From: an uncultured Flavobacteriaceae bacterium | GTDB taxonomy: Bacteria > Bacteroidota > Bacteroidia > Flavobacteriales > Flavobacteriaceae | Length of the DNA: 64,000 nt | Assembly: GCA_947500445.1 (NCBI GenBank) | Contig: CANMSB010000007.1 | Span: 1-64,000 of the forward strand | Reading direction: 5' to 3' | Shown here: piece by piece, positions 1 to 64,000 of the stretch | How the letters are laid out: the number at the start of each line of letters is the position of its first letter | How positions within the stretch are numbered: the first letter of the stretch is position 1 | Position numbers and translations under genes: made by a program | Notes under the pieces: generated by a model | What the model saw: the letters and a program-made list of their open reading frames with translations, nothing else | What the model was told of the DNA's origin: nothing | The model's database searches: none

Positions 1-15
1 CTCTTTCTCATAATG

Positions 16-55
16 ACTGTTTAAAATTAAGGTTATTATTCTACTTTTAAACAGT
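16..55. repeat. 11-bp perfect inverted repeat upstream of the methyltransferase
   Basis: The arms ACTGTTTAAAA (16-26) and TTTTAAACAGT (45-55) are exact reverse complements separated by 18 bases. The second arm is not followed by a T-run, so a simple intrinsic terminator is not obvious. It could be the end of an upstream gene or an edge structure of the restriction-modification island. The function is not known. Confidence 0.6.
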
Positions 56-177
56 TCGGTTTCAAGGGTAGCTTACAGGAGGGCAATGTGTGTGGAATGG
101 TAAACTTTCTGCCTTGAATTATTTAAATTCCATTTGTTTATTTAAAATCAATATGTATATTTGGGTACTTTTAAAAT

Positions 178-191
178 TTTCGTATACGAAA
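178..191. promoter_or_regulatory. Palindromic site abutting the methyltransferase start (candidate operator)
   Basis: TTTCGTATACGAAA is a perfect 14-bp palindrome ending two bases before the ATG at 194. The position fits an operator or leader element of the methyltransferase. The protein itself begins with a helix-turn-helix, so autoregulation is a reasonable inference, as known for several C5 methyltransferases with N-terminal DNA-binding extensions. The palindrome also argues against the in-frame TTG at 161 as the true start. Confidence 0.4.
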
Positions 192-193
192 TT

Positions 194-1621
194 ATGAGCA
201 GTACCAAAATCACAATTAAACAAGCAGCTTCAGAATTGGATTTAACACCTCAGCAAGTTAGAAATTTATGTAGGGACAATAAGCTTTATGCTGAAAAAAT
301 TGGCAGTTCATGGATATTAGAAGAGGAAAATATCGAATATTATAAGTCTAACCATAATTGTGGTAAAACTTTGGATAAGGCCATAACAAAGACTGAATTA
401 AAAGAAACTACCCTTTCATTTAAGCAACCTAAGGTTTTATCGTTTTTTACTGGAGCAATGGGATTAGACTTAGGAATCGAAAAGGCCGGTTTTAAGACTT
501 TACTTGCTTGTGAGGTTGATAAAGCTTCTAGGAAAACCATTGTAAAAAATAAACCTGAAATTGCCCTTATAGGTGACATAAGGGATTATTCCGCAAGTGA
601 AATTAGGATTAAAGCTGGATTGCAAAATGACGAGGAAATTGATTTAGTTGTTGGTGGACCACCTTGTCAGGCATTTAGTACTGCTGGAAATCGAAAAGGC
701 TTCGAAGATGAACGGGGGAATGTATTTCTGACTTTTTTAAACAGGATAATCGAGCTTAGGCCCAAATACGCTGTTATTGAAAATGTGAGAGGGATTTTAT
801 CCGCACCTTTAAAACATAGGCCACATGAAAAGCGGGGGGTTAACTTTCCACCTTTAAGCCCCGATGAGATGAAAGGCGGGGCATTAATGCATATTATTGA
901 AGCTCTTAGCGATGCAGGATATGGAATAAGTTTTAATCTTTACAATTCAGCGAATTTTGGAACTCCTCAAAAAAGAGAAAGGGTTATTATCATTTTATCC
1001 AGAGATGGAAAAAAGGCACCTTATTTAACTCCTACTCATTCGGAAAATGGGGATTTTAATTTACCAAAATGGAATACATTTAAGAGTGCAGTCAGTAACA
1101 TGGCATACGATAAATTGAATCATTTAAATTTTCCTGAGAAAAGATTAAAATACTATAGAATGCTTGGACCTGGGGAATATTGGAAGCATTTACCCTTGGA
1201 TATTCAAAAGGAAGCTCTCGGTAAATCATTTTACTCAGGAGGGGGGAAAACAGGTTTTTTAAGAAGATTGGCTTGGGATTCTCCCTCTCCAACTTTGGTG
1301 ACTCATCCTGCCATGCCAGCAACCGATTTAGCGCACCCAGAGGAGGATAGGCCACTCAGTGTAGAAGAGTATAAAAGAATTCAACAATTTCCCGATGATT
1401 GGAGTATTGAGGGTAGTTTAATAGAACAGTATAAGCAAATTGGTAATGCCGTACCTGTAGGTTTAGGACGTGCGGTTGGAAGATTGATTATGAATTTACT
1501 AAATGAGGAAGAAATAAAAAACTATAGTAATTTTAAATACAGTCGCTATAGGAATACAGACGAAGATTCTTGGCTACGCGCGGTAGAAAAGGAACATTCC
1601 AAACTTACACTTGCTTTATAG
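194..1621 (+). CDS. DNA (cytosine-5-)-methyltransferase with N-terminal helix-turn-helix
   Basis: The gene encodes a type II modification enzyme that transfers a methyl group from SAM to C5 of cytosine. The C5-methyltransferase motifs are in order: FFTGAMGLDLG (motif I, SAM binding), GGPPCQAFS with the catalytic Cys (motif IV), ENVRG (motif VI), a QKRERV block (motif VIII) and QIGNAVP (motif X). The first ~60 residues form an excisionase/MerR-like helix-turn-helix (IKQAASELDLTPQQVRNLC) that may let the enzyme repress its own gene. The ATG at 194 is preferred over an in-frame TTG at 161 because a palindromic site ends just before it. The protein is about 475 aa, normal for the family. The gene is convergent with the restriction endonuclease gene and overlaps it by six bases. 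Base composition is more AT-rich than the rest of the window, which suggests transfer. Confidence 0.93.
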   Translation: MSSTKITIKQAASELDLTPQQVRNLCRDNKLYAEKIGSSWILEEENIEYYKSNHNCGKTLDKAITKTELKETTLSFKQPKVLSFFTGAMGLDLGIEKAGFKTLLACEVDKASRKTIVKNKPEIALIGDIRDYSASEIRIKAGLQNDEEIDLVVGGPPCQAFSTAGNRKGFEDERGNVFLTFLNRIIELRPKYAVIENVRGILSAPLKHRPHEKRGVNFPPLSPDEMKGGALMHIIEALSDAGYGISFNLYNSANFGTPQKRERVIIILSRDGKKAPYLTPTHSENGDFNLPKWNTFKSAVSNMAYDKLNHLNFPEKRLKYYRMLGPGEYWKHLPLDIQKEALGKSFYSGGGKTGFLRRLAWDSPSPTLVTHPAMPATDLAHPEEDRPLSVEEYKRIQQFPDDWSIEGSLIEQYKQIGNAVPVGLGRAVGRLIMNLLNEEEIKNYSNFKYSRYRNTDEDSWLRAVEKEHSKLTLAL

Positions 1622-2368
1622 AAGATTGTTAATCATATCTCTGGTTTCATTTCCAACCTCTCCGAAGATTTTCAATAGTTGCTCATAAGTACCAACACCT
1701 CCTATGAAATCCCAATATTCTTTTCCAATTAGAACGCATTTATCTGTTTTCATATCAAAAAACTTAAATGGGATAGACCATTTATAGTCTAACTTTGTAT
1801 CTCCATATGGATTGTAATACAGTCCAAAATATGTTTGAAAGTTAGGGTTATGAGCCTTAAGCATTAACATATTCCGTTTAGCAATCTGAGTTTGGTCTTT
1901 GTTGGGTTTAACCGTTTTAATCGATAAGAAACTTTCTATACCATTCTTTTTAATCCACAAGTCAGAAATAACATCACGAACAACGAAATTCCCTTTTTTG
2001 AAAGCAGAAATTTTTGATGTTTCTCTTTTCCAATTTGGTGTTGCGTCGTTGCTATCTAAAGAACTAAGAATTCTTTCTATTTCATCAACTGCCCCCTGAT
2101 TGATATTTACTTGACTGCGATATTGTCTAATAGACTCCGCTCCACTGGCAATTGCAAGTATCATTGAAATTTCTTCAATAGGTCCTTGACCAAATGATGT
2201 CGAAAAGGACCTTTCAATTGATGAAGCTGTAATAATGTGTTGGGACAACAATGCTTCATGAAAAGGTTTATGGTCTATTGTCTTTTTCTTCTTTTCAGTT
2301 CTAATAATCGTATTTCTAATACATCTAAATAGTATTTCCTTTATTGACTTTTTGATTTCTGCATCCAT
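1616..2368 (-). CDS. TdeIII-like type II restriction endonuclease
   Basis: This is the likely partner of the methyltransferase, ending tail-to-tail with it. The N-terminal block ERSFSTSFGQG (residues 52-62) and the block IKTVKPNKDQT (150-160) match my memory of the TdeIII restriction endonuclease family, which cuts GGNCC-type sites. The specificity here is therefore an inference. A PD-(D/E)XK-like core can be proposed with Asp136 and Lys151. The acidic residue usually two places before the Lys is Ser149, so Glu145 or another acid may substitute. The length of 250 aa fits a small orthodox endonuclease. No separate controller (C) gene is present; control may lie in the methyltransferase helix-turn-helix. 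It could be inactive if the Ser substitution matters. Confidence 0.72.
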   Translation of the reverse strand: MDAEIKKSIKEILFRCIRNTIIRTEKKKKTIDHKPFHEALLSQHIITASSIERSFSTSFGQGPIEEISMILAIASGAESIRQYRSQVNINQGAVDEIERILSSLDSNDATPNWKRETSKISAFKKGNFVVRDVISDLWIKKNGIESFLSIKTVKPNKDQTQIAKRNMLMLKAHNPNFQTYFGLYYNPYGDTKLDYKWSIPFKFFDMKTDKCVLIGKEYWDFIGGVGTYEQLLKIFGEVGNETRDMINNLL

Positions 2369-2456
2369 AAAAAAATGTGACTATATCGGAGTTATTACTG
2401 CCGCAATGTACGTATATTCTAGAATTTTTCTTGCAGTTTGTTTTGGTTGCGGATTC

Positions 2457-2491
2457 TAAAAAGGACTAAGAGAATTTTGGCAAAACAATAG
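2457..2491. repeat. Direct repeat copy 1 flanking the RadC-family gene
   Basis: This 35-base stretch matches 3155-3190 in the same orientation with about 32 of 36 positions identical. Both share the core CTAAGAGAA and the end AAAACAATAG. One copy lies just beyond each end of the RadC-family gene. It may be the trace of an insertion or duplication event, or a duplicated control sequence. Confidence 0.6.
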
Positions 2492-2499
2492 CTGAGGAA

Positions 2500-3120
2500 T
2501 TATAACTTTTTGATTGCAGATTTTGTTAATCCTGTAAGCTCTTTGATAATGTCATCATCATAACCTTTGGCCTTCATCTTCTTAGCAATATCCAAAGCTT
2601 TTTGTTTTTCGGCCCGCTTTTTCTCGGTATCAATTTTCCATTGTTCCAACTCCTTCTTTTCAGGATCCATAATCTCAAAAACGCCTGACTTTTTGAGTTT
2701 TTCGATAAGGCCATTGTCGGCAAAACTGAAATAGTCCGTTTCCGAGATAACCAAATGGTCAATGACCTCAATATTGATAAGTCTACCCACTTTTAGCATA
2801 CGGTCGGTAAATTCGTTGTCGCCTTTTGAAAGGTCAAGAGAACCGCTAGGGTGGTTATGCACAAGAATCATTTTTACGGCCAGTTTGTAAATGGCCATTC
2901 TAAACACATCTGGCGGGTCGGCATTTACACGGTTTACGGCACCAAGACCAATGAGCTCAATAAAGAGTATCTGGTGTTTGTTATCGAGACCAACGACCCA
3001 AAAGTGTTCCTGATTTCTACGTATTTTATTTTCTCGAAGTAATATCTGCTGCATAATGGCATAGATATCGGTTGAATTGAGCACTTTTATTTTTTGCTCC
3101 TTGGTCAGACGTACGTTCAT
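2500..3120 (-). CDS. RadC-family JAB-domain protein
   Basis: The protein has a JAB/MPN metalloprotease-like domain of the RadC (COG2003) type, with the zinc-binding motif HNHPSG and a downstream Asp (His88, His90, Asp101). Residues 1-130 carry the domain. RadC proteins usually have an N-terminal helix-hairpin-helix that is absent here, and instead the C-terminal ~65 residues are highly charged and probably helical. Such short RadC-like proteins are common on integrative elements and beside restriction systems in Bacteroidota. The biochemical function of RadC proteins remains unsettled, and a DNA-repair role should not be assumed. The gene is enclosed by two imperfect direct repeats, suggesting it arrived as a unit. 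Confidence 0.85.
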   Translation of the reverse strand: MNVRLTKEQKIKVLNSTDIYAIMQQILLRENKIRRNQEHFWVVGLDNKHQILFIELIGLGAVNRVNADPPDVFRMAIYKLAVKMILVHNHPSGSLDLSKGDNEFTDRMLKVGRLINIEVIDHLVISETDYFSFADNGLIEKLKKSGVFEIMDPEKKELEQWKIDTEKKRAEKQKALDIAKKMKAKGYDDDIIKELTGLTKSAIKKL

Positions 3121-3154
3121 ATTTCAAAGATACGATTTGTTAAGATTCGAGAGG

Positions 3155-3190
3155 TAAAACGGCCTAAGAGAACTTTGGCTAAAACAATAG
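3155..3190. repeat. Direct repeat copy 2 flanking the RadC-family gene
   Basis: This is the second copy of the imperfect repeat at 2457-2491, 34 bases upstream of the RadC start codon. It could hold the radC promoter, in which case the copy downstream of the gene would be a duplication of that promoter region. Confidence 0.6.
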
Positions 3191-3394
3191 GGGAGAGGAG
3201 CGTTAAGAATTTTAGGGGGCTGGTACTACATTTTGTTGATCGCTAAAATGTTTCAAGAAGTTCAAAGCAGTCTTAATAGTCAGAATGGATCCTAAAATTT
3301 AGTGACCGACCCGTACATTGTTTCAAAAGGTATCTGTAAGCCTTGATTTTTTGTTTCTTTTTTATCAAGAAAAAAGAAAGACTAACTTTAATGC

Positions 3395-3829
3395 ATGTCA
3401 GAATTTCAAAAGCAAGCGGAAGATATTCTAAAGTCTGAAATGACCAATGCAGGGTTTGAAATCTGTTCAAAAGATAATGGGAGAGAAGGGGTTGATTTTC
3501 TGGTCCGAAGCTCAAATGGTAAGCAATCTGAGGTATTTCTGCAACCAATGGATTTGATTGCACAACAAAGCTCAAAAGTCCCAAAAGAAAAGTTAAGTGA
3601 ACCAAATGAAAACCTTTGGGTGGCATTAATAGGTTTTATCCCTGAGAAAGAGCCTCTAATATTCCTGATACCTTCGAAAACCCTTGCAAAACCGGATAAT
3701 TTCGTGTTTTTTGAGCATGATGTTAGCCCGCATATATACTTGTCTAATTGGGAAATAAAGGTCTTTACCAACGGAATGAAGGTTCTTGGTGAGTATGCTT
3801 TTTACAATCAAATCGAGAATTTCAAGTAA
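3395..3829 (+). CDS. Hypothetical protein of the restriction island
   Basis: This 144-aa soluble protein has no signal peptide or membrane segment. I do not recognise the family. The N-terminal half (GREGVDFLVRSSNG, then SEVFLQ) has the hydrophobic spacing of a PD-(D/E)XK-type fold: an Asp after Gly-Val, then a strand ending in Glu. The usual Lys is replaced by Leu/Gln, so if the fold is right the enzyme may be inactive. That reading is weak inference. The ATG at 3395 is preceded by TAACTTTA, which resembles a Bacteroidota -7 element. It lies between the RadC gene and a long repeat-rich non-coding stretch. Confidence 0.6.
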   Translation: MSEFQKQAEDILKSEMTNAGFEICSKDNGREGVDFLVRSSNGKQSEVFLQPMDLIAQQSSKVPKEKLSEPNENLWVALIGFIPEKEPLIFLIPSKTLAKPDNFVFFEHDVSPHIYLSNWEIKVFTNGMKVLGEYAFYNQIENFK

Positions 3830-4293
3830 CTAGTATATCTCTACATTATGTCAAATAGACTTAAAAGAAAGGTTTCTTTGGAACACGGAGGGTAGCAAGT
3901 GCTTAGAAATTTACTCGCAGAGAAATTTTAAGCTTTTGCGGCAAGCTGACGAGAAGGCTGTGAAAAATTTATGGCAGATAGTTTCTCGTAATTGGCATAT
4001 TTCAAAATTGCTAAAAGGTTTTGCTTTTTTTGGTGCTGGCCAAGCGGATGGGAATTGCGTATAAAAATAAATGCCATCAGCATTTAATTTTTATGAAAGC
4101 AATATGCTGTTGGCCGAGCGGCAATTTTACATAACGACAAATTATGAGTACAGACGCGAGGTTTATCGGCCAGGGTTGCCGAATTTCGAAGTATAGAATA
4201 ATTTTTCTTCTGTGTGTAAAATTTGAAGCTACGTAAATTAAACAGCTTGATGACCCTGTTGGTAATTCTCTTTAATGCTACAAATGCGAGGGA

Positions 4294-4387
4294 TATTTTA
4301 CATAATAGAATTATGACTTACAGCTAAAGGTTTGAAAATTAAATACTTATATATCAATCTGTATCATAATTTATATTATGTAAAATA
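4294..4387. repeat. 14-bp perfect inverted repeat pair
   Basis: TATTTTACATAATA (4294-4307) and TATTATGTAAAATA (4374-4387) are exact reverse complements about 66 bases apart. A third related word (ATTTTACATAA) lies at about 4124 and a degenerate one near 3844. The repeats may be recombination or binding sites; the function is unknown. Confidence 0.6.
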
Positions 4388-4423
4388 GAATATTTGAACT
4401 ACCCCGAAGCTTTGGGGCCCTCA

Positions 4424-4480
4424 TGCTAACGTACACCCTATCAATGCTCCTTTTGGAACCTATCGCACGTTGTATAGCAC
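4424..4480. repeat. attC-like imperfect palindrome (candidate integron recombination site)
   Basis: The outer ends TGCTAACGT (4424-4432) and ACGTTGTATAGCA (4467-4479) pair as TGCTA...ACGT with an extra TGTA bulge on one side, across about 57 bases. This is similar in size and bulged-arm layout to short integron attC sites. The core does not match the GTTRRRY consensus exactly, and no integron integrase gene is in the window, so this is tentative. Confidence 0.3.
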
Positions 4481-4495
4481 TAAACCAAAAATGTT

Positions 4496-4723
4496 CTAAT
4501 TAATTTCAGCCCGAGTATCCAGGCGCTTCGTACTGCAACACCCTTTGTCTTTACATTTGCTGGGCAGTGGCGTAGCAATTGGCTTGGTAGCGGCACATAT
4601 GGTGGTACCTTTAGCCTTTGTATCGCTTGTACGGTCCGGAGCGGCATCAAAGGTGTTCAATGCCCAAAAAATACCGCCTAACCAAAGGCTGTAGAAAATC
4701 AAAAAATTGCGGTGTTTTTTCAT
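4496..4723 (-). CDS. Small hypothetical membrane or exported protein
   Basis: This 75-aa protein starts at MKKHRNFL; a longer start at 4750 would add nine residues before it. Residues 5-25 form one hydrophobic segment (signal anchor or uncleaved signal). The rest is polar with Cys residues near the C-terminus in a KCKDKGCC cluster. I do not recognise a family. The Cys cluster could bind a metal or form disulfides outside the membrane. It stands alone between the repeat region and the next gene. Confidence 0.5.
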   Translation of the reverse strand: MKKHRNFLIFYSLWLGGIFWALNTFDAAPDRTSDTKAKGTTICAATKPIATPLPSKCKDKGCCSTKRLDTRAEIN

Positions 4724-4899
4724 CTGACTATTGGTATAACCGTATATCACATCGTTTCGTATGTGAAAAATGGTAATCTTTTCCTAAAATTCGCCCCTTT
4801 TTAGGCGTATCCTTTCGACTTAGCGTGAAAAGCATCCAAAGGATGCAACCCCTACCACAAAACCCTTGTCTTTAGAATAACTATAAAATTCAAATAGAC

Positions 4900-5355
4900 A
4901 TGATACAAGCAAGAAAAATTGTTTTAACGGCCCTTATCGCGGCCTTTACCACTATCGGGCTCCATGCCCAGCAGTACAAGGTGGTTACTAGCGTAGAATC
5001 CATTGTGCCCAGTGGTTTGGGCCGCTCTCGGATCATCAACGCACAAGAAGAAAAAGATCATAAAGCATATACTTCTACCCAAACCGAAGAGGACAACACC
5101 CGAAACAAATCCAAGCGAAAAGAAATCCGCGTCAAGGATTTTGAGGAAACCAAATTGCTCAACTTTTATAACATTGCCGGTATTCGGTTCCAGAACATTG
5201 CGGCCAACGACGCCCTGTTAACTTCAATGATGAACGATATGGCCGAAGACGGTTGGGAATTGGCCTTTGTGACCAGCTCTGTAGAAAGTGATGCGGGCGA
5301 TGGTGACAACCAAGGTATTTTTATAACCCGTTATGTTTTTAAAAAACAGCCCTGA
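4900..5355 (+). CDS. Secreted hypothetical protein (DUF4177-like end)
   Basis: This 151-aa protein has a clear signal peptide (MIQARKIVLTALIAAF, cleaved after the alanine in GLHAQ). The C-terminal half reads DGWELAFVTSS followed by IFITRYVFKK, a layout typical of DUF4177-like small domains (an MxxxGWExVxV-type strand pair). The middle is rich in charged residues and may be disordered. The function is unknown; it is likely periplasmic. Its upstream region carries a hairpin with arms GCATCC and GGATGC (4832-4846). Confidence 0.7.
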   Translation: MIQARKIVLTALIAAFTTIGLHAQQYKVVTSVESIVPSGLGRSRIINAQEEKDHKAYTSTQTEEDNTRNKSKRKEIRVKDFEETKLLNFYNIAGIRFQNIAANDALLTSMMNDMAEDGWELAFVTSSVESDAGDGDNQGIFITRYVFKKQP

Positions 5356-5544
5356 ATACCGATCTGCACCGTATCGTTAACGATGCAATGGCGGTCGATG
5401 TTCCAATGTGGGGTATCCATATCGCCAACGGTCGGTACCATAGTAACGCGTGTTTTTGGATAAAGCATATTAAGATGTACTTTGTTACAAAAACAGCATG
5501 CCCAAAGGCGAATCACTTCCCGCCCTGACACAACTTTGGAGCGG

Positions 5545-6312
5545 TCACTGCCTAGAAAGTTTCTTTTGGTACTTGCTCTGAATGATATCGATGACCACCA
5601 ATACCACAATAACAAAATAGAAGGTAGTTTTGCTCATTGGGGTTACCTCATTGCCAAAGAGTTTTAAATGGGCCAAATGGCCTCCTTCGGACAACAGCAT
5701 AATACCCACGATAAAAAGAATAAAAAGTCCCAATACCTCGTACATTCTGTTTTTCTTTAAAAAGGTGGTCACCCTTCCGGAAAGCCAGATCATCAACACC
5801 CCTCCTATTACTATGGCGATCGCCATCACCCAAAACACATCGGTCAAGGCCATGGCACTCAAAATGGAATCGAAAGAGAAAACGATGTTCATGATCACGA
5901 TGGAAAAAATAATCATGTTAACGCTTTTCTTTTGTACCTCCACACCATCGTGTTCCTTTTCTAACCGCAGCATATGCCATATTTCCTTTACGGCAGTGTA
6001 CATTATGAACACGCCGCCCGCCAGGACGATCAGGCTGTGCACGTTAAAACTACCTTCCAAAACCCCGGTAACATCAAATCCGAACCAAGGCTCCTGAAAA
6101 TAGGCGATGACCCGTATTAAAATGAACAGCAGCGCGATCCGTAATACAATGGCCATACCGATGCCCAGCGTACGTACCCGTTTTTGCTCGGCTTCCGGTG
6201 CCCTTTTGGACTCCAGTGAAATATACAGCAGATTGTCCAGACCCAAAACGGCCTGTAACAAGGTAAGCATGCAGAGGGTAATCAAATTATCAAAGGTGAA
6301 AAGACTTTCCAT
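5545..6312 (-). CDS. TerC family integral membrane protein (short type)
   Basis: The 255-aa inner-membrane protein has about seven hydrophobic segments. It carries the two TerC signature blocks with intramembrane acids: GLDNLLYISL near residue 25 and FSFDSILSAMAL near residue 145. TerC-family proteins are linked to metal-ion (manganese, calcium) export and to tellurite-resistance loci, but no ter genes are nearby. It is clearly different from the second TerC-family protein at 10003-10950 (length and motif context). It appears to be a single-gene unit. Confidence 0.9.
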   Translation of the reverse strand: MESLFTFDNLITLCMLTLLQAVLGLDNLLYISLESKRAPEAEQKRVRTLGIGMAIVLRIALLFILIRVIAYFQEPWFGFDVTGVLEGSFNVHSLIVLAGGVFIMYTAVKEIWHMLRLEKEHDGVEVQKKSVNMIIFSIVIMNIVFSFDSILSAMALTDVFWVMAIAIVIGGVLMIWLSGRVTTFLKKNRMYEVLGLFILFIVGIMLLSEGGHLAHLKLFGNEVTPMSKTTFYFVIVVLVVIDIIQSKYQKKLSRQ

Positions 6313-6441
6313 TGAAACAGTTTTTGAGGTGGTCGGTTATGATTTTTCTGGGGCAAATATAAAAATTTCACAGTGGAGCGGTCGCTCCCGACAAAAAAGT
6401 ATCACCAAAGCTTCAAAAAGAGAACTACTGCCCCTACCCCC

Positions 6442-6984
6442 TTACTCGGGCAAAACACCGAGCTTTCCCTGGTAGTGTATCGGAAAGCGATGGGAGCTGG
6501 TTACCCGTACGGAACCGTTTAAATTGGGGAACAATCGCATCGCCACTCGATAGTGTTCCGAATCGGCCTTCATGGAAAGCGTTATGCGATATCCCTTATC
6601 CTTGTCCAGGGCATCGATCTTAAAATCCGTTGGAACGCCCTCAAAAGCGATCGCTTCCTGATCGCCATACCCGCCACCGGCCCAGCGTTCGCCAAAATAG
6701 GGCAAAAAAACCGACACGGAATCCCCCATAATTTTAAAGTAGTTGGGGTTTCCGATCAGATTGATACTGCCCGCGGTGTTCCCCATACCCAATATGCCCG
6801 AACTGGCCAAGCTGGCCATGGCCGCCGTCGGCTGTGGCCGAGCCCATTGCGCCTCAAGCGTAAAGAAGCGCTTCGCGATCAAATCGTCCAATCGGGTATC
6901 GTTTGTAGCTACAGTGGCCGATTTTGCGCCTCCACAACCGCAAATTAGCACAATGACCAAAATAAAAGCAAGCTGTTTCATCAT
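6442..6984 (-). CDS. DUF4251 domain lipoprotein
   Basis: This 180-aa protein has a lipoprotein signal (FILVIVLICGC, lipid-anchor Cys near 17). The conserved DUF4251 elements are visible: NPNYFKIMGDSVSVFLPYFG, then a Gly-rich GGGYG turn, and an ending in a strand-rich domain with HRFPIHYQG. DUF4251 proteins are widespread, uncharacterised, probably periplasmic beta-rich proteins of Bacteroidota. A start at the second Met is also possible. There is no obvious operon partner. Confidence 0.85.
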   Translation of the reverse strand: MMKQLAFILVIVLICGCGGAKSATVATNDTRLDDLIAKRFFTLEAQWARPQPTAAMASLASSGILGMGNTAGSINLIGNPNYFKIMGDSVSVFLPYFGERWAGGGYGDQEAIAFEGVPTDFKIDALDKDKGYRITLSMKADSEHYRVAMRLFPNLNGSVRVTSSHRFPIHYQGKLGVLPE

Positions 6985-7109
6985 AAATGAATTGTTTAAT
7001 CCCCGTTAATGTTCGCTATTTTGAACAAACGTTTAAGAATGTCCTAGAAATCAAAATGCATCCACCGCATATCGGAAGATGCATTTTTATCAAAGTAGGC
7101 CAGTTCATC

Positions 7110-7451
7110 TTAGCAATTTCTAACCCCTTGAATGTAATCCTCGACACCTTTACGCATGGTATAGAATGCCAAAAACTGTTTTTTGATATCTTCCATGGCA
7201 TCCACTGCCGTTTTTTTGGTGTATTTCATATTCTTGATGATTGCTGCATTATCGACACGTAATTGTTCCAATCCAAATTTTAAGGTCTGCATGCGTTCGA
7301 ACAGCAGGGAGGTCTTCGGTTCGCATACGTAAGAATTTAACTTTTTACGCAGTTCCAATAAATCCTTCTGGTGTCGTTCCAATTTGAGTACCAAAGTGTT
7401 GTTTTCGTACTCCTCAATTTTTTGTGGCCGGGCAAGAGCGTTGTTCGTCAT
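7110..7451 (-). CDS. Hypothetical coiled-coil protein
   Basis: This 113-aa cytosolic protein is almost entirely helical, with heptad-like spacing of Leu (LVLKLERHQKDLLELRKKL). It has no signal peptide and no known catalytic motif. Start MTNNAL is chosen; an ATG three codons upstream is equally possible. The family is unknown to me. The gene is divergent from the hibernation-factor gene at 7654, leaving about 200 bases between them. Confidence 0.55.
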   Translation of the reverse strand: MTNNALARPQKIEEYENNTLVLKLERHQKDLLELRKKLNSYVCEPKTSLLFERMQTLKFGLEQLRVDNAAIIKNMKYTKKTAVDAMEDIKKQFLAFYTMRKGVEDYIQGVRNC

Positions 7452-7653
7452 AATGGGCATCGTTTAGGGTTCGTGAATTCATCGTAGGCATCTTTAAGTT
7501 ACAAAAAATATGCATTCGACACCCACCGTAGTACCCAGACATCCAGACTTTAACGTTTTATTGATAGTTAATTAAGATAGGGTTCCCCAATTTTTTTTGG
7601 TAGTCCCAATCCTACGCCTTAATTTAAACGTTTACAAACAACAACCCCTAACT

Positions 7654-7956
7654 ATGAACATCAACTTTGAGTACGATGATGTAAAGGCCAGCAATCGACT
7701 GGAAATTATGGCCGCTAAAAAACTTGAAAAATTATTTGACAAATACGACTTTATCGTTCGCGCTGATGTTTTTTTTAAAACCGAGAACACCTCGGAACGG
7801 GAAACCGGAATGCTATGCAACATACGACTGAGCGCACCGGGCCCCCGTCTTTTTACGGAGTCGAGTATGGCCTCCTTTGAGGCCTCCATTGCCAAGTCGG
7901 TAGATGATCTGGAACGTCAATTACAGCGTAGAAAGGCCAAAATGAGAGCGCGTTAG
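7654..7956 (+). CDS. hpf: Ribosome hibernation-promoting factor, HPF/YfiA family (short form)
   Basis: This 100-aa protein has the fold of the short hibernation factor that binds the 30S decoding region in stationary phase and blocks tRNA/mRNA access. Visible family features are the beta-hairpin start MNINFEYDDVKAS, the LEKLFDKYDFIVRADVFFK block and the basic tail QLQRRKAKMRAR. It lacks the C-terminal dimerisation domain of the long form, so it would work with another factor or alone. The ATG at 7654 is chosen over an in-frame TTG at 7597 because homologues start at this point. Confidence 0.88.
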   Translation: MNINFEYDDVKASNRLEIMAAKKLEKLFDKYDFIVRADVFFKTENTSERETGMLCNIRLSAPGPRLFTESSMASFEASIAKSVDDLERQLQRRKAKMRAR

Positions 7957-8097
7957 GCGTTTTCCCTCCAACGCCGTTAAACGGCACGACCGCTCACAGC
8001 AAAAAACGTGGGCGACAATCATGTCAAGGGAAATACTTCCGAAGTACGCGTCAAACGTACTGGGGGAATGGTCAAAATAGGGAAAAGCGTACCGAGA

Positions 8098-8463
8098 CTA
8101 CTCGTTCATATCATCCTCGAACTTGATGTCCGCCATGGTACGGTTCAACCGCTCGGAAAAAGGATTGTACTTTAGATCGATCAATAGTTTTTGACGACGG
8201 CGTTCGGAAATATCCAAGGTATCGATCACGCTCTTTCGAAGCTCGATTTCCGCAATACGGTCCAATCGCTTTTGTTGTCGTTCCGTTGCGGTCAGCGAAA
8301 TATCCGGTGCAAACTTTTCCATAATGGTATGGCGTTGCACCTCTTTAGTAGCTCTATTCTCTTTGGTACTCTCGGTAGTTTGGGCAATAGCATTTCCAAT
8401 ACCTAAAAACAAAAGGCATACGGAAAAAGCCCAGAAATGGTTCTTTTTCATTTTGGTTTTCAT
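8098..8463 (-). CDS. Exported protein, paralogue of 8592-8927
   Basis: This 121-aa protein has a signal peptide ending at GNAIAQ. The remainder is charged and helical. The C-terminal ~45 residues (DTLDISERRRQKLLIDL, then a SERLNRTMADIKFEDD ending) align with the C-terminus of the next upstream gene product, so the two are tandem paralogues. The start is set at MKTKMKKN, just after a purine-rich GGGAGAAA stretch. The function is unknown; a periplasmic role is inferred. Confidence 0.7.
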   Translation of the reverse strand: MKTKMKKNHFWAFSVCLLFLGIGNAIAQTTESTKENRATKEVQRHTIMEKFAPDISLTATERQQKRLDRIAEIELRKSVIDTLDISERRRQKLLIDLKYNPFSERLNRTMADIKFEDDMNE

Positions 8464-8591
8464 AACGTTTCTCCCTTTAAAGATACGCATTTTGCAAAAT
8501 CGGCCACAAGCTGGCATTCAATTCGTTCGTTTATCGATACAATTGGAGCATTCATCGATAAAAGAAACGGTTCTTCGATGTTCGCAACCTC

Positions 8592-8927
8592 TTAATCGAC
8601 GATTTCATCCTCGAACTTCGTTTCGGTAAGTAGGAGCTCTAGTCGGTCCGTAAGTCCATTTTTGTAAAGATCTTTCAACAAACGTTTCCGCTTTAGGTCC
8701 GAAATGTCCATCGTATCCAACAGCTCTCGCGTACGACGCAAACGCTCCCGTTTGGCGGCCATGGAAGTCATGTAGGTAGGTTCAAACTTGAACAGGGAGG
8801 GGCCGTCATCCTCTTCCTTGTCTATTTTTTGAATCTCCTTGTTGTCGGTATTGTTTTGCTGCGAATTGGCATTGGCGCCGGCCATCAAGAAAATAAACGG
8901 TAACAGCAAATAGGGTAATTTTTTCAT
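8592..8927 (-). CDS. Exported protein, paralogue of 8098-8463
   Basis: This 111-aa protein begins MKKLPYLLLPFIFLMAGANA, a signal peptide. The mature part ends DISDLKRKRLLKDLYKNGLT...KFEDE, matching the C-terminus of the neighbouring gene product in the order of Leu, Arg/Lys and acidic positions. It is on the same strand, about 130 bases upstream. The pair probably arose by duplication. The function is unknown. Confidence 0.7.
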   Translation of the reverse strand: MKKLPYLLLPFIFLMAGANANSQQNNTDNKEIQKIDKEEDDGPSLFKFEPTYMTSMAAKRERLRRTRELLDTMDISDLKRKRLLKDLYKNGLTDRLELLLTETKFEDEIVD

Positions 8928-9102
8928 TTTTTTCGGGCTTGTGTCTCGCCGCCAAAGTAAAAAAAATCTGCAGTAAACCACATCCATTGAACGGATATCT
9001 TATCGTTCCCCTAGATTTTTAACACTTTTGCCACCCTGCTCTAGCCCTTTTTCACGGCTATTCTGGCAGAATCAATATCTTTGGTCTACATGCTACACCG
9101 TC

Positions 9103-9132
9103 TTATACCATTTTAACTTTGAAATGGTATAA
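9103..9132. repeat. Dispersed palindrome, full copy
   Basis: The arms TTATACCATTT and AAATGGTATAA are exact reverse complements of 11 bases around the 8-base loop TAACTTTG. An almost identical copy is at 17592, and related copies are at 30067, 52111 and 53822. It lies just upstream of the YceI gene and downstream of the divergent exported-protein gene. Confidence 0.75.
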
Positions 9133-9164
9133 ACCGGGTTTAGCAGCGATATTAAATACATTCC

Positions 9165-9674
9165 ATGAAAAAAATTGTAATCCTATTGCTCGTTGTCGTA
9201 TTTCATAAGGTATTGCCGGCACAAAACACCAACCTGATCAAAGACGCGAAGATTACCTTTAGCTTTTTATCCAACGAAGTCGATGGCAGTGTATCGGGCT
9301 TTAGCTCTTCTTCGGTAATCGATTTGAAGGAACCGGGCAATACGGTACTGAAGGGTTCGGTAGCCACCGAAACCCTGAAAACCGGAAATTTTTTAAGGGA
9401 TTGGAGCCTAAAGGGCGGAAAGTATTTTGATACGGAAACCTACCCAAAAATCTCGTTCCAGAGTACCTCGGTCGAAGCGACCGATAGCGGATTTGATGTG
9501 GAAGGAAAGCTTACCATCAAAAAAACGACGCTGCCCATTCGCATAAGCTTTATAAAAACAGGGACCAATCTGACCGGTAAGACTACGATAAACGCCTACG
9601 ATTACGGGATAAAAGTAAAGAAGAGAAAAGAGGATAACCTAGTTGCGGTCCAATTCGTTTTTAACTTGAAATAA
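9165..9674 (+). CDS. YceI family periplasmic protein
   Basis: This 169-aa protein has a signal peptide (MKKIVILLLVVVFHKVLPAQ). The mature part is a YceI-type (PF04264) lipid-binding beta-barrel, with blocks IKDAKITFSFLSNEVDGSVSG, NFLRDWSLKGGKYFDTETYP and the ending TINAYDYGIKVKKR. YceI proteins bind polyisoprenoid or fatty-acid-like ligands in other bacteria. The stop is followed closely by a small palindrome that may act as a terminator. The gene stands alone. Confidence 0.9.
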   Translation: MKKIVILLLVVVFHKVLPAQNTNLIKDAKITFSFLSNEVDGSVSGFSSSSVIDLKEPGNTVLKGSVATETLKTGNFLRDWSLKGGKYFDTETYPKISFQSTSVEATDSGFDVEGKLTIKKTTLPIRISFIKTGTNLTGKTTINAYDYGIKVKKRKEDNLVAVQFVFNLK

Positions 9675-10002
9675 TCAATGAAAATACCAAATGGTATTAT
9701 CATTGTTTTCCAAGGAATTACAGGCCTTTAAGCCACTTTCAGAGCGATCCAATTGCCAAGCTTATCCGAGCATACCCTGTTTTCCAAATATCATTCCGGA
9801 ATTTTGCTCAAACGACATTGGAAAATTATTTTCCCTTGCCATGGCACATAGGCCCGAACGCGCCAATAGTGGTTCCCTATCCATATCATACCGATGAAAT
9901 GCCAATTTTTCCGGCCAAAAGGAAATGGGCACTAGTTTTCGTGCAGGGCCTAGTATCGAATAGCGACAAGATGATTACCTTCGCACTTTAAAAGTTGCCA
10001 TT
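9675..10002. other. Non-coding interval between the YceI and TerC genes
   Basis: 328 bases contain a small palindrome AATACCAAATGGTATT (9684-9699; a shortened relative of the dispersed palindrome) right after the YceI stop codon. A possible -7 element TACCTTCG is near 9977, upstream of the TerC-family gene. A short reading frame at 9691-9897 has no supporting features. Confidence 0.5.
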
Positions 10003-10950
10003 ATGTGGGTTTGGACCTTATTTATTGTATTGATATTGGTTTTTTTAGCGCTCGACCTTGGAGTCTTTAACAAGGAAGCTCATGTGGTAAAAACCAAGGA
10101 AGCCAGTATTTGGACGGCCGTTTGGGTGACCATAGCCCTCAGCTTCAGTGGGGTCATCTATTGGTTATTTTCCCAGGGCATCGTAGCCAACCCGACCGGA
10201 CTTACCCCCGACAACGCCGTGCTCAAGTATGTAACGGGCTATTTGATCGAACTTTCCCTGAGCATCGACAACGTATTTGTAATCGCGGTCATTTTTTCAT
10301 CGTTTAAAATTCCGGCCCTCTACCAGCATCGGGTGTTGTTCTGGGGTATTTTAGGGGCGATCGTCTTTCGAGGACTTACCATTTTGTTCGGGGTGGCCTT
10401 GATCAATAAATTTGATTGGATTATCTATGTTTTCGGCGTGTTTTTACTATGGACCGCCTTTAAAATGCTAAAGGGCGAAGATGACGATTTCGATCCCAAA
10501 AAATCCTTTGTCTTCCGGCAGGTGAAAAAAGTATATCCCATTACCGGTACCATTCAAGGAAACAAGTTTTTTGTCAAAAAAATGGGCATTAAGGCCGCTA
10601 CGCCCCTATTTGTAGCTTTGGTGATCATTGAATTGACCGATATCCTTTTCGCCTTGGACAGCATTCCGGCCATCTTGGCTATTACCGCCGACCCCTTTAT
10701 CGTTTTCAGTTCCAACATCCTGGCCATTTTAGGGCTACGCTCCATGTATTTCTTGGTTTCCCGTATGTTGGAGAAGTTTCGGTACATCAACTACAGCTTG
10801 GTCATCATTTTGGCGTTCGTAGGGTTGAAAATGTTGTTCTCACATCACATTGCCTTGCCCGAATGGCTATCGTTGGCCGTAATTTCGGTGGCCTTGATCG
10901 GCGGTATCGTAGCATCGGTGGCCATCAAGGAAAACGATGCCGAACAATAA
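10003..10950 (+). CDS. TerC/Alx family metal-homeostasis membrane protein (long type)
   Basis: This 315-aa inner-membrane protein has about nine hydrophobic segments. It belongs to the Alx branch of TerC, with the paired signatures ELSLSIDNVFVIAVIF (near residue 90) and ELTDILFALDSIPAILAIT (near 215), and a cytosolic loop GEDDDFDPKKSF between. The family is associated with manganese export and pH or redox response. In some bacteria alx is under a manganese or pH riboswitch, but no such element was recognised here. It is convergent with a minus-strand gene just four bases past its stop. Confidence 0.9.
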   Translation: MWVWTLFIVLILVFLALDLGVFNKEAHVVKTKEASIWTAVWVTIALSFSGVIYWLFSQGIVANPTGLTPDNAVLKYVTGYLIELSLSIDNVFVIAVIFSSFKIPALYQHRVLFWGILGAIVFRGLTILFGVALINKFDWIIYVFGVFLLWTAFKMLKGEDDDFDPKKSFVFRQVKKVYPITGTIQGNKFFVKKMGIKAATPLFVALVIIELTDILFALDSIPAILAITADPFIVFSSNILAILGLRSMYFLVSRMLEKFRYINYSLVIILAFVGLKMLFSHHIALPEWLSLAVISVALIGGIVASVAIKENDAEQ

Positions 10951-10954
10951 CGGT

Positions 10955-11401
10955 TTACGCCTCCTTTTTGTTTGAAAAGACGATACCATAAATTTTGGCC
11001 GCCGCCCAGTTGCCCATGGGAAAATAGAGGGCAAAAAACAGTGCCATTCCCAAACTAAAATTTCGGATGCCAAAAAACTGATCGAGAAGATTGTTAGGAT
11101 AGGCATAGGACGATTGCAGCGCATAGCCCCCGAACTCCAGAAGGCCCATAGCGATAAGCCCATACGCATATTGTGCGTGAAAAGGGAGCTTTCGCAACAA
11201 CAGTGAGATCGGGATCATGTATAACAGGTATACCGTAATAACCTGCCACCAATAGGTAAATCGGGCAATTTCGACCTGGGTACCGAACCAATCCATGCCC
11301 ATGCCCCATAAAAAGTACAGTACCGCATAAACCAGCACCAACCTTTTGTCCACTTGTAGCTGTGATTTCGCCCAACGAAAAAACTCTTGCATCGTATCCA
11401 T
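10955..11401 (-). CDS. Hypothetical membrane protein of the polyketide cluster
   Basis: This 148-aa protein has four probable transmembrane helices (near residues 20-40, 50-70, 80-100 and 115-140). I do not recognise its family. It is the last minus-strand gene of the polyketide cluster, 48 bases after the acyl carrier protein gene. Possible roles are product export or a membrane assembly partner; neither is shown by the sequence. An in-frame Met three codons in is an alternative start. Confidence 0.55.
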   Translation of the reverse strand: MDTMQEFFRWAKSQLQVDKRLVLVYAVLYFLWGMGMDWFGTQVEIARFTYWWQVITVYLLYMIPISLLLRKLPFHAQYAYGLIAMGLLEFGGYALQSSYAYPNNLLDQFFGIRNFSLGMALFFALYFPMGNWAAAKIYGIVFSNKKEA

Positions 11402-11449
11402 AATTTACTGCCGCCTTGTTTAGGGCGGCAATGTTGCATTTTTCCCTCC

Positions 11450-11701
11450 TTATTTGGAGCTGATTTTTCTATCGATAATCCCCAAGGCATCGGAGACCGT
11501 CTGCATCTGGTCCATATCCTCGTTTTCAAGGGTGATGTCAAAAGCATCCTCCACATCGAGCACGATATCCACCAAATTGGCCGAATTGATGTTCAGTTCG
11601 TCTATAAAATGACTGGAGTCGGTAATACGGTCCACCGCAACATCTTCGGGGAGGTATACCGCAATAATTTTTTTCAAGATAGCGTATCGTTCTGTGGACA
11701 T
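11450..11701 (-). CDS. Acyl carrier protein of the polyketide cluster
   Basis: This 83-aa protein has the acyl carrier fold: a four-helix core with the attachment block ELNINSANLVDIVLDVEDAF, where the Ser of NSA (near residue 40) would carry phosphopantetheine. The usual DSL motif is NSA here, a common variant in secondary-metabolism ACPs. A terminator-like hairpin lies between this gene and the ketosynthase gene upstream, so it may be expressed separately or by readthrough. It likely holds acyl chains for the ketosynthase, dehydratase and reductase of the cluster. Confidence 0.85.
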   Translation of the reverse strand: MSTERYAILKKIIAVYLPEDVAVDRITDSSHFIDELNINSANLVDIVLDVEDAFDITLENEDMDQMQTVSDALGIIDRKISSK

Positions 11702-11734
11702 GGTTTGGATGGAGTTTGGTTTCCTGACCAGAAT

Positions 11735-11763
11735 AAAAAAGCGCGTTCAAAAAGCGCCTTTTT
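11735..11763 (-). terminator. Terminator-like hairpin between ketosynthase and ACP genes
   Basis: On the minus strand a stem AAAAAGGCGC pairs with GCGCTTTTTT (one G bulge) across a short loop and is followed by a T-run. It lies directly after the ketosynthase stop. It would reduce transcription into the ACP gene unless read through. Confidence 0.45.
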
Positions 11764-11767
11764 AATA

Positions 11768-13042
11768 TCAGTCGTTAAAAGCCCTAAAAATAACACAAGC
11801 ATTTACATCTCCAAAACCAAAACTGGCCTTGATTACGGTTTTTGGTGCTACGGCCATGGTCCGCTGCGGTACTTTCTCGCGGGAAACCAAGGCCCCGATT
11901 TCGGGATGCAGGTCTTCCGAGTTACGGTTGCCGAACACTTTACCTTCGGAAAGTTGCAGCACAGCGGCGACACATTCGATACTTCCGGCCGCTGCCAAAC
12001 AATGCCCGACAAGACTCTTGAACGAATTGATAAAAGGAAAATCCGATCCGGAACGCCCTAAAGCGGTACACCAGTTGGCCACCTCAAAGGCATCTTTTCC
12101 AGTTGCGGTCAAATGGCCGTTAATGGCATCGATTTCGGATGCGAGCACGCCCGAAACCCGTAACGCACTGTCGATACAACGCACTACGGCTTCACCGTTG
12201 GGAGCGGTCATACTTCCCGTGCCCCGTTGACCACCACTATTTACCGTACCCCCAAGCACCTCTGCGTAAATATGGGCGCCCCGGGCCTTGGCGCTCTCCA
12301 GGGATTCCAGTACCAAGGCGCCCGCACCACTACCGGGCACAAAACCGGCCGCAGTGGCACTCATGGGCCTACTGGCCTCCATTGGACGATCGTTATACTT
12401 GCTGGGTAAAATGCGCATGCTATCGAACCCCGCCCAAATATAGGGTCCGCTATCACTACAACTGCCCACGAGCATTCGTTTGGCCTTTCCCGCGCGGATC
12501 CGATCATACCCCATCAATACCCCTTCGGTACCGGTAGTACAGGCCGAGGAATTGGTGGTCACCTGATTTCCGGAACCCAATATTCCACCCAAATAAGCGC
12601 TGATACCACTGGCCATAACCTGCATTACGGCCGTACTGCCCAAACGGCGAACGTTGCCCTGATCAATGGCCAGTATGGATTCGCGGAACTTATCGGCGCC
12701 AAGGATACCCGTACCGAAGATGATACCGCTATCCCAATCTGGGCGTTCCTTTTCGGCCATCGGCAGTCCGGCATCCTTCCAGGCATCGGTTCCCGCAATT
12801 GCACCGTAAACCAGGCCGCTGGCATTCATTCCCCGCAATTGCAAAGGGCTAAAATACCGATTCAAATGGCTCTCGGTCACCTCGGGTTTTCCCGCAATCT
12901 GGCAAGAAAACCGTAAGCGGGCCAACTCGGGCCGAAAACGAATACCGGAAACACCATCGGTCATGGCCCCACAAAACGCCTTTAGTCCGATGCCGTTCGG
13001 CGCGCATATCCCTAAGCCCGTAATGACCACCCTATTGTCCAT
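11768..13042 (-). CDS. Beta-ketoacyl-ACP synthase (FabF-like) of the polyketide cluster
   Basis: This 424-aa KAS II-type condensing enzyme extends acyl-ACP with malonyl units. The thiolase-like fold holds the expected triad: Cys168 in SSACTTG, His310 in NGHLTATG and His347 with Lys342 in FKSLVGHCLAAAG. The start codon overlaps the end of the FabZ-like gene by 11 bases. The catalytic set is complete, so it is a chain-elongating enzyme rather than a chain-length factor. It is divergent from housekeeping FabF in the surrounding motif and sits in a dedicated cluster. Confidence 0.88.
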   Translation of the reverse strand: MDNRVVITGLGICAPNGIGLKAFCGAMTDGVSGIRFRPELARLRFSCQIAGKPEVTESHLNRYFSPLQLRGMNASGLVYGAIAGTDAWKDAGLPMAEKERPDWDSGIIFGTGILGADKFRESILAIDQGNVRRLGSTAVMQVMASGISAYLGGILGSGNQVTTNSSACTTGTEGVLMGYDRIRAGKAKRMLVGSCSDSGPYIWAGFDSMRILPSKYNDRPMEASRPMSATAAGFVPGSGAGALVLESLESAKARGAHIYAEVLGGTVNSGGQRGTGSMTAPNGEAVVRCIDSALRVSGVLASEIDAINGHLTATGKDAFEVANWCTALGRSGSDFPFINSFKSLVGHCLAAAGSIECVAAVLQLSEGKVFGNRNSEDLHPEIGALVSREKVPQRTMAVAPKTVIKASFGFGDVNACVIFRAFND

Positions 13043-13484
13043 CCGCAGTCGTTTTGATCATTCCGGCAAGCGTACCCTTACACACCATAGTACCTTCTTC
13101 GTTGTACATGTTCACCTTACACTTCAATTTTTGAAAACGGAAGTATTGCTTTTCCGAAATTACGGTCACCCGCTCACCAGGATGCACCGTCGCCAAAAAC
13201 TCCATTTCCGCGCTGCTCATTCCCAATAGCAGGTCTTTTAAGCCGGTTTGTTGCCGTTGTAGCAGGTAAATTCCCAAACTGACCAATCCGATCTGTGCAC
13301 AGCATTCGGTCAAGAGCACGCCCGGTGTTACCGGATGCTCCTTAAAGTGCCCTTTATAAAAATCCGCATCCTTCAAAAAGGTATAAGAGCCCTTTGCACC
13401 ATTATCATCGATATGTTCCAACGCATCCACGAACAAAAACGGAGGGGCATAGGGCAACGCTTCCAAAACCGATCGGTATTTCAT
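13032..13484 (-). CDS. FabZ-like 3-hydroxyacyl-ACP dehydratase
   Basis: This 150-aa hot-dog-fold protein has the FabZ active-site block GHFKEHPVTPGVLLTE with catalytic His46 and Glu60. It would dehydrate 3-hydroxyacyl-ACP. It is 65 bases after the reductase gene and overlaps the ketosynthase start by 11 bases, so the two are translationally coupled. Compared with housekeeping FabZ, GHFP is replaced by GHFK, a common variant in secondary-metabolism dehydratases. Confidence 0.85.
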   Translation of the reverse strand: MKYRSVLEALPYAPPFLFVDALEHIDDNGAKGSYTFLKDADFYKGHFKEHPVTPGVLLTECCAQIGLVSLGIYLLQRQQTGLKDLLLGMSSAEMEFLATVHPGERVTVISEKQYFRFQKLKCKVNMYNEEGTMVCKGTLAGMIKTTADGQ

Positions 13485-13549
13485 ATTATACTAAGGTTGA
13501 TTACGACCGGTCCAAAGCCGTAAAATTACTACAATCATCAAAAAACGGA

Positions 13550-14365
13550 CTATCGCAAACTCTCCCCACCATCGACCGTGATTACCGTTCCCGTAATCCA
13601 TTGCGCCTCCTTTGTAGTCAACAAATAGGCAACATTGGCGACATCTTCCGGTACCGTCAAACGCTTATTGGGGTTGCGCAACAATGCATTTTCCTTTAAG
13701 GTCTCATGCCCGGGAATACGTTCAAAGGAGGGCGTAAGCGTTACCCCTGCCTGAATGCAATTGGCCTTGATACCCACGGGCGCAAATTCCAAAGCGATGT
13801 TACGGGTAATGGCCTCAAGGGCGGCCTTTGCCGCCGAAACGGCCGCATAATTGGCCCAAGCCTTGGTATTGCCCTCACTGGTATACGAAATGACCCGGGC
13901 ATCCTCGGCAAAAAGGCCGTGGTCATAGAGGGCCTTGGTCCATTCGAACAAGCTACTTGCCATAGCCGCTATGGTGAGTCCAAAATCCTGTCCGTTCAAT
14001 TCCGTTTTTTCCGGCGATCGCATGGGTTTTAGGTTTCCTTTCGCCAAACTGTGCACCAACACGTCGATACGGGCTCCATCCTCCAGAACTTCCTTTATCC
14101 GATGTATTATTTCGCTTCTATTTTCTTGCTTCAAGGCGTCCATATTGAACAAATGAACCCTATTCCCACTTAAAGTAATTTCTTTAAAAGCATCATTAAT
14201 TTGCTCCAAATCAGTTCTTCTATCGCGATGTATGATGAAAACCGAAAAACCTTCTTGCAACAGTTTTTTGGCAGTAGCAAAACCTAGCCCACTACTCCCT
14301 CCCAATATGATGGCCGTCCGTTTTGTGGACGCTTTCTTATTCATATTTTCAACTCTTGTCGCCAT
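13550..14365 (-). CDS. SDR oxidoreductase, FabL-like enoyl-ACP reductase
   Basis: This 271-aa short-chain dehydrogenase has the nucleotide-binding GGSSGLG near residue 22. The active site has Tyr173 and Lys180 separated by six residues (YAAVSAAK), the Y-x6-K arrangement of the FabI/FabL enoyl reductases rather than the Y-x3-K of FabG. The following text AALEAITRNIALEFAPVGIKAN resembles FabL. I infer reduction of an enoyl-ACP intermediate. A second start at MNKKAS (14344) is plausible. It sits between the polyketide synthase and the dehydratase genes. Confidence 0.78.
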   Translation of the reverse strand: MATRVENMNKKASTKRTAIILGGSSGLGFATAKKLLQEGFSVFIIHRDRRTDLEQINDAFKEITLSGNRVHLFNMDALKQENRSEIIHRIKEVLEDGARIDVLVHSLAKGNLKPMRSPEKTELNGQDFGLTIAAMASSLFEWTKALYDHGLFAEDARVISYTSEGNTKAWANYAAVSAAKAALEAITRNIALEFAPVGIKANCIQAGVTLTPSFERIPGHETLKENALLRNPNKRLTVPEDVANVAYLLTTKEAQWITGTVITVDGGESLR

Positions 14366-14445
14366 ACTTGAATTATTTTTTTAGCCTTGGTACAATAGGA
14401 CTTCCACAGTTGATGTTGCCACAAATCGTTTCATCCCAATTTGCG

Positions 14446-15501
14446 TTACCACTCCAAAAGGATACGTTGGGCCGAAAAACCGGGGCCAAAGCTGAGCATC
14501 AGGCCTTTTTCCCCGGGTTTGGGGTGTTTTTCCATAAAACGTTCCAACACGTACAACACCGTAGCACTGCTCATATTCCCATAACGGCGCAACACCTCCT
14601 TGGTATCATCGATGTTTTTTCCCAGTTCCCCGAAAAGCCCTTCTACCGTCTGAACGATTTTTTTTCCTCCCGGGTGAAAAATGAGATGCTCGATATTGTT
14701 GATATCGGTTCCGTATTTTTCCAGAAAGGGATGTACAATATTCGGAAAATGATCGGATATCGCCTGGGGCACACCGGGGTCCAATATCATTTGCAGTCCC
14801 GAGTCGGTCAGGTCAAAACCCATCAAATGCGTGGTGTCGGTAAAGTGGTACATTTCGCTACCGCACATCCTTGGCCCTTCTGCCGCTTCCTCGGACGACA
14901 AGAGCACACAGGCGGCGCCATCACCAAAAATGGCGGCACTCACCATATTGGCCATCGAAAAATCGTTTAATTGAAAGGTTGCGGTCGGACTTTCCACGGC
15001 AACAACGGCAGCTCTTTTGCCCGGGTTGGCCTTTAAAAAATTTTGGGCGTAAAGCAATCCTGAAATTCCTGCCGCACAACCCATTTCGGTAACGGGGAGC
15101 CGCACCACATCCTGCCGCATGCCCAATGCATCGATGAGATAGGCGTCCAAGGACGGTATCATAATACCCGTACAACTTACGGTAATAATAAAATCCAGGG
15201 TATCGGCCGCCCATTCGGCTTTTTGCAATGCATTTTGAAGCACCCGGGTACCCAACGTTTTCACCTCCCGCACGTAGATGGCGTTTTTATCCTGAAAGGA
15301 AGTCACCGAAAAAACATCCTCGGGATCCATAATGCTATAGCGCTTGTCTACCGCGGCCCCTTGAAAAATCTTTAATACTTTACGCTGAAATCGTTTCTCC
15401 TGGCCTGCGAGCCAGAGTTCCACAAAAGGCAATATATCCTTGGTTTCCCTACTAAAGGGCGGTAATTGTTTTGCCACTTGGACAATACGGGTATCGTTCA
15501 T
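14446..15501 (-). CDS. Type III polyketide synthase (chalcone/stilbene synthase family)
   Basis: This 351-aa homodimer-type enzyme condenses an acyl starter with malonyl-CoA and cyclises the product. The catalytic triad is Cys142 (TEMGCAAGISG), His276 (FHPGGKK) and Asn309 (GNMSSATVL), all at expected spacing, so it should be active. The starter and ring type (phloroglucinol, resorcinol, pyrone or acyl versions) cannot be read from sequence. It overlaps the methyltransferase gene by four bases and precedes the FabL-like gene by 80 bases. The neighbours with methyltransferase and flavoprotein recall the srsABC phenolic-lipid operon of Streptomyces, which has the same three activities. Confidence 0.92.
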   Translation of the reverse strand: MNDTRIVQVAKQLPPFSRETKDILPFVELWLAGQEKRFQRKVLKIFQGAAVDKRYSIMDPEDVFSVTSFQDKNAIYVREVKTLGTRVLQNALQKAEWAADTLDFIITVSCTGIMIPSLDAYLIDALGMRQDVVRLPVTEMGCAAGISGLLYAQNFLKANPGKRAAVVAVESPTATFQLNDFSMANMVSAAIFGDGAACVLLSSEEAAEGPRMCGSEMYHFTDTTHLMGFDLTDSGLQMILDPGVPQAISDHFPNIVHPFLEKYGTDINNIEHLIFHPGGKKIVQTVEGLFGELGKNIDDTKEVLRRYGNMSSATVLYVLERFMEKHPKPGEKGLMLSFGPGFSAQRILLEW

Positions 15502-16223
15502 ATCGTTTTAGGTCGCTTGGGTTGCATAATCCATACATATCGGAATGCCCATTTCCACTTTATTTTATGATTCATTTGCGGTAGTGCCTTGGCAAAAGCC
15601 AACAGTTCCCGTTTTTTAAAGCCTTTCCGGATAGAAATGAGTCCATCAATTTTGGCGGTCGGTGTTCGAATGAAAAAAATACTGAATGCCTTGAACAAAT
15701 AAAAGGCCAAGGCGCTTCTATGCAGGTCGTTATTGACCACGGCGATGTCGGCCAAACGGGCGAATTGGGCCAGGAGCACCCTTAGGTCCCCATCGGTAAA
15801 ATGATGGGTCATCAAAGTGGTAACCAATATATCACATGTAAAGTCCGCTTCGGACAATTGCAATACATCTTGCTCGTGATACCGGATCTCTGGGAAGTCC
15901 TTGGACGCCTCCCTTGCCAGCTCCAAGGCATCCACACTGAGGTCCAAGCCCAAAAAATCGGCCATGACCCCCTTTTTACGGCACAACAGCGCCAGGGCCC
16001 GTAGCATGCTACCGTCCGCACAACCGACATCCACTATCGTGTATCGCTCCCTAGGGTTAGCGTCCAACAAACGATCGACGGCCGCAACGGTGATCTTGTT
16101 TCCGCCCAAAATACGGTTTACGTTGTTGATATCGTCCAAAACCGATTGCAGCGTTTCCGGAGTACCTTGAAAATTATCCATAATCTCCGGATCGGTACTT
16201 CTTGTTTTCAATCCTTTTAACAT
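15498..16223 (-). CDS. SAM-dependent methyltransferase of the polyketide cluster
   Basis: This 241-aa protein has a class I methyltransferase core with motif I VDVGCADGSML, followed by GLDLSVDALE and a motif IV-like TTLMTHHF. It likely methylates the ring or carboxylate of the polyketide; the substrate is inferred. A longer frame upstream exists, but the ATG at 16223 is preferred because it overlaps the end of the flavoprotein gene by seven bases, typical coupling. The C-terminus contains basic Lys-rich stretches. Confidence 0.85.
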   Translation of the reverse strand: MLKGLKTRSTDPEIMDNFQGTPETLQSVLDDINNVNRILGGNKITVAAVDRLLDANPRERYTIVDVGCADGSMLRALALLCRKKGVMADFLGLDLSVDALELAREASKDFPEIRYHEQDVLQLSEADFTCDILVTTLMTHHFTDGDLRVLLAQFARLADIAVVNNDLHRSALAFYLFKAFSIFFIRTPTAKIDGLISIRKGFKKRELLAFAKALPQMNHKIKWKWAFRYVWIMQPKRPKTI

Positions 16224-17350
16224 ACCAAAGGTTTTCCGTGGGTATTCGCAATAATTTTTTGGAGCAACCAAGAGGAACGCGCTACCGTCGCCATGGCCGT
16301 TCGGGACAACTGCGGATTTAAAAGCAATTTTTGCAGGATGCGTCCCGTTCGCATGCGCACGGCAAACTGTTCGTTCCAACTTTTGGTATATGCTTTTTCC
16401 AGTTGTGTTCGGTCACTATCGGAAACACTGAAATACCGCAGCACGGCTTCCGAAGCGATCTTGGCGCTATGAATGGCCATCGCCATTCCATTTCCGCAAA
16501 GCGGATGAATGAGTCCCGCCGTATCGCCACACATCAACATATGGTCCACCACCGCCCGTTTTGGCGCAAAGGAAATCTGCGCAATGGTCAACGGGGCATC
16601 GAACAACGGCTCGGCTTTTTTTAAAAAAGCGCCCAGATGAGGATTTTTGGAGACTACCTTCTGTTGAAATGAAGCGATATCGGGATATTTTTGAAACGTA
16701 GCGTAGCTTGCCAAATAACAGAAGTTTACGGCGCCGGTCTCCGTTTTTGATAGCCCGCCGTAACCGCCTTCAAAGTTGTGCAGTGCAACAATATCGTCCG
16801 AAAAGTCGGCATAACGGTAGTGGGCCTTCACCCCCAACCAGCTGGACTTGTTGCGGATAAAATTACGTTGCAATCGCTTGTCCAACGCATCCCGCTTTCC
16901 ATAGGCACCGATAGCCACAGTGGCATTGATATCCCCATCCACATCCGTACCGATCGCGAACCGTCCGTCGGCGGTCGAATAGCGTACCGCCTTAACCGTA
17001 CGTTTTATCACTTTGACCCCAAGTGTCAGGGCATGGCGATATAGCGTATCGTCCAAACAATGACGGCTTACGCCGATACCGCCCAAGGGCAGTTGTACGT
17101 CGACCATACGGCCATTTACCGTACTAAGCTGCAAATGCCGAATCCGCTGATAGGGAATTTGCCCAAGGGGCACTCCCATCCGTTCCAAGTAGGGAACCAC
17201 CTCTTCGGACACGTATTCTCCGCAAACTTTGTGATGTGGGTAGGTCTTTTTTTCGAAAAGTACGACCGAAAGTCCCTCCTTCGCCAAATGAATGGCGGCG
17301 GTCAATCCGGCCAGACCTCCCCCCACGATAGCAACATCATAGCAATTCAT
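16217..17350 (-). CDS. FAD-dependent oxidoreductase of the polyketide cluster (geranylgeranyl-reductase-like)
   Basis: This 377-aa flavoprotein has an N-terminal Rossmann motif DVAIVGGGLAGLTAAIHLA, the conserved HHKVCGEYVSEE region and the FAD-contact block LMCGDTAGLIHPLCGNGMA (near residues 270-290). It belongs to the p-hydroxybenzoate-hydroxylase/geranylgeranyl-reductase group. It may hydroxylate or oxidise the aromatic polyketide. It is the first gene of the minus-strand cluster; a bidirectional terminator at 17526-17556 separates it from the upstream OmpA gene. Confidence 0.88.
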   Translation of the reverse strand: MNCYDVAIVGGGLAGLTAAIHLAKEGLSVVLFEKKTYPHHKVCGEYVSEEVVPYLERMGVPLGQIPYQRIRHLQLSTVNGRMVDVQLPLGGIGVSRHCLDDTLYRHALTLGVKVIKRTVKAVRYSTADGRFAIGTDVDGDINATVAIGAYGKRDALDKRLQRNFIRNKSSWLGVKAHYRYADFSDDIVALHNFEGGYGGLSKTETGAVNFCYLASYATFQKYPDIASFQQKVVSKNPHLGAFLKKAEPLFDAPLTIAQISFAPKRAVVDHMLMCGDTAGLIHPLCGNGMAMAIHSAKIASEAVLRYFSVSDSDRTQLEKAYTKSWNEQFAVRMRTGRILQKLLLNPQLSRTAMATVARSSWLLQKIIANTHGKPLVC

Positions 17351-17525
17351 TACAGTGAAGATACTGAACTCCGTTCTCTTTTTTTGGTTTTATATGAATT
17401 TAGCCCAAGTTTCCAAGAAGCGGCCCAGCGGGCAGTATATTTCCATTTGAACCGAATAGATTCCCACGGGCCAAACAACTCCCGGCTGCTATCCGAACAA
17501 TGGCAACGTACGTACTATTGAAAAC

Positions 17526-17556
17526 AAAAAAATCCCGGGAATTCCCGGGATTTTTT
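17526..17556. terminator. Bidirectional terminator upstream of the polyketide operon
   Basis: A nearly perfect palindrome: an A-run, TCCCGGGA, AATT, the reverse half and a T-run. It is strong in both directions. On the minus strand it would stop transcription from the OmpA/lipocalin genes before the polyketide operon. Confidence 0.8.
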
Positions 17557-17591
17557 ATGCTATACCCTTTAAAATCGCAGTCAGCTTCGCC

Positions 17592-17620
17592 TTATACCAT
17601 TTTAACTTTGAAATGGTTAT
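17592..17620. repeat. Dispersed palindrome, copy at the OmpA gene end
   Basis: This copy starts TTATACCATTT, has the same loop TAACTTTG as the copy at 9103, and ends in AAATGGTTAT (one change relative to the ATGGTAT arm). It overlaps the stop codon of the minus-strand OmpA gene. Confidence 0.7.
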
Positions 17621-18312
17621 TACTGTCCCGCTTTTTCCTTGGCCTCTTGTTTTAGCTCCTCATCGGCAACAATGGCAAGCTCTACCCTGCGGTTCTTTGC
17701 TTTTCCTTCGGTGGTCGTATTGTCCCCTACCGGTTGTCCCTCTCCGTACCACTTGGTGGTAAAGCGGCCGTTAGCAATACCTTGCCCCACCAAATAGCGT
17801 GTTACGGATTCTGCCCGTTGTTTGGAAAGACTCATATTATAATCCTCTGGCCCGGCACTATCGGTATGGCCCTCCACCAAAATATAGGAATGTGGATATT
17901 CCTTGAATATTCCGGCCAATTTGTCCAATGTGGTAGCGGAAGTTCCTTTTACGCTGGATTTGTTGGTGTCAAAATATACCCCGGCGTCCTCCGTAAAGGT
18001 TACGTTGATACCTTCCCCTACCCGGGTTACTTCGGCACCGGGAATTTCGGATTCGATGCGTTCGGCCTGTCGGTCCATACGGTTTCCAATATAACCACCG
18101 GCCGCACCCCCGACAACTGCGCCGATGATGGCACCGAGTGCCGTATTCCCTTTCCCGACATTATTTCCGATGACACCGCCCAACACGGCACCCCCACTTG
18201 CACCGATAACGGCACCCTTTTGGGTTTTATTGGCGTTCTGTACCGTTTTACAGGCCGTAAACATGGTCAATGCCATTACGGCGCTAAGTATTTTAATCGT
18301 ATTGCTATGCAT
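17620..18312 (-). CDS. OmpA-family lipoprotein with glycine-zipper region
   Basis: This 230-aa outer-membrane-linked protein has a lipobox with Cys21 and a Gly-zipper segment (GGAVLGGVIGNNVGKG) near residues 38-75. Its C-terminal OmpA peptidoglycan-binding domain has the signature VEGHTDSAGPEDYNMSLSKQRA (near 145-165) and RRVELAI. It likely tethers the outer membrane to peptidoglycan. It follows the lipocalin gene by four bases and probably shares a transcript with it. Confidence 0.92.
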   Translation of the reverse strand: MHSNTIKILSAVMALTMFTACKTVQNANKTQKGAVIGASGGAVLGGVIGNNVGKGNTALGAIIGAVVGGAAGGYIGNRMDRQAERIESEIPGAEVTRVGEGINVTFTEDAGVYFDTNKSSVKGTSATTLDKLAGIFKEYPHSYILVEGHTDSAGPEDYNMSLSKQRAESVTRYLVGQGIANGRFTTKWYGEGQPVGDNTTTEGKAKNRRVELAIVADEELKQEAKEKAGQ

Positions 18313-18316
18313 TGTT

Positions 18317-18790
18317 CTATTTTTTAGTGAATTGATAAACGATGGTCACTCGATCGGCACCTACCGTGCTGTTCGACTTTAAGACCATTTGGGTAGCGGA
18401 CAAGGAGCTGATGTTCAAGCGATATCCCTGTCCCCCGGAAATATCCTTGTTCTTTTCATCGATACGTTTGAACTGCAATTGGTTCGGGCTCCCATCGACA
18501 ACGGACCATCGGATATACCGATCACCGCCCGTACAAAGGGAAGAAGCGGAAAGGGTATAGCGACCTGTGCTATTATTGTCCCTAAAAAACCAATCACTGC
18601 CTTCGAAACAGATGTCCTTGGCATCGTTGAAGAGGGTGGATTGAAAGCTTCCCGAACTATTTTCATAAGAAATATCGGTGAGCGTCCATGTACCGCTCAA
18701 TAGGTTGCGTTGTTCCCGTACCGCCTTGGATAGAGAACAGGAGCTGATGGTAAATCCCAGCGCCAGAAAAAATAAAAGTGTTTTGTTCAT
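18317..18790 (-). CDS. Lipocalin-like lipoprotein
   Basis: This 157-aa protein has a lipobox with Cys18 (FTISSCS). The mature part begins LLSGTWTLTDISY, typical of bacterial lipocalin-like domains, followed by a beta-barrel pattern. Ligand and function are unknown. It is directly upstream of the OmpA gene, an arrangement that suggests a two-gene envelope operon. Confidence 0.82.
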   Translation of the reverse strand: MNKTLLFFLALGFTISSCSLSKAVREQRNLLSGTWTLTDISYENSSGSFQSTLFNDAKDICFEGSDWFFRDNNSTGRYTLSASSLCTGGDRYIRWSVVDGSPNQLQFKRIDEKNKDISGGQGYRLNISSLSATQMVLKSNSTVGADRVTIVYQFTKK

Positions 18791-18983
18791 TGGGGTGTTT
18801 TTTATGATTCTATATACGTGTCCGACCGCTTGCTTGGCCTTGAAAAAACGTTAAATGATGTTAATTGATTGCAAAGATGAGGCAAAAGCGGTCAAGTGAT
18901 TGCCCCATATCGAAGATGCTTTGATGCTTTTCGCTAAAGAAGACCGAACAATGGGACAAAAAAACCGGCAACTTAAAATGGTA

Positions 18984-20960
18984 TTAATATGCCAATAGGT
19001 CCAGTAATTCCGTTTCGAAACGTCCTTTGGGCAAATAACCGTCCTCAAGGTTTTTTGCAAAAGGGATGGGCGTCTCTTCACTGGCCACCCGTTTGACAGG
19101 TCCGTCCAAATACGCAAAACAATGCTCTGTAACCAAGGCGGAAATATCACTGGCCACACCCCCGAACAGGCTGTCTTCCTGGAGAATAATGAGTTTTCCC
19201 GTTTTTTGTACCGATCGAAATATTGTTTCGGTATCCAAGGGAGCGAGCGTCCTTAGATCGATAAGTTCGGCCTGGATGCCCGGATGCTTCGCCAACGTAT
19301 CCATCGCCCAATGGACCGCTGCACCATAACTCACGATGGTAATGGCATCACCGGACCGCAGTATCGATGCCTTGCCAAAAGGAAGGGTATAGTAGTCGGT
19401 CGGCACTTCTTGGTCAACACTTCTATAGAGTCCTTTGTGCTCAAAAAACAGCACGGGATTGGGGTCCGCTATCGCCGTGGCCAATAACCCTTTGGCGTCA
19501 TAGGGAAACGCGGGATACACTACCTTTAAACCCGGTGTTTTGGTAAACCAGGCTTCGTTCGTCTGCGAATGGAAGGGTCCGGCGCCTACATCGCCCCCAC
19601 AGGGCATCCTTATGACCACATCGGCCTTTTCGCCCCATCGATAATGGCTTTTGGCCAGGTAGTTTACGATCGGATTAAAACCGGTACTCGCAAAATCGGC
19701 GAATTGCATTTCAACAACGGCTTTCATACCTGCAATGGAAAGGCCCATCGCAGCCGAAACCACGGCCGATTCACAAATCGGTGTATTACGCACCCGTTCT
19801 TTTCCAAACTCCTGCACAAACCCCTCCGTAATTTTAAAAACACCACCATAGTCCGCAATATCCTGACCCATGACAACCAGATTTTGATACTGCTCCATGG
19901 CTTGTCGCAGCCCTTGGGAAATTGCATCTACAAACCGAATTTTTTCAGTGTTATTACCAATTTTAATTACTTTAAAATCAAATGGTTTGTATACATCATT
20001 TAATTCATCACTTTTATCATACCGTACAGACTCCTCGGCGAAAACGGTTTTCAAATGGGTATCGATTTCCGCTGTAATTTCCGATTTAAGTTCCGCTATG
20101 CGGGAATCCGTTAGCAACCCTTCTTCCTGCAGAAAGGTCTCATAGTTTTCCAAAGGGTCCTTCGCCGCCCATTTGGCCATAAGTGTCTCCGGAACATATT
20201 TGGTACCGCTCGCCTCTTCATGACCGCGCATACGAAAGGTTTTAAATTCCAAAAGCAAGGGGCGGGGATGTGATAACATGCTTTTTCTTAGGGAATCGAT
20301 CAAAGTATATACCTCCAACACGTTGTTGCCATCTACAAAATGGGATTCCATACCATATCCCGGGCCGCGATCTACCAAATTTTCACAATTATACTGCTCC
20401 TTGGTCGGGGTCGAAAGTCCGTATCCATTGTTTTCGATGCAAAATAGTACCGGCAAGTTCCAAACCGAGGCGATATTGAGCGCTTCATGAAAGTCACCCT
20501 CGCTGGTTCCCCCTTCCCCGGTGAAAACCGCGGTCACTTTCTTGTCCCCCATAATGGTTTGGGCCAATGCGATACCGTCGGCAACACCCATTTGCGGACC
20601 CAAATGCGAGATCATTCCAACAATCTTGTGTTCTTGGCTGCCAAAGTGAAAACTGCGGTCCCGCCCTTTGGTAAAACCATTTGCCTTGCCCTGCCATTGC
20701 GAGAACAATCGATTCAACGGAATACCCCTGCTGACGAACACTCCCAGGTTCCGGTGCATGGGAAGTATATATTCCGCTTCGTCCAAGGCGGTGGTAACGC
20801 CTACCGAAACGGCTTCTTGCCCGATACCACTGAACCATTTGGAAATTTTACCCTGTCGGAGTAGGATAAGCATCTTTTCCTCGATCATTCGTGAGGTCAA
20901 CATCCTTTGGTAAAGCAATACCGATGTCGCGTCCGAAATGCCCTTGTTTTGGTACTTCAT
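18984..20960 (-). CDS. 2-oxoacid dehydrogenase E1, fused alpha and beta subunits
   Basis: This 658-aa thiamine-diphosphate enzyme decarboxylates branched-chain 2-oxoacids (or pyruvate) for the dehydrogenase complex. Residues 1-320 are the E1 alpha part, with the ThDP/Mg block GEGGTSEGDFHEALNIAS and ENNGYG. Residues 340-658 are the beta part, with FADFASTGFNPIVNYLAKSH and MPCGGDVGAGPFHSQ. The alpha-beta fusion is common in Bacteroidota. Homology to branched-chain E1 is the better guess, but substrate cannot be fixed. The stop codon overlaps half of the dispersed palindrome (18975-18986). Confidence 0.92.
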   Translation of the reverse strand: MKYQNKGISDATSVLLYQRMLTSRMIEEKMLILLRQGKISKWFSGIGQEAVSVGVTTALDEAEYILPMHRNLGVFVSRGIPLNRLFSQWQGKANGFTKGRDRSFHFGSQEHKIVGMISHLGPQMGVADGIALAQTIMGDKKVTAVFTGEGGTSEGDFHEALNIASVWNLPVLFCIENNGYGLSTPTKEQYNCENLVDRGPGYGMESHFVDGNNVLEVYTLIDSLRKSMLSHPRPLLLEFKTFRMRGHEEASGTKYVPETLMAKWAAKDPLENYETFLQEEGLLTDSRIAELKSEITAEIDTHLKTVFAEESVRYDKSDELNDVYKPFDFKVIKIGNNTEKIRFVDAISQGLRQAMEQYQNLVVMGQDIADYGGVFKITEGFVQEFGKERVRNTPICESAVVSAAMGLSIAGMKAVVEMQFADFASTGFNPIVNYLAKSHYRWGEKADVVIRMPCGGDVGAGPFHSQTNEAWFTKTPGLKVVYPAFPYDAKGLLATAIADPNPVLFFEHKGLYRSVDQEVPTDYYTLPFGKASILRSGDAITIVSYGAAVHWAMDTLAKHPGIQAELIDLRTLAPLDTETIFRSVQKTGKLIILQEDSLFGGVASDISALVTEHCFAYLDGPVKRVASEETPIPFAKNLEDGYLPKGRFETELLDLLAY

Positions 20961-21256
20961 GTTATATTTTGGCGTTTTTTAATACAATCTAAGGATAAAT
21001 GTAACGAAAATGCACGCTTAAAACAGCATCCGTACGCTATTCCATCCTTCCAATATTTACTAACTTTGTTATAATTCTAATTGAACCGGTTCAAACGTCT
21101 TGTTCGGAACCCATAAAATTTGCATTTGTGCCGTTTTGTAGTCGTTTTTAGAAAACGGGACAGAAATCGAGTTCCTGAAAATAACGGGATAGCGATGTAA
21201 AATGTGATTTTCGAAGGTCGGAAAACAAGTATGGACAAGTTCACTAAATAAAGGGC

Positions 21257-22207
21257 ATGAATACAATACCCAGTGTCGATTTACGGGATTTCATATCGGA
21301 TGACCCCGCACGGAAACAAAAATTTACCGAGGATATCGGCAATGCCTTTGGTGATATCGGTTTTGTCGCCTTGAGCGGTCATTTTCTATCAGAGGCGCTG
21401 GTAGCAGATCTTTACGCCGAAATAAAAGCGTTTTTTGAGCTGCCACAGCAAACCAAGGACAAGTATGAAATTGCAGGTATCGGCGGGCAACGGGGATATA
21501 CTTCTTTTGGAAAAGAACATGCGAAAGGACGAAAAGAAGGCGATTTAAAGGAGTTTTGGCATTTTGGGCAGTACGTTACGGACAACCCCGCCCTGGAAAA
21601 GGAATATCACGATAACGTGTTGGTAGCGGAACTTCCCAAATTCAACATTGTGGGCAAGGAAACCTATCGGATGTTGGAAAAAACGGCCAAATACGTGTTG
21701 CGGGCACTTGCACTGCACCTTGATCTGGAGGAGACCTACTTCGACAAGTTTATCAAGAACGGGAACTCCATTTTAAGACCCATACATTACCCACCTATTA
21801 CCGACGAACCAAAAAACGCGGAACGGGCCGCCGCGCATGGAGATATCAACCTGATCACCCTGTTGATGGGCGCACACGGTAAAGGGCTTCAAGTGCAAAA
21901 CCACCAAGGAGAATGGATCGACGCCATTGCGCGACCCGACCAACTGATGATAAACGTAGGCGACATGCTGTCCCGTTTGACCAACAACACACTAAAATCT
22001 ACGATACATAAGGTAGTGAACCCTCCTAAGGAACGTTGGGGAACATCGCGCTATTCGATTCCCTTTTTCATGCATCCCATTAGCGAAATGCCATTGAACT
22101 GTCTGGAAAACTGTGTTGACGACAACAGACCAAAACAGTTCGAGGACATTACCGCAGGGGAATTTTTGCACGAAAGGCTGATCGAACTCGGGCTGGTAAA
22201 AGCTTAA
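21257..22207 (+). CDS. 2-oxoglutarate/Fe(II)-dependent oxygenase, isopenicillin N synthase-like
   Basis: This 316-aa double-stranded beta-helix oxygenase has a metal triad His194, Asp196 (AHGDINL) and His251 (STIHKVV), and 2-oxoglutarate-binding Arg265 and Ser267 (RYSIPFF). The N-terminus has the DIOX_N pattern (IPSVDLRDF; ALSGHFL). It may hydroxylate a small molecule; the substrate is unknown. The start is ATG. It begins a plus-strand run followed by SUI1, DUF1835, a nucleoside phosphorylase and a substrate-binding protein. Confidence 0.9.
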   Translation: MNTIPSVDLRDFISDDPARKQKFTEDIGNAFGDIGFVALSGHFLSEALVADLYAEIKAFFELPQQTKDKYEIAGIGGQRGYTSFGKEHAKGRKEGDLKEFWHFGQYVTDNPALEKEYHDNVLVAELPKFNIVGKETYRMLEKTAKYVLRALALHLDLEETYFDKFIKNGNSILRPIHYPPITDEPKNAERAAAHGDINLITLLMGAHGKGLQVQNHQGEWIDAIARPDQLMINVGDMLSRLTNNTLKSTIHKVVNPPKERWGTSRYSIPFFMHPISEMPLNCLENCVDDNRPKQFEDITAGEFLHERLIELGLVKA

Positions 22208-22262
22208 ACGACATGTTTTTCACAATACCGATGCCCCATTATCAACAAAATACCAACTATCC

Positions 22263-22589
22263 ATGGATCTCAAAGACCAACTAAAAAACCTTTTTCCAGA
22301 GCATGTACCCGAAAAAGAGGTGGAAAAACCGGCCAAATCGGAAGTTTGGTTGCAGGAGGAACCCATTCTCTGCAAGTATGAAAAGCGCAAAGGAAAACCG
22401 ATTACCATTTTGGACGGGTACAACGGCGCCGAAAGCGATTTCAAAAAACTGGCAAAAACGTTGAAGACCACCCTAGGGGTCGGCGGAAGTTTCAAACAGG
22501 GCACCATCATCATACAAGGAGATTACAGGGACAAGATCATGGCCATTTTAAAGGAGAAAGGCTTTAAGGTAAAGCGCGTCGGGGGCTGA
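22263..22589 (+). CDS. SUI1/eIF1-family translation factor (YciH-like)
   Basis: This 108-aa protein carries a C-terminal SUI1 domain (KPITILDGYNG, KTLGVGGSFKQ-type loop, then IIIQGDYRDKIMAIL and a Lys-rich end). In eukaryotes the family selects start codons; in bacteria YciH discriminates initiation under stress. The N-terminal ~35 residues are a charged tail. It is 55 bases after the oxygenase gene. A role in translation initiation fidelity is inferred from family. Confidence 0.9.
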   Translation: MDLKDQLKNLFPEHVPEKEVEKPAKSEVWLQEEPILCKYEKRKGKPITILDGYNGAESDFKKLAKTLKTTLGVGGSFKQGTIIIQGDYRDKIMAILKEKGFKVKRVGG

Positions 22590-22713
22590 TCATGCCGGAG
22601 AAACGGGACGGGGGCATTTTTAAACACATGGATAGCTACACTTTGTGTTAATTTAATTTTGTTTGTTTCGATTAAATACTATTTTTAATAGCTAGAACCA
22701 ATACCTAAGTCCA

Positions 22714-23646
22714 ATGAGCTCAGTTTTACACATCACGAACGGGGATTTTTTTACCGACCGTTTGAAGAAACTTCATTGGAAAGGCGATATCATTACATGG
22801 CGCGAAATGTTGTGCGAGGGAAAAACCTTGACCAGCGTAGGTAGCGAATCGTTCTGGAAGGCCCGCTTCGATTTTCTGCATAAAAACTACCGCATTTCAA
22901 AGTCCTCCTTTATCGAAAAGACCCTAAAGGAATACCGTTCGCTCTGCAATCACAAACAGCAGGACGAAATTGTATTGTGGTTTGAATACGATCTTTTTTG
23001 CCAGATCAATATGTTAGCGGTGATCAGCTGGCTAAAAACCCATCGGAAGTACGCCCAGGTTTCCCTGGTATGTAGCGGCAAAGAGGACAATACCGACCGT
23101 CTTTTCACCCTCGACCAACTCTCCGATGAGCAATTGTCGGCCCTTTACCAAAAAAAGATAACCCTGACTCAGGACGATATCGAGTACGCGGACTACGTTT
23201 GGCAGCTCTACTGCAGCGACAATCCTATGCGGCTGGAAAACCTTACCGATTTTGATCAGTATCAATTCCATTACCTCTCCGACGCAATAAAAATGCATCT
23301 GCAGCGATTTCCATCGATTCGCAATGGTTTGAACCATATGGAAAATACCATTTTGAAGCTGGCAGTACAGGAGAAACCCTCCAATAAAAAGGAATTCCTG
23401 CGTGCACTACTGCAAAATCAAAATTGGCTGGGATTCGGGAACAGCCAGTACAATAGGGCAATCCTTCGCCTAAAACCGCTGTTTTCCTCTTTTAATCCCG
23501 TTCGCCTATCGAACAAAGGAAAGGACATATTGGCGGAAAAAACAAGCTACTATTCGGGATTACAGGACCATGAGGTATACTTGGGCGGCGCATTGAAGTA
23601 CAGCTACCTTTACAACACGGATACCGATCGAATATTGAAACTGTAG
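22714..23646 (+). CDS. DUF1835 domain protein
   Basis: This 310-aa protein starts VLHITNGDFFTDRL and has the DUF1835 elements ITWREMLCEG and WFEYDLFCQINMLAVISWL. Residues 200-290 are a second, helical domain (DUF3658-like by position). There is no signal peptide. Function is unknown in the family. The nucleoside phosphorylase gene begins one base after its stop, so they are transcribed and probably translated together. Confidence 0.82.
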   Translation: MSSVLHITNGDFFTDRLKKLHWKGDIITWREMLCEGKTLTSVGSESFWKARFDFLHKNYRISKSSFIEKTLKEYRSLCNHKQQDEIVLWFEYDLFCQINMLAVISWLKTHRKYAQVSLVCSGKEDNTDRLFTLDQLSDEQLSALYQKKITLTQDDIEYADYVWQLYCSDNPMRLENLTDFDQYQFHYLSDAIKMHLQRFPSIRNGLNHMENTILKLAVQEKPSNKKEFLRALLQNQNWLGFGNSQYNRAILRLKPLFSSFNPVRLSNKGKDILAEKTSYYSGLQDHEVYLGGALKYSYLYNTDTDRILKL

Positions 23647-23647
23647 T

Positions 23648-24556
23648 ATGCCCCTAGCCCCGTCCGAACTGATCCTTAACGAGGATGGCTCCATTTATCA
23701 TTTATGTCTCCGACCGGAGGATATTGCCAAAACCATCATTTTTGTGGGTGATCCCGAAAGGGTCCCGCAGGTTTCCAAACACTTTGATAGGATTACCGTT
23801 CGTAGGAACAAAAGGGAGTTCCATACCCATACCGGATATTTGAACGAAAAAAAATTGACCGTGATTTCCACAGGTATCGGAACGGACAATATCGATATCG
23901 TTCTAAATGAATTGGACGCATTGGTCAACATCGATTTTGAAAGTCGGACCATAAAAAAGGAACGAACGATACTGGACATTGTGCGCATCGGTACTTCCGG
24001 CGCCGTGCAGCCCGATATTCCCGTAGATTCCTTTTTGCTGAGCGAATTCGCATTGGGACTGGACGGACTAATGCACCACTACCAACACCAGCTAGATGGG
24101 AAACAGCAACTGGCCAAGGCCTTTGTATCCCAAACAAAGTGGGCAAAGGAAAAAGCCGTGCCCTACAGCATTCCCTGCGACGAAAACCTTAAAGATCATT
24201 TTACCTCAAATCATATACGATTTGGGGTGACGGTAACCAATACCGGATTTTACGGCCCTCAAGGAAGAAATTTGCGCTTGCGGGCTTCCAATCTTGCGTT
24301 TTTTGAACAGTTGACCAGTTTTCGATACGGCGACCACCAAATAACCAACTTGGAAATGGAAACCTCAGGGATATACCTGTTGGCAAGCTTATTGGGACAC
24401 CGGGCAGTCTCCTTGAACGCCATTTTGGCCAATCGGGCCACTGGCGCCTTTTCCATCAAGGCCTCGGAAACGGTGCAGGAACTTATTCAATATGCTCTGG
24501 ACCGTTTGGCCTCTGCCGGTACCGAACCGTTTACATCCAAAACGGAAAAACTATAA
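23648..24556 (+). CDS. Nucleoside (uridine-type) phosphorylase
   Basis: This 302-aa protein belongs to the purine/uridine phosphorylase superfamily PNP_UDP_1. The phosphate-binding loop FVGDPERVPQVSKHFD and the nucleoside-binding block ITNLEMETSGIYLLASLLGH are visible. It cleaves a nucleoside with phosphate to base and ribose-1-phosphate. Uridine is the likely but not proven substrate. It is coupled to the DUF1835 gene upstream and followed after 30 bases by a substrate-binding protein. Confidence 0.88.
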   Translation: MPLAPSELILNEDGSIYHLCLRPEDIAKTIIFVGDPERVPQVSKHFDRITVRRNKREFHTHTGYLNEKKLTVISTGIGTDNIDIVLNELDALVNIDFESRTIKKERTILDIVRIGTSGAVQPDIPVDSFLLSEFALGLDGLMHHYQHQLDGKQQLAKAFVSQTKWAKEKAVPYSIPCDENLKDHFTSNHIRFGVTVTNTGFYGPQGRNLRLRASNLAFFEQLTSFRYGDHQITNLEMETSGIYLLASLLGHRAVSLNAILANRATGAFSIKASETVQELIQYALDRLASAGTEPFTSKTEKL

Positions 24557-24586
24557 AACCAAAACCCCTTATTGATTACGTTCGAT

Positions 24587-25438
24587 ATGAAAACAGTAAA
24601 AATCGTAGGCGTACCGGAACATTTTAACTTCCCTTGGCATTTGGCCATTGACGAAGGTGCTTTTGAAGAAAGGGGCATCGACCTGCAATGGACCGATGTA
24701 CCCGAAGGAACGGGAAGGATGAGCGAGTTGCTGGCTTCCGGGGAAGTGGACCTCGCCATTATTTTAACCGAGGGCATCGTAAAAAGCATCACCTCCGGAA
24801 ATACCGTCAAAATCGTTCAAAAATATATAGAGAGCCCCTTGAGCTGGGGCATCCATGTAGGGGCAAAAAGTAATTTTAGGGAAATAAGCGATTTAAAAGG
24901 GGCAAAAGTGGCCATTAGTCGTTTCGGCAGCGGTAGTCATCTCATGGCCTACGTACATGCCGAAAATGAAGGCTGGGATACCGGTTCGTTACGGTTTGAG
25001 GTCGTCGACCATTTGGATGGTGCCGTGGAAGCGCTCACCAATGGCAATGCCGATTACTTTATGTGGGAACACTTTACCACAAAACCCTTGGTAGACAACG
25101 GCACCTTTAGACGATTGGGCGACTGCCCTACCCCATGGCCCTGTTTTGTTATCGCCGCAACGGACCGTTTCTTGTCCACGGAACAGGCCTGTTTGAAGCA
25201 TGTATGCGAGCTCATCAAAAAATATACCGTTGAGTTTAAAAACATTCCCAGTATCGACCGCACCTTGTCCAACCGCTATGGGCAGACCCTACCGGACATT
25301 CAGGAATGGCTACGGCTTACCGAGTGGAGCCAGGAACCGCTATCCGCTTCAGGCTTAAGGATGGTTCAGGAACAACTTTCGAAGTTGGAACTAATCGATA
25401 CCATATTGCCATCGGAAAAACTGCTCCTAATTCCATAA
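24587..25438 (+). CDS. Solitary substrate-binding protein (NMT1/SsuA-like), no signal peptide
   Basis: This 283-aa type 2 periplasmic-binding fold begins MKTVKIVGVPEHFN, then has WTDVPEGTGRMSELLASGEVD and VKIVQKYIESP in the order of NMT1/THI5-like and SsuA proteins. The absence of a signal peptide or lipobox is unusual and suggests a cytosolic binding or catalytic role. No ABC transporter genes are adjacent. It follows the phosphorylase gene and ends convergent with a CheY-like gene. An in-frame TTG at 24572 is a weaker start. Confidence 0.75.
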   Translation: MKTVKIVGVPEHFNFPWHLAIDEGAFEERGIDLQWTDVPEGTGRMSELLASGEVDLAIILTEGIVKSITSGNTVKIVQKYIESPLSWGIHVGAKSNFREISDLKGAKVAISRFGSGSHLMAYVHAENEGWDTGSLRFEVVDHLDGAVEALTNGNADYFMWEHFTTKPLVDNGTFRRLGDCPTPWPCFVIAATDRFLSTEQACLKHVCELIKKYTVEFKNIPSIDRTLSNRYGQTLPDIQEWLRLTEWSQEPLSASGLRMVQEQLSKLELIDTILPSEKLLLIP

Positions 25439-25461
25439 CAACAAGCAATAACGCTTAGATT

Positions 25462-25866
25462 TTAAAAGTACTTTTTTATCAGCCGCTGAAATTTAAGGTC
25501 CGATAACGGTTTTTGCATGTAACGTGAAACATAGGGGTTCTTTTTCGCCTTGGCTTTATCCGTTTCATCAGTACTTACCGTAATCATCACGATTACGATT
25601 TTATCCTTGATTTCCTGGGGAATCGAGGATTCGTACCGTTTTAGAAACCCCCATCCGTCCATAACGGGCATATGAATGTCCAAGATGAGCAAACAGGGTC
25701 CTACAAAGGAATCATTGATAAAGCGAAGTGCTTCTTCTCCGTTTAGTGCGATATTTACTTTAACGTCCAGCCCTAATTGGTTAATAAAGATGGAGTTAAT
25801 AAAATTGTTCGCATGGTCATCGTCTACCAATAAGATAGAGCGAAGGTTTGGTGTGGTGGTTTTCAA
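25462..25866 (-). CDS. CheY-like single-domain response regulator
   Basis: This 134-aa receiver domain has acidic pocket VDDDHAN near residue 15, phospho-acceptor Asp in LLILDIHMPVMDGW (near residue 63), the conserved Thr/Ser position in VMITVSTD and Lys in MQKPLSD. There is no output domain, so it must act by protein contact. The partner histidine kinase is not in the window. Such stand-alone regulators are common in Flavobacteriaceae. Confidence 0.9.
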   Translation of the reverse strand: MKTTTPNLRSILLVDDDHANNFINSIFINQLGLDVKVNIALNGEEALRFINDSFVGPCLLILDIHMPVMDGWGFLKRYESSIPQEIKDKIVIVMITVSTDETDKAKAKKNPYVSRYMQKPLSDLKFQRLIKKYF

Positions 25867-26290
25867 ATGGTCGAATTTAGTTTGATATTCTTATATAAAA
25901 GTAATACTTTTCTTTGCTTTTAATCGCTAAAAGAAACATAAATATCAGTTTTCAACCGGGTTGCTCGTGAATATCACAACATCCCTCAAGCCTTATATTT
26001 TCAATAGCATCACTCTTTTCTAGGATGGCATGCCGTTGTATTCAACTCTTTTTTAAGATGTAGGAAAATCACAATACAGCTCCTTTTTTTAAATCGAAAA
26101 AAAAGGCTTTGACCAAGTATCGCTTTTCCATTTAACACCAATAAACCTTAGCGATCGTTACCGATTAAACCCAAAAACAAAGGACAGCGAACATAAGGCT
26201 GTCTCAAATGTAAAATTGCCGGAACGGCAAAGCCAAAAACAGCTTTGGAAGGTAATAGAAAAAATAGAAGTTATGTCGGTATCCCCAGGC
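25867..26290. other. Non-coding interval between the response regulator and ung genes
   Basis: 424 AT-rich bases. It includes an AT-rich hairpin (CCTTTTTTT at 26082-26090 and AAAAAAAGG at 26098-26106) and a small hairpin GACAGC/GCTGTC near 26185-26205 downstream of the minus-strand ung gene. No coding sequence is supported; reading frames here are shadows of ung. It may contain the promoter of the response-regulator gene. Confidence 0.5.
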
Positions 26291-26956
26291 CTACCATACG
26301 ATAGGGACTTTGCCCTGCTGCTGCAACAAGGCATTGGTTTTACCAAAATGACCGTTCCCGAACCAATATCCCCTATTGGCACTCAAGGGAGATGGGTGGC
26401 CAGAGGTAAGCACGTGGTGCTTTGTGGTGTCCACCAAACTGCTCTTCTTTTTTGCAAAACCGCCCCAAAGCAGAAAAACCAATCCTTCCCGCTTCTGTGA
26501 AAGGGTTCGGATCACCGCGTCCGTAAACGTTTCCCATCCCTTTCCCTGATGGCTACCGGCGCTATGGGCACGAACGGTAAGTGTAGCGTTCAGTAGTAAA
26601 ACTCCCTGTTTTGCCCAACGTTCCAAACTTCCGTTTTTCGGATAAGCGGTATCGATATCCTTTTCTATTTCCTTAAAAATATTGATCAGTGAAGGCGGAT
26701 GCGGCATGTGCTCCTGAACCGAAAAACAAAGGCCGTTCGCTTGTGAAGGGCCATGATAGGGGTCCTGCCCTATGATGACCACCTTTGTGTCATCGTAGGC
26801 GCAATGGTCAAAAGCGGCAAAAATATCCTTTCCTTTTGGGTAGCAAACGTGGTCGGTATATTCCTTCTTGACAAATTGGGCCAATTGTTGAAAATAAGGC
26901 TGTTCAAATTCGTCCTGCAACTGCGTTTTCCAACTCGGGGCGATCGTAACGTTCAT
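26291..26956 (-). CDS. ung: Uracil-DNA glycosylase
   Basis: This 221-aa family 1 enzyme removes uracil from DNA. It shows the water-activating loop GQDPYHG with catalytic Asp and the Leu-intercalation loop GHPSPLS with His. The start MNVTIAPSW is preferred; an upstream in-frame extension at 27052 does not match typical Ung starts. It is divergent from the MutS2-like gene. The protein length (221 aa) matches typical bacterial Ung. Confidence 0.95.
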   Translation of the reverse strand: MNVTIAPSWKTQLQDEFEQPYFQQLAQFVKKEYTDHVCYPKGKDIFAAFDHCAYDDTKVVIIGQDPYHGPSQANGLCFSVQEHMPHPPSLINIFKEIEKDIDTAYPKNGSLERWAKQGVLLLNATLTVRAHSAGSHQGKGWETFTDAVIRTLSQKREGLVFLLWGGFAKKKSSLVDTTKHHVLTSGHPSPLSANRGYWFGNGHFGKTNALLQQQGKVPIVW

Positions 26957-27087
26957 AGCGGTATGGGTATTGGGCATCAAAAATACCTTTTTTCCCACTT
27001 CTAGAACAACTTTGCGGGATCTGAACCCGGAAGCGTTTTTTCCATAGGACATCCCCTTGGCGCCATAACTTTAGCCTTTCGGCATAC

Positions 27088-27117
27088 TTCGGGTTTCGCC
27101 CCTAATACATACCTTTG
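27088..27117 (+). promoter_or_regulatory. Candidate promoter of the MutS2-like gene
   Basis: The -7 element TACCTTTG (27110-27117) matches the Bacteroidota TAnnTTTG consensus. A TTCG about 18 bases upstream could be the -33 element. The predicted leader before the ATG at 27136 would be short. Confidence 0.4.
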
Positions 27118-27135
27118 CTCCGTTTTACACCACAG

Positions 27136-29304
27136 ATGCGAGCAATACGACAAAAAACCCTACAAGACCTGGAGTTCCCCACAGTACTGGAACAGCTTTC
27201 CGGTCGTTGCAATACCGAATTGGGAAAAGAGGCCGCCCTGGCGCTCTCCCCCTTCACCGATGAAACCAAGCTTTTACGGGCGCTGGGCCATACTGCGGAA
27301 TACCAATCCTCCTTAATCAGCGAAAACCGTATTCCAAATCATGGTTTCGATGCGATCTCGACCGAGCTGAAGCTCCTTAAAATTGAAAACACCACTTTGG
27401 AAGTAAAAGGGTTCCGAAGGATTTCCGGCATCTGCGAGACCATCAATCTCCATAAAAAATTCTTTAAAAAATTTAAGGAGTATTATCCCTTGCTGTATGC
27501 CTTTTCGGAGGAGGTTGAGGCCAACAAGGAAATTCCCGCACAAATCGACACCATTATCGATCGTTTTGGCGAAGTAAAGGACCGTGCGTCCGATACGCTC
27601 TTTTCCATACGCCGCCAGATAAACCAGGTACGCGGAAAGATCGGACAGAGTTTTGCCACGGCCCTGAATTTGTACCACGGATCGGATTATTTGGACGATA
27701 TTCGGGAATCGGTCGTTGAAAATAGGCGGGTACTGGCGGTCAAGGCCATGTACCGAAGAAAGGTGAAGGGAACCGTCATGGGATCTTCCAAAACGGGAAG
27801 TATCGTTTACATTGAGCCCGAAGCGGCCTTAAAGTACAGCCGGGAACTGAACAATTTGGAGTTTGATGAAAAAGAGGAGATCCAGCGCATTTTAAACGCG
27901 CTTAGCGACTTTCTAAGACCGTTTTCCGAACCTCTGCGCGACTATCAGGTCTTTTTGACCGAAATGGACGTAACCGCGGCCAAAGCCAAGTACGCCTCGG
28001 AAATGGATGCCTTGTTCCCGAACATCAATACGGAAAAAAGACTTTTTCTAAGGGACGCCTATCACCCGTTACTCTACCTCAGCAACCGCATGCGGAACGA
28101 AACCACCTACCCGCAAACCATTGCCCTGGAACCGGAAAACCGGATCATCGTGATTTCCGGACCCAATGCGGGCGGTAAAAGCATTACCCTAAAGACCATA
28201 GGACTGTTGCAGGTAATGCTCCAATCTGGATTGCTGATTCCGGTACATGAAAGGAGTTCGGTCTGTTTCTTTGATCAAGTATTGACCGATATCGGTGACA
28301 ACCAATCCATAGAAAACCACTTGAGCACCTACAGCTATCGGCTAAAGAACATGAACCGTTTCCTAAAGAGTTGTGATGCGGATACGCTCTTTTTAATCGA
28401 TGAGTTCGGTACCGGTAGCGACCCAGAACTCGGAGGGGCGCTGGCCGAAGCTTTTCTAGAGGTGTTCTACGAACGGGGCGCGTTTGGCGTTATTACCACC
28501 CACTACGCCAACCTAAAGGCCTTGGCCGATGAATTGCCCCATACGACCAACGCCAACATGTTGTTCGACGGCAAAACGCTGGAACCGACCTTTCAATTGG
28601 TACTCGGGGAAGCGGGAAGTTCGTTCACTTTTGAGGTCGCCCAGAAGAATGGCATCCCCTACTCCCTCATAAACAAGGCTAAGAAGAAGGTAGAGCGCGG
28701 AAAAGTCCGTTTTGATGCCACTATAGCCAAATTACAGAAAGAACGCAGCAAAATGGCCAAAACGGGCTCTAGACTGCAAGAGGAGGAACAACGGGCAAAA
28801 GAGGAAGCGTTGCGTTTGGAAAAGTTGAACGATAAGATAAAGACAAAACTGGAAAACTACCAAGAGCTTTATGACCATGATCAACGCATGATCCATTTGG
28901 GAAATAAGGTGGACAAGGCGGCCAACAGTTATTTTAAGACGAATAAAAAGCGCATCTTGGTATCCGAACTGTTACGGATCGTAGAAACCGAGAACAGTAA
29001 GCGCAAGAAAAAATCGGCCAAAGAGGACCGTGCGGAACGCGTCAGAAAGGCAAAAGTGGCCCAAGAGGCCCAAAAGGAGGTAAAGGTAATCCGGGAGAAA
29101 AAGGCCGTAGCAAAGAAAAAGAGGATCAAAAAAACCCCCGAAGCCCCAAAACCCGAACTAAAGCTTGGGGACCGGGTACGCATGACGGACGGAAAGGCCG
29201 TGGGCTCCATAGACAAATTGGAAAAGGGAAAAGCTGTGGTCAACTACGGAATGTTTACCACCAGCGTAAGCGTCTCCCAATTGGAGCTCGTGGAACGGGC
29301 GTAA
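27136..29304 (+). CDS. MutS2-like DNA-binding ATPase without an evident Smr domain
   Basis: This 722-aa MutS-family ATPase has a Walker A GPNAGGKSITLK (near residue 345), a Walker B/D loop DEFGTGSDPELGGALAEA and a conserved TTHYANLK. It lacks the mismatch-recognition domain I of MutS, which makes it MutS2-like. After a long Lys-rich coiled region (near 530-670) it ends with an SH3-like beta domain (LKLGDRVRMTDGKAVG). The Smr nuclease domain usual at the MutS2 C-terminus is not visible. It may resolve stalled or collided ribosomes or recombination intermediates; the role here is inferred. The ATG at 27136 is chosen over TTG at 27115. Confidence 0.88.
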   Translation: MRAIRQKTLQDLEFPTVLEQLSGRCNTELGKEAALALSPFTDETKLLRALGHTAEYQSSLISENRIPNHGFDAISTELKLLKIENTTLEVKGFRRISGICETINLHKKFFKKFKEYYPLLYAFSEEVEANKEIPAQIDTIIDRFGEVKDRASDTLFSIRRQINQVRGKIGQSFATALNLYHGSDYLDDIRESVVENRRVLAVKAMYRRKVKGTVMGSSKTGSIVYIEPEAALKYSRELNNLEFDEKEEIQRILNALSDFLRPFSEPLRDYQVFLTEMDVTAAKAKYASEMDALFPNINTEKRLFLRDAYHPLLYLSNRMRNETTYPQTIALEPENRIIVISGPNAGGKSITLKTIGLLQVMLQSGLLIPVHERSSVCFFDQVLTDIGDNQSIENHLSTYSYRLKNMNRFLKSCDADTLFLIDEFGTGSDPELGGALAEAFLEVFYERGAFGVITTHYANLKALADELPHTTNANMLFDGKTLEPTFQLVLGEAGSSFTFEVAQKNGIPYSLINKAKKKVERGKVRFDATIAKLQKERSKMAKTGSRLQEEEQRAKEEALRLEKLNDKIKTKLENYQELYDHDQRMIHLGNKVDKAANSYFKTNKKRILVSELLRIVETENSKRKKKSAKEDRAERVRKAKVAQEAQKEVKVIREKKAVAKKKRIKKTPEAPKPELKLGDRVRMTDGKAVGSIDKLEKGKAVVNYGMFTTSVSVSQLELVERA

Positions 29305-29647
29305 AAGCCGGTAATACTTTACCAAAAATCGTATACGATTATATCCAAGTTGCCTATTTTTCTGTGGGTTTCGATAAAAAGCGTGCGTATGACCATTGGG
29401 ATGTACTTATTCGCAAAGCGTTACGGACACTGGAACAACTAACGCTACCCAAACGAAGTTTCTAGGACCGAAACCTGAGAAACGGATTTTTTTGTATTGA
29501 AACCATCCGCTTTTACCGTTTTGGAAAACCGTCCTCGACAACCTTGTTGCAACGGTTTAACCGAACGAATGACAGTATTGGTTAAATCGATGCCAAAAAT
29601 ATCAGACAAAAAAGGCTTTGGCCGTATCTTTGTTACTTTATTCGAAA
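29305..29647. other. Non-coding interval with palindromes before the DCC gene
   Basis: 343 bases. It contains a small hairpin GGTAA/TTACC (29310-29323) just past the MutS2 stop and a perfect 14-bp palindrome AATCGTATACGATT (29327-29340). A clean -7 element TATCTTTG (29625-29632) precedes the DCC gene, with no clear -33. No coding sequence is supported. Confidence 0.5.
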
Positions 29648-30070
29648 ATGGAACAGCAGACGATGGAAAAGGCCGAAAAAATCATACTCTTCGATGGGGT
29701 CTGCAATTTGTGCAATAGCTCCATTCAATTTGTGATCCAACGGGACAAAAAAGACCAATTTCGATATGCTGCCCTACAAAGCACTTTGGGGCAACGGTTG
29801 CTATCGGAACGAAAAATAGATACCGGAAAGGTCGATTCCATCATCCTAATTGAGCCCGGGCTGGCGTACTATACCAAGTCGGACGCGGCCTTGCAAATAG
29901 GCAAACACCTTCGCGGCTACGGGCCGTTATCGTCGCTGTTGTTATGGATTCCGGCTCCAATCCGAAATATCGTATACGATTTTATTGCCCGTAACCGGTA
30001 CCAATGGTACGGCAAAAAGGAGCACTGCATGGTACCTACACCAGAATTGAAATCTAAATTTCTGGATTAA
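29648..30070 (+). CDS. DCC-family thiol-disulfide oxidoreductase-like protein (DUF393)
   Basis: This 140-aa protein has the DxxCxxC signature DGVCNLCN near residue 17 that defines the DCC family, followed by the family's later helices. A redox or thiol role is assumed from the CxxC pair. ATG at 29648 is chosen by family start; the upstream -7 element TATCTTTG supports a short leader. Its stop codon is followed directly by a degenerate copy of the dispersed palindrome. Confidence 0.85.
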   Translation: MEQQTMEKAEKIILFDGVCNLCNSSIQFVIQRDKKDQFRYAALQSTLGQRLLSERKIDTGKVDSIILIEPGLAYYTKSDAALQIGKHLRGYGPLSSLLLWIPAPIRNIVYDFIARNRYQWYGKKEHCMVPTPELKSKFLD

Positions 30071-30097
30071 TACCTTTTTTACATTGAAATGATATAA
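30067..30097. repeat. Dispersed palindrome, degenerate copy
   Basis: The copy begins at the stop codon of the DCC gene with TTAATACC and ends GAAATGATATAA. The loop contains ACATTG, close to the ACTTTG of other copies. It is less symmetrical than the copies at 9103 and 52111. Confidence 0.55.
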
Positions 30098-30206
30098 CTC
30101 AACCAGAAGGGCCTTTCCCTCACCACTCCCCTATATTCCCCGGTTGTACATTGCCAGTATCGGTTATCCCCTATAGGTTTGCCACAACCTTAAAAACAAC
30201 GACCGT

Positions 30207-32273
30207 ATGAAAACGCTATGCCTATTCCTGGCCCTTTGCCCTTTATTGACTTTTGGCAACGATACAAAAACCCCCTCCGCAATAACCGCTGTAACCGTGT
30301 ACTTGAACGGTGCGAACATTACACGGACTGCACAGTGCTCCCTTCCGGAAGGAACCTCCGAGATTACACTGACAGGACTTTCTACTAAAATCGATGAAAG
30401 TAGCATCCAACTTAGCGGATTACGTTCGGTATCCATACTGTCCATGTCCTATGATCTCAATTTTAATCCTATCCCAATAGCCACTACCGTGTCCGACCCG
30501 TTATTGGACCGATTGGAACGGATAGCGCTTGAAATTGCCGCTTTAAAGAACAATATCGCCGGGTTGGAAGAGGAAGAACGCGTTATCCAGGCCAATCGGG
30601 AGGTGAGTGCACGTAATCAAGCGCTGAGCCTCGAAAAAATCAAAGAAATCGGCGCATACTACCGCCAGCGCATTACCGCCATCAAAAATGAGATTTTTAG
30701 CGCGAACCTATCGGTAAAAAAGCTGGACCAAGAGACCAGGGCACTTCAAAAACAACTGGCAGAATTAAACAATGCCCCAGAACAAGAACGCGGTGAAATC
30801 AACATCACCTTCGATGCCCCCGTTGCCACAAGCCTGGATCTGGAAATTTCCTATCAGGTACAAGGCGCCGGTTGGATTCCGAATTACGACATTACCTCCA
30901 ATAAGATCGATACCCCGTTATCCCTAAAATACAAAGCGCATGTATACCAAAAAACGGGAAACGACTGGGATAACGTCACCATCACCTTATCGACCGAAAA
31001 CCCCAACATTAATATGGCCAAGCCCAATTTGGGAGCCAAGTACCTCAACTTTACCAATGGCTATCAAAACACCGTTCCCCGGGCGGCGAAAAAGAAAAAA
31101 TACGTGTACAATCCTTCAGTAAGGAAGGTTACGGGAACCGTAGTAGACGAATCGGGCGCTCCTTTGCCCGGGGCGACCGTACTCATCAAAGGAACTTCGG
31201 AAGGTACCCAGACGGATTTTGACGGTCATTTTTCCCTATCCGTTCAAAAAGGGCAGGAACTGGTCGTCTCCTATATTGGTTTCCACAACGAGGAACTCCC
31301 CATTTATTCGTCCGTGATGAACATTCGGCTGGATGAAAGTGCCTCTCAGCTGGATGAGGTGATTGTTACCGGTTATGGCAAAAGCCAGAATGAAAGGTTC
31401 TCCAGTGTCGTAGGCTTCGAACAGGCATTGGCAGATAGGGTCTCTGGCGTAGCGATACGTGGAGCCAGTTCGGTTGGTAGGGAGCGAACCCCATTGTACG
31501 TTGTGGACGGTGTTGTTGTGGAAGGGTTTATGGAAGGGGACATCGATAGCGATGCCATACAGGCGGTGGAAACCCTAACGGGAGCCAATGCCAGGATCAT
31601 TTATGGCAGCCGTGGCAGCAATGGGGTGGTTGTCATCACCACCAAAAAAAGTACCGTTGAAGATACCCTTACGAATACCAAATTCGTAATAAAAAAGCCG
31701 TATAGCATCGCTTCGGACGGTGATATCGTTGCCATAGAAATCAACACCTTTCAACTCGATGCCAAATACGAGTATTTTGCGGCGCCTATCGTAAATGAGC
31801 ATGTATTTTTGACGAGCACCTTTCAAAACTGGGAAAAATACAAATTGTTGCCGGGAGAAGCAAGCATCTATTTTAAAGGTACCTATGCGGGAAAAACGAC
31901 CATTGACCCTTATACGACCAAAAAAGAGATGACCGTTTCGCTGGGAATAGAACAAAACATTACGGTAACACGAAAGCAGCGTAAAAATTTCAAGGCAAAA
32001 TCGTTTACCGGTAGTAATCGCATCCTGAATAGGGCTTATGACATTACCGTAAAAAACAATACGTCCGCCCCCATCGACCTCAAGTTGGTGGATCGCATCC
32101 CGATCTCTCAAAATAAGGACATCAAAGTAAGTGAAATAACGACCCATACGGCGGCATACGATACAAAAAAGGGACTTTTGGCCTGGAAACTGCAGCTATC
32201 GCCACAACAAAGTAAAACAGAAGGTTTTTCGTTTCAGGTGAAGTATCCAAAATACAAACGGATATCCATGTAA
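30207..32273 (+). CDS. DUF4139 (MuiA-like) protein with inserted carboxypeptidase-regulatory and TonB-plug domains
   Basis: This 688-aa exported protein begins MKTLCLFLALCPLLTFGN (signal peptide). Residues 25-90 resemble DUF4140, 95-190 are coiled coil, and DUF4139 runs from about 205 with LDLEISYQVQGAGWIPNYD. From about 305 a CarboxypepD_reg-like unit (VTGTVVDESGAPLPGATV) is inserted, then a SusC/TonB-plug-like unit (LDEVIVTGYGK, PLYVVDGVVVEG, GSRGSNGVVVITTKK) to about 482. After that DUF4139 resumes. MuiA-like proteins have been linked to mucoidy control; the inserted receptor parts usually belong to outer-membrane TonB receptors, but no 22-strand barrel is present here. This is a genuine domain insertion in the reading frame, not a frameshift. 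The role is unknown. Confidence 0.85.
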   Translation: MKTLCLFLALCPLLTFGNDTKTPSAITAVTVYLNGANITRTAQCSLPEGTSEITLTGLSTKIDESSIQLSGLRSVSILSMSYDLNFNPIPIATTVSDPLLDRLERIALEIAALKNNIAGLEEEERVIQANREVSARNQALSLEKIKEIGAYYRQRITAIKNEIFSANLSVKKLDQETRALQKQLAELNNAPEQERGEINITFDAPVATSLDLEISYQVQGAGWIPNYDITSNKIDTPLSLKYKAHVYQKTGNDWDNVTITLSTENPNINMAKPNLGAKYLNFTNGYQNTVPRAAKKKKYVYNPSVRKVTGTVVDESGAPLPGATVLIKGTSEGTQTDFDGHFSLSVQKGQELVVSYIGFHNEELPIYSSVMNIRLDESASQLDEVIVTGYGKSQNERFSSVVGFEQALADRVSGVAIRGASSVGRERTPLYVVDGVVVEGFMEGDIDSDAIQAVETLTGANARIIYGSRGSNGVVVITTKKSTVEDTLTNTKFVIKKPYSIASDGDIVAIEINTFQLDAKYEYFAAPIVNEHVFLTSTFQNWEKYKLLPGEASIYFKGTYAGKTTIDPYTTKKEMTVSLGIEQNITVTRKQRKNFKAKSFTGSNRILNRAYDITVKNNTSAPIDLKLVDRIPISQNKDIKVSEITTHTAAYDTKKGLLAWKLQLSPQQSKTEGFSFQVKYPKYKRISM

Positions 32274-32366
32274 TGGTGTTGCAATGCCATGTTCTTTATG
32301 AAAGTCAAAGGTTTTTGCACCTCATAGGGAACAATGGCATTTGCTTTGAAAAAGCCCTGGGTCTTC

Positions 32367-33539
32367 CTACTTGAGATTGTTCAAAATGAAGTCAAGCGTT
32401 TTATCGGTATTCCGGTTTTCCTCAAAAGCGTGGTTGTTATGGGTAATGCGTAACGCCAATCCCTTATCGTATAGCGTATTAATGGCGTCCTCATAATCGA
32501 CCGATACCTTTCCGGTCAATAAATGGTCCATGGATCGTCCCTCCCGATAGCGTTTGTAAATGGTACGCAATCCGCTCAGGTATAGACGGTCCTTGGTAAA
32601 GCCCCCTCCCCTATGCGCCCTAAGGGTAATGGCAAAAGCATCGTTTCTGTTGAGCTTGTACTGGTTATGAATCAGATCAAAGGTCCCCCTAAAATCGTAT
32701 CCTTTGATCAGACTGTCCGATGCCAGTACGCGATACGCCAACTCTTTTAACCGTTTTAAGGTGAGCGCACCGCTCATGTATTCACTGAAAACGGCAAGCC
32801 CTTCCTGGGTTTCCACATTCTTGGGAAAACCGTTCGAAAAGACTTTGAGCGGTTGCAACATGCCATTGAAAGTGGTGACCAAGTGCACGCCAATTTCATG
32901 ATTTGCCAAGGTCAGCAATTGATTTTTACTGAATTTGGTGTTCTTTTTGATCAATAAGGTCTGTGAAACGTTGCTCACCATGGCATCTGCGGCCATATGG
33001 GTGGAAAACTTTACGTTGAGCGGAAAATCATATTGCTTTGAAAAATCTAAAAAATAGGACTTCGCCTCTTCCGGGCTAAAAATCTTGTCCATCTCCGGGG
33101 GATGCGGGGCATCGGCATAATGGAGGATAAAACGGGCGTTCTGTACGTCTTTTTCCGTAGGCGAGCCATACACCCTTAGGGAGTTGTAATAAAAGCGCTT
33201 GCCTTCCCCTATGGTCTCGATACACTGTACCATATTGGAATAATAGTATATGATATCCTGATAGAGCTGCCGAATGGCATCGTCCTGAACGCGTTCCAAA
33301 CGCTGCGAAAAGAACAGCCGATGCAACTTATAGGCATCAAACTTCAGTTTTGGATATCGAAACTCCGGGTTTTTGCTATACTTGGAGGCAAAAAATAGTT
33401 GCTTTTGCTTTTCGGTATTCAAGGGGTTTACATAGCTGAGCAATTCTATTTTCTTGACCAAACGGTCCAGGTTATGGTCAATATCGAACAGTTCGGTATA
33501 TGCTCCCTGTAAATCGGTTTGTTGTTCGGTGATCATCAT
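32367..33539 (-). CDS. DUF1704/QEGLA-motif metallopeptidase
   Basis: This 390-aa protein is of the family often named 'flavohemoglobin expression-modulating QEGLA motif'. It carries an HExxxH-type zinc site, NHEIGVH (His214, Glu215, His219), and the QEGLA motif (245-249). The family includes vertebrate MATCAP (KIAA0895L), a carboxypeptidase that removes the C-terminal Tyr of alpha-tubulin, so a peptide or C-terminal peptidase role is plausible. The start codon overlaps the stop of the amidohydrolase gene by four bases. It is the last gene of the cassette. Confidence 0.85.
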   Translation of the reverse strand: MMITEQQTDLQGAYTELFDIDHNLDRLVKKIELLSYVNPLNTEKQKQLFFASKYSKNPEFRYPKLKFDAYKLHRLFFSQRLERVQDDAIRQLYQDIIYYYSNMVQCIETIGEGKRFYYNSLRVYGSPTEKDVQNARFILHYADAPHPPEMDKIFSPEEAKSYFLDFSKQYDFPLNVKFSTHMAADAMVSNVSQTLLIKKNTKFSKNQLLTLANHEIGVHLVTTFNGMLQPLKVFSNGFPKNVETQEGLAVFSEYMSGALTLKRLKELAYRVLASDSLIKGYDFRGTFDLIHNQYKLNRNDAFAITLRAHRGGGFTKDRLYLSGLRTIYKRYREGRSMDHLLTGKVSVDYEDAINTLYDKGLALRITHNNHAFEENRNTDKTLDFILNNLK

Positions 33540-34363
33540 CCTTTTTTACTCAAGAATTCGTCGACTTGCCTAGGCATTGCGTCCATAAAATATGAGGCAA
33601 CGCTACGGACCACCTCCGGATATATCATCCCCGACAACTCATCGCAATAAATTTTGGAAATTTCCGTAGCGAGTACCAACGTATTCTCAAAGGTATGGGT
33701 TATGTATTTTAGAAAGTAACCGTTCCCTTGAAAGGTATCATTGATTTTTGAGGTGGAAACGATACCGTTCGGCAAGTTCATTTCCCCAAGCTGTCGGCGC
33801 CACGATTCTGCAAGCGCGCCAAATCTTTTTTCGTCGATATTCGCGGTACCGAGGTTCCATACCGGAACTTCCCGTTCCCATCGCCTGTAATTGTAGCTGT
33901 GCATATCAAAAACCAGTGCCGTTCCGTGTATTTTTTCGATCTGGCCGACCAAAGCACGGACCACCCGGTAAAAATTGTTGTGTTTTTTAAGACTCAATTC
34001 CCGTTCCGTATCGGGCAAGGGAACTTTCCAAAGCGTTTTGCCCCAGGCATCGGTATACACGGCGGCCTCGGGCGCACGGTTCAGGTCATACTCGAACCGG
34101 CTGTCCCTCCCCGCGATGACTATGGGGTGGTCCTGTACCATTTCCCTTGTACATGGGTCCTCTTCGTACCATCGTTCATATTCGGTATGGGTACAGTTTT
34201 CCCAAAGCGATTTTCGAAACTGGTGTCCATCGTGCACCGCGGCGCAGATATAGGGAGCGTACGAATCGATTTTCAAGCTAAAGGAATAGTCCTCGGCAAC
34301 GGCCTCGAAGGCCTCCTGCCTTTCTATCTTCTCAATAATATGGGAAACGGAAAGTTTAAGCAT
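33536..34363 (-). CDS. N-formylglutamate amidohydrolase-like enzyme
   Basis: This 275-aa enzyme has the family landmarks CAAVHDGHQF, EEDPCTREM and AGRDSRFEYDLNRAPE, and a later VFDMHSYN. The family is a zinc amidohydrolase that cleaves acyl-Glu substrates. It overlaps the ATP-grasp stop by eight bases and the metallopeptidase start by four bases, so all three are translationally coupled. The substrate here is unlikely to be histidine-pathway N-formylglutamate, as no hut genes are present. Confidence 0.88.
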   Translation of the reverse strand: MLKLSVSHIIEKIERQEAFEAVAEDYSFSLKIDSYAPYICAAVHDGHQFRKSLWENCTHTEYERWYEEDPCTREMVQDHPIVIAGRDSRFEYDLNRAPEAAVYTDAWGKTLWKVPLPDTERELSLKKHNNFYRVVRALVGQIEKIHGTALVFDMHSYNYRRWEREVPVWNLGTANIDEKRFGALAESWRRQLGEMNLPNGIVSTSKINDTFQGNGYFLKYITHTFENTLVLATEISKIYCDELSGMIYPEVVRSVASYFMDAMPRQVDEFLSKKG

Positions 34364-35387
34364 TTTCTACCTCGTCTCGTAATCGGGTGCGCCGTTGAAA
34401 AGCCTGTAATTGGTCAAGCACCTTGCTCTCCACAAAATCGATTACCTTCGATTGTAGTTTGGCCTTGTACACCTTGTTCATATAGGTTATTCCTCCTGGC
34501 GACATCACATTGACCTCCACTAGCTTTCCGCCTATGACGTCGATTCCCACAAAGTAGAGCCCGTCCTTCACCAACTTCGGTCCGATCTGCTTGCACAGTG
34601 CCTTTTCCTGTTTCGTCAAATGGTGCTTGGCCACTGATCCACCGGCGGACACATTACTTCGGTGATCGTCCGATCCCGGCACCCGTTTCATGGCTCCGAT
34701 CGGTTCGCCATTCAACAATAATATACGAACATCACCCTGATCCGCACCTTCAATGTATTCTTGAAGTATTACATAGTTAGAACTTCCGTCAGAGTTGGTT
34801 ACGTAAAAATCTAATAATGATTTAATATTACTCATTGCCGATTTCTCGATTAGGATTACCCCGGATCCCCCAAAACCGTTCAAGGGCTTCAATATCATTT
34901 TATCGGCAGAGGACTCCTTGATTTGTTTCAACAAATACCCCTTATTTTTGGAAACATGGGTGGTCGGGATAATGTTGCTATGTGAATCCCCAAATGCTGC
35001 GGTATACAATTTGTTATTGGCTTCACGAATGCCTTGCAGCGAGTTAACGATGAACACATCATCTTTTACGGAATCCAGAAAATTCAGCATGATCGGGTCC
35101 AAAGGTGGATTGGCCCGCATAAAAATCACATCAAAACCGGCCAGGGGAAGCATTTCCTCCCGCACCTTCGCCTGTTTGTAAAAGGTCTTCAAATTGCTCG
35201 GAACCTTCTCCATACGGCCGATAACGGTACAAAAAGCATTGGTAACGCTGTTGCGGATGGTAAGGTTGGCCGGGGTACAGATGGCTACGCCATGCTGTCT
35301 TTTCACACATTCGTGTATTAGCGCCAAACTGGTATCATTCTCAGCGTCTATTTCCTCCCAAGGGTACATTAAAAAACAAATATTCAT
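34356..35387 (-). CDS. ATP-grasp ligase, glutathione-synthetase (GshB)-like
   Basis: This 343-aa ATP-grasp protein has the nucleotide-binding block MILKPLNGFGGSGVILIEK and metal-binding VGIDVIGGKLVEVNVMSPG near the C-terminus. It resembles GshB and RimK-type amino-acid or peptide ligases. No gamma-glutamylcysteine ligase is in the window, so it may join a different amino acid or peptide. It is 60 bases after the symporter gene and overlaps the amidohydrolase by eight bases. Confidence 0.85.
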   Translation of the reverse strand: MNICFLMYPWEEIDAENDTSLALIHECVKRQHGVAICTPANLTIRNSVTNAFCTVIGRMEKVPSNLKTFYKQAKVREEMLPLAGFDVIFMRANPPLDPIMLNFLDSVKDDVFIVNSLQGIREANNKLYTAAFGDSHSNIIPTTHVSKNKGYLLKQIKESSADKMILKPLNGFGGSGVILIEKSAMSNIKSLLDFYVTNSDGSSNYVILQEYIEGADQGDVRILLLNGEPIGAMKRVPGSDDHRSNVSAGGSVAKHHLTKQEKALCKQIGPKLVKDGLYFVGIDVIGGKLVEVNVMSPGGITYMNKVYKAKLQSKVIDFVESKVLDQLQAFQRRTRLRDEVENA

Positions 35388-35447
35388 ATGCTTCCGTTTA
35401 AAAATAATATCAAAGGCCTGATCGACAATGCGCCATTTGAAAACGTG

Positions 35448-36776
35448 TTACCGCACTTCTTCTAAATGGTCGTCCCATTCTTTTGGTTTTGGATCTCCTA
35501 ACTTTCCTACCGATTTTGCAACGATCATTGAAACCGTGGCATCCCCGGTAACATTGACTACGGTCCGGCACATATCCAAGGGACGGTCTACGGCAAAGAT
35601 CAATGCCAATGCGATAGGATACAGTTCCGGAGGAAAACCGATGGATTCCAATACAATGACCAACATGACCATTCCGGCCCCGGGAACTGCCGCGGAACCG
35701 ATAGAGGCCAATAGGGCCGTTAATACGATGATGAGCTGATTACTGAACACCAGTCCCTCCGGCCACAACACTTGCATGGCGAAAACTGCCGCAACACCTT
35801 GGTACAAGCTTGTACCATCCATATTAATGGTAGCGCCGACGGGCAAAACAAAACTGGACACCTCCTTATCCACCCCGATATGTTCTTCTACCCTTTCCAT
35901 GGTAACGGGCAAGGTAGCGGCACTCGAACTTGTTGAAAAAGCGAGCAATTGTGCCGGACTGATCTGTTTCAGGAACCACAAGGGATTTTTTCCCGTATAT
36001 AAGGATACCAAAACGGCATAAAACACGATCATCAAGAGCAGCCCCAGCACCACTACCCCAGCATATTTCAATAAGGCCACCAGAAGATCCGGGTCTCCCG
36101 AGGAGGATACCACATTGGCCAACAAGGCAAAGACGGCATAAGGCGCCGACAACATGATGAGGTCGACCATTTTGAGCACCACCTCGTTCAGGGAATCAAA
36201 AAAGGACTTTAACGGACGGGCTTTCTCTTCTCCCACCAGCAGCATTGATATGCCTAAAAAGATGGTAAAGAATATAACTTGCAGCATTAATTTATTATCG
36301 CTCATGGCCGCGACCGCATTGTCCGGGACCATATCCTTTAAAAACTGTAGGGGACCGTTGTTCTTTTGTTTCAACGCCTCGTCCAGCTTATCGGTGACCC
36401 CACTGTCATTGGCATAGGTCTGGGATAATTTTTCAATGGTTTCGGCATCGATACCGTTACCGGGCTGGAGCGTGTTTACCAGAACCAGGCCAACGGAAAT
36501 GGCCACCACGGTAGTCAGCACGTAAATGCCAATGGTTCGCAAACCTATTTTTCGAAACTTGGAGATGTCCTTAAGATCTGATATTCCCTTGATCAAGGAA
36601 GCCAGAATTAACGGTACCGCTATCAGTTTTAGCAGTTTCACGAAAATAGCGCCGAAGGGTTCGATCCAATTGGCGACAAACGTTTTCCCTCCATCGAAAT
36701 ACGTCATGGCAAAGCCAAAAACGAGCCCCAACAGCATTCCGATCAAGATTTTCCAATGTAACGCCAATTTACCCAT
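35448..36776 (-). CDS. Dicarboxylate/amino-acid:cation symporter (GltP/DctA family)
   Basis: This 442-aa transporter has the two re-entrant loops and serine-rich tip STSSSAATLPVT (near 290) and the late signature MDGTSLYQGVAAVFAMQ. Hydrophobic helices fit the family eight-helix design. It moves glutamate, aspartate or C4-dicarboxylates with Na+ or H+. It lies 60 bases upstream of the ATP-grasp gene and probably opens the four-gene cassette, supplying glutamate or another acidic amino acid. Confidence 0.9.
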   Translation of the reverse strand: MGKLALHWKILIGMLLGLVFGFAMTYFDGGKTFVANWIEPFGAIFVKLLKLIAVPLILASLIKGISDLKDISKFRKIGLRTIGIYVLTTVVAISVGLVLVNTLQPGNGIDAETIEKLSQTYANDSGVTDKLDEALKQKNNGPLQFLKDMVPDNAVAAMSDNKLMLQVIFFTIFLGISMLLVGEEKARPLKSFFDSLNEVVLKMVDLIMLSAPYAVFALLANVVSSSGDPDLLVALLKYAGVVVLGLLLMIVFYAVLVSLYTGKNPLWFLKQISPAQLLAFSTSSSAATLPVTMERVEEHIGVDKEVSSFVLPVGATINMDGTSLYQGVAAVFAMQVLWPEGLVFSNQLIIVLTALLASIGSAAVPGAGMVMLVIVLESIGFPPELYPIALALIFAVDRPLDMCRTVVNVTGDATVSMIVAKSVGKLGDPKPKEWDDHLEEVR

Positions 36777-36992
36777 ACCGCGGTTGCTTTAAGCGGGTAA
36801 GTTACTGTTTTTGGACGGAATGGAAAAGCAGATTTTTACGGTAGGCCTAGGGGCTATCGAAATCTTCGTCTTTCGTTGGGTGACAAGGCCGCAGGAGCGG
36901 CCTCGAATAATAGTATTGGGCGGTTGCAGGGAAAGTCTTTTTCCTTAGGTTCCTTCGCATTTAAACTACATGATCAACAAGCTCCGGCACTA

Positions 36993-38057
36993 TTATTTTT
37001 GAATGGTCCGGTTTAGTAAGGTATAGTCGGCGAGCACCAAGGCAGCCATGGCCTCTACAATGGGCACCGCCCTTGGCACAACACAAGGGTCGTGTCGGCC
37101 TTTTCCCTTGGTCTGCACCATGTTCCCATTCTTATCAATGGTCTCATATCCTTGAATTACGGTGGCTACGGGCTTAAAGGCCACCTTAAAATAGATGTCC
37201 ATACCGTTGCTGATACCTCCCTGAACACCACCGCTATAATTCGTTTTTGTGGTTCCATCCGAATTAAATTGGTCGTTATGGGCACTGCCCTTCATGGCGA
37301 CCCCTTTAAAACCGCTTCCATACTCAAAACCCTTTACCGCATTGATGGACAGCATTGCCTTTCCCAACTCCGCATGTAATTTATCAAAAACCGGCTCTCC
37401 CAGCCCTACAGGCACATTTTTTACAACACAATCGATTACACCGCCAATGGTGTCCCCTTCCTTACGCACTTCCTTGATGTACGCTTCCATTGCTTTTGCC
37501 GATTCGGGATCGGGACAGCGCACGGCATTGGATTCGGTAAGGGACAGGTCCAGTTCCTGATACGGTGTTTCCATTTTTAACGCCCCCACTTGGGAAACAT
37601 AAGCGTTTATTTGAATCCCGCTTAAGAATTGTTTGGCTATCGCGCCTGCAACGACCCTACTTGCCGTTTCCCTGGCTGAACTGCGACCACCGCCGCGATA
37701 ATCGCGAAAACCGTATTTTTTATCGTACACATAATCGGCATGGGAAGGTCTGTAGGAGTCTTTAATGTGTGAGTAGTCATGCGACTTTTGATTGGTGTTC
37801 CGAATGGCGAAGCCTATTGGCGTACCCGTCGTTTTCCCTTCAAAAATACCTGAAAAAAACTCAACGGTATCGGGCTCCTTGCGTTGTGTTACGATTGCCG
37901 ATTGCCCTGGCTTTCGGCGGTCCAGCTCCTTTTGTATCGCCTCCATATCCAATTCGATGCCCGATGGACACCCCTCGATCACTCCTCCGATGGCAACACC
38001 GTGGGATTCCCCGAACGTCATAATCTTAAACAAATTCCCAAATGTATTACCTGCCAT
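36993..38057 (-). CDS. aroC: Chorismate synthase
   Basis: This 354-aa enzyme converts EPSP to chorismate in the shikimate pathway, with reduced FMN. Conserved blocks are [18 protein letters not shown], the Arg-rich [18 protein letters not shown]-type loop near residue 125 (here RVVAGAIA) and a later [16 protein letters not shown]. All are in normal order and length. It is a single gene. A GC-rich stem (AGGCCGC/GCGGCCT, 36886-36903) lies downstream but has no clear T-run. Confidence 0.96.
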
Positions 38058-38309
38058 AATGCTGTACTGCTTTTAATGGAAATGGGCACGGAATCGACAA
38101 TACCTTGCCGTTTATGCCCGAGAAAGCCAAAATCGTCAAGAAACAAAGGTAAATCTTAAATCAACGTTTGCCAACACGTAACCGCAGTAATATTCCCTTA
38201 ACATAGCAACGACCCCATTAAACTTCCCTTAATCAAAACAACATTCATTCTTGATGTTTTGATATCCTTATATTGATACCGATAGGTTTATTTTGTATAA
38301 AAATCCATT

Positions 38310-39170
38310 TTGAGAAAACGTACGCTAGAAGTTGTGGTCATTTCAGATGTTCATTTGGGCACCTTTGGATGTCATGCCGAGGAACTATTGACGTATCTGA
38401 ACAGCATCAACCCCAAACAATTGGTCTTGAACGGCGACATTATCGATATATGGCAATTTAACAAACGTTATTTTCCCAAATCACACATGAAAGTGTTGCG
38501 GAAAATTATCGGAATGGCCGCAAAAGGCACCGAAGTGTTCTACATTACGGGCAACCATGACGAGGTACTCCGCAAGTTCAGTGATACGACGATGGGGAAC
38601 CTGCACGTTTGCAACAAGCTAGTGCTGTCCTTGGATGGAAAAAAAGCATGGTTCTTTCATGGGGACGTTTTTGATCTTTCCATTCAAAATATGAAATGGC
38701 TAGCCAAATTGGGCGGATACGGTTACGACTTACTCATTGTTTTGAACCGGTTTGTCAACCTGGCGTTACACTGGGCGGGACGCGAAAAATTTTCACTCTC
38801 CAAAAAAATCAAAAACAGTATTAAAGGGGCTACCCGGTATGTTGGGGACTTTGAACGCACGGCGATAGACCTCGCCATAGCAAAAAGATATGACTATGTG
38901 GTATGCGGTCACATACACTTGCCCAAAAAGGAGGTTGTGACTACGCCAAACGGAACATGCACCTATTTGAACTCCGGTGACTGGGTGGAACATTTGACCG
39001 CCTTGGAGTATTCCTTCAAGCGCTGGAAAATATACCGTTACAATCACGACCGTCTTTCTCCGTTCTTTGCCGACGAGGAGTTAAAGCAGCTGGACATTCA
39101 TGAATTGATCGCCTCCATAGCTTCGGAAAAGAAAGCTTCCGACACGGCGGAAGAACCTCTAATCGACTAA
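38310..39170 (+). CDS. Metallophosphoesterase, UDP-2,3-diacylglucosamine diphosphatase (LpxH)-like
   Basis: This 286-aa enzyme has calcineurin-like metal blocks SDVHLG, NGDIIDIW, GNHDEV, HGDVFD and GHIHLP. It likely hydrolyses UDP-2,3-diacylglucosamine in lipid A synthesis. The start codon is TTG at 38310; an in-frame stop at 38298 and the absence of a nearer ATG leave it as the only reasonable start. The 3' end overlaps the FAD-dehydrogenase gene, convergent, by 12 bases. Confidence 0.88.
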   Translation: MRKRTLEVVVISDVHLGTFGCHAEELLTYLNSINPKQLVLNGDIIDIWQFNKRYFPKSHMKVLRKIIGMAAKGTEVFYITGNHDEVLRKFSDTTMGNLHVCNKLVLSLDGKKAWFFHGDVFDLSIQNMKWLAKLGGYGYDLLIVLNRFVNLALHWAGREKFSLSKKIKNSIKGATRYVGDFERTAIDLAIAKRYDYVVCGHIHLPKKEVVTTPNGTCTYLNSGDWVEHLTALEYSFKRWKIYRYNHDRLSPFFADEELKQLDIHELIASIASEKKASDTAEEPLID

Positions 39171-42077
39171 TGCATTCTTTAAAATGGTCACGGGATGCAA
39201 GGCCTCGCGTTCCGTACCATCATAGATCTGATGTCGACAACTGGTACCGTTAGCAGCAATAATGGTATCTGAAGCGGCCTTTCGAACGGATGGGAACAAT
39301 TTGAGCTCCCCTACCTGCATGCTCAGTTCGTAATGCTCCTTTTCATACCCAAAAGAGCCGGCCATACCACAGCAGCCCGAACTGATAATGGTGACCTCGT
39401 AATTTTCGGGAAGGTTCAACATGTCAAAAGTGACCTTTTGATTGCTCAACGACTTCTGATGACAATGGCTATGGATCTTTACTTTTCGTGCTTCCTTGGT
39501 AAATAGGTCTTTGGTCAGCACGCCTTTCCCTATTTCCGAAGCCAGAAATTCCTCGATCAAAAAACTGTGCTCCCCCACTTTAAGCACTTCCGACCGTTCG
39601 GGGACCAAGCGCTTGTATTCGTCGCGAAACGTGAGTATCGCCGAAGGTTCCAATCCTACTATCGGAATACCTTCAGAGGCATACGCCAAAAGCGCCTTAA
39701 CATTCTTTTTGGCCAACCGCTTCGCCTGTTTCAAAAACCCCTTTGAGATGAAGGTCCGGCCACTTTCCCCGAAAAACAGGGTCACCTCATACCCCAAACG
39801 CACCATAAGTGCCATCGCATCCTTACCAAGGTCTACATCCATGTAGTTGGTAAACTCATCGATGTACAGAACTACTCTTCCTTTATTCACAACACTATCT
39901 TTTTGAAGATGTTGTAGGTGTTTATCAAAATTAAAACTTGAAACTTCGGGAAGGCTTCTTTTAGGCGCCACCCCAACGGATTTCTTTAAAATTCCGCCCA
40001 GCACCCCAGAGCGATAGATACGGTTGGTGAGCCCGGGAACCATGCTCCCCAGTCGGTTCAATTTGGTATTATAGGCGAAAAGTTTTGAACGCAGCGGATA
40101 GCCGTTCGCTTCCTGATACTGATACAAAAACTCCGCTTTTAGGGTAGCGATATCCACATTGCTCGGGCATTCACTGCTACAGGCCTTACAACTCAAACAA
40201 AGGTCAAAGACCTCCTTCAATTCCTGCCGATCAAAACGGTTGGGCTTTTCGGAGTGGGTCAAAAACTCCCTTAGGGCATTCGCCCTTCCCCGTGTAGTAT
40301 CTTTTTCGTTTTTGGTAGCGTGGTAGCTCGGGCACATGCCCCCTTTCATTTCGTGGGGCTTTCTACAGTCGCCACTACCGTTGCACTTTTCCGCCGCTTT
40401 TAATATTCCCTCGCTGTCCGAAAAATCCATTAAGGTTTCCACAACAGGCTCCTCCCTATCGATATCGTAGCGCAAAGCGGCATCCATGGGGTAGGCATCC
40501 ACAATCTTTCCCGGATTGAAGATATGCTCTGGATCGAAATAGGATTTTACCCGTTTCAACAGCTCATAATTCTTTTCCCCTATCATCAAAGGGATAAACT
40601 CGGCTCGCACGATACCATCGCCATGCTCCCCACTGAACGAGCCCTTATACTTTTTGGTCAGGTTGGCCACGTCGGTGGTAATTGCCCTAAAAAGGGTAAC
40701 ATCCTCGCTTTTTTTCAAATTCAAAATAGGCCGAAGGTGCAGTTCGCCCGCCCCGGCATGTGCGTAATAAACTGCTTTTTGACCGTATCCCTTCATGATT
40801 TGGGAAAATTCCCCAATAAAGTCTTTCAGATCCTCCAAAGCTACGGCGGTATCCTCGATACAGGCAACCGCTTTTCGGTCGCCGACGATATTTCCCAAAA
40901 GACCCAATCCGGCCTTTCGGAGCTCCAGCGCCTTGGCAATGTCGCCCTCTTTTAGAACGGGACTTGCATAACTGAGCCCCGAGGCATCGATTACCGTCAG
41001 TAACCGGTCCAATTGTTCCTGCAACGCGGCTTCCGTATCGGCCTTTACCTCCAACATCAATAGCGCTTCGGGATCTCCGGAAACAAAAAAGCGATTTTTT
41101 AGTTGCTCCCTGTTGTTTTTGGTGCAATCCAAAATTACTTTGTCCATCATTTCGCAGGTATGCAAACCACATTCCATGACCGGGGCCACATCGGACAGAC
41201 AATCTTCTAGGGTACGGTAATGGGTCACTACCATTGCCGATAAGGTTGGCGGCAATACATCTAGCTGCAAGGTAACCTCGGTAGTAAACGCCAGTGTTCC
41301 TTCGCTACCGCTCAACAATTCACAAAGGTTTACTTGGGTTTCCGAACCACCAAAAAGGGTACTACGCAACAACTCGTCCACCGCATAGCCGGTATTCCGC
41401 CTATGAATTTCAGGTTTTGGAAATTCGCTGATAATTTCTTGCCTTATTTCCTTGTTGGACAACTCATTATATAAGTTTTGGTATAATTTAGCTTCAATAC
41501 CTTTTCCTTTGGTCTTTGCCATAAACCCCGCTTCGTCCAGCGCCCCGAATTCCACTTCCGACCCATCGGATAGCACGGTTTTCATGGAGACCACCTTATC
41601 CCGGGTTACCCCATATTTGATAGAGGTGGTTCCCGAAGAATTGTTCCCGACCATTCCCCCGATCATACACCGATTTGCCGTAGATGTGTTTGGCCCAAAA
41701 AACAGTCCATAAGGTTGCAAAAAGCGATTTAACGCATCACGAACCACTCCCGGCTGAACGGTAACCTGGCGCTTTTGCTCATCCAAACCTATGATTTCCG
41801 TAAAATGCTTGGAAACGTCCACCACCAAACCGTCTCCCACGCACTGCCCTGCCAAAGAGGTACCCGCGGTTCGCGGAATCAAGCCTATGGCATGTTTCTT
41901 CGCAAAAAGAATCAGTTGTTTAAGGTCGGCCGTAGTTTTGGGAAACGCCACGCCCAGGGGTGTTTTCCGGTATACCGAAGCATCTGTGGCATATAGCGCT
42001 TTGGTCAACGCATCGTCTAAAAGCTCCCCATCTAGGGAAACGGACAGTTCTTTTAGCAAATTTTTATCCAAGTTCAA
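39159..42077 (-). CDS. FAD-linked and Fe-S D-2-hydroxyacid dehydrogenase-like protein (GlcD/GlpC-type fusion)
   Basis: This 972-aa protein has an N-terminal FAD_binding_4 domain (KHAIGLIPRTAGTSLAGQ; GGMVGNNSSGTTSIKYG), a FAD-oxidase C domain to about 520, and then a ferredoxin-like segment (CLSCKACSSECPSNVDIATLK) and CCG-type Cys motifs (SGCCGMAG). It probably oxidises D-lactate, 2-hydroxyglutarate or a similar acid with electrons passing via Fe-S to quinone. Such fusions are common in Bacteroidota. Its upstream DNA contains one arm of a 19-bp inverted repeat. Confidence 0.88.
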   Translation of the reverse strand: MNLDKNLLKELSVSLDGELLDDALTKALYATDASVYRKTPLGVAFPKTTADLKQLILFAKKHAIGLIPRTAGTSLAGQCVGDGLVVDVSKHFTEIIGLDEQKRQVTVQPGVVRDALNRFLQPYGLFFGPNTSTANRCMIGGMVGNNSSGTTSIKYGVTRDKVVSMKTVLSDGSEVEFGALDEAGFMAKTKGKGIEAKLYQNLYNELSNKEIRQEIISEFPKPEIHRRNTGYAVDELLRSTLFGGSETQVNLCELLSGSEGTLAFTTEVTLQLDVLPPTLSAMVVTHYRTLEDCLSDVAPVMECGLHTCEMMDKVILDCTKNNREQLKNRFFVSGDPEALLMLEVKADTEAALQEQLDRLLTVIDASGLSYASPVLKEGDIAKALELRKAGLGLLGNIVGDRKAVACIEDTAVALEDLKDFIGEFSQIMKGYGQKAVYYAHAGAGELHLRPILNLKKSEDVTLFRAITTDVANLTKKYKGSFSGEHGDGIVRAEFIPLMIGEKNYELLKRVKSYFDPEHIFNPGKIVDAYPMDAALRYDIDREEPVVETLMDFSDSEGILKAAEKCNGSGDCRKPHEMKGGMCPSYHATKNEKDTTRGRANALREFLTHSEKPNRFDRQELKEVFDLCLSCKACSSECPSNVDIATLKAEFLYQYQEANGYPLRSKLFAYNTKLNRLGSMVPGLTNRIYRSGVLGGILKKSVGVAPKRSLPEVSSFNFDKHLQHLQKDSVVNKGRVVLYIDEFTNYMDVDLGKDAMALMVRLGYEVTLFFGESGRTFISKGFLKQAKRLAKKNVKALLAYASEGIPIVGLEPSAILTFRDEYKRLVPERSEVLKVGEHSFLIEEFLASEIGKGVLTKDLFTKEARKVKIHSHCHQKSLSNQKVTFDMLNLPENYEVTIISSGCCGMAGSFGYEKEHYELSMQVGELKLFPSVRKAASDTIIAANGTSCRHQIYDGTEREALHPVTILKNALVD

Positions 42078-42143
42078 ACAATTTTGAATGCAAAATTAAG
42101 TTTTTATTGGCGGAGGAACTTCTGTTCCCCTGTTTTATTTAGA

Positions 42144-42303
42144 GAACTCGTTTAAACTTTTTCCATTTGCTAAAAAATTGCCCTTTTTCGTCCGTTCTTT
42201 GCCTTTTTTTCTTTCCGTAGCCCTGCTATGCAAATCAAAAAAGCCTTCAAATGGCCAAAAAATGACTAATTTTCGCTTAAACGCAAAAAGTTTAAACGAG
42301 TTC
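42144..42303. repeat. 19-bp perfect inverted repeat between divergent genes
   Basis: GAACTCGTTTAAACTTTTT (42144-42162) and AAAAAGTTTAAACGAGTTC (42285-42303) are exact reverse complements with 122 bases between. One arm lies 67 bases upstream of the FAD dehydrogenase start, the other 20 bases upstream of the beta-barrel start, so both genes have the same 19-mer in the same orientation relative to themselves. The arms contain the palindrome GTTTAAAC. Confidence 0.75.
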
Positions 42304-42322
42304 AGAACCAAAACGGATACAT

Positions 42323-42835
42323 ATGAAAATTTTAAAACTTTTTATCTTTTTAGCATTTTGTACGGTCGGTACCGATTTCGTACATGGCCAAGAAATTTCC
42401 AACCACGCGATCGGATTGCGTTTGGGCGAAAGCGATGGCTATGGTGCCGAAATATCCTACCAAAAATCCATCGGCAGGTACAATAGACTCGAAATTGACC
42501 TGGGTTGGCGCGATAGCCGGGAATACGACGCCTTTAAGGTAGCCGTGCTGTACCATTGGGTACGCCCGATAGATGGCGGTCTACAATGGTACTACGGATT
42601 TGGGGGCGGACTCGGTGATGCCAATTTCGAACTTACCTTACGGGACAACGAAGCATTTCAGCCCGATGGTGGATTTTTCGTTTTTGCGGCAGGGACCGTG
42701 GGTATCGAATATAGTTTTGACTTCCCTTTGCTCCTTTCCTTGGACCTACGGCCCGAACTTGGGCTCATTGGTTACGGCGATTTCGATAACAATCTCGATT
42801 TCGATATCGGACTCGGGGTACGCTATCAGTTTTAA
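42323..42835 (+). CDS. Outer-membrane beta-barrel protein (hypothetical)
   Basis: This 170-aa protein starts with a signal peptide (FLAFCTVGTDFVHG). The mature part has alternating hydrophobic beta-strands with aromatic girdles (YHWVRPIDGGLQWYYGFGG; IEYSFDFPLLLSLDLRPELG) and a terminal aromatic Phe (VRYQF), typical of outer-membrane barrels recognised by Bam. It is small, probably eight strands. Ligand is unknown. It has its own terminator. Confidence 0.8.
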   Translation: MKILKLFIFLAFCTVGTDFVHGQEISNHAIGLRLGESDGYGAEISYQKSIGRYNRLEIDLGWRDSREYDAFKVAVLYHWVRPIDGGLQWYYGFGGGLGDANFELTLRDNEAFQPDGGFFVFAAGTVGIEYSFDFPLLLSLDLRPELGLIGYGDFDNNLDFDIGLGVRYQF

Positions 42836-42861
42836 GCACAAATTCAGGTATAATTCTAAAG

Positions 42862-42891
42862 GCTCCTTTTCAACAAAAAGGAGCTTTTTTT
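42862..42891 (+). terminator. Intrinsic terminator after the beta-barrel gene
   Basis: Stem GCTCCTTTT (42862-42870) pairs with AAAAGGAGC (42876-42884), loop of five bases, followed by seven Ts. It sits 27 bases after the stop codon. Confidence 0.85.
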
Positions 42892-42937
42892 ATACTCGCT
42901 ATTATTAGTACCTTTGAGCCGTTTTAAAAGAGAACAA

Positions 42938-44068
42938 ATGAAAAAATTAGCAATATTTGGCGGTGCACTTTTAATGCTCGCCGCATGTGACTCGGCTCCG
43001 GAAGGCTATACCATTAACGGAAGCATAAGAGGTGAGGTCGCCAACGGTACCGCAGTATATTTAAAAGCCCTGGGCGAAAATAGCCAACCGGTCGATATCG
43101 ATACCGCAACCGTTGAAAACGGAAAGTTCGTTTTTACGGGAAAGGCGGATGTTCCGGAAATGCATTATTTATTTTTTGATAAGCTCGGTGGCAACTCGGC
43201 ACTGATCATCGAAAACGGTGAAATCGAATGGTCCGGACAGAAGGATAGCTTGAACGTGGCCAAAATCGAGGGAACGGAACAAAATGCAATTTTTAGTGAC
43301 TATCTGGATAAGTTCAAGGGAATTTCGGGACGTGCGCAATCCATTCAGGAGGACATGCAAAAAGCGAACGCCAGCCGGGACGAAGCCACTTTGACCGCCC
43401 TGCGGGACGAAATGATGGAACTTCAAGAGGAGTACAAAAATTTTGACCTGAACTATATTAAGGAACATCGTAATGCATTGATCTCTACCTTACTGATCGA
43501 AAGGGCCATGGGTTCCAGGGCGTTGCCGAGCAGTGACATCCAGAACATGTACGATAGTCTTACCCCGGATATGAAAAATACCAAAGCGGCAAAAAGAATC
43601 CTTGAGCAATTGAAAGTGGTACGGGAACGGGAAGAAAACGCGAAAAGTACGGATATCGGTGCGACCGCCCCGGAATTTTCGGCGCCTACCCCGGAAGGAA
43701 AGGAAACCAGCCTTAGTGAGGTAAAGGGAAAACTGACCCTTATCGATTTTTGGGCGGCATGGTGCAAGCCGTGTCGGGCAGAAAATCCTAATATCGTAAA
43801 GGTTTACGAAAAATATCACGACAAGGGATTCAATGTGCTTGGGGTGTCCCTCGATCGTAAGGCGGAAGATTGGAAAAAGGCCATTGCCGATGACGGGCTA
43901 GTATGGAACCACGTTTCCAACCTAGCTTATTTTAATGATGCCATTGCCAAACTTTACAATGTAGATGCCATTCCAGCGGCGTTTTTGCTGGATGAAAACG
44001 GTGTCATTATCGCCAAGGGCCTTCGCGGAAAGGCATTGGAGGACAAGGTTGCAGAAGTATTGAACTAA
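42938..44068 (+). CDS. TlpA-family thioredoxin lipoprotein with DUF4369-like N-terminus
   Basis: This 376-aa protein has a lipobox (LLMLAACDS). Residues ~25-115 are a DUF4369-like beta domain, then a helical linker, and residues ~235-376 are a TlpA/ResA thioredoxin with catalytic WAAWCKPCRAEN and later cis-Pro IPAAFL. It likely reduces disulfides or assists cytochrome or periplasmic folding. ATG at 42938 is preferred; an in-frame TTG at 42914 lies within a possible -7 element TACCTTTG (42909-42916). Confidence 0.9.
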   Translation: MKKLAIFGGALLMLAACDSAPEGYTINGSIRGEVANGTAVYLKALGENSQPVDIDTATVENGKFVFTGKADVPEMHYLFFDKLGGNSALIIENGEIEWSGQKDSLNVAKIEGTEQNAIFSDYLDKFKGISGRAQSIQEDMQKANASRDEATLTALRDEMMELQEEYKNFDLNYIKEHRNALISTLLIERAMGSRALPSSDIQNMYDSLTPDMKNTKAAKRILEQLKVVREREENAKSTDIGATAPEFSAPTPEGKETSLSEVKGKLTLIDFWAAWCKPCRAENPNIVKVYEKYHDKGFNVLGVSLDRKAEDWKKAIADDGLVWNHVSNLAYFNDAIAKLYNVDAIPAAFLLDENGVIIAKGLRGKALEDKVAEVLN

Positions 44069-44090
44069 ACCTCCCTCCCATCCCAAAAAG

Positions 44091-44125
44091 AAAAATCCGA
44101 TACCATAAAACGGTATCGGATTTTT
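44091..44125. terminator. Bidirectional terminator between convergent genes
   Basis: AAAAATCCGATACC (44091-44104) and GGTATCGGATTTTT (44112-44125) pair perfectly across a seven-base loop, with A-run and T-run at the ends. It serves the TlpA gene (plus) and the propeller lipoprotein gene (minus). Confidence 0.9.
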
Positions 44126-44143
44126 TATGCAGTTATATTTCCG

Positions 44144-45778
44144 TTAAAACTTGTTCTGAACATCATCGAAAGAACCGGTAATCTGGACATCGCCATTTTT
44201 TACCACATCGCCCAAAACGTTTACGACCGAATTCGCTCCTAAAAAGGCCAAGGTGGCTCCATCTTCAAGAATCAAATCGCCATAAATGGTAAGGTTGCCC
44301 TCTACCCGAAACGTGGCATCTTTGCCAACGGTCACATTTCTTCTGCGGTTGTTTCTTCCTACTACAAAGGTACCGTTCATTTCGAACGACCCGCTTTGGT
44401 TGATGTTTACCGCATTTCTTACGGTCCATGAACCGCACAGCAACAACCCTCCGTCCACGTTTACGCTATTAAAACGTTTGGAACCTCGGTATGCCAATTC
44501 TTCTCCAGAATTTACGTTAAGGTTGGAACTACCGCTATAGACCGGGCTGGCACTGCATGCCGCTTCCAGACTAGTGCTCGGTTTGTTCATTTTTATAATC
44601 TGTAGACCCGATTTTCCGGAAGCCGCAAAAGCATAGTCGCCTTTGGTCTCTACATAATTGATGGATCCGTCAAGAGCAATAATGCCCACTAAGTCGGTAT
44701 TATCTCCAGCGTCTTCGGAAAGGCATAGCCCCGCACCACCGTTCGCCATCAAAACAATGCCTTCGTTAACCGCCACCGCATTGGTCACAACATCCGAATT
44801 GTCAACGCCTTCGGGATTGATAAGAATGGGAATATACTCCAAAAGTGTTCCGGAACCGGCTTCGTATACTCCAGCGCCTTTAGCGCCTTCGGAAACGATG
44901 ATATTATTTTCATAAAAATCCAAGGTTCGTTTTGCAAAGTCACCAAAATCGGATACGATCCCGATTTGAGCGGTCACCTCTAAATCTTGGTTCAAAACAT
45001 TGACACCCTGACTACCGTCTAAAACGGCAATGGTGTTGTCATTGATCGCCATGGCCCTTAAATCGGCAAAGGCGGCTTCATTGGTGCTGGTTACGGTTGC
45101 TTTATCATATTTGGTGATAACGCCATCTTTTCCGCTGGCCACCAATAAGGTATTGCCCGTTATTTTTACATCGGTTGCGTTAAAACCTTCCTGAAAGCCA
45201 TATGTAATGCCCCCACTAATATCAAAGCGGCCGTTGGTAACGTTCACTTTTCCAACAAAGGAATTAAATTCGATGGTAGCGGAACGTTCAGAATCGAATC
45301 CGCCAGCTAAATACACATATCCGTTGTCGTACTTTATGGAATTGATATCGGCATTGGTATAGTATAATCTTGAGGTAACCCTTGGGTTGTTCGGGTCACT
45401 TATGTTTACGGCATCGATACCGCCTAAATACGTATCACCAGAGGTGTTATACGAAATATAGGCATAATCGCCCTCCACATCCACATGGGAGGCGGTGAGC
45501 AACGTACCCCTGTACGAAGGACTTGTCACCTGACCCACCAAAGTAAGCGGGTAGTCACCGGCTGTACCGTCTTCGTTCTTCGAGACTTTACCAGTGGTCT
45601 TGTCTAGCTCGAAAATATCCAGCACACCGGAATTTTCAAAACTGATACTGTTGTCTAAAATGGTTTGATTGTCCTCTAAAAGAACATTTTCTTCAGGACT
45701 GTTGTACACAGTGGTTTCATCACTACATGATGCAACCAATATCATAGTGGCGATTGCCACGAGGGAAACTTTATTCAT
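44144..45778 (-). CDS. Lipoprotein with LVIVD-type beta-propeller and bactofilin-like C-terminus
   Basis: This 544-aa protein has a lipobox with Cys18 (MILVASCSDE). Residues ~60-400 contain repeated propeller-like blocks (HVDVEGDYAYISYNTSG; YDNGYVYLAGGF; VETKGDYAFAASGKSGLQII). The last ~110 residues are a regular beta-helix-like repeat (SGSFEMNGTFVVGRNN; GDLILEDGATLAFLGANS) like a bactofilin or polymer-forming unit. It is surface or periplasmic, perhaps structural; function is unknown. It ends at a shared terminator. Confidence 0.78.
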   Translation of the reverse strand: MNKVSLVAIATMILVASCSDETTVYNSPEENVLLEDNQTILDNSISFENSGVLDIFELDKTTGKVSKNEDGTAGDYPLTLVGQVTSPSYRGTLLTASHVDVEGDYAYISYNTSGDTYLGGIDAVNISDPNNPRVTSRLYYTNADINSIKYDNGYVYLAGGFDSERSATIEFNSFVGKVNVTNGRFDISGGITYGFQEGFNATDVKITGNTLLVASGKDGVITKYDKATVTSTNEAAFADLRAMAINDNTIAVLDGSQGVNVLNQDLEVTAQIGIVSDFGDFAKRTLDFYENNIIVSEGAKGAGVYEAGSGTLLEYIPILINPEGVDNSDVVTNAVAVNEGIVLMANGGAGLCLSEDAGDNTDLVGIIALDGSINYVETKGDYAFAASGKSGLQIIKMNKPSTSLEAACSASPVYSGSSNLNVNSGEELAYRGSKRFNSVNVDGGLLLCGSWTVRNAVNINQSGSFEMNGTFVVGRNNRRRNVTVGKDATFRVEGNLTIYGDLILEDGATLAFLGANSVVNVLGDVVKNGDVQITGSFDDVQNKF

Positions 45779-45923
45779 GATAAGTAGGTTTTACCAATTA
45801 GAATTGGGGTTCTAACTGAACGTAAATATATAGTTAATGGTATAATTTTATCATTTTATTCGACAAACGGAGTTTTTCTCCTACAAGGAGTGAATATTAG
45901 TTGTAGGAACCACTAGCAGCATG

Positions 45924-46574
45924 TCAAATTTTCCCGGAACGCTGCAATATGAAGAGCACGATAATAGGGATGGCCAGCAGCCCCACCATAAGGGTTTCGG
46001 TCTCAAATAGATAGGGTAGAAATATCAAGGTAGTTACATAACCGCCGATTGCACCACCGAAATGCGCCGTATGTCCAATATTTCCCAAACGGTTCTTCAT
46101 CCCGTAAATGGAATACATCAAATAACCGATCCCGAAAATATAGGCCGGTATCGGAACGGCAAAAAATAGGTATAGGTTCATCGTAGGTTGTAACAAAATG
46201 GCGGCATATAGCACCCCGGTTACCGCCCCGCTGGCCCCTACCGCACTATAATAGGGTTCTTCCCTATGAAAAAAAAGTGCCAAAAGGCTTCCGGCGGCAA
46301 GGCTTATCGCATAAATTCCCAAAAACTTGGGCGCGCCCATATGGGAAATGACCGTATTTGCGAAAAAATACAAGGTGAGCATGTTAAAAATCAAATGGGT
46401 CCAATCCACATGTAAAAACCCTGAGGTTAACATCCGTTCCTTTTGTCCCGATCGAATACCGCCGACGCTGAATTTATAACGCTCCAAAAAGGACCGATCT
46501 TCAAATCCTTTAATTGAAACGAGTACGTTGGCAGCGATAATGACAATGGTGGCAAGATGGATATTATCAAACAT
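45924..46574 (-). CDS. Rhomboid-family intramembrane serine protease
   Basis: This 216-aa protein has about six transmembrane helices. The catalytic Ser is in VGASGAVTG (near residue 115) and the catalytic His in GHTAHFGGAIGGY (near 170). The family cleaves single-pass membrane proteins. It is divergent from the acyltransferase gene, with an 18-bp perfect palindrome between them formed from two -7-like elements. Confidence 0.92.
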   Translation of the reverse strand: MFDNIHLATIVIIAANVLVSIKGFEDRSFLERYKFSVGGIRSGQKERMLTSGFLHVDWTHLIFNMLTLYFFANTVISHMGAPKFLGIYAISLAAGSLLALFFHREEPYYSAVGASGAVTGVLYAAILLQPTMNLYLFFAVPIPAYIFGIGYLMYSIYGMKNRLGNIGHTAHFGGAIGGYVTTLIFLPYLFETETLMVGLLAIPIIVLFILQRSGKI

Positions 46575-46596
46575 TTGACCTGTTTAGGTTACGATT

Positions 46597-46614
46597 CAAA
46601 TATAGCTATATTTG
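46597..46614. promoter_or_regulatory. Palindromic divergent promoter element
   Basis: CAAATATAGCTATATTTG is a perfect 18-bp palindrome. Each half includes TATATTTG, matching the TAnnTTTG -7 consensus, in opposite directions, one toward the rhomboid gene and one toward the acyltransferase gene. A plus-strand -33-like GTTTAGG is about 20 bases upstream. Overlapping transcription starts or a regulator site are possible. Confidence 0.55.
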
Positions 46615-46630
46615 CCTAGATTCATTTGAA

Positions 46631-47548
46631 ATGCAGCGCTTAGTCTTTGTTTTGGCATACCCCTTTATTTGGTTGATTTCCATAGTTCCCTTTTGGCTAC
46701 TCTACCGCTTTTCGGACGTCGTTTACGTTCTCGTTTACCGCTTGATCGGTTACCGTAAAAAAGTGGTCCGTTCGAATTTACAGCTCATTTTTCCGGAGCG
46801 ATCGCAAATGGAGCGACGGCAAATAGAAAAGACCTTTTTTAAACATATGTGCGATATGTTTTTGGAAATGGTAAAAACCATGAACCTCTCCAAAACGGAA
46901 ATCGCAAAACGGTATCGCATTAAGAATATGGATATGATACAGCGGTTGGAAAAGGAGAAAAGTATTTTGGTGGTATGCTCCCATTACGCCAGCTGGGAAT
47001 GGAACATGAGCATGAACAATTATGTAAAATCCAAAGGGTATGCGGTGTACCAACGCATTACCAATCCATACTTTGATAACTGGGCACGAAAAGTAAGGGC
47101 AAAATGGAATACCACCCTTATTACCCAAAAAGAAACGGTAAAGACCATCGTACGGAACAAACAACAGGGCATTACGGGCATTTTTGGTATGGTTAGCGAT
47201 CAATCGCCACAGGCACACCGTGCCCATTACTGGGCAGAATTCATGGGCATCAAGGTTCCGGTAATCAATGGTGCCGAAACCTTGGCGCGAAAACTGGGCC
47301 TTGCCGTGGTGTTTTTAAAGGTTTCCAAAACAGGCCGTGGACATTACGAAGCGGAGTTCCTTCCCATAACGGAAAACGGAAAGGAAACCGAAAAATATGA
47401 AATTACGGATTGTTTTCTTCGCTTGGCGGAACAGCAGATAAAGGAAAATCCCGCCTATTATTTATGGACCCATAAACGATGGAAACACCGGGGCAAAACC
47501 CCTGCCGCTTTTGCTACGGAACAACAAACCAAGTCGGAACAGGCTTAA
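46631..47548 (+). CDS. Lysophospholipid/lipid A acyltransferase (LpxL/HtrB-like)
   Basis: This 305-aa protein has an N-terminal membrane segment and the acyltransferase motif CSHYASWEWN (HX4E near residue 120). It may add a secondary acyl chain to lipid A; the LpxH-like protein at 38310 is in the same pathway. The C-terminal end is basic. It overlaps the 3' end of glmM by four bases. Confidence 0.88.
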   Translation: MQRLVFVLAYPFIWLISIVPFWLLYRFSDVVYVLVYRLIGYRKKVVRSNLQLIFPERSQMERRQIEKTFFKHMCDMFLEMVKTMNLSKTEIAKRYRIKNMDMIQRLEKEKSILVVCSHYASWEWNMSMNNYVKSKGYAVYQRITNPYFDNWARKVRAKWNTTLITQKETVKTIVRNKQQGITGIFGMVSDQSPQAHRAHYWAEFMGIKVPVINGAETLARKLGLAVVFLKVSKTGRGHYEAEFLPITENGKETEKYEITDCFLRLAEQQIKENPAYYLWTHKRWKHRGKTPAAFATEQQTKSEQA

Positions 47549-48933
47549 GAAACCGCTATCGCCTCTATTTCCGCAATGATTTTGTCGGCTAGTGCATGTG
47601 CCTCTTCTTGGCTCTTGGCCTCCGTATACACGCGAATGATGGGTTCGGTATTCGACTTTCGAAGATGTACCCAATTCTCTTCAAAATCGATTTTCACCCC
47701 GTCTATGGTCGACAATTGCTCGTTTTTGTAAGCAGCGGCCATTTTCTCCAAAATACTGTCCACATCCAAGTCCGGCGTCAGAGCGATTTTCTTTTTGCTC
47801 ATAAAATAGGACGGATAACCGGCGCGAAGCTCGGCTACCGTACCGTCCCTCTCGGCCATCAACATTAAAAATAGGGCCGTTCCCACCAAGGAGTCCCTAC
47901 CATAGTGACTTTCGGGATAGATGATGCCACCGTTTCCCTCACCACCGATAATGGCTTTTGTGGCCTTCATTTTTGCAACCACGTTTACTTCGCCTACGGC
48001 CGCCGCTTCATAAACACCCCCATGCTTTTCGGTAATGTCGCGCAGAGCACGTGACGATGATAGGTTGGAAACCGTATTTCCCGGTGTTTTTCCGAGTACG
48101 TAATCCGCACAGGCCACCAAGGTGTATTCCTCTCCGAACATTTCCCCATCATTGGCAATAAAGGCGAGCCGATCCACATCGGGGTCTACTACAATACCAA
48201 AATCGGCCTTCTCTGCAACCACTTTTTCACAAATGGCACCAAGATGCTCCTTTAAAGGTTCAGGATTATGCGGAAAATGACCGGTGGGATCGCAATACAA
48301 TTTTACCACCGTTACCCCTAAGGCTTCCAATAGTTTGGGTATGGCAATACCGCCAGTTGAGTTTACGCCGTCGACCACTACCTTGAACTTTGCCGCCTTT
48401 ATCACTTCGGCATCCACAAGGGAAAGCTCCAAAACCTCGTCAATATGTATATCGATATACGCGTCGTTTCGGGTAACGGTACCCAAATCGTCCACCTCGG
48501 TAAAGGAAAAATTCTCCTCTTCCGCAATTTTCAGGATCCGGGCGCCCTGTTCGGCATCCAAGAATTCCCCTTTTTCGTTCAATAACTTTAGCGCGTTCCA
48601 CTGTTTGGGATTATGGCTTGCCGTTAGGATGATACCTCCGTCCGCTTTTTCGAGCGGTACCGCTATTTCAACGGTGGGCGTTGTAGACAGGTCGAGGTCG
48701 ACCACATCGATACCAAGTCCCACCAGGGTAGCGACGACCAAATCTTGGATCATTTGTCCTGACAGTCGGGCATCCCTACCAATGACCACGGTAAGGGCCT
48801 CTTTTTTGCTATAGTCTTTTAACCATGTACCATATGCAGCAGCAAATTTCACCGCGTCGAGCGGGGTAAGATTGTCTCCGGGCCGACCACCGATCGTACC
48901 ACGAATCCCAGAAATGGATTTAATTAATGTCAT
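47545..48933 (-). CDS. glmM: Phosphoglucosamine mutase
   Basis: This 462-aa phosphohexomutase has the phospho-Ser loop TASHNP near residue 105, a metal-binding DPDVDRLAF near 245, and sugar-binding GEGNGGIIY near 330. It converts glucosamine-6-phosphate to glucosamine-1-phosphate for peptidoglycan and LPS. GlmM is the best match; a closely related phosphomannomutase role is possible. The candidate promoter at 48955 supports this start. Confidence 0.88.
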   Translation of the reverse strand: MTLIKSISGIRGTIGGRPGDNLTPLDAVKFAAAYGTWLKDYSKKEALTVVIGRDARLSGQMIQDLVVATLVGLGIDVVDLDLSTTPTVEIAVPLEKADGGIILTASHNPKQWNALKLLNEKGEFLDAEQGARILKIAEEENFSFTEVDDLGTVTRNDAYIDIHIDEVLELSLVDAEVIKAAKFKVVVDGVNSTGGIAIPKLLEALGVTVVKLYCDPTGHFPHNPEPLKEHLGAICEKVVAEKADFGIVVDPDVDRLAFIANDGEMFGEEYTLVACADYVLGKTPGNTVSNLSSSRALRDITEKHGGVYEAAAVGEVNVVAKMKATKAIIGGEGNGGIIYPESHYGRDSLVGTALFLMLMAERDGTVAELRAGYPSYFMSKKKIALTPDLDVDSILEKMAAAYKNEQLSTIDGVKIDFEENWVHLRKSNTEPIIRVYTEAKSQEEAHALADKIIAEIEAIAVS

Positions 48934-48954
48934 ACCTGTATCAAAAATTTTTTA

Positions 48955-48983
48955 CAAATATAAAGGGTTGTCACCAAAGGCAA
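48955..48983 (-). promoter_or_regulatory. Candidate promoter of glmM
   Basis: On the minus strand a -7 element TATATTTG (48962-48955) matches TAnnTTTG; a TTG (48983-48981) lies upstream with about 18 bases between. Confidence 0.45.
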
Positions 48984-49028
48984 CGGCTTAATTCGTAAAT
49001 TCGGAGGGCTCCAATAACTGGTCGAAAT

Positions 49029-49616
49029 ATGAATTTTTTAGCGCACATTTACCTTTCTTTTGATGACGATGCCATTGCTATAGGAAACTTTGTGGCCGAC
49101 AGTATCCGGGGCAATAAATTCAAGCATTTGCCCAAAAGGGTGCAACAGGGCATTTTCCTTCATCGGGAAATAGACACCTTTACCGATTCACATCCCATCC
49201 CCAAAAAAAGTAGTAAACGTTTGCACAAAAACTATAGCCATTACAGCAGGATCATTGTGGACATCTATTATGATCATTTTCTTGCAAAAAATTGGGATCG
49301 TTATTCCGACATCCCCTTAGCGGATTTCGTCGAGCGCTTTTACGATTTGTTGGAAGACCGATATGATTTACTCCCCGACGGGGTAAAACGCTTTATGCCC
49401 TACATGATCGCTGACAATTGGCTTTTTAATTATTCCAATATGGAAGGGATTTCCAGAACTTTGAACGGTATGGACCGAAGAACAAAAAACAAATCCAAGA
49501 TGAATTTTGCCATTGTAGACCTTGAGGAACATTATCCCGCTTTTGAAGCGGAGTTTACCGAATTTTTTGAAGCCTTGCGGACGTTCGCAAAACAGAAATA
49601 CCTAGCCTTAAAATAA
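49029..49616 (+). CDS. acpH: Acyl carrier protein phosphodiesterase (AcpH)
   Basis: This 195-aa enzyme has the AcpH signature MNFLAHIYLS and GNFVADSIRGN near the N-terminus and HREIDTFTDSHP, with metal-binding His and Asp residues. It removes phosphopantetheine from holo-ACP. It is a single gene. Its substrate could include the ACP of the polyketide cluster, but that is speculation. Confidence 0.9.
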   Translation: MNFLAHIYLSFDDDAIAIGNFVADSIRGNKFKHLPKRVQQGIFLHREIDTFTDSHPIPKKSSKRLHKNYSHYSRIIVDIYYDHFLAKNWDRYSDIPLADFVERFYDLLEDRYDLLPDGVKRFMPYMIADNWLFNYSNMEGISRTLNGMDRRTKNKSKMNFAIVDLEEHYPAFEAEFTEFFEALRTFAKQKYLALK

Positions 49617-49675
49617 GGAAACCATAGCATGCCAATTCAATCCCCGTATGACCTAAAAAACCATTACCGTCTTCT

Positions 49676-51367
49676 ATGAAAAATTTTAAAGCCCTTATTC
49701 TAATTTTAGCCTTGTTGCTCGTTTTTAACTGCAAAACTCCTTCGGCAACGCCCACTGGTCTGGTCACCGAAAATGCCATGGTCGTTTCGGCAAGGGAAGA
49801 GGCTTCCCGGATCGGGGCCGCTATCTTAAAAAAAGGAGGAAACGCTTTTGACGCCATGGTAGCGACGGAAATGGCATTGGTAGTAGCCTATCCGTTCGCG
49901 GGAAACCTTGGTGGCGGCGGTTTTATGGTATACCGAAAGGCCGATGGGGGCGTTGGGGCGCTCGATTATCGGGAAAAAGCCCCGAAGACCGCTTCAAAAG
50001 ATATGTATTTGGACTCCCTTGGCAATGTGGTGCACGGTATGAGCACCATTGGGGCAACGGCAGTGGGCGTTCCCGGAACGGTCGCCGGTATTATAGAAGT
50101 TCACGAAAAGTTTGGCTCACTCCCCTTAAAAGATATTCTTGCTCCGGTAATCGCCCTTGCCGAAAAAGGCCTTGTCGTTACCGAAAAACAGGCAGAACGT
50201 TTTGCCAACTATCGTGAGTCGATCCTTGAAGTAAATGGAGGAAACACAACCTTTCCCATCGGCTGTACCAAAGGGGACACCCTAAGATATCCCGTATTGG
50301 CAAAAACCCTACGCGCGATATCCGAAAAAGGAAGGGACGGCTTTTACAAGGGGGAAAATGCCAAAATCCTTGCGGATTTCATTCAAGAAAGCGGGGGCTA
50401 TGTCACCATTGCTGATTTAGCGGCATATGAGGCAAAATGGCGACAACCCATCATTTTTAACTACAAGGATCTGAAGATTATTTCGATGAGTCCACCAAGT
50501 AGTGGCGGAGTGACCATCAATCAAATTTTTAAAATGATCGAAGGCCACAACATAAAGGAATACGGCCATAATAGTGCCCGTGCCATACAACTTTTTACAG
50601 AGGCTTCCCGAAGGGCCTATGCCGATCGGAATTATTTTTTGGGAGACCCTGATTTTGTGCATATTCCGCTGGACGTTTTACTGAGTGATGACTATTTAAA
50701 AGAACGGATGGTCGATTTCTCCTTTGAAAAAGCGACAAAATCGACGGATATCGCAAACGGAAAGGTCGATGTAAACGAAAGTATGGAGACCACACATTAT
50801 TCCATTGTGGATAGTGAAGGCAATGCCGTATCGGTGACAACGACACTGAACGGCGCCTATGGGTCCAAGTTGTATTGCGACGCCCTCGGTTTTTTTCTCA
50901 ACAACGAAATGGACGATTTTAGTGCAAAGCCGGGAGTTCCCAATATGTTCGGATTGATCGGAGCGGCGGCCAATAGTATTGCTCCCGAAAAACGGATGCT
51001 GAGCAGTATGACCCCTACGATAGTAGAAAAAGAAGGCGAATTGTACATGGTAGTCGGCACGCCCGGCGGCTCTACCATTATTACGGCCGTAGCCCAGACC
51101 ATTCTTAATAAATATGAGTTTCATATGAGCATGCAAGCGGCGGTAAACGCTCCACGTTTTCACCACCAATGGCTACCCGACATGGTCATTTTTGAACCGG
51201 AAGGTTTTTCGGATGAAATAAAACGGCAATTATCGGAAAAAGGCTATATCTTAAACGAGGAACGTACCCCCATTATCGGTAAAGTCGATGCCATCGGTGT
51301 TTTAGAGGATGGTCGACTTGAAGGAGGAGCCGACAAAAGAGGAGACGATACCGCCGTAGGTTTTTAA
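49676..51367 (+). CDS. ggt: Gamma-glutamyltransferase, lipoprotein form
   Basis: This 563-aa enzyme has a lipobox with Cys19 (LLLVFNCK). It matures by self-cleavage at the Thr of TTHYSIVD (near Thr372), with the substrate block VTTTLNGAYGSKL downstream and an N-terminal GGNAFDAMVA motif. It degrades glutathione and gamma-glutamyl peptides outside the cytosol. It is followed after 21 bases by a membrane-anchored hypothetical gene, likely in one transcript. Confidence 0.94.
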   Translation: MKNFKALILILALLLVFNCKTPSATPTGLVTENAMVVSAREEASRIGAAILKKGGNAFDAMVATEMALVVAYPFAGNLGGGGFMVYRKADGGVGALDYREKAPKTASKDMYLDSLGNVVHGMSTIGATAVGVPGTVAGIIEVHEKFGSLPLKDILAPVIALAEKGLVVTEKQAERFANYRESILEVNGGNTTFPIGCTKGDTLRYPVLAKTLRAISEKGRDGFYKGENAKILADFIQESGGYVTIADLAAYEAKWRQPIIFNYKDLKIISMSPPSSGGVTINQIFKMIEGHNIKEYGHNSARAIQLFTEASRRAYADRNYFLGDPDFVHIPLDVLLSDDYLKERMVDFSFEKATKSTDIANGKVDVNESMETTHYSIVDSEGNAVSVTTTLNGAYGSKLYCDALGFFLNNEMDDFSAKPGVPNMFGLIGAAANSIAPEKRMLSSMTPTIVEKEGELYMVVGTPGGSTIITAVAQTILNKYEFHMSMQAAVNAPRFHHQWLPDMVIFEPEGFSDEIKRQLSEKGYILNEERTPIIGKVDAIGVLEDGRLEGGADKRGDDTAVGF

Positions 51368-51388
51368 ACCGCGGCAAACCCATAGAAA

Positions 51389-52102
51389 ATGAAAAAAATA
51401 GTACGAAGTGTTTTAAAGATCCTTGCCGGGATACTCGTTATCGCCGTTGTCGGTTTTGGCTTGCTCTACCTCGTTTTTAACGTGCCCGTTCCCGAAGGAA
51501 AAGAAGGCGCAAAGGCCGATGATCTGGCAAAACAAATGCTTCGTGCCATTCATTTGAAACAATACCAACAGACGCGTTTTTTGGAATGGTCGTTCGCCGG
51601 TGGTGCCCACTGCTATAAATGGGACAAAACCATGGGGACCGTGGTCGTATCCTGGTCGGATTATGTGGTACGGTTAGATTTAAACGCATCTAAAAACAGT
51701 AATGTAAAACACCAAGGCGAGACCGTGAAAGGTCGCAAACGACAAAGAGCAATTCGCAAAGCGCAAGATTTTTTTAATAATGATTCGTTTTGGTTGGTGG
51801 CTCCCTATAAAGTATTCGACAAGGGTACTACAAGAAGTATCGTGCCATTGGAAGATGGTACCGAAGGCCTGCTCGTTCGCTATTCCATGGGCGGCAGCAC
51901 TCCGGGAGATTGTTATTTGTGGGAGTTGAACGAGAATGGCTTTCCTGAAAGTTATCGGATGTGGGTGAGTATTATTCCCATTGGGGGAATAGAGGCCAGT
52001 TGGGACGATTGGAAAATGATGCCCAATGGGGTCTACCTACCCCAATCCCATTCCATCGGCCCCATAAACTTGGACATGGGTACCCTAAAAGCATATAATT
52101 GA
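51389..52102 (+). CDS. Hypothetical protein with N-terminal membrane anchor
   Basis: This 237-aa protein has one N-terminal membrane helix (residues 8-30, ILAGILVIAVVGFGLLYLVF). The rest is extracytoplasmic and beta-rich, with conserved-looking WDKTMGTVVVSWSDYVVRLDL and GGSTPGDCYLWELNENG. I do not recognise a functional family. It is 21 bases downstream of ggt. Its 3' end lies beside a copy of the dispersed palindrome. Confidence 0.65.
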   Translation: MKKIVRSVLKILAGILVIAVVGFGLLYLVFNVPVPEGKEGAKADDLAKQMLRAIHLKQYQQTRFLEWSFAGGAHCYKWDKTMGTVVVSWSDYVVRLDLNASKNSNVKHQGETVKGRKRQRAIRKAQDFFNNDSFWLVAPYKVFDKGTTRSIVPLEDGTEGLLVRYSMGGSTPGDCYLWELNENGFPESYRMWVSIIPIGGIEASWDDWKMMPNGVYLPQSHSIGPINLDMGTLKAYN

Positions 52103-52110
52103 ATATTTGC

Positions 52111-52138
52111 AATACCATTATAACATTGAAATGGTATT
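52111..52138. repeat. Dispersed palindrome, clean copy between convergent genes
   Basis: The arms AATACCATT (52111-52119) and AATGGTATT (52130-52138) are exact reverse complements with a loop containing ACATTG. It lies between two convergent genes and touches the stop codon of the channel gene. Confidence 0.75.
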
Positions 52139-53213
52139 AAATTTCCGTGAGTCCGTACTCGTTAAGGACAATGCGCCACTCGGCCGTTTCCATGATTTCC
52201 AAAATACGTTGTGAAATTTGTTGCTCAAGGGCCACCTTGTCTTTGGCAAGACCAAAAGCATAAAACTGAACGTCGAACTTTATGGGCAAGATGGCCAGTG
52301 CACTCAAACTGGAATCTGTTTGGATTCGGTGCGATAAAATGGGCTCATCATAAACGAAGGCCTCTATTCTATTTTTTTTAAGCGCCAGCAGGCCTTCCCC
52401 CACACTTTGAAAACCATTGACATCCTTAAAAAATTGAGCGCGCAAAAAGGCCATACTTCCCGTTTTTTTAACCGACCCTACCTTCCGTTCCTTGAACTCG
52501 TTAAAACTATCAGGGTTGCTGTTCAACTGATTTACCGTGAGGCTAGAGGCGATTCCTGCGGTAAGGCCCGAAATAAAAAGCAGTCCCGTGAACATCAATA
52601 CCAACGCGGCAATCTTGCCAAAACCGGTTCGTGGGGACTTGTCCCCATACCCTACTGTAGTTAGGGTAACGGCAGACCACCAAAGTCCATCCCAAATGCC
52701 TTTCCACCCCGAACGAAAGTGTTCGGGGTTCGCCTTTCGCTCGAACAACCACCCCACAAAGCCAAAAAGCAATATTATGGTCAACAGCAGCAACAGCCCC
52801 CTTAAAAAATTGAGGTTGAAAAATCCTTTTAAAAATTGGACAAGTTTTTCCAGAGAGGACTTCTCCGCAATGGCAATGGTGGCGTTGGAGGCATAAAAAG
52901 AATGTGTAAACTCCATTTTTTTACTTCGTTCACTGGTAATGGTGAGGGGATTGATGCTCAAATCGATAGCGCCTGCCTCCAAAGAATCCAACATTTTTGG
53001 GAATTGCATTCGCACCAACTTATACGGTAAATCCAGGTCTTCCGCCACTCGATCCCACAACCATATATTGATACCGGACAAATCGGCGCCCTGTTCCAAT
53101 ATGAACGGGGGCGCTGCGGTATACCCGACAATCAGGGTGTCCCGCTCCATTGTATTGGCCGAACCTTCAAAGCCGACCAGTATGAACATCAAACATAAAA
53201 AGCGTATCCCCAT
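52137..53213 (-). CDS. GluR0-like ligand-gated potassium channel
   Basis: This 358-aa protein has the topology of prokaryotic ionotropic glutamate receptors: S1 ligand-binding lobe (LIVGYTAAPPF; NPLTITSERSKKMEFT with its ligand-binding Arg), a membrane helix (residues 139-160), a pore loop with selectivity filter TLTTVGYGD (near 183-191), a second helix, and lobe S2 (RIEAFVYDEP). The TVGYGD filter predicts K+ selectivity. The start at MGIRFLCL (53213) fits a signal peptide; a longer start at 53243 exists. Ligand is probably an amino acid. It is a single gene. Confidence 0.85.
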   Translation of the reverse strand: MGIRFLCLMFILVGFEGSANTMERDTLIVGYTAAPPFILEQGADLSGINIWLWDRVAEDLDLPYKLVRMQFPKMLDSLEAGAIDLSINPLTITSERSKKMEFTHSFYASNATIAIAEKSSLEKLVQFLKGFFNLNFLRGLLLLLTIILLFGFVGWLFERKANPEHFRSGWKGIWDGLWWSAVTLTTVGYGDKSPRTGFGKIAALVLMFTGLLFISGLTAGIASSLTVNQLNSNPDSFNEFKERKVGSVKKTGSMAFLRAQFFKDVNGFQSVGEGLLALKKNRIEAFVYDEPILSHRIQTDSSLSALAILPIKFDVQFYAFGLAKDKVALEQQISQRILEIMETAEWRIVLNEYGLTEI

Positions 53214-53381
53214 AACGAAAATATCAATGAAAGCAAGATACAATATTTCATGATCCCTGTCTGTATTCCATTATAACGCCCTTCACTTGACCACATGAGA
53301 AAACCAAAAGGAGCTGTGATTTTGATAACCCGGTAATTTGTTGCGGCCATTTGCTTTGTTATTTTTGACAAAAGCCATTTT

Positions 53382-53825
53382 ATGACCATCACGTTATTGA
53401 AGGGGAACACCGTTACTACCGAAGACCAAAAACAGATAACCTTGTTGTATCGACAATTGAATGCCCAGATAAAACAGCTGTCGGTTAAAAAGGTATTGGA
53501 ACGGGACGAGAGATCGGCTTTCGTGGTTTGCAGGATAGAAAACGTAATCGTTGGGATGGCCGTGATGGCCATTTATACGGTTATCTCCGGAAAAAAAGGA
53601 ATGATAGAGGATGTGGTTGTCGATGAAAAATACCGTGGAAACGGTATTGGAAAAAAAATCATGCAAGTGTTACTATCCGAAGCAAAAAACAGAAATGTTA
53701 CCGAACTGTTGCTCTTTACGGGGCACCACCGAAAACCTGCCATCAAGCTGTACGAGGGATTGGGGTTCACCTTAAAACAAAGTGGCCTGTATACTCTTAA
53801 AACGGATACCCTTTCAAACCGTTAA
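53382..53825 (+). CDS. GNAT-family N-acetyltransferase
   Basis: This 147-aa protein has the GNAT fold with acetyl-CoA pyrophosphate loop EKYRGNGIGKKIM (Q/RxxGxG/A). The N-terminus is LLYRQLNAQIKQ and the final strand KLYEGLGFTLKQSG. Acetyl acceptor is unknown. It is divergent from the channel gene and followed by a copy of the dispersed palindrome. Confidence 0.88.
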   Translation: MTITLLKGNTVTTEDQKQITLLYRQLNAQIKQLSVKKVLERDERSAFVVCRIENVIVGMAVMAIYTVISGKKGMIEDVVVDEKYRGNGIGKKIMQVLLSEAKNRNVTELLLFTGHHRKPAIKLYEGLGFTLKQSGLYTLKTDTLSNR

Positions 53826-53852
53826 TACCATTTCAACATTAAAGTGATGTGA
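53822..53852. repeat. Dispersed palindrome, degenerate copy after the GNAT gene
   Basis: It begins at the stop codon with TTAATACCATTT and continues with the loop CAACATT, but the second arm is degenerate (AAAGTGATGT). Confidence 0.5.
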
Positions 53853-53863
53853 GCATATCCTTC

Positions 53864-54628
53864 CTAAACCTTTTTTACGTGTTTGATCTGGCTCTTTAAT
53901 TCGTCCATCGATTCCTGAAGCTGACGTAATAGGCCTTTGTCGGTCGTAGCGTCCAAACTGAAAGTAATCTTACTATTGACTTCCCATAGTTCCTGCATTT
54001 GAAATGGTTTTATTTCGTAAGGAGGGTAATTGGGATTCAATGAAATTAGGGTAACATTGTTTGAATTGGGTTTTCGCTCAATTTTTTTGACCAGCACGGC
54101 ATCTTCCAACACCACCACATACATCTTGTTCGCACTGACATAATCGATGTGTTCGACACCACGCGCCAGGACCCAGTCTCCAGGTTTTAGGTTGGGATAC
54201 ATGCTATCACCCTCTACCTGAAATCCACGATAAGTGGCATTTCTAAATTCCGGTATGGGTAGATCGAAGGCGGGCAATTGTCGGTACCAACTGGTATCCT
54301 GAATGTTTTGTGGATAGCCAGCGGCCGCTTTCGCATTGACCAGTACCATATTTTCATTTTCAGAGGCATCGACGGTCACTACCTTTGGTATAACGTTGAT
54401 ATTGGTCGGTTGTAGGTATTTTTCCTCGCTATCACCGAAAAGCCAGAGCGGATTTACCTTGAACTGTTTTAAAAGCTCGGTAACCACTTTTCCGGAAAGT
54501 TTTGTACGCCCCCTTTCAATATCGGCCGTGGTACTGGAAATGCCCAGAACTTTTGCAAACTCCACTTGGGTGTATCCCAAATCTCGCCGTATATCGATAA
54601 AACGCTTTAATATCAGTTCATTTTCCAT
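53864..54628 (-). CDS. S24 (LexA/CI-type) self-cleaving transcriptional regulator
   Basis: This 254-aa protein has an N-terminal helix-turn-helix (TQVEFAKVLGISSTTADIERG) and a C-terminal S24 peptidase domain. The nucleophile Ser142 is in VEGDSMYPNLKPGDW, the general-base Lys is 181 or 182 (VLVKKIE), and an Ala-Gly cleavage site is in KAAAGYP (Ala103-Gly104). This is the full LexA/CI machinery, so DNA damage via RecA may trigger release. MENELIL is chosen as start because the three operator-like sites lie just upstream. It is divergent from the DNA-repair pair. Confidence 0.9.
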   Translation of the reverse strand: MENELILKRFIDIRRDLGYTQVEFAKVLGISSTTADIERGRTKLSGKVVTELLKQFKVNPLWLFGDSEEKYLQPTNINVIPKVVTVDASENENMVLVNAKAAAGYPQNIQDTSWYRQLPAFDLPIPEFRNATYRGFQVEGDSMYPNLKPGDWVLARGVEHIDYVSANKMYVVVLEDAVLVKKIERKPNSNNVTLISLNPNYPPYEIKPFQMQELWEVNSKITFSLDATTDKGLLRQLQESMDELKSQIKHVKKV

Positions 54629-54666
54629 ATGTCTGTGATGTTGCAACCTTTCAAATATACGAATTA

Positions 54667-54720
54667 TGGAATATATCCAAAATTTAATTGGAATATTTCC
54701 ATTATTAGGAATATTTCCAT
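54667..54720. promoter_or_regulatory. Three operator-like near-palindromes between the regulator and the DNA-repair pair
   Basis: Three copies of TGGAATATWTCCA-like palindromes lie at 54667-54679 (TGGAATATATCCA), 54689-54701 (TGGAATATTTCCA) and 54707-54719 (AGGAATATTTCCA). They are spaced about 18-22 bases apart and sit between two divergent starts (54628 and 54740). This is typical of a multi-operator autoregulated switch for the S24 regulator. Confidence 0.72.
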
Positions 54721-54739
54721 ATTTTTGGATTATATACTT

Positions 54740-56011
54740 ATGACCATGTCCTTTGAACGTATCCGAGAGAAACTGAACATATTGGCCGATGCGGCCAAAT
54801 ACGATGTCTCCTGCTCTAGCAGCGGCAGCCAGCGTACCAACAAGAACAAGGGGCTCGGTAATAGTACCGGCATGGGTATTTGTCATAGCTACGCCGAAGA
54901 TGGACGCTGTATTTCCCTATTAAAAATACTGCTCACCAACCACTGCATCTTTGATTGCGCTTACTGTGTTACCCGAAAGAGCAATGATGTACAGCGTGCG
55001 GCCTTTAAAATTCAAGAGGTGGTCGACCTCACGATCAATTTCTATCGACGAAACTACATCGAAGGGCTTTTTTTAAGTTCCGGAATATTCAAAAGCCCTG
55101 ACTATACCATGGAACGGCTGGTAAGGGTTGCCAAAAAATTGCGATTGGAGGAAAATTTTAATGGTTATATCCACTTAAAATCCATTCCCGGTGCCAGTGA
55201 TGAATTGATGTACGAAGCGGGACTGTATGCCGATAGGCTTTCCGTAAATATCGAGATTCCCACGATTTCCGGGCTTCGATTACTGGCCCCGGACAAACAA
55301 CACGAGGACTTTACCAAACCCATGTTAGCGGTGAAAAATGGAATAGACCGGTACCGCTCCGAAAAAAAAATCATTCGCAGCACACCGACTTATGCCCCAG
55401 CAGGGCAAAGTACACAAATGATCGTTGGGGCCACAGGTGAAACCGATAAGGATATCATGTATTCGGCCACCCACTATTACAAAACCTACAAAATGAAGCG
55501 GGTGTATTATTCAGGATACGTACCCGTAGCCGAAGACAGTAGGCTTCCCAGTATTGGCTCAAAAGTTCCCATGCTTCGGGAAAACAGATTGTACCAGACC
55601 GATTGGTTGCTGCGTTTTTACGGTTTTAACGTCACGGAACTACTAAACGACCAACACCCCAACTTGGATGTCGATGTCGACCCCAAACTAGGTTGGGCAT
55701 TGCGGAACCTACAGCACTTCCCTGTCGATATCAATACCGCGGACAAAAGAACCTTGGCCCGTGTTCCGGGAATTGGGATGTTGTCCGTAAATAAAATTAT
55801 TCAGGCAAGGCGTTTTCGGCCGTTGCATTGGGAACACCTGAAAAAAATAGGTATTGCCATGAACAGGGCCAAGTATTTTATCGTTTGCAACGCAAACCAC
55901 TGGTACCATAAGGACATGGACGCCCTTACCCTCAAAGGCCTAATCCTTAAAACTTCGCAAGGGAAGTTTCGAAAAAATTATAGTACCCAATTACAATTAT
56001 TTAATGAATAG
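54740..56011 (+). CDS. Putative DNA modification/repair radical SAM protein
   Basis: This 423-aa radical SAM enzyme has the 4Fe-4S motif NHCIFDCAYC (Cys69, Cys73, Cys76) and a C-terminal helix-hairpin-helix segment (FPVDINTADKRTLARVPGIG) suggesting DNA binding. I recall the family TIGR03916 as a DNA-repair or modification radical SAM family paired with TIGR03915. ATG at 54740 is chosen as the first in-frame Met after the operators. It overlaps the next gene start by eight bases, and the promoter region carries the S24 operators. Confidence 0.88.
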   Translation: MTMSFERIREKLNILADAAKYDVSCSSSGSQRTNKNKGLGNSTGMGICHSYAEDGRCISLLKILLTNHCIFDCAYCVTRKSNDVQRAAFKIQEVVDLTINFYRRNYIEGLFLSSGIFKSPDYTMERLVRVAKKLRLEENFNGYIHLKSIPGASDELMYEAGLYADRLSVNIEIPTISGLRLLAPDKQHEDFTKPMLAVKNGIDRYRSEKKIIRSTPTYAPAGQSTQMIVGATGETDKDIMYSATHYYKTYKMKRVYYSGYVPVAEDSRLPSIGSKVPMLRENRLYQTDWLLRFYGFNVTELLNDQHPNLDVDVDPKLGWALRNLQHFPVDINTADKRTLARVPGIGMLSVNKIIQARRFRPLHWEHLKKIGIAMNRAKYFIVCNANHWYHKDMDALTLKGLILKTSQGKFRKNYSTQLQLFNE

Positions 56012-56825
56012 GGATCCACTAGCTATGGCAATCCGAAACGATATGACAATGGAAACGGCAACAACTTTAATATATGACGGAAGTTTCAACGGTTTTTTAA
56101 CCACCGTATTTAAGGCGTTCGAAGAACGGTTACACATTGCGGACATCCAAAAAAACAGCATCGGCCAAAATGGGCTGTTTTCAAAAACCGAAACCGTTTT
56201 TACCCAGATGGACAAAGCCAAAAGGGTCTGGAACGGTATTCGAAATAAAAGCAATTCCGCCATCAAACGTATCTACTTCGCTTATTTGAGTGGACATAAG
56301 GGTATTGAGGTATTGCTTTACCGCTACATTCAGGGGCTGTTCCAAAAAGACGGTGGAATCTCGGGAGATTTTTCCAATGACCTATACCTAAAAATAAGTC
56401 AACTTGCCAAAAGTGTAGGGCGTGAAAAACATCGAATGGAAGCATTTGTGCGCTTTCAGTATACGCAAGATGGAATATACTTTGCCAATATTGAACCAGA
56501 TTTTGATGTGCTTCCCCTAATATCGAAACACTTTAAGTCGCGCTACGCGGATCAGGAATGGATCATTTATGACATAAAACGTTCCTATGGGCTGTATTAC
56601 AACCTGAAATCCGTTGAAATTATTTCACTGGACCTAAAGGAAATCCATGCGAACAGTATTCTAAAAAGCAGTGTGTTTTCAGAAACGGAATACCACTATC
56701 AGCAGCTATGGAACGACTATTTCAGGAGCACCAATATCAAATCGCGCATCAACAAAAAATTGCATGTACAACATGTTCCAAAACGTTATTGGAAATATTT
56801 AAGCGAGAAAAAAGAAGCCGTGTAA
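56004..56825 (+). CDS. TIGR03915-family (DUF4130) putative DNA repair protein
   Basis: This 273-aa protein starts TTLIYDGSFNGFLTTVFKAFEERL and contains the DUF4130 pattern (EKHRMEAFVRFQ; PDFDVLPLISKHF; WIIYDIKRSYGLYY). It is the usual partner of the radical SAM protein encoded just before, overlapping it by eight bases. It may be a uracil-DNA-glycosylase-like or repair subunit; the exact chemistry is not established. Both genes likely respond to the divergent S24 regulator. Confidence 0.88.
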   Translation: MNRDPLAMAIRNDMTMETATTLIYDGSFNGFLTTVFKAFEERLHIADIQKNSIGQNGLFSKTETVFTQMDKAKRVWNGIRNKSNSAIKRIYFAYLSGHKGIEVLLYRYIQGLFQKDGGISGDFSNDLYLKISQLAKSVGREKHRMEAFVRFQYTQDGIYFANIEPDFDVLPLISKHFKSRYADQEWIIYDIKRSYGLYYNLKSVEIISLDLKEIHANSILKSSVFSETEYHYQQLWNDYFRSTNIKSRINKKLHVQHVPKRYWKYLSEKKEAV

Positions 56826-56882
56826 GAGAATGGTCAAGAACGATCCGGGTATGCTCCTACGCTGTTGAAAAGTGACGAAACC

Positions 56883-57794
56883 TTATTTTGGGGCTTTGTA
56901 AGCGTTTATTTTATCAAAAAAATCTTCTAACATATTATCCGCATCAATATCCTTATAGTAAAAGATTTCCCTGCCCCCATTATCCTTGGAAGTCATTATG
57001 ATTGTCTCCGTTGCCCATTCAGGGTGGAGAAAAGCATCGATAATCGCCAGGTCCCAGATGGTCCTTACCGCTCTACCCCCATCAACATGATCGTCCCATA
57101 TTTTGAGCAGAAAATCACCGAGTTTTTGCCCTTTAAGCCTTGCTTTGGTAGTATCATAATCGAATGTCATCTTGGAGGCGACATTGACAGGAATCACATG
57201 CATTTCAACCTCGGAAAAGAGAAGATGGGTAAGCGCATACTGATCCATGGCACAGTTAAAGTCGTTTCGGCCCAATACCCCTTTTTCAAAATCATAACTG
57301 CTACCCAACCAATATAGCCGTATTTTTTCGGCTATTTCAGGTTCCATAAACACGGCAGAGGCAACATTTGTAAGTGCTCCCAGGGCAATAAGGTTCAAAC
57401 GTTCGCCATCCTTCATTCTGTTGGCCTGGTCGATTATCTCGTTTGCGGCGGCCGAATATTGGGCCCTGTTCCCCCAATCGTACATTCTTGCCATAGCTCC
57501 CCTATTGGTCTTTACCGACAAGCCCATAGTTCCCAAAAGCATTTGATTCAAACGATGACTGTCCTCCATCGATTTTGGGGTAGACCAATGACTGTTTTGC
57601 CATTGGGCGGCGTTCAGGGCCAAAACCGACACCGACGAATCCATTAAAATACGAGATAGGGCAAATAGATCATCTACTTCATTTGCGGTATCGGCGTCCA
57701 AAAGAACTGTGGTTTTTGATTGTGCCCAATTTTGAGTGCCAAAATGAAGCATCAAAAATAAAACCGTCAAACGTAGTAATCGTGTATTTTTCAT
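56883..57794 (-). CDS. Exported nucleoside hydrolase-like protein
   Basis: This 303-aa protein has a signal peptide (LFLMLHFGTQNWAQ) and the nucleoside-hydrolase metal site LLDADTANEVDDLFAL. A later NDFNCAMDQYAL fits the family's Asp-rich ligand. It may hydrolyse nucleosides in the periplasm. The start MKNTRLL is preferred over an earlier one (57851) because of the signal-peptide position. Some homologues are fused to other modules; none is seen here. Confidence 0.85.
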   Translation of the reverse strand: MKNTRLLRLTVLFLMLHFGTQNWAQSKTTVLLDADTANEVDDLFALSRILMDSSVSVLALNAAQWQNSHWSTPKSMEDSHRLNQMLLGTMGLSVKTNRGAMARMYDWGNRAQYSAAANEIIDQANRMKDGERLNLIALGALTNVASAVFMEPEIAEKIRLYWLGSSYDFEKGVLGRNDFNCAMDQYALTHLLFSEVEMHVIPVNVASKMTFDYDTTKARLKGQKLGDFLLKIWDDHVDGGRAVRTIWDLAIIDAFLHPEWATETIIMTSKDNGGREIFYYKDIDADNMLEDFFDKINAYKAPK

Positions 57795-58140
57795 TTTCCG
57801 TTGGTTTTGGACCGAATTTAAAAAAATAGATCGTGTTTCTACCGTAACCACATCAGAAAAAGCCGGTTTTATAGAGCAGATTTTTTTTTGTCCTTAAATA
57901 CCGTTCTCCGACAATTGCCCCAACCATTGTCCATTGCTAGTAACGTCCGATGACGAACGCAGTAAAACACCTGTTTCAATTTCAGTTGTTGTAGTAAACC
58001 TAACAGTACATCAAAGGGCAAACAGCAGTCATTTATAAATATAGCTCAGCCTCCCGGTATCCCGGTATCCCTTTTTCCCTAAATACCGTCCATCTCCTTA
58101 AAAAACAGGGTACTACTTTTGGTCCTATGAATGTATAATT
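57795..58140. other. Non-coding interval with tandem repeat before the L,D-transpeptidase gene
   Basis: 346 bases. It contains tandem repeats of CCCGGTAT (near 58052-58070) and a clean -7 element TACTTTTG (58114-58121). An ATG at 58127 begins a four-codon frame that stops at once, followed by the real ATG at 58141. TAAATACCGT-like words recur near 57895 and 58080. No longer coding sequence is supported. Confidence 0.5.
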
Positions 58141-58770
58141 ATGGGAAAGAACAGGGCGTATTGGTTGATCGGAGTCGTTTTAACGGCCCTTGTGGTGCTT
58201 ACGTTTTACTATAAACAAGAGTTTGAACAAAACAAGGGTATTGCATCAAATGCAAAACCTGATGTCCATAGCGACAGCGTAAAAACGGTTACTCTAAAAA
58301 AACTCTTGGACAGTGTTTATTCCCATGGCGAAACACTAAAAATAAAAATCGATAAAAGTGAGCTCACCTTACAGTTGCTTGCCGATAGTTTGGTTATTCG
58401 GGAGTATCCCATAGTATTGGGCACCGACCCTGTAGCTGATAAACGAATGCAAGGCGATCGGGCAACTCCGGAAGGAGATTTTAAGGTACGTGCCTTTTAC
58501 CCGCACAAATCATGGTCAAAATTTATTTGGATAGACTACCCTACCGCGGAATCCTATCGCAAGCACCGGGCCGCCAAAGCTGAAGGTACCATACCAAAAA
58601 ACGCGAGTATTGGTGGGGAAATCGGAATTCATGGCGTCCCGAACAACAATAATCGATTGATAGCCGAAAAGCAACACTGGACCTGGGGCTGCATTTCAAT
58701 GACCAACCCGGACGTAGAAGAACTTTTCACCATCGTTTACGAGGGAATGCCGATTACAATTGTCCCTTGA
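58141..58770 (+). CDS. L,D-transpeptidase (YkuD domain)
   Basis: This 209-aa membrane-anchored protein (N-terminal helix near residues 7-25) has a YkuD domain ending in the catalytic block IGIHGVPNN...WTWGCISM, with Cys as nucleophile and the His upstream. It may form 3-3 peptidoglycan crosslinks or attach lipoproteins. WGCISM replaces the usual SHGCIRL, a tolerated variant. The convergent neighbour ends six bases later. Confidence 0.9.
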   Translation: MGKNRAYWLIGVVLTALVVLTFYYKQEFEQNKGIASNAKPDVHSDSVKTVTLKKLLDSVYSHGETLKIKIDKSELTLQLLADSLVIREYPIVLGTDPVADKRMQGDRATPEGDFKVRAFYPHKSWSKFIWIDYPTAESYRKHRAAKAEGTIPKNASIGGEIGIHGVPNNNNRLIAEKQHWTWGCISMTNPDVEELFTIVYEGMPITIVP

Positions 58771-58776
58771 GGCGTT

Positions 58777-59307
58777 TTATTTAGTGCTACGTTCCCCTAC
58801 AAAGAAATCCCCTTGACTCTTGAAGAGAACATTAAAAGTGGTTAAACTGCCGTAAATACGGGTAATGTACTGTTGTAAGTCTACCTTTTCACTATCGTCC
58901 AACTGTTTGCTGGAATTGATTTTTTGTTCCATAACACGTATTCGGTCGCGGACCATTACAATTTTATGAAAAAAAGTGGCGATCGGAATTTCCTTGGCCG
59001 ATAAATTACCATCTCCAGGTTGCAATACCAAACTCCCGTTCTTCCACTTGTCCGCTATCGGCGTCAAAGAACTTGCATCGCTCCATTTTCTTAAAATACC
59101 GATCAACGATTGTTCCACCTCGGAAAAACTGATGGTATCGACTTCATCCGTAACCGCCTCTAAAACCTCAAAATCACTGTCGATGGCAATGGTCTCCAAA
59201 CCGCTATCTATAAAAGTAACCCAATAGTGTTCGGAAGTTACATTGGTTACCACCCCTTTTCCATGGTCGGCGTGCGCGATCCTTGACCCGATTCCTAATA
59301 TTTGCAT
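58777..59307 (-). CDS. Hypothetical protein with KOW/tudor-like N-terminus
   Basis: This 176-aa cytosolic protein begins MQILGIGSRIAHADHGKGVV, which resembles the small SH3-like barrel at the C-terminus of UvrD-type helicases and CarD-like proteins. The rest is helical without catalytic motifs (SEVEQSLIGILRKW; IRVMEQKINSSKQ). Flavobacterial homologues appear common, but I know no function. It is divergent from uvrA, with about 200 bases between. Confidence 0.6.
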   Translation of the reverse strand: MQILGIGSRIAHADHGKGVVTNVTSEHYWVTFIDSGLETIAIDSDFEVLEAVTDEVDTISFSEVEQSLIGILRKWSDASSLTPIADKWKNGSLVLQPGDGNLSAKEIPIATFFHKIVMVRDRIRVMEQKINSSKQLDDSEKVDLQQYITRIYGSLTTFNVLFKSQGDFFVGERSTK

Positions 59308-59510
59308 GTTGTTGGTTTAATTTTACCACGAAGTTATAGGCTACATTTCAATTAACAAAGTTATAAGTATGGACGGTTTAATTTTTAACGGTCAAAATTG
59401 TAACTTCGCCACTTTGCTTTGAAAGGAAGATAACTAGGCGGTTGTGTGGTGTTATCCACACGCTTTTTGCCTTTTTGGTCCGTTCCGGAAGCATTAGGAA
59501 ATACCAACAG

Positions 59511-62348
59511 ATGCAAATGATCGACTACGAAGAGAATATCGAGGTCAAGGGCGCGAGGGTCCATAATCTTAAAAACATCGATGTTACCATACCACGGGAA
59601 AAACTAGTGGTCATAACCGGATTGTCCGGAAGTGGAAAGTCTTCCCTGGCGTTCGATACCATTTATGCCGAAGGGCAACGACGCTATATCGAGACGTTTT
59701 CGGCCTATGCCCGGCAGTTTCTTGGTGGGCTCGAGCGACCGGACGTTGATAAAATAGACGGACTGTCCCCCGTAATCGCTATCGAACAAAAAACGACTTC
59801 AAAATCGCCACGGTCCACCGTAGGTACCATTACCGAGATTTATGACTTTTTAAGGCTGCTTTTTGCCCGAGCGGGAGATGCCTATAGCTATAACACCGGA
59901 GAAAAAATGGTGAGCTACAGCGACGACCAGATACGGGAACTTATCATAAGCGCTTACGACAACAAAAAAATCAATATTCTAGCACCCATCATCAAATCGC
60001 GAAAGGGCCATTATAGGGAACTCTTCGAGCAAATTGGAAAGCAAGGCTTTGTAAAGGTACGCGTAGACGGTAAAATTGTAGATATCGTCAAGGGAATGAA
60101 GGTCGATCGCTACAAAACGCATGATATTGAGATCGTAATCGATAGGCTCAAGGTTTCGGAGACCGAAGAGTTGGGAAAACGTTTGGGCGAAACCATTAAT
60201 ACCGCCATGTACAGTGGCAACAATGTATTGATGGTTCTAGAAGAAGGAACTACGGAACCCCGGTATTTTAGCCGAGACCTCATGTGCCCTACCACCGGCA
60301 TTTCCTATCCCGCCCCGGAACCGAATACCTTTTCTTTCAACTCTCCCAAGGGAATGTGCCCCCATTGCAATGGATTGGGACATGTGTACGAAGTGAACGA
60401 ACAAAAGATATTTCCAAACAAACAGTTATCCATTAAGGCCGGGGGAATAGCGCCCCTTGGCGCCTTTAAAAAATCGTGGGCGTTCAAGCAAATCGAAACC
60501 ATAGGCCAACGCTACGGTTTCAAACTTTCCGACCCTATAGATGCTATTCCGGACGAGGCCATTGAAGTGCTTTTGCGCGGCGGCCATGAGGTATTCGAAG
60601 TAGATTCGAAGACCTTGGGCGTAAAACGCAACTACAAAATCGACTACGAGGGCATTTCCAATTTCATAAAAAATCAATTCGATCAGGCCGATTCCACTTC
60701 CATAAAACGCTGGGCGAAAGAATATATGGATCGTGTGGTCTGCCCCACCTGTAATGGGTCACGACTCCGTAAGGAATCGCTCAATTTTAAAATTGGGACC
60801 AAAAACATTGCGGAATTGGCACATCTTGATATTGCCGAGCTTGCCGATTTTTTTGACCATCTGGAAAAAAACCTATCGGGTAATCAAAAAAAGATAGCGG
60901 AAGAAATTGTAAAGGAAATTCGTACCAGGATTCGGTTCCTTTTGGATGTGGGCCTGGACTACCTTTCGCTTAACCGGAGTTCCAAATCGCTTTCTGGCGG
61001 CGAGGCACAGCGTATTCGTTTGGCCACACAAATAGGTTCGCAACTCGTGGGAGTGCTCTATATTTTGGACGAACCGAGTATCGGGCTGCACCAACGGGAC
61101 AATGAACGACTGATCCGGTCGTTGGAATCGTTACGGGATATCGGAAACTCCGTAATTGTTGTCGAACATGACAGGGACATGATCGAAAGAGCCGACCATG
61201 TCATCGATATTGGGCCAAAAGCGGGGAAATACGGCGGCAAAATCATTTCCGAGGGTACCCCAAAAGAATTAAGGGACTACGAAACGCTTACCGCAGCGTA
61301 TATTACCGGAACGAAACAGATCGAGGTTCCGGCAAAACGGAGAAAAGGAAACGGTAAAAAAATTACCCTTTCGGGATGTACGGGGAACAACCTAAAAAAC
61401 GTGACGGTTCATTTTCCCTTAGGCCAAATGATCGGGGTGACCGGGGTATCGGGCAGCGGTAAGTCGACCTTGATCAATGAAACGCTATACCCCATAATGA
61501 ACGCGCATTATTTTAACGGGGTAAAAAAACCGATGCCCTATAAAAAAATAAAGGGATTGGAACATGTGGATAAGGTTATCGACATCAACCAATCGCCCAT
61601 TGGGCGTACCCCAAGAAGCAATCCGGCCACCTATACCGGGGTTTTCAGCGAAATTAGGGCGCTTTTTACCAAAACTCCCGAAGCGGCGATACGCGGCTAT
61701 AAACCGGGAAGGTTCAGTTTTAATGTTAAGGGGGGGCGCTGTGAAACCTGCCAAGGAGGAGGCCTCCGGGTTATTGAAATGAATTTTTTACCCGATGTGT
61801 ATGTGGAGTGCGAAACCTGTCATGGAAAACGGTTCAATAGGGAAACCTTGGAAATACGGTATAAGGGCAAATCCATATCGGATGTTTTAGAGATGACCAT
61901 AAACGATGCAGTTGCCTTTTTTGAGAACATACCCAAAATACATCGGAAACTAAAAACCATTCAGGACGTCGGTCTCGGCTATATTTCGCTCGGGCAGCAG
62001 TCGACAACGCTTTCGGGAGGAGAGGCGCAGCGAATAAAATTGGCGACCGAACTTTCCAAACGCGATACCGGCAACACTTTTTACATACTGGACGAACCTA
62101 CTACAGGGCTTCATTTTGAAGATATTCGTGTTTTAATGGAAGTTTTGAACCGTTTGGTAGACAAAGGGAATACCATTTTGGTCATCGAACATAATATGGA
62201 CGTGATAAAAATGGCCGATCACATTATCGATATCGGTTATGAAGGCGGCCGTGGTGGCGGAATGATCGTCGCCGAAGGATCACCGGAAAAGGTAGCGAAA
62301 GATACCAGAAGTTACACGGCAAAATTTTTAAAGAGGGAGTTGGTATAA
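59511..62348 (+). CDS. uvrA: Excinuclease ABC subunit A
   Basis: This 945-aa protein has two ATPase modules with Walker [13 protein letters not shown] and [13 protein letters not shown], the signature loops [12 protein letters not shown] and [12 protein letters not shown], and zinc fingers ([28 protein letters not shown]). It detects bulky DNA damage for nucleotide excision repair. The start ATG at 59511 fits homologues; an in-frame TTG at 59442 is rejected. A possible -7 element TAACTTCG (59401-59408) lies upstream. Confidence 0.97.
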
Positions 62349-62393
62349 CTCCTATGAATCCGTAAAAAACAACTCAGAACAATAGCATAAAAA

Positions 62394-63080
62394 ATGAGAA
62401 ACGAAAAACATCACAAAGGATGGAACGAACTAAAAACCAATGACTCTTGGGCGATCTTCAAGATTATGGGAGAGTTTGTAAACGGTTTTGAACGCATGAG
62501 CACTATTGGCCCTTGCGTTTCAATATTCGGTTCTGCCCGAACAAAGGAGGACGCGCCTTATTATAAGTTAGCGGTAGATATTGCCAAAGGCATTTCCGAA
62601 GCAGGATATGGGGTAATTACCGGTGGTGGCCCAGGTATTATGGAAGCAGGGAACAGAGGTGCCCATCAGGCCGGCGGTACCTCGGTAGGTCTGAACATTG
62701 ACCTTCCCTTCGAACAACATGACAATCCGTATATCGACGGTGATAAAAGCCTTGATTTTGATTACTTTTTTGTGCGTAAGGTAATGTTCGTGAAATATTC
62801 ACAGGGCTTTGTTGTCATGCCCGGTGGTTTTGGTACGCTCGATGAGCTTTTTGAAGCCATAACCTTGATCCAAACCTACAAAATAGAAAAATTTCCAATT
62901 ATTTTGGTCGGTACCACCTTCTGGTCGGGACTAATGGATTGGATCAAAAATACGATGTTGACCGAGGGAAACATCAGTCCCGAAGATTTGGATTTGATCC
63001 ATTTGGTGGATACCAAGGAGGAGGTTGTGGAAATCATCGACTCTTTTTACAAGGGCCACCTGTTGAGTCCGAATTTCTAA
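62394..63080 (+). CDS. LOG-family protein (lysine-decarboxylase-like Rossmann fold)
   Basis: This 228-aa protein has the LOG-family motifs GGGPGIMEAGNRGA and PGGFGTLDELFE, which bind AMP-like ligands. Homologues cleave cytokinin ribotides or related nucleotide monophosphates; here the substrate is unknown. It lies 45 bases after uvrA and may share its transcript. Confidence 0.92.
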   Translation: MRNEKHHKGWNELKTNDSWAIFKIMGEFVNGFERMSTIGPCVSIFGSARTKEDAPYYKLAVDIAKGISEAGYGVITGGGPGIMEAGNRGAHQAGGTSVGLNIDLPFEQHDNPYIDGDKSLDFDYFFVRKVMFVKYSQGFVVMPGGFGTLDELFEAITLIQTYKIEKFPIILVGTTFWSGLMDWIKNTMLTEGNISPEDLDLIHLVDTKEEVVEIIDSFYKGHLLSPNF

Positions 63081-63095
63081 TTTTAAGTTTCCCCC

Positions 63096-64000
63096 TTGAA
63101 AAAAAAGGCTGCTATTTCATTTTTTCTGTTGCTCTTTGCGCTGTGTTCAAACACATATATCGCATGTGCGCAGCATGAAAATTTTGTAAATGCAAGTTTG
63201 AATGGAGAGACCAAGGAGATAACCATCAATCAGGAATTTACCTATTTCAATGATTCCAAAGTACGTTTGAGCGTGCTGTATTTTAACGATTGGGCGCATT
63301 CCTATTCCGATAAAAACACGGGATTGGCGAAACGTTTTGCGGATGAGTTCAACAGAAGCCTGCATTTGGCGAAAGACCGGGAAAGGGGTAAAACAAAAAT
63401 TTTAAGTGCTGTCGATGCCGAATACCGTGGACTGCACTTTGAGCGAACCAAAGAGCGGGATATTATTAAAATCGACCTGAACGAACCACTGGAACCAGGA
63501 GATTCAGCAACGCTATTTATTACCTATACGGTAAAACTTCCTCCAAAAAAATACACGCCCTACGGTTATTCCAATAAAAACAGCTATTACCTAAAAGACT
63601 GGTACCTTACCCCCGCTTTTTTTGATGGCACATGGCATTTGTATTCTAATAAAGGACTTGAAGACCTGTATACCGGAATTACGAACACTACGGTCAGTTT
63701 TACCTATCCCGAAAAGCTGTTTATCGCCTCTAATTTTGGAGTACTTAGCAATTCCGCCTTTCCGAAGAACCAAAATGCCCAATTGCAAGGGAGCAATCGA
63801 AAGAGCTGTGAAATCATACTGGAACCCATCGATCGGTTCGAGACCCATGTTACCGGGCAAATGACCGTAGTTACCGATTTGGAATCCAAACGTTTTGATG
63901 ACGTTTACAAAAGTATTTCCATTTTAAAAGTTTCCGAATTTATATCTGAAAATTTAGGTGTTTATCCACATGGACAGCTATTGGTCAGTGAAATCGACTA
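63096..64000 (+). CDS. Exported M1-like metallopeptidase/aminopeptidase, cut by window end
   Basis: The visible 301 codons begin with a TTG start. An in-frame stop lies at 63084-63086, which leaves TTG as the only start. The signal peptide is KKKAAISFFLLLFALCSN, with cleavage near CAQ. The mature part is a beta-rich N-terminal domain like that of M1-family aminopeptidases (DWAHSYSDKNTGLAKRF; YTPYGYSNKNSYYLKDWYL). The zinc-binding HEXXH would lie beyond the window edge. It follows the LOG gene by 15 bases. Family placement is moderately sure. Confidence 0.65.
   Translation, partial: MKKKAAISFFLLLFALCSNTYIACAQHENFVNASLNGETKEITINQEFTYFNDSKVRLSVLYFNDWAHSYSDKNTGLAKRFADEFNRSLHLAKDRERGKTKILSAVDAEYRGLHFERTKERDIIKIDLNEPLEPGDSATLFITYTVKLPPKKYTPYGYSNKNSYYLKDWYLTPAFFDGTWHLYSNKGLEDLYTGITNTTVSFTYPEKLFIASNFGVLSNSAFPKNQNAQLQGSNRKSCEIILEPIDRFETHVTGQMTVVTDLESKRFDDVYKSISILKVSEFISENLGVYPHGQLLVSEID

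Follow-up and report, generated by a model that had tools for sequence, protein, structure and literature searches.

A cassette of three overlapping genes, encoding a GshB-like ATP-grasp ligase, a hydrolase of the N-formylglutamate-amidohydrolase fold (NFGA) and a metallopeptidase of the QEGLA/MATCAP family, was found in the window (the whole stretch of 64,000 nt that was analyzed), and with a probability of roughly 45% we regard it as an intracellular system that builds and breaks a small peptide-like metabolite other than glutathione. Under the mechanism that we infer, the ligase would work like GshB, using ATP to activate the carboxylate at the C-terminus of a small acceptor, to which it would then couple an amino acid; this acceptor, probably glutamate-like, may be either a dipeptide or an amino acid with an N-acyl group. 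QEGLA, as a putative zinc carboxypeptidase resembling MATCAP and M32 enzymes, would take the C-terminal residue off again, while NFGA, which is retained only in the presence of the ligase, would hydrolyze an amide (an N-acyl cap) on a glutamate-like residue. The two hydrolases, which are fused in some species, would act side by side, and a sodium:dicarboxylate (SDF) symporter, where present, would provide the acidic amino acid or take it back up. We infer the direction of the reactions, a substrate common to the enzymes, its glutamate content and its nature as a small molecule, not a protein.

Table 1. Genes of the cassette and the adjacent symporter gene in the 64,000-nt window.
Feature	Position	Strand	Size and family
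Sodium:dicarboxylate (SDF) symporter, frequent upstream neighbour	35448..36776	-	442 aa; PF00375
GshB-like ATP-grasp ligase ("type 1" cassette ligase, NF009110/PRK12458 subfamily)	34356..35387	-	343 aa
NFGA, N-formylglutamate-amidohydrolase-fold hydrolase, distant from HutG	33536..34363	-	275 aa; PF05013
QEGLA/MATCAP-family metallopeptidase (HEIGVH ... QEGLA)	32367..33539	-	390 aa; PF08014

All four ORFs that the original prediction had placed at 32367-36776 were confirmed together with their families, in the order symporter, ligase, NFGA and QEGLA (Table 1). The three-gene cassette itself occupies 32367-35387; ligase and NFGA overlap by 8 bases and NFGA and QEGLA by 4, with a gap of 60 bases between symporter and ligase. 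A scan for promoters and terminators returned sites no more numerous than in shuffled sequences. The ligase subfamily (called with NF009110 at E-value ≤ 1e-60, nine of the 10 calls exceeding the curated cut-off) and PF08014 share an identical set of 10 genomes among the 148 Bacteroidota examined and occur in none of the other 138, with a ligase-QEGLA distance of at most ~3.5 kb in 10/10. Under an assumption of independent genomes, which does not hold, the chance of such co-occurrence would be 1e-15. Additionally, 80 named loci from Flavobacteriaceae or Bacteroidota, the best 80 of 571 confirmed, were compared, phyla beyond Bacteroidota being represented by a few plasmid records. In 72 of these best 80 of 571, all three genes lie on one strand with the ligase first, NFGA second and QEGLA last; another of the 80 (L110) lacks the ligase at a contig end. 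Both ligase and NFGA are present in L080 (by tblastn) and in Shinella L047 (by the record's own annotation). A chance neighbourhood was ruled out by the 10/148 co-occurrence and by the recurrent order. The presence in other genomes on which the original prediction depended was observed, and its pairing of one enzyme that makes amides with two that break them is a real unit, recurrent across loci. No earlier description of the cassette was found in the open-licence literature; the likeliest place for an earlier mention would be the 2009 work of Iyer and colleagues on operons of ATP-grasp amidoligases.

Genes of this kind also appear in published data sets. For V. vulnificus, COG3930 is presumably QEGLA. 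VV2_1203 (COG3930) and VV2_1204, a "glutathione synthetase", are both listed as specific to clade 2 (PMC3091676). In Photobacterium damselae at 1% vs. 3% NaCl, a "GshB" gene (RS17020) is reported as 38-fold and the QEGLA gene (RS17025) as 27.5-fold up-regulated (PMC10308900). As these genes rise at low salt, they fit poorly to a simple osmolyte that is made when salt is high.

Concerning the ligase, NF009110 is its best-fitting NCBIfam family (469.5 bits, cut-off 408), and PF02951 and PF02955 scored 86 and 183 bits, respectively. Its nearest PDB sequence is GshB (1gsa, E-value = 1.3e-40). It lies above the cut-off of PRK05246, the NCBI "glutathione synthase" equivalog (285.1 vs. 272), and below that of TIGR01380 (237.4 vs. 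299.05). The window ligase has a loop SPGG where GshB has TSPT; [ST]PG[GA] was present in 20/20 cassette ligases examined and T[SA]PT in four GshB-type comparison proteins, TSPT being taken as a mark of GshB from this comparison of our own. In the ligase tree the cassette ligases form a branch apart from GshB (97% SH-aLRT), set against only four comparison proteins on long branches. L047 and Paracoccus L145 are absent from that tree, the L139 row is over-long at its start, and one ligase is included twice, because L017 (G088) and L129 (G157) seem to come from a single genome, with an identical ligase at identical coordinates.

QEGLA matched PF08014 (MATCAP) with 351.4 bits against a cut-off of 27 and TIGR02421 with 307.9, below the cut-off of 338.65. 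The zinc motif HExxxH and the downstream glutamate are present, and H214, E215, H219, Q245 and E246 are invariant both in 13 sequences and in 29. In its AF2 model (pLDDT 88.7), the top five PDB matches are human MATCAP (7z5g/7z6s, E-values of 9e-9 to 4e-8), followed by M32 carboxypeptidases as the next solved folds. By profile and predicted fold, QEGLA is thus a bacterial branch of the MATCAP family, as had been suggested originally. NFGA and QEGLA form a single reading frame in L013, L045 and L049. The longer QEGLAs carry a worn NFGA-like domain, as judged by profile: the N-terminal 230 aa of the long form match NFGA (probability 95%, E-value = 3.4e-8) and are devoid of the HDGH and SRFE.DLNR parts. 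NFGA itself matched PF05013 (55.3 bits vs. a cut-off of 28.9) and no NCBIfam family at E-value ≤ 1e-3. A sequence search of the PDB gave nothing useful for it; the best match of its AF2 model (pLDDT 90.8) is 2q7s, with a TM of 0.68. Residues H44, E67, E68, D153 and E234 are invariant in 13 cassette sequences, and H155 is found in 12 of the 13. Cassette NFGAs of nine genomes score 43-71 bits on PF05013, while a second copy elsewhere in G118 scores 204. This difference and the lack of an NCBIfam match ruled out HutG, and no histidine-use genes were seen among the neighbours of NFGA at the locus, which are the symporter, the ligase and QEGLA.

Loss of ligase and NFGA is coupled. Both are missing, with QEGLA kept, in seven of the best 80 of 571 loci, all seven from Flavobacteriaceae, where only symporter and QEGLA remain of the cassette plus symporter. 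Whole-genome searches of the seven gave no ligase over the NF009110 cut-off (0/7, controls 3/3 positive), the best other match in ligase-less genomes being a RimK-like protein of 99.5 bits, and no cassette NFGA elsewhere (0/7, controls 4/4 positive). Remnants of either gene were absent at an E-value of 10 beyond chance-level scraps. On the QEGLA tree five changes are required, of which starred branches force at least three; two of the seven ligase-less rows lie on long branches. Two Pseudoalteromonas records also hold QEGLA without ligase and NFGA, and VV1_0515 of Vibrio vulnificus is a second clade-specific COG3930 gene, beside which no ligase is listed (PMC3091676). QEGLA must therefore have a use of its own, which counts against the build-and-break reading.

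Apart from the cassette, the surroundings were surveyed. The symporter matched PF00375 with 412 bits, its best NCBIfam family being GltP (259 bits, below the cut-off of 638). The association with a symporter held as a frequent neighbourhood, at no more than 9 kb from QEGLA in 68 of the best 80 of 571 loci, and failed as a core feature: it is missing in six of the seven Aquimarina loci with intact flanks among these 80, and the annotated Proteobacteria loci have no symporter of this family recorded next to the cassette. Regarding an acceptor, none was obvious in the original prediction, and the survey of the best 80 of 571 loci agreed, since the only small genes of at least 60 aa that recur within the same-strand run were lineage-bound inserts; a linked small acceptor protein of at least 60 aa was thereby ruled out. 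Among these best 80 of 571, a rhodanese-family sulfurtransferase gene lies between ligase and NFGA in 16 loci and a ~110-aa partner of rhodanese was found in 11 (fused in L114 and L122); a 276-aa ORF inserted in L126 is not a rhodanese. A protein family of 262-386 aa is encoded upstream of the ligase in L102, L109, L111, L115, L118, L119, L124 and L125, the L118 member having no Pfam match.

The most direct alternative is that the product is glutathione or a close thiol tripeptide, in which case the ligase would be a true GshB, an unrecognised glutamate-cysteine ligase would supply it and the hydrolases would recycle the thiol peptide. It can draw on the GshB domains and the PRK05246 score, on the rhodanese insert and on a DCC1 thiol-disulfide oxidoreductase encoded no further than 9 kb from QEGLA in 56 of the best 80 of 571 loci. 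However, 14 of the 16 rhodanese inserts fall in one clade of 17 QEGLA rows from these loci, and the DCC neighbour is likely plain synteny. Furthermore, PF04107 was absent from this genome (G000) and from nine of the 10 cassette genomes, another of which, G130, has a GCS2-family ligase. PF04262 was found in none of 20 genomes, G000 included, about 19 being distinct owing to the duplicate noted above; a search for PF08886 (GshA) gave no positive among its controls. Bacillithiol BshC is present in all 20 genomes, this one included. Given the lack of these two glutamate-cysteine ligase families, the presence of BshC and a loop unlike that of GshB, the window ligase is probably not a glutathione synthetase, and a ligase making glutathione only, against which the original prediction was staked, is unlikely from its sequence. 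A chromosomal gshB mutant of S. meliloti 2011 is reported to have no GSH by HPLC (PMC7063052), despite a GshB-like gene beside QEGLA on the 1.68-Mb replicon of that strain (hits H60 and H134), which is a type 2 ligase, ~30% identical to the type 1 ligase of the window. Overall, we consider glutathione an improbable product. Even less credit is due to a tubulin-like cycle, in which an unlinked bacterial protein would gain a C-terminal amino acid from the ligase and lose it to QEGLA. In its favour, QEGLA belongs to the MATCAP family, and human TMCP enzymes are described as trimming tubulin tails (PMC10499314). Yet the ligase is of the GshB type with an N-terminal GSH-S_N domain, the Pfam scan giving only GSH-S_ATP, GSH-S_N, RimK and ATP-grasp_3 and no TTL domain, so that the kinship with tubulin-tyrosine ligases envisaged earlier was not upheld; nor was a conserved small gene of at least 60 aa found in the best 80 of 571 loci. 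Characterized enzymes of the NFGA fold have, to our knowledge, small N-acyl amino acids as their substrates.

Catabolic salvage, with QEGLA and NFGA degrading acidic peptides or N-acyl amino acids imported by the symporter and the ligase as a side activity, would suit the seven Flavobacteriaceae loci reduced to symporter and QEGLA. It is doubtful to much the same degree as glutathione, because in 7/7 of them NFGA was lost with the ligase rather than retained with QEGLA, and because no symporter was found or annotated adjoining the cassette in the outside-family loci L013, L016, L018, L046, L047, L049 and L139. The N-acyl dipeptide cycle is a sharper form of the build-and-break reading: the ATP-grasp enzyme would make N-acyl-aa1-aa2, QEGLA would free aa2, NFGA would deacylate aa1 and SDF would recover the acidic amino acid. 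Each step has a candidate of matching chemistry (GshB/RimK-type ligase, predicted carboxypeptidase-like fold, N-formylglutamate-hydrolase family, SDF), and in L019, where no NFGA match was found, an AstE/AspA-type hydrolase follows the ligase. Nevertheless, no recurring acyltransferase was seen in the operon, and SDF is absent from most Aquimarina loci (within the best 80 of 571), as it is from the cassettes annotated in Proteobacteria; in this specific form we deem the scheme unlikely, if less so than the other alternatives.

For the build-and-break system as a whole, the QEGLA family gains a concrete bacterial setting, the sole characterized members in the literature found being tubulin-trimming enzymes. 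The label "glutathione synthase" is called into question, and one transcriptome study reused it for the 38-fold induction (PMC10308900). Should the product prove to be a new peptide metabolite, it would be common to marine flavobacteria, Photobacterium and rhizobia. A bolder and rather unlikely version is that a peptide metabolite or cofactor, undescribed yet widespread in Bacteroidota and Proteobacteria, is the product of the cassette; the GshB-like ligase would add its C-terminal residue and the bacterial MATCAP-family enzyme would remove it, and the eukaryotic tubulin detyrosinase would descend from the small-peptide carboxypeptidase of such a system.

Among known systems, GshB (1gsa, PRK05246/TIGR01380) shares with the cassette ligase both GshB domains, ATP-grasp chemistry, ~30% identity and the arginine in the MRxxPP stretch, and differs in its branch, in its loop, in the family fitted best and in that this genome lacks both of the glutamate-cysteine ligase families searched for. 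HutG (PF05013; 2q7s, 2odf) resembles NFGA in Pfam family, predicted fold and conserved His/Glu/Asp residues, but NFGA scores low on that profile, has no NCBIfam match and adjoins ligase and QEGLA. MATCAP/TMCP has in common with QEGLA the PF08014 domain, the HExxxH motif with its downstream glutamate and a related predicted fold (TM 0.53-0.59, normalized by query length); QEGLA, known here from sequence and predicted fold, is only ~20% identical, bacterial and located with a ligase and an amidohydrolase, and several of its relatives bear the extra NFGA-like domain. M32 carboxypeptidases (5e3x, 3hq2, 3hoa) have a fold near the QEGLA model (Foldseek E-values of 1e-3 to 4e-3), but are larger and show no sequence-family match. 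Finally, the N-acyl dipeptide cycle resembles mammalian N-acetylaspartylglutamate metabolism, for which a literature search on RIMKLA/N-acetylaspartylglutamate returned nothing relevant. In that cycle and in the NAGGN peptide-osmolyte systems, an ATP-grasp ligase is paired with a peptidase or deacylase that acts on a small N-acyl peptide, just as ligase and hydrolases are paired in the cassette, which uses other enzyme families and in which no acyltransferase or amidotransferase was seen.

The gene cassette that had been read from the window stands, and profile, co-occurrence and locus surveys have strengthened it. A sodium:dicarboxylate (SDF) symporter precedes a GshB-like ATP-grasp ligase, an N-formylglutamate-amidohydrolase-fold hydrolase (NFGA) and a QEGLA metallopeptidase. 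By window coordinates, the ligase overlaps NFGA by 8 bases and NFGA overlaps QEGLA by 4. Inspection by eye showed no obvious signal peptide at the start of the ligase, NFGA or QEGLA, and all three are therefore taken as cytosolic. A MuiA-like DUF4140/DUF4139 protein, encoded at 30207-32273 on the plus strand, matches CarboxypepD_reg_2 and has a SusC/RagA-signature-like segment nested at about residues 308-480.

Features of the symporter-cassette run in the window
Feature	Position	Strand	Length
Four-gene run, one direction (SDF symporter, ligase, NFGA, QEGLA)	36776-32367	minus	
ATP-grasp ligase		minus	343 aa
NFGA		minus	275 aa
QEGLA protein		minus	390 aa

The Pfam profile scan found both prokaryotic glutathione-synthetase domains in the ligase, whose top NCBI model is the "glutathione synthetase" subfamily NF009110 (469 bits, cut-off 408); it exceeds the PRK05246 cut-off by 13 bits and falls 62 bits below that of TIGR01380. 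NFGA belongs to PF05013 (55 bits), with no NCBIfam match, and QEGLA to PF08014 MATCAP (351 bits), while not reaching the TIGR02421 cut-off. Sequence searches of the PDB retrieved GshB (1gsa) for the ligase, human MATCAP (E-value = 1.6e-4) for QEGLA and no match for NFGA. The AlphaFold models were confident (pLDDT 90.8 for NFGA, 88.7 for QEGLA); that of NFGA had two structural matches, 2odf and 2q7s, the latter bearing the title N-formylglutamate amidohydrolase (query-length TM 0.63-0.68 for the two), and that of QEGLA matched only MATCAP at E below 1e-3, with M32 carboxypeptidases next. Catalytic-type residues are conserved in both hydrolases, namely HEIGVH and the glutamate of the QEGLA motif in the metallopeptidase, and H44, E67, E68, D153 and E234 of NFGA, which in a second alignment are once more invariant, together with H155, in 29 rows.

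PF08014 was present in 10 of 148 Bacteroidota genomes, and the ligase subfamily (E ≤ 1e-60) in those same 10; nine of their ligases pass the curated NF009110 cut-off, G002 scoring 396.5 of 408. PF05013 occurred in 22 of the 148, including nine of the ten, and in the tenth (G053, locus L019) the ligase is followed by an AstE/AspA-type hydrolase. Among the best 80 of 571 confirmed loci, all three genes share one order and strand in 72, NFGA is found in 73 and the symporter lies within 9 kb of QEGLA in 68. Gene spacing was measured in 71 loci: NFGA and QEGLA overlap or abut in most of them, as do ligase and NFGA where no gene intervenes. Within the same best 80 of 571, a rhodanese gene lies between ligase and NFGA in 16, and a roughly 110-aa protein with no Pfam match in 11 (inserts e.g. 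at L129 6978-8143 and in L098-L100, L114 and L122), the two being fused in L114 and L122. L127 has an NFGA broken into two ORFs of 133 and 124 aa (8149-8981), with ligase and QEGLA intact.

NFGA and QEGLA form a single ORF in L013, L045 (Vibrio) and L049 (Photobacterium). Long QEGLA proteins occur in L014, L015, L016, L018, L019 and L046 (609-622 aa) and in L047 (631 aa as annotated); by profile comparison their N-terminal domain is related to NFGA (probability 95%, E-value = 3.4e-8), without the HDGH and SRFE.DLNR parts. L014 and L015 each have a type 1 ligase (the window's subfamily) ahead of NFGA and a type 2 ligase behind QEGLA, and Aminobacter, Shinella and a record labelled Roseateles show the order NFGA, long QEGLA, ligase. 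The annotation of S. meliloti R28 gives NFGA and QEGLA, followed by a gap that carries no annotated gene. Although their phyla differ, the Photobacterium ligase (L049 6116-7144) and that of the window are 60% identical, a hint of horizontal transfer. A DUF413 (maoP) gene adjoins the cassette or fused hydrolase in L049 (5655-5996) and L045 (6687-7046); a LysR regulator stands farther out, annotated as such in L045 and recognised by eye in L049. A different GshB-like cluster, on a Desulfocapsa sulfexigens plasmid (L146), comprises a ligase, a C45 peptidase, a radical SAM protein and a gamma-glutamyl-gamma-aminobutyrate hydrolase family protein.

Seven of the best 80 of 571 loci (L055, L071, L076, L077, L078, L086, L101) have the symporter and then QEGLA, without ligase and NFGA. 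Only chance-level scraps of these two were found there at E 10, and none of the seven genomes held a ligase above the NF009110 cut-off (controls 3/3 positive; weaker RimK-like matches reached 99.5 bits) or a cassette NFGA (controls 4/4 positive). QEGLA motifs are retained in all seven, as QEGMA in L086, and the QEGLA tree requires five changes, three of them forced, L086 and L101 sitting on long branches. In Vibrio sp. HDW18, Tyr replaces H155 of the fused NFGA domain and no ligase was found within the 17-kb stretch. The presence of NFGA is therefore bound to that of the ligase; QEGLA is able to exist without either, and every mechanism has to account for this. The joint loss of ligase and NFGA points to the product or precursor of the ligase as the substrate of NFGA, and to a wider use of QEGLA. 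Two Pseudoalteromonas records also carry a divergent QEGLA without ligase or NFGA (L138 6959-8239, 426 aa; L141 5737-7086, 449 aa), one of them after a redoxin gene.

The ligase probably does not make glutathione. Profile search found no GCS2 in the window genome; it was missing in nine of the ten cassette genomes (present in G130) and present in four of ten cassette-free ones. PF04262 was found under none of 20 genome handles, the window genome included, and in the PF08886 search the controls gave no match. BshC, of bacillithiol synthesis, was in 20/20 genomes tested, with or without cassette. All 20 cassette ligases examined carry [ST]PG[GA], where four GshB-type comparison proteins, on long branches, have T[SA]PT; a ligase from S. 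chiapasense has TPGA and clusters with type 2. In S. meliloti 2011 a GshB-like gene adjoins QEGLA on a 1.68-Mb replicon, presumably pSymB by its size. A chromosomal gshB mutant of this strain was nonetheless without GSH by HPLC, according to PMC7063052. For Photobacterium damselae, PMC10308900 gives "GshB" RS17020, interpreted by its authors as glutathione synthetase, as up 38-fold at 1% versus 3% NaCl, with QEGLA RS17025 up 27.5-fold and RimK 52-fold. In V. vulnificus, VV2_1203 (COG3930), VV2_1204 ("glutathione synthetase") and a second COG3930 gene, VV1_0515, are clade-2-specific, and the available part of that source lists no ligase next to VV1_0515 (PMC3091676).

The original prediction's tubulin-like addition and removal of amino acids gained no support from this analysis. 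Enzymes of the GshB type lengthen their substrate at a C-terminal carboxylate, those of the MATCAP and M32 families release the C-terminal residue, and those of the NFGA type hydrolyse an amide on glutamate. The simplest joint reading would be a small, intracellular, peptide-like substrate, which the ligase may make and NFGA and QEGLA may unmake. As an analogy, and with no membership claimed, this resembles mammalian N-acetylaspartylglutamate metabolism.
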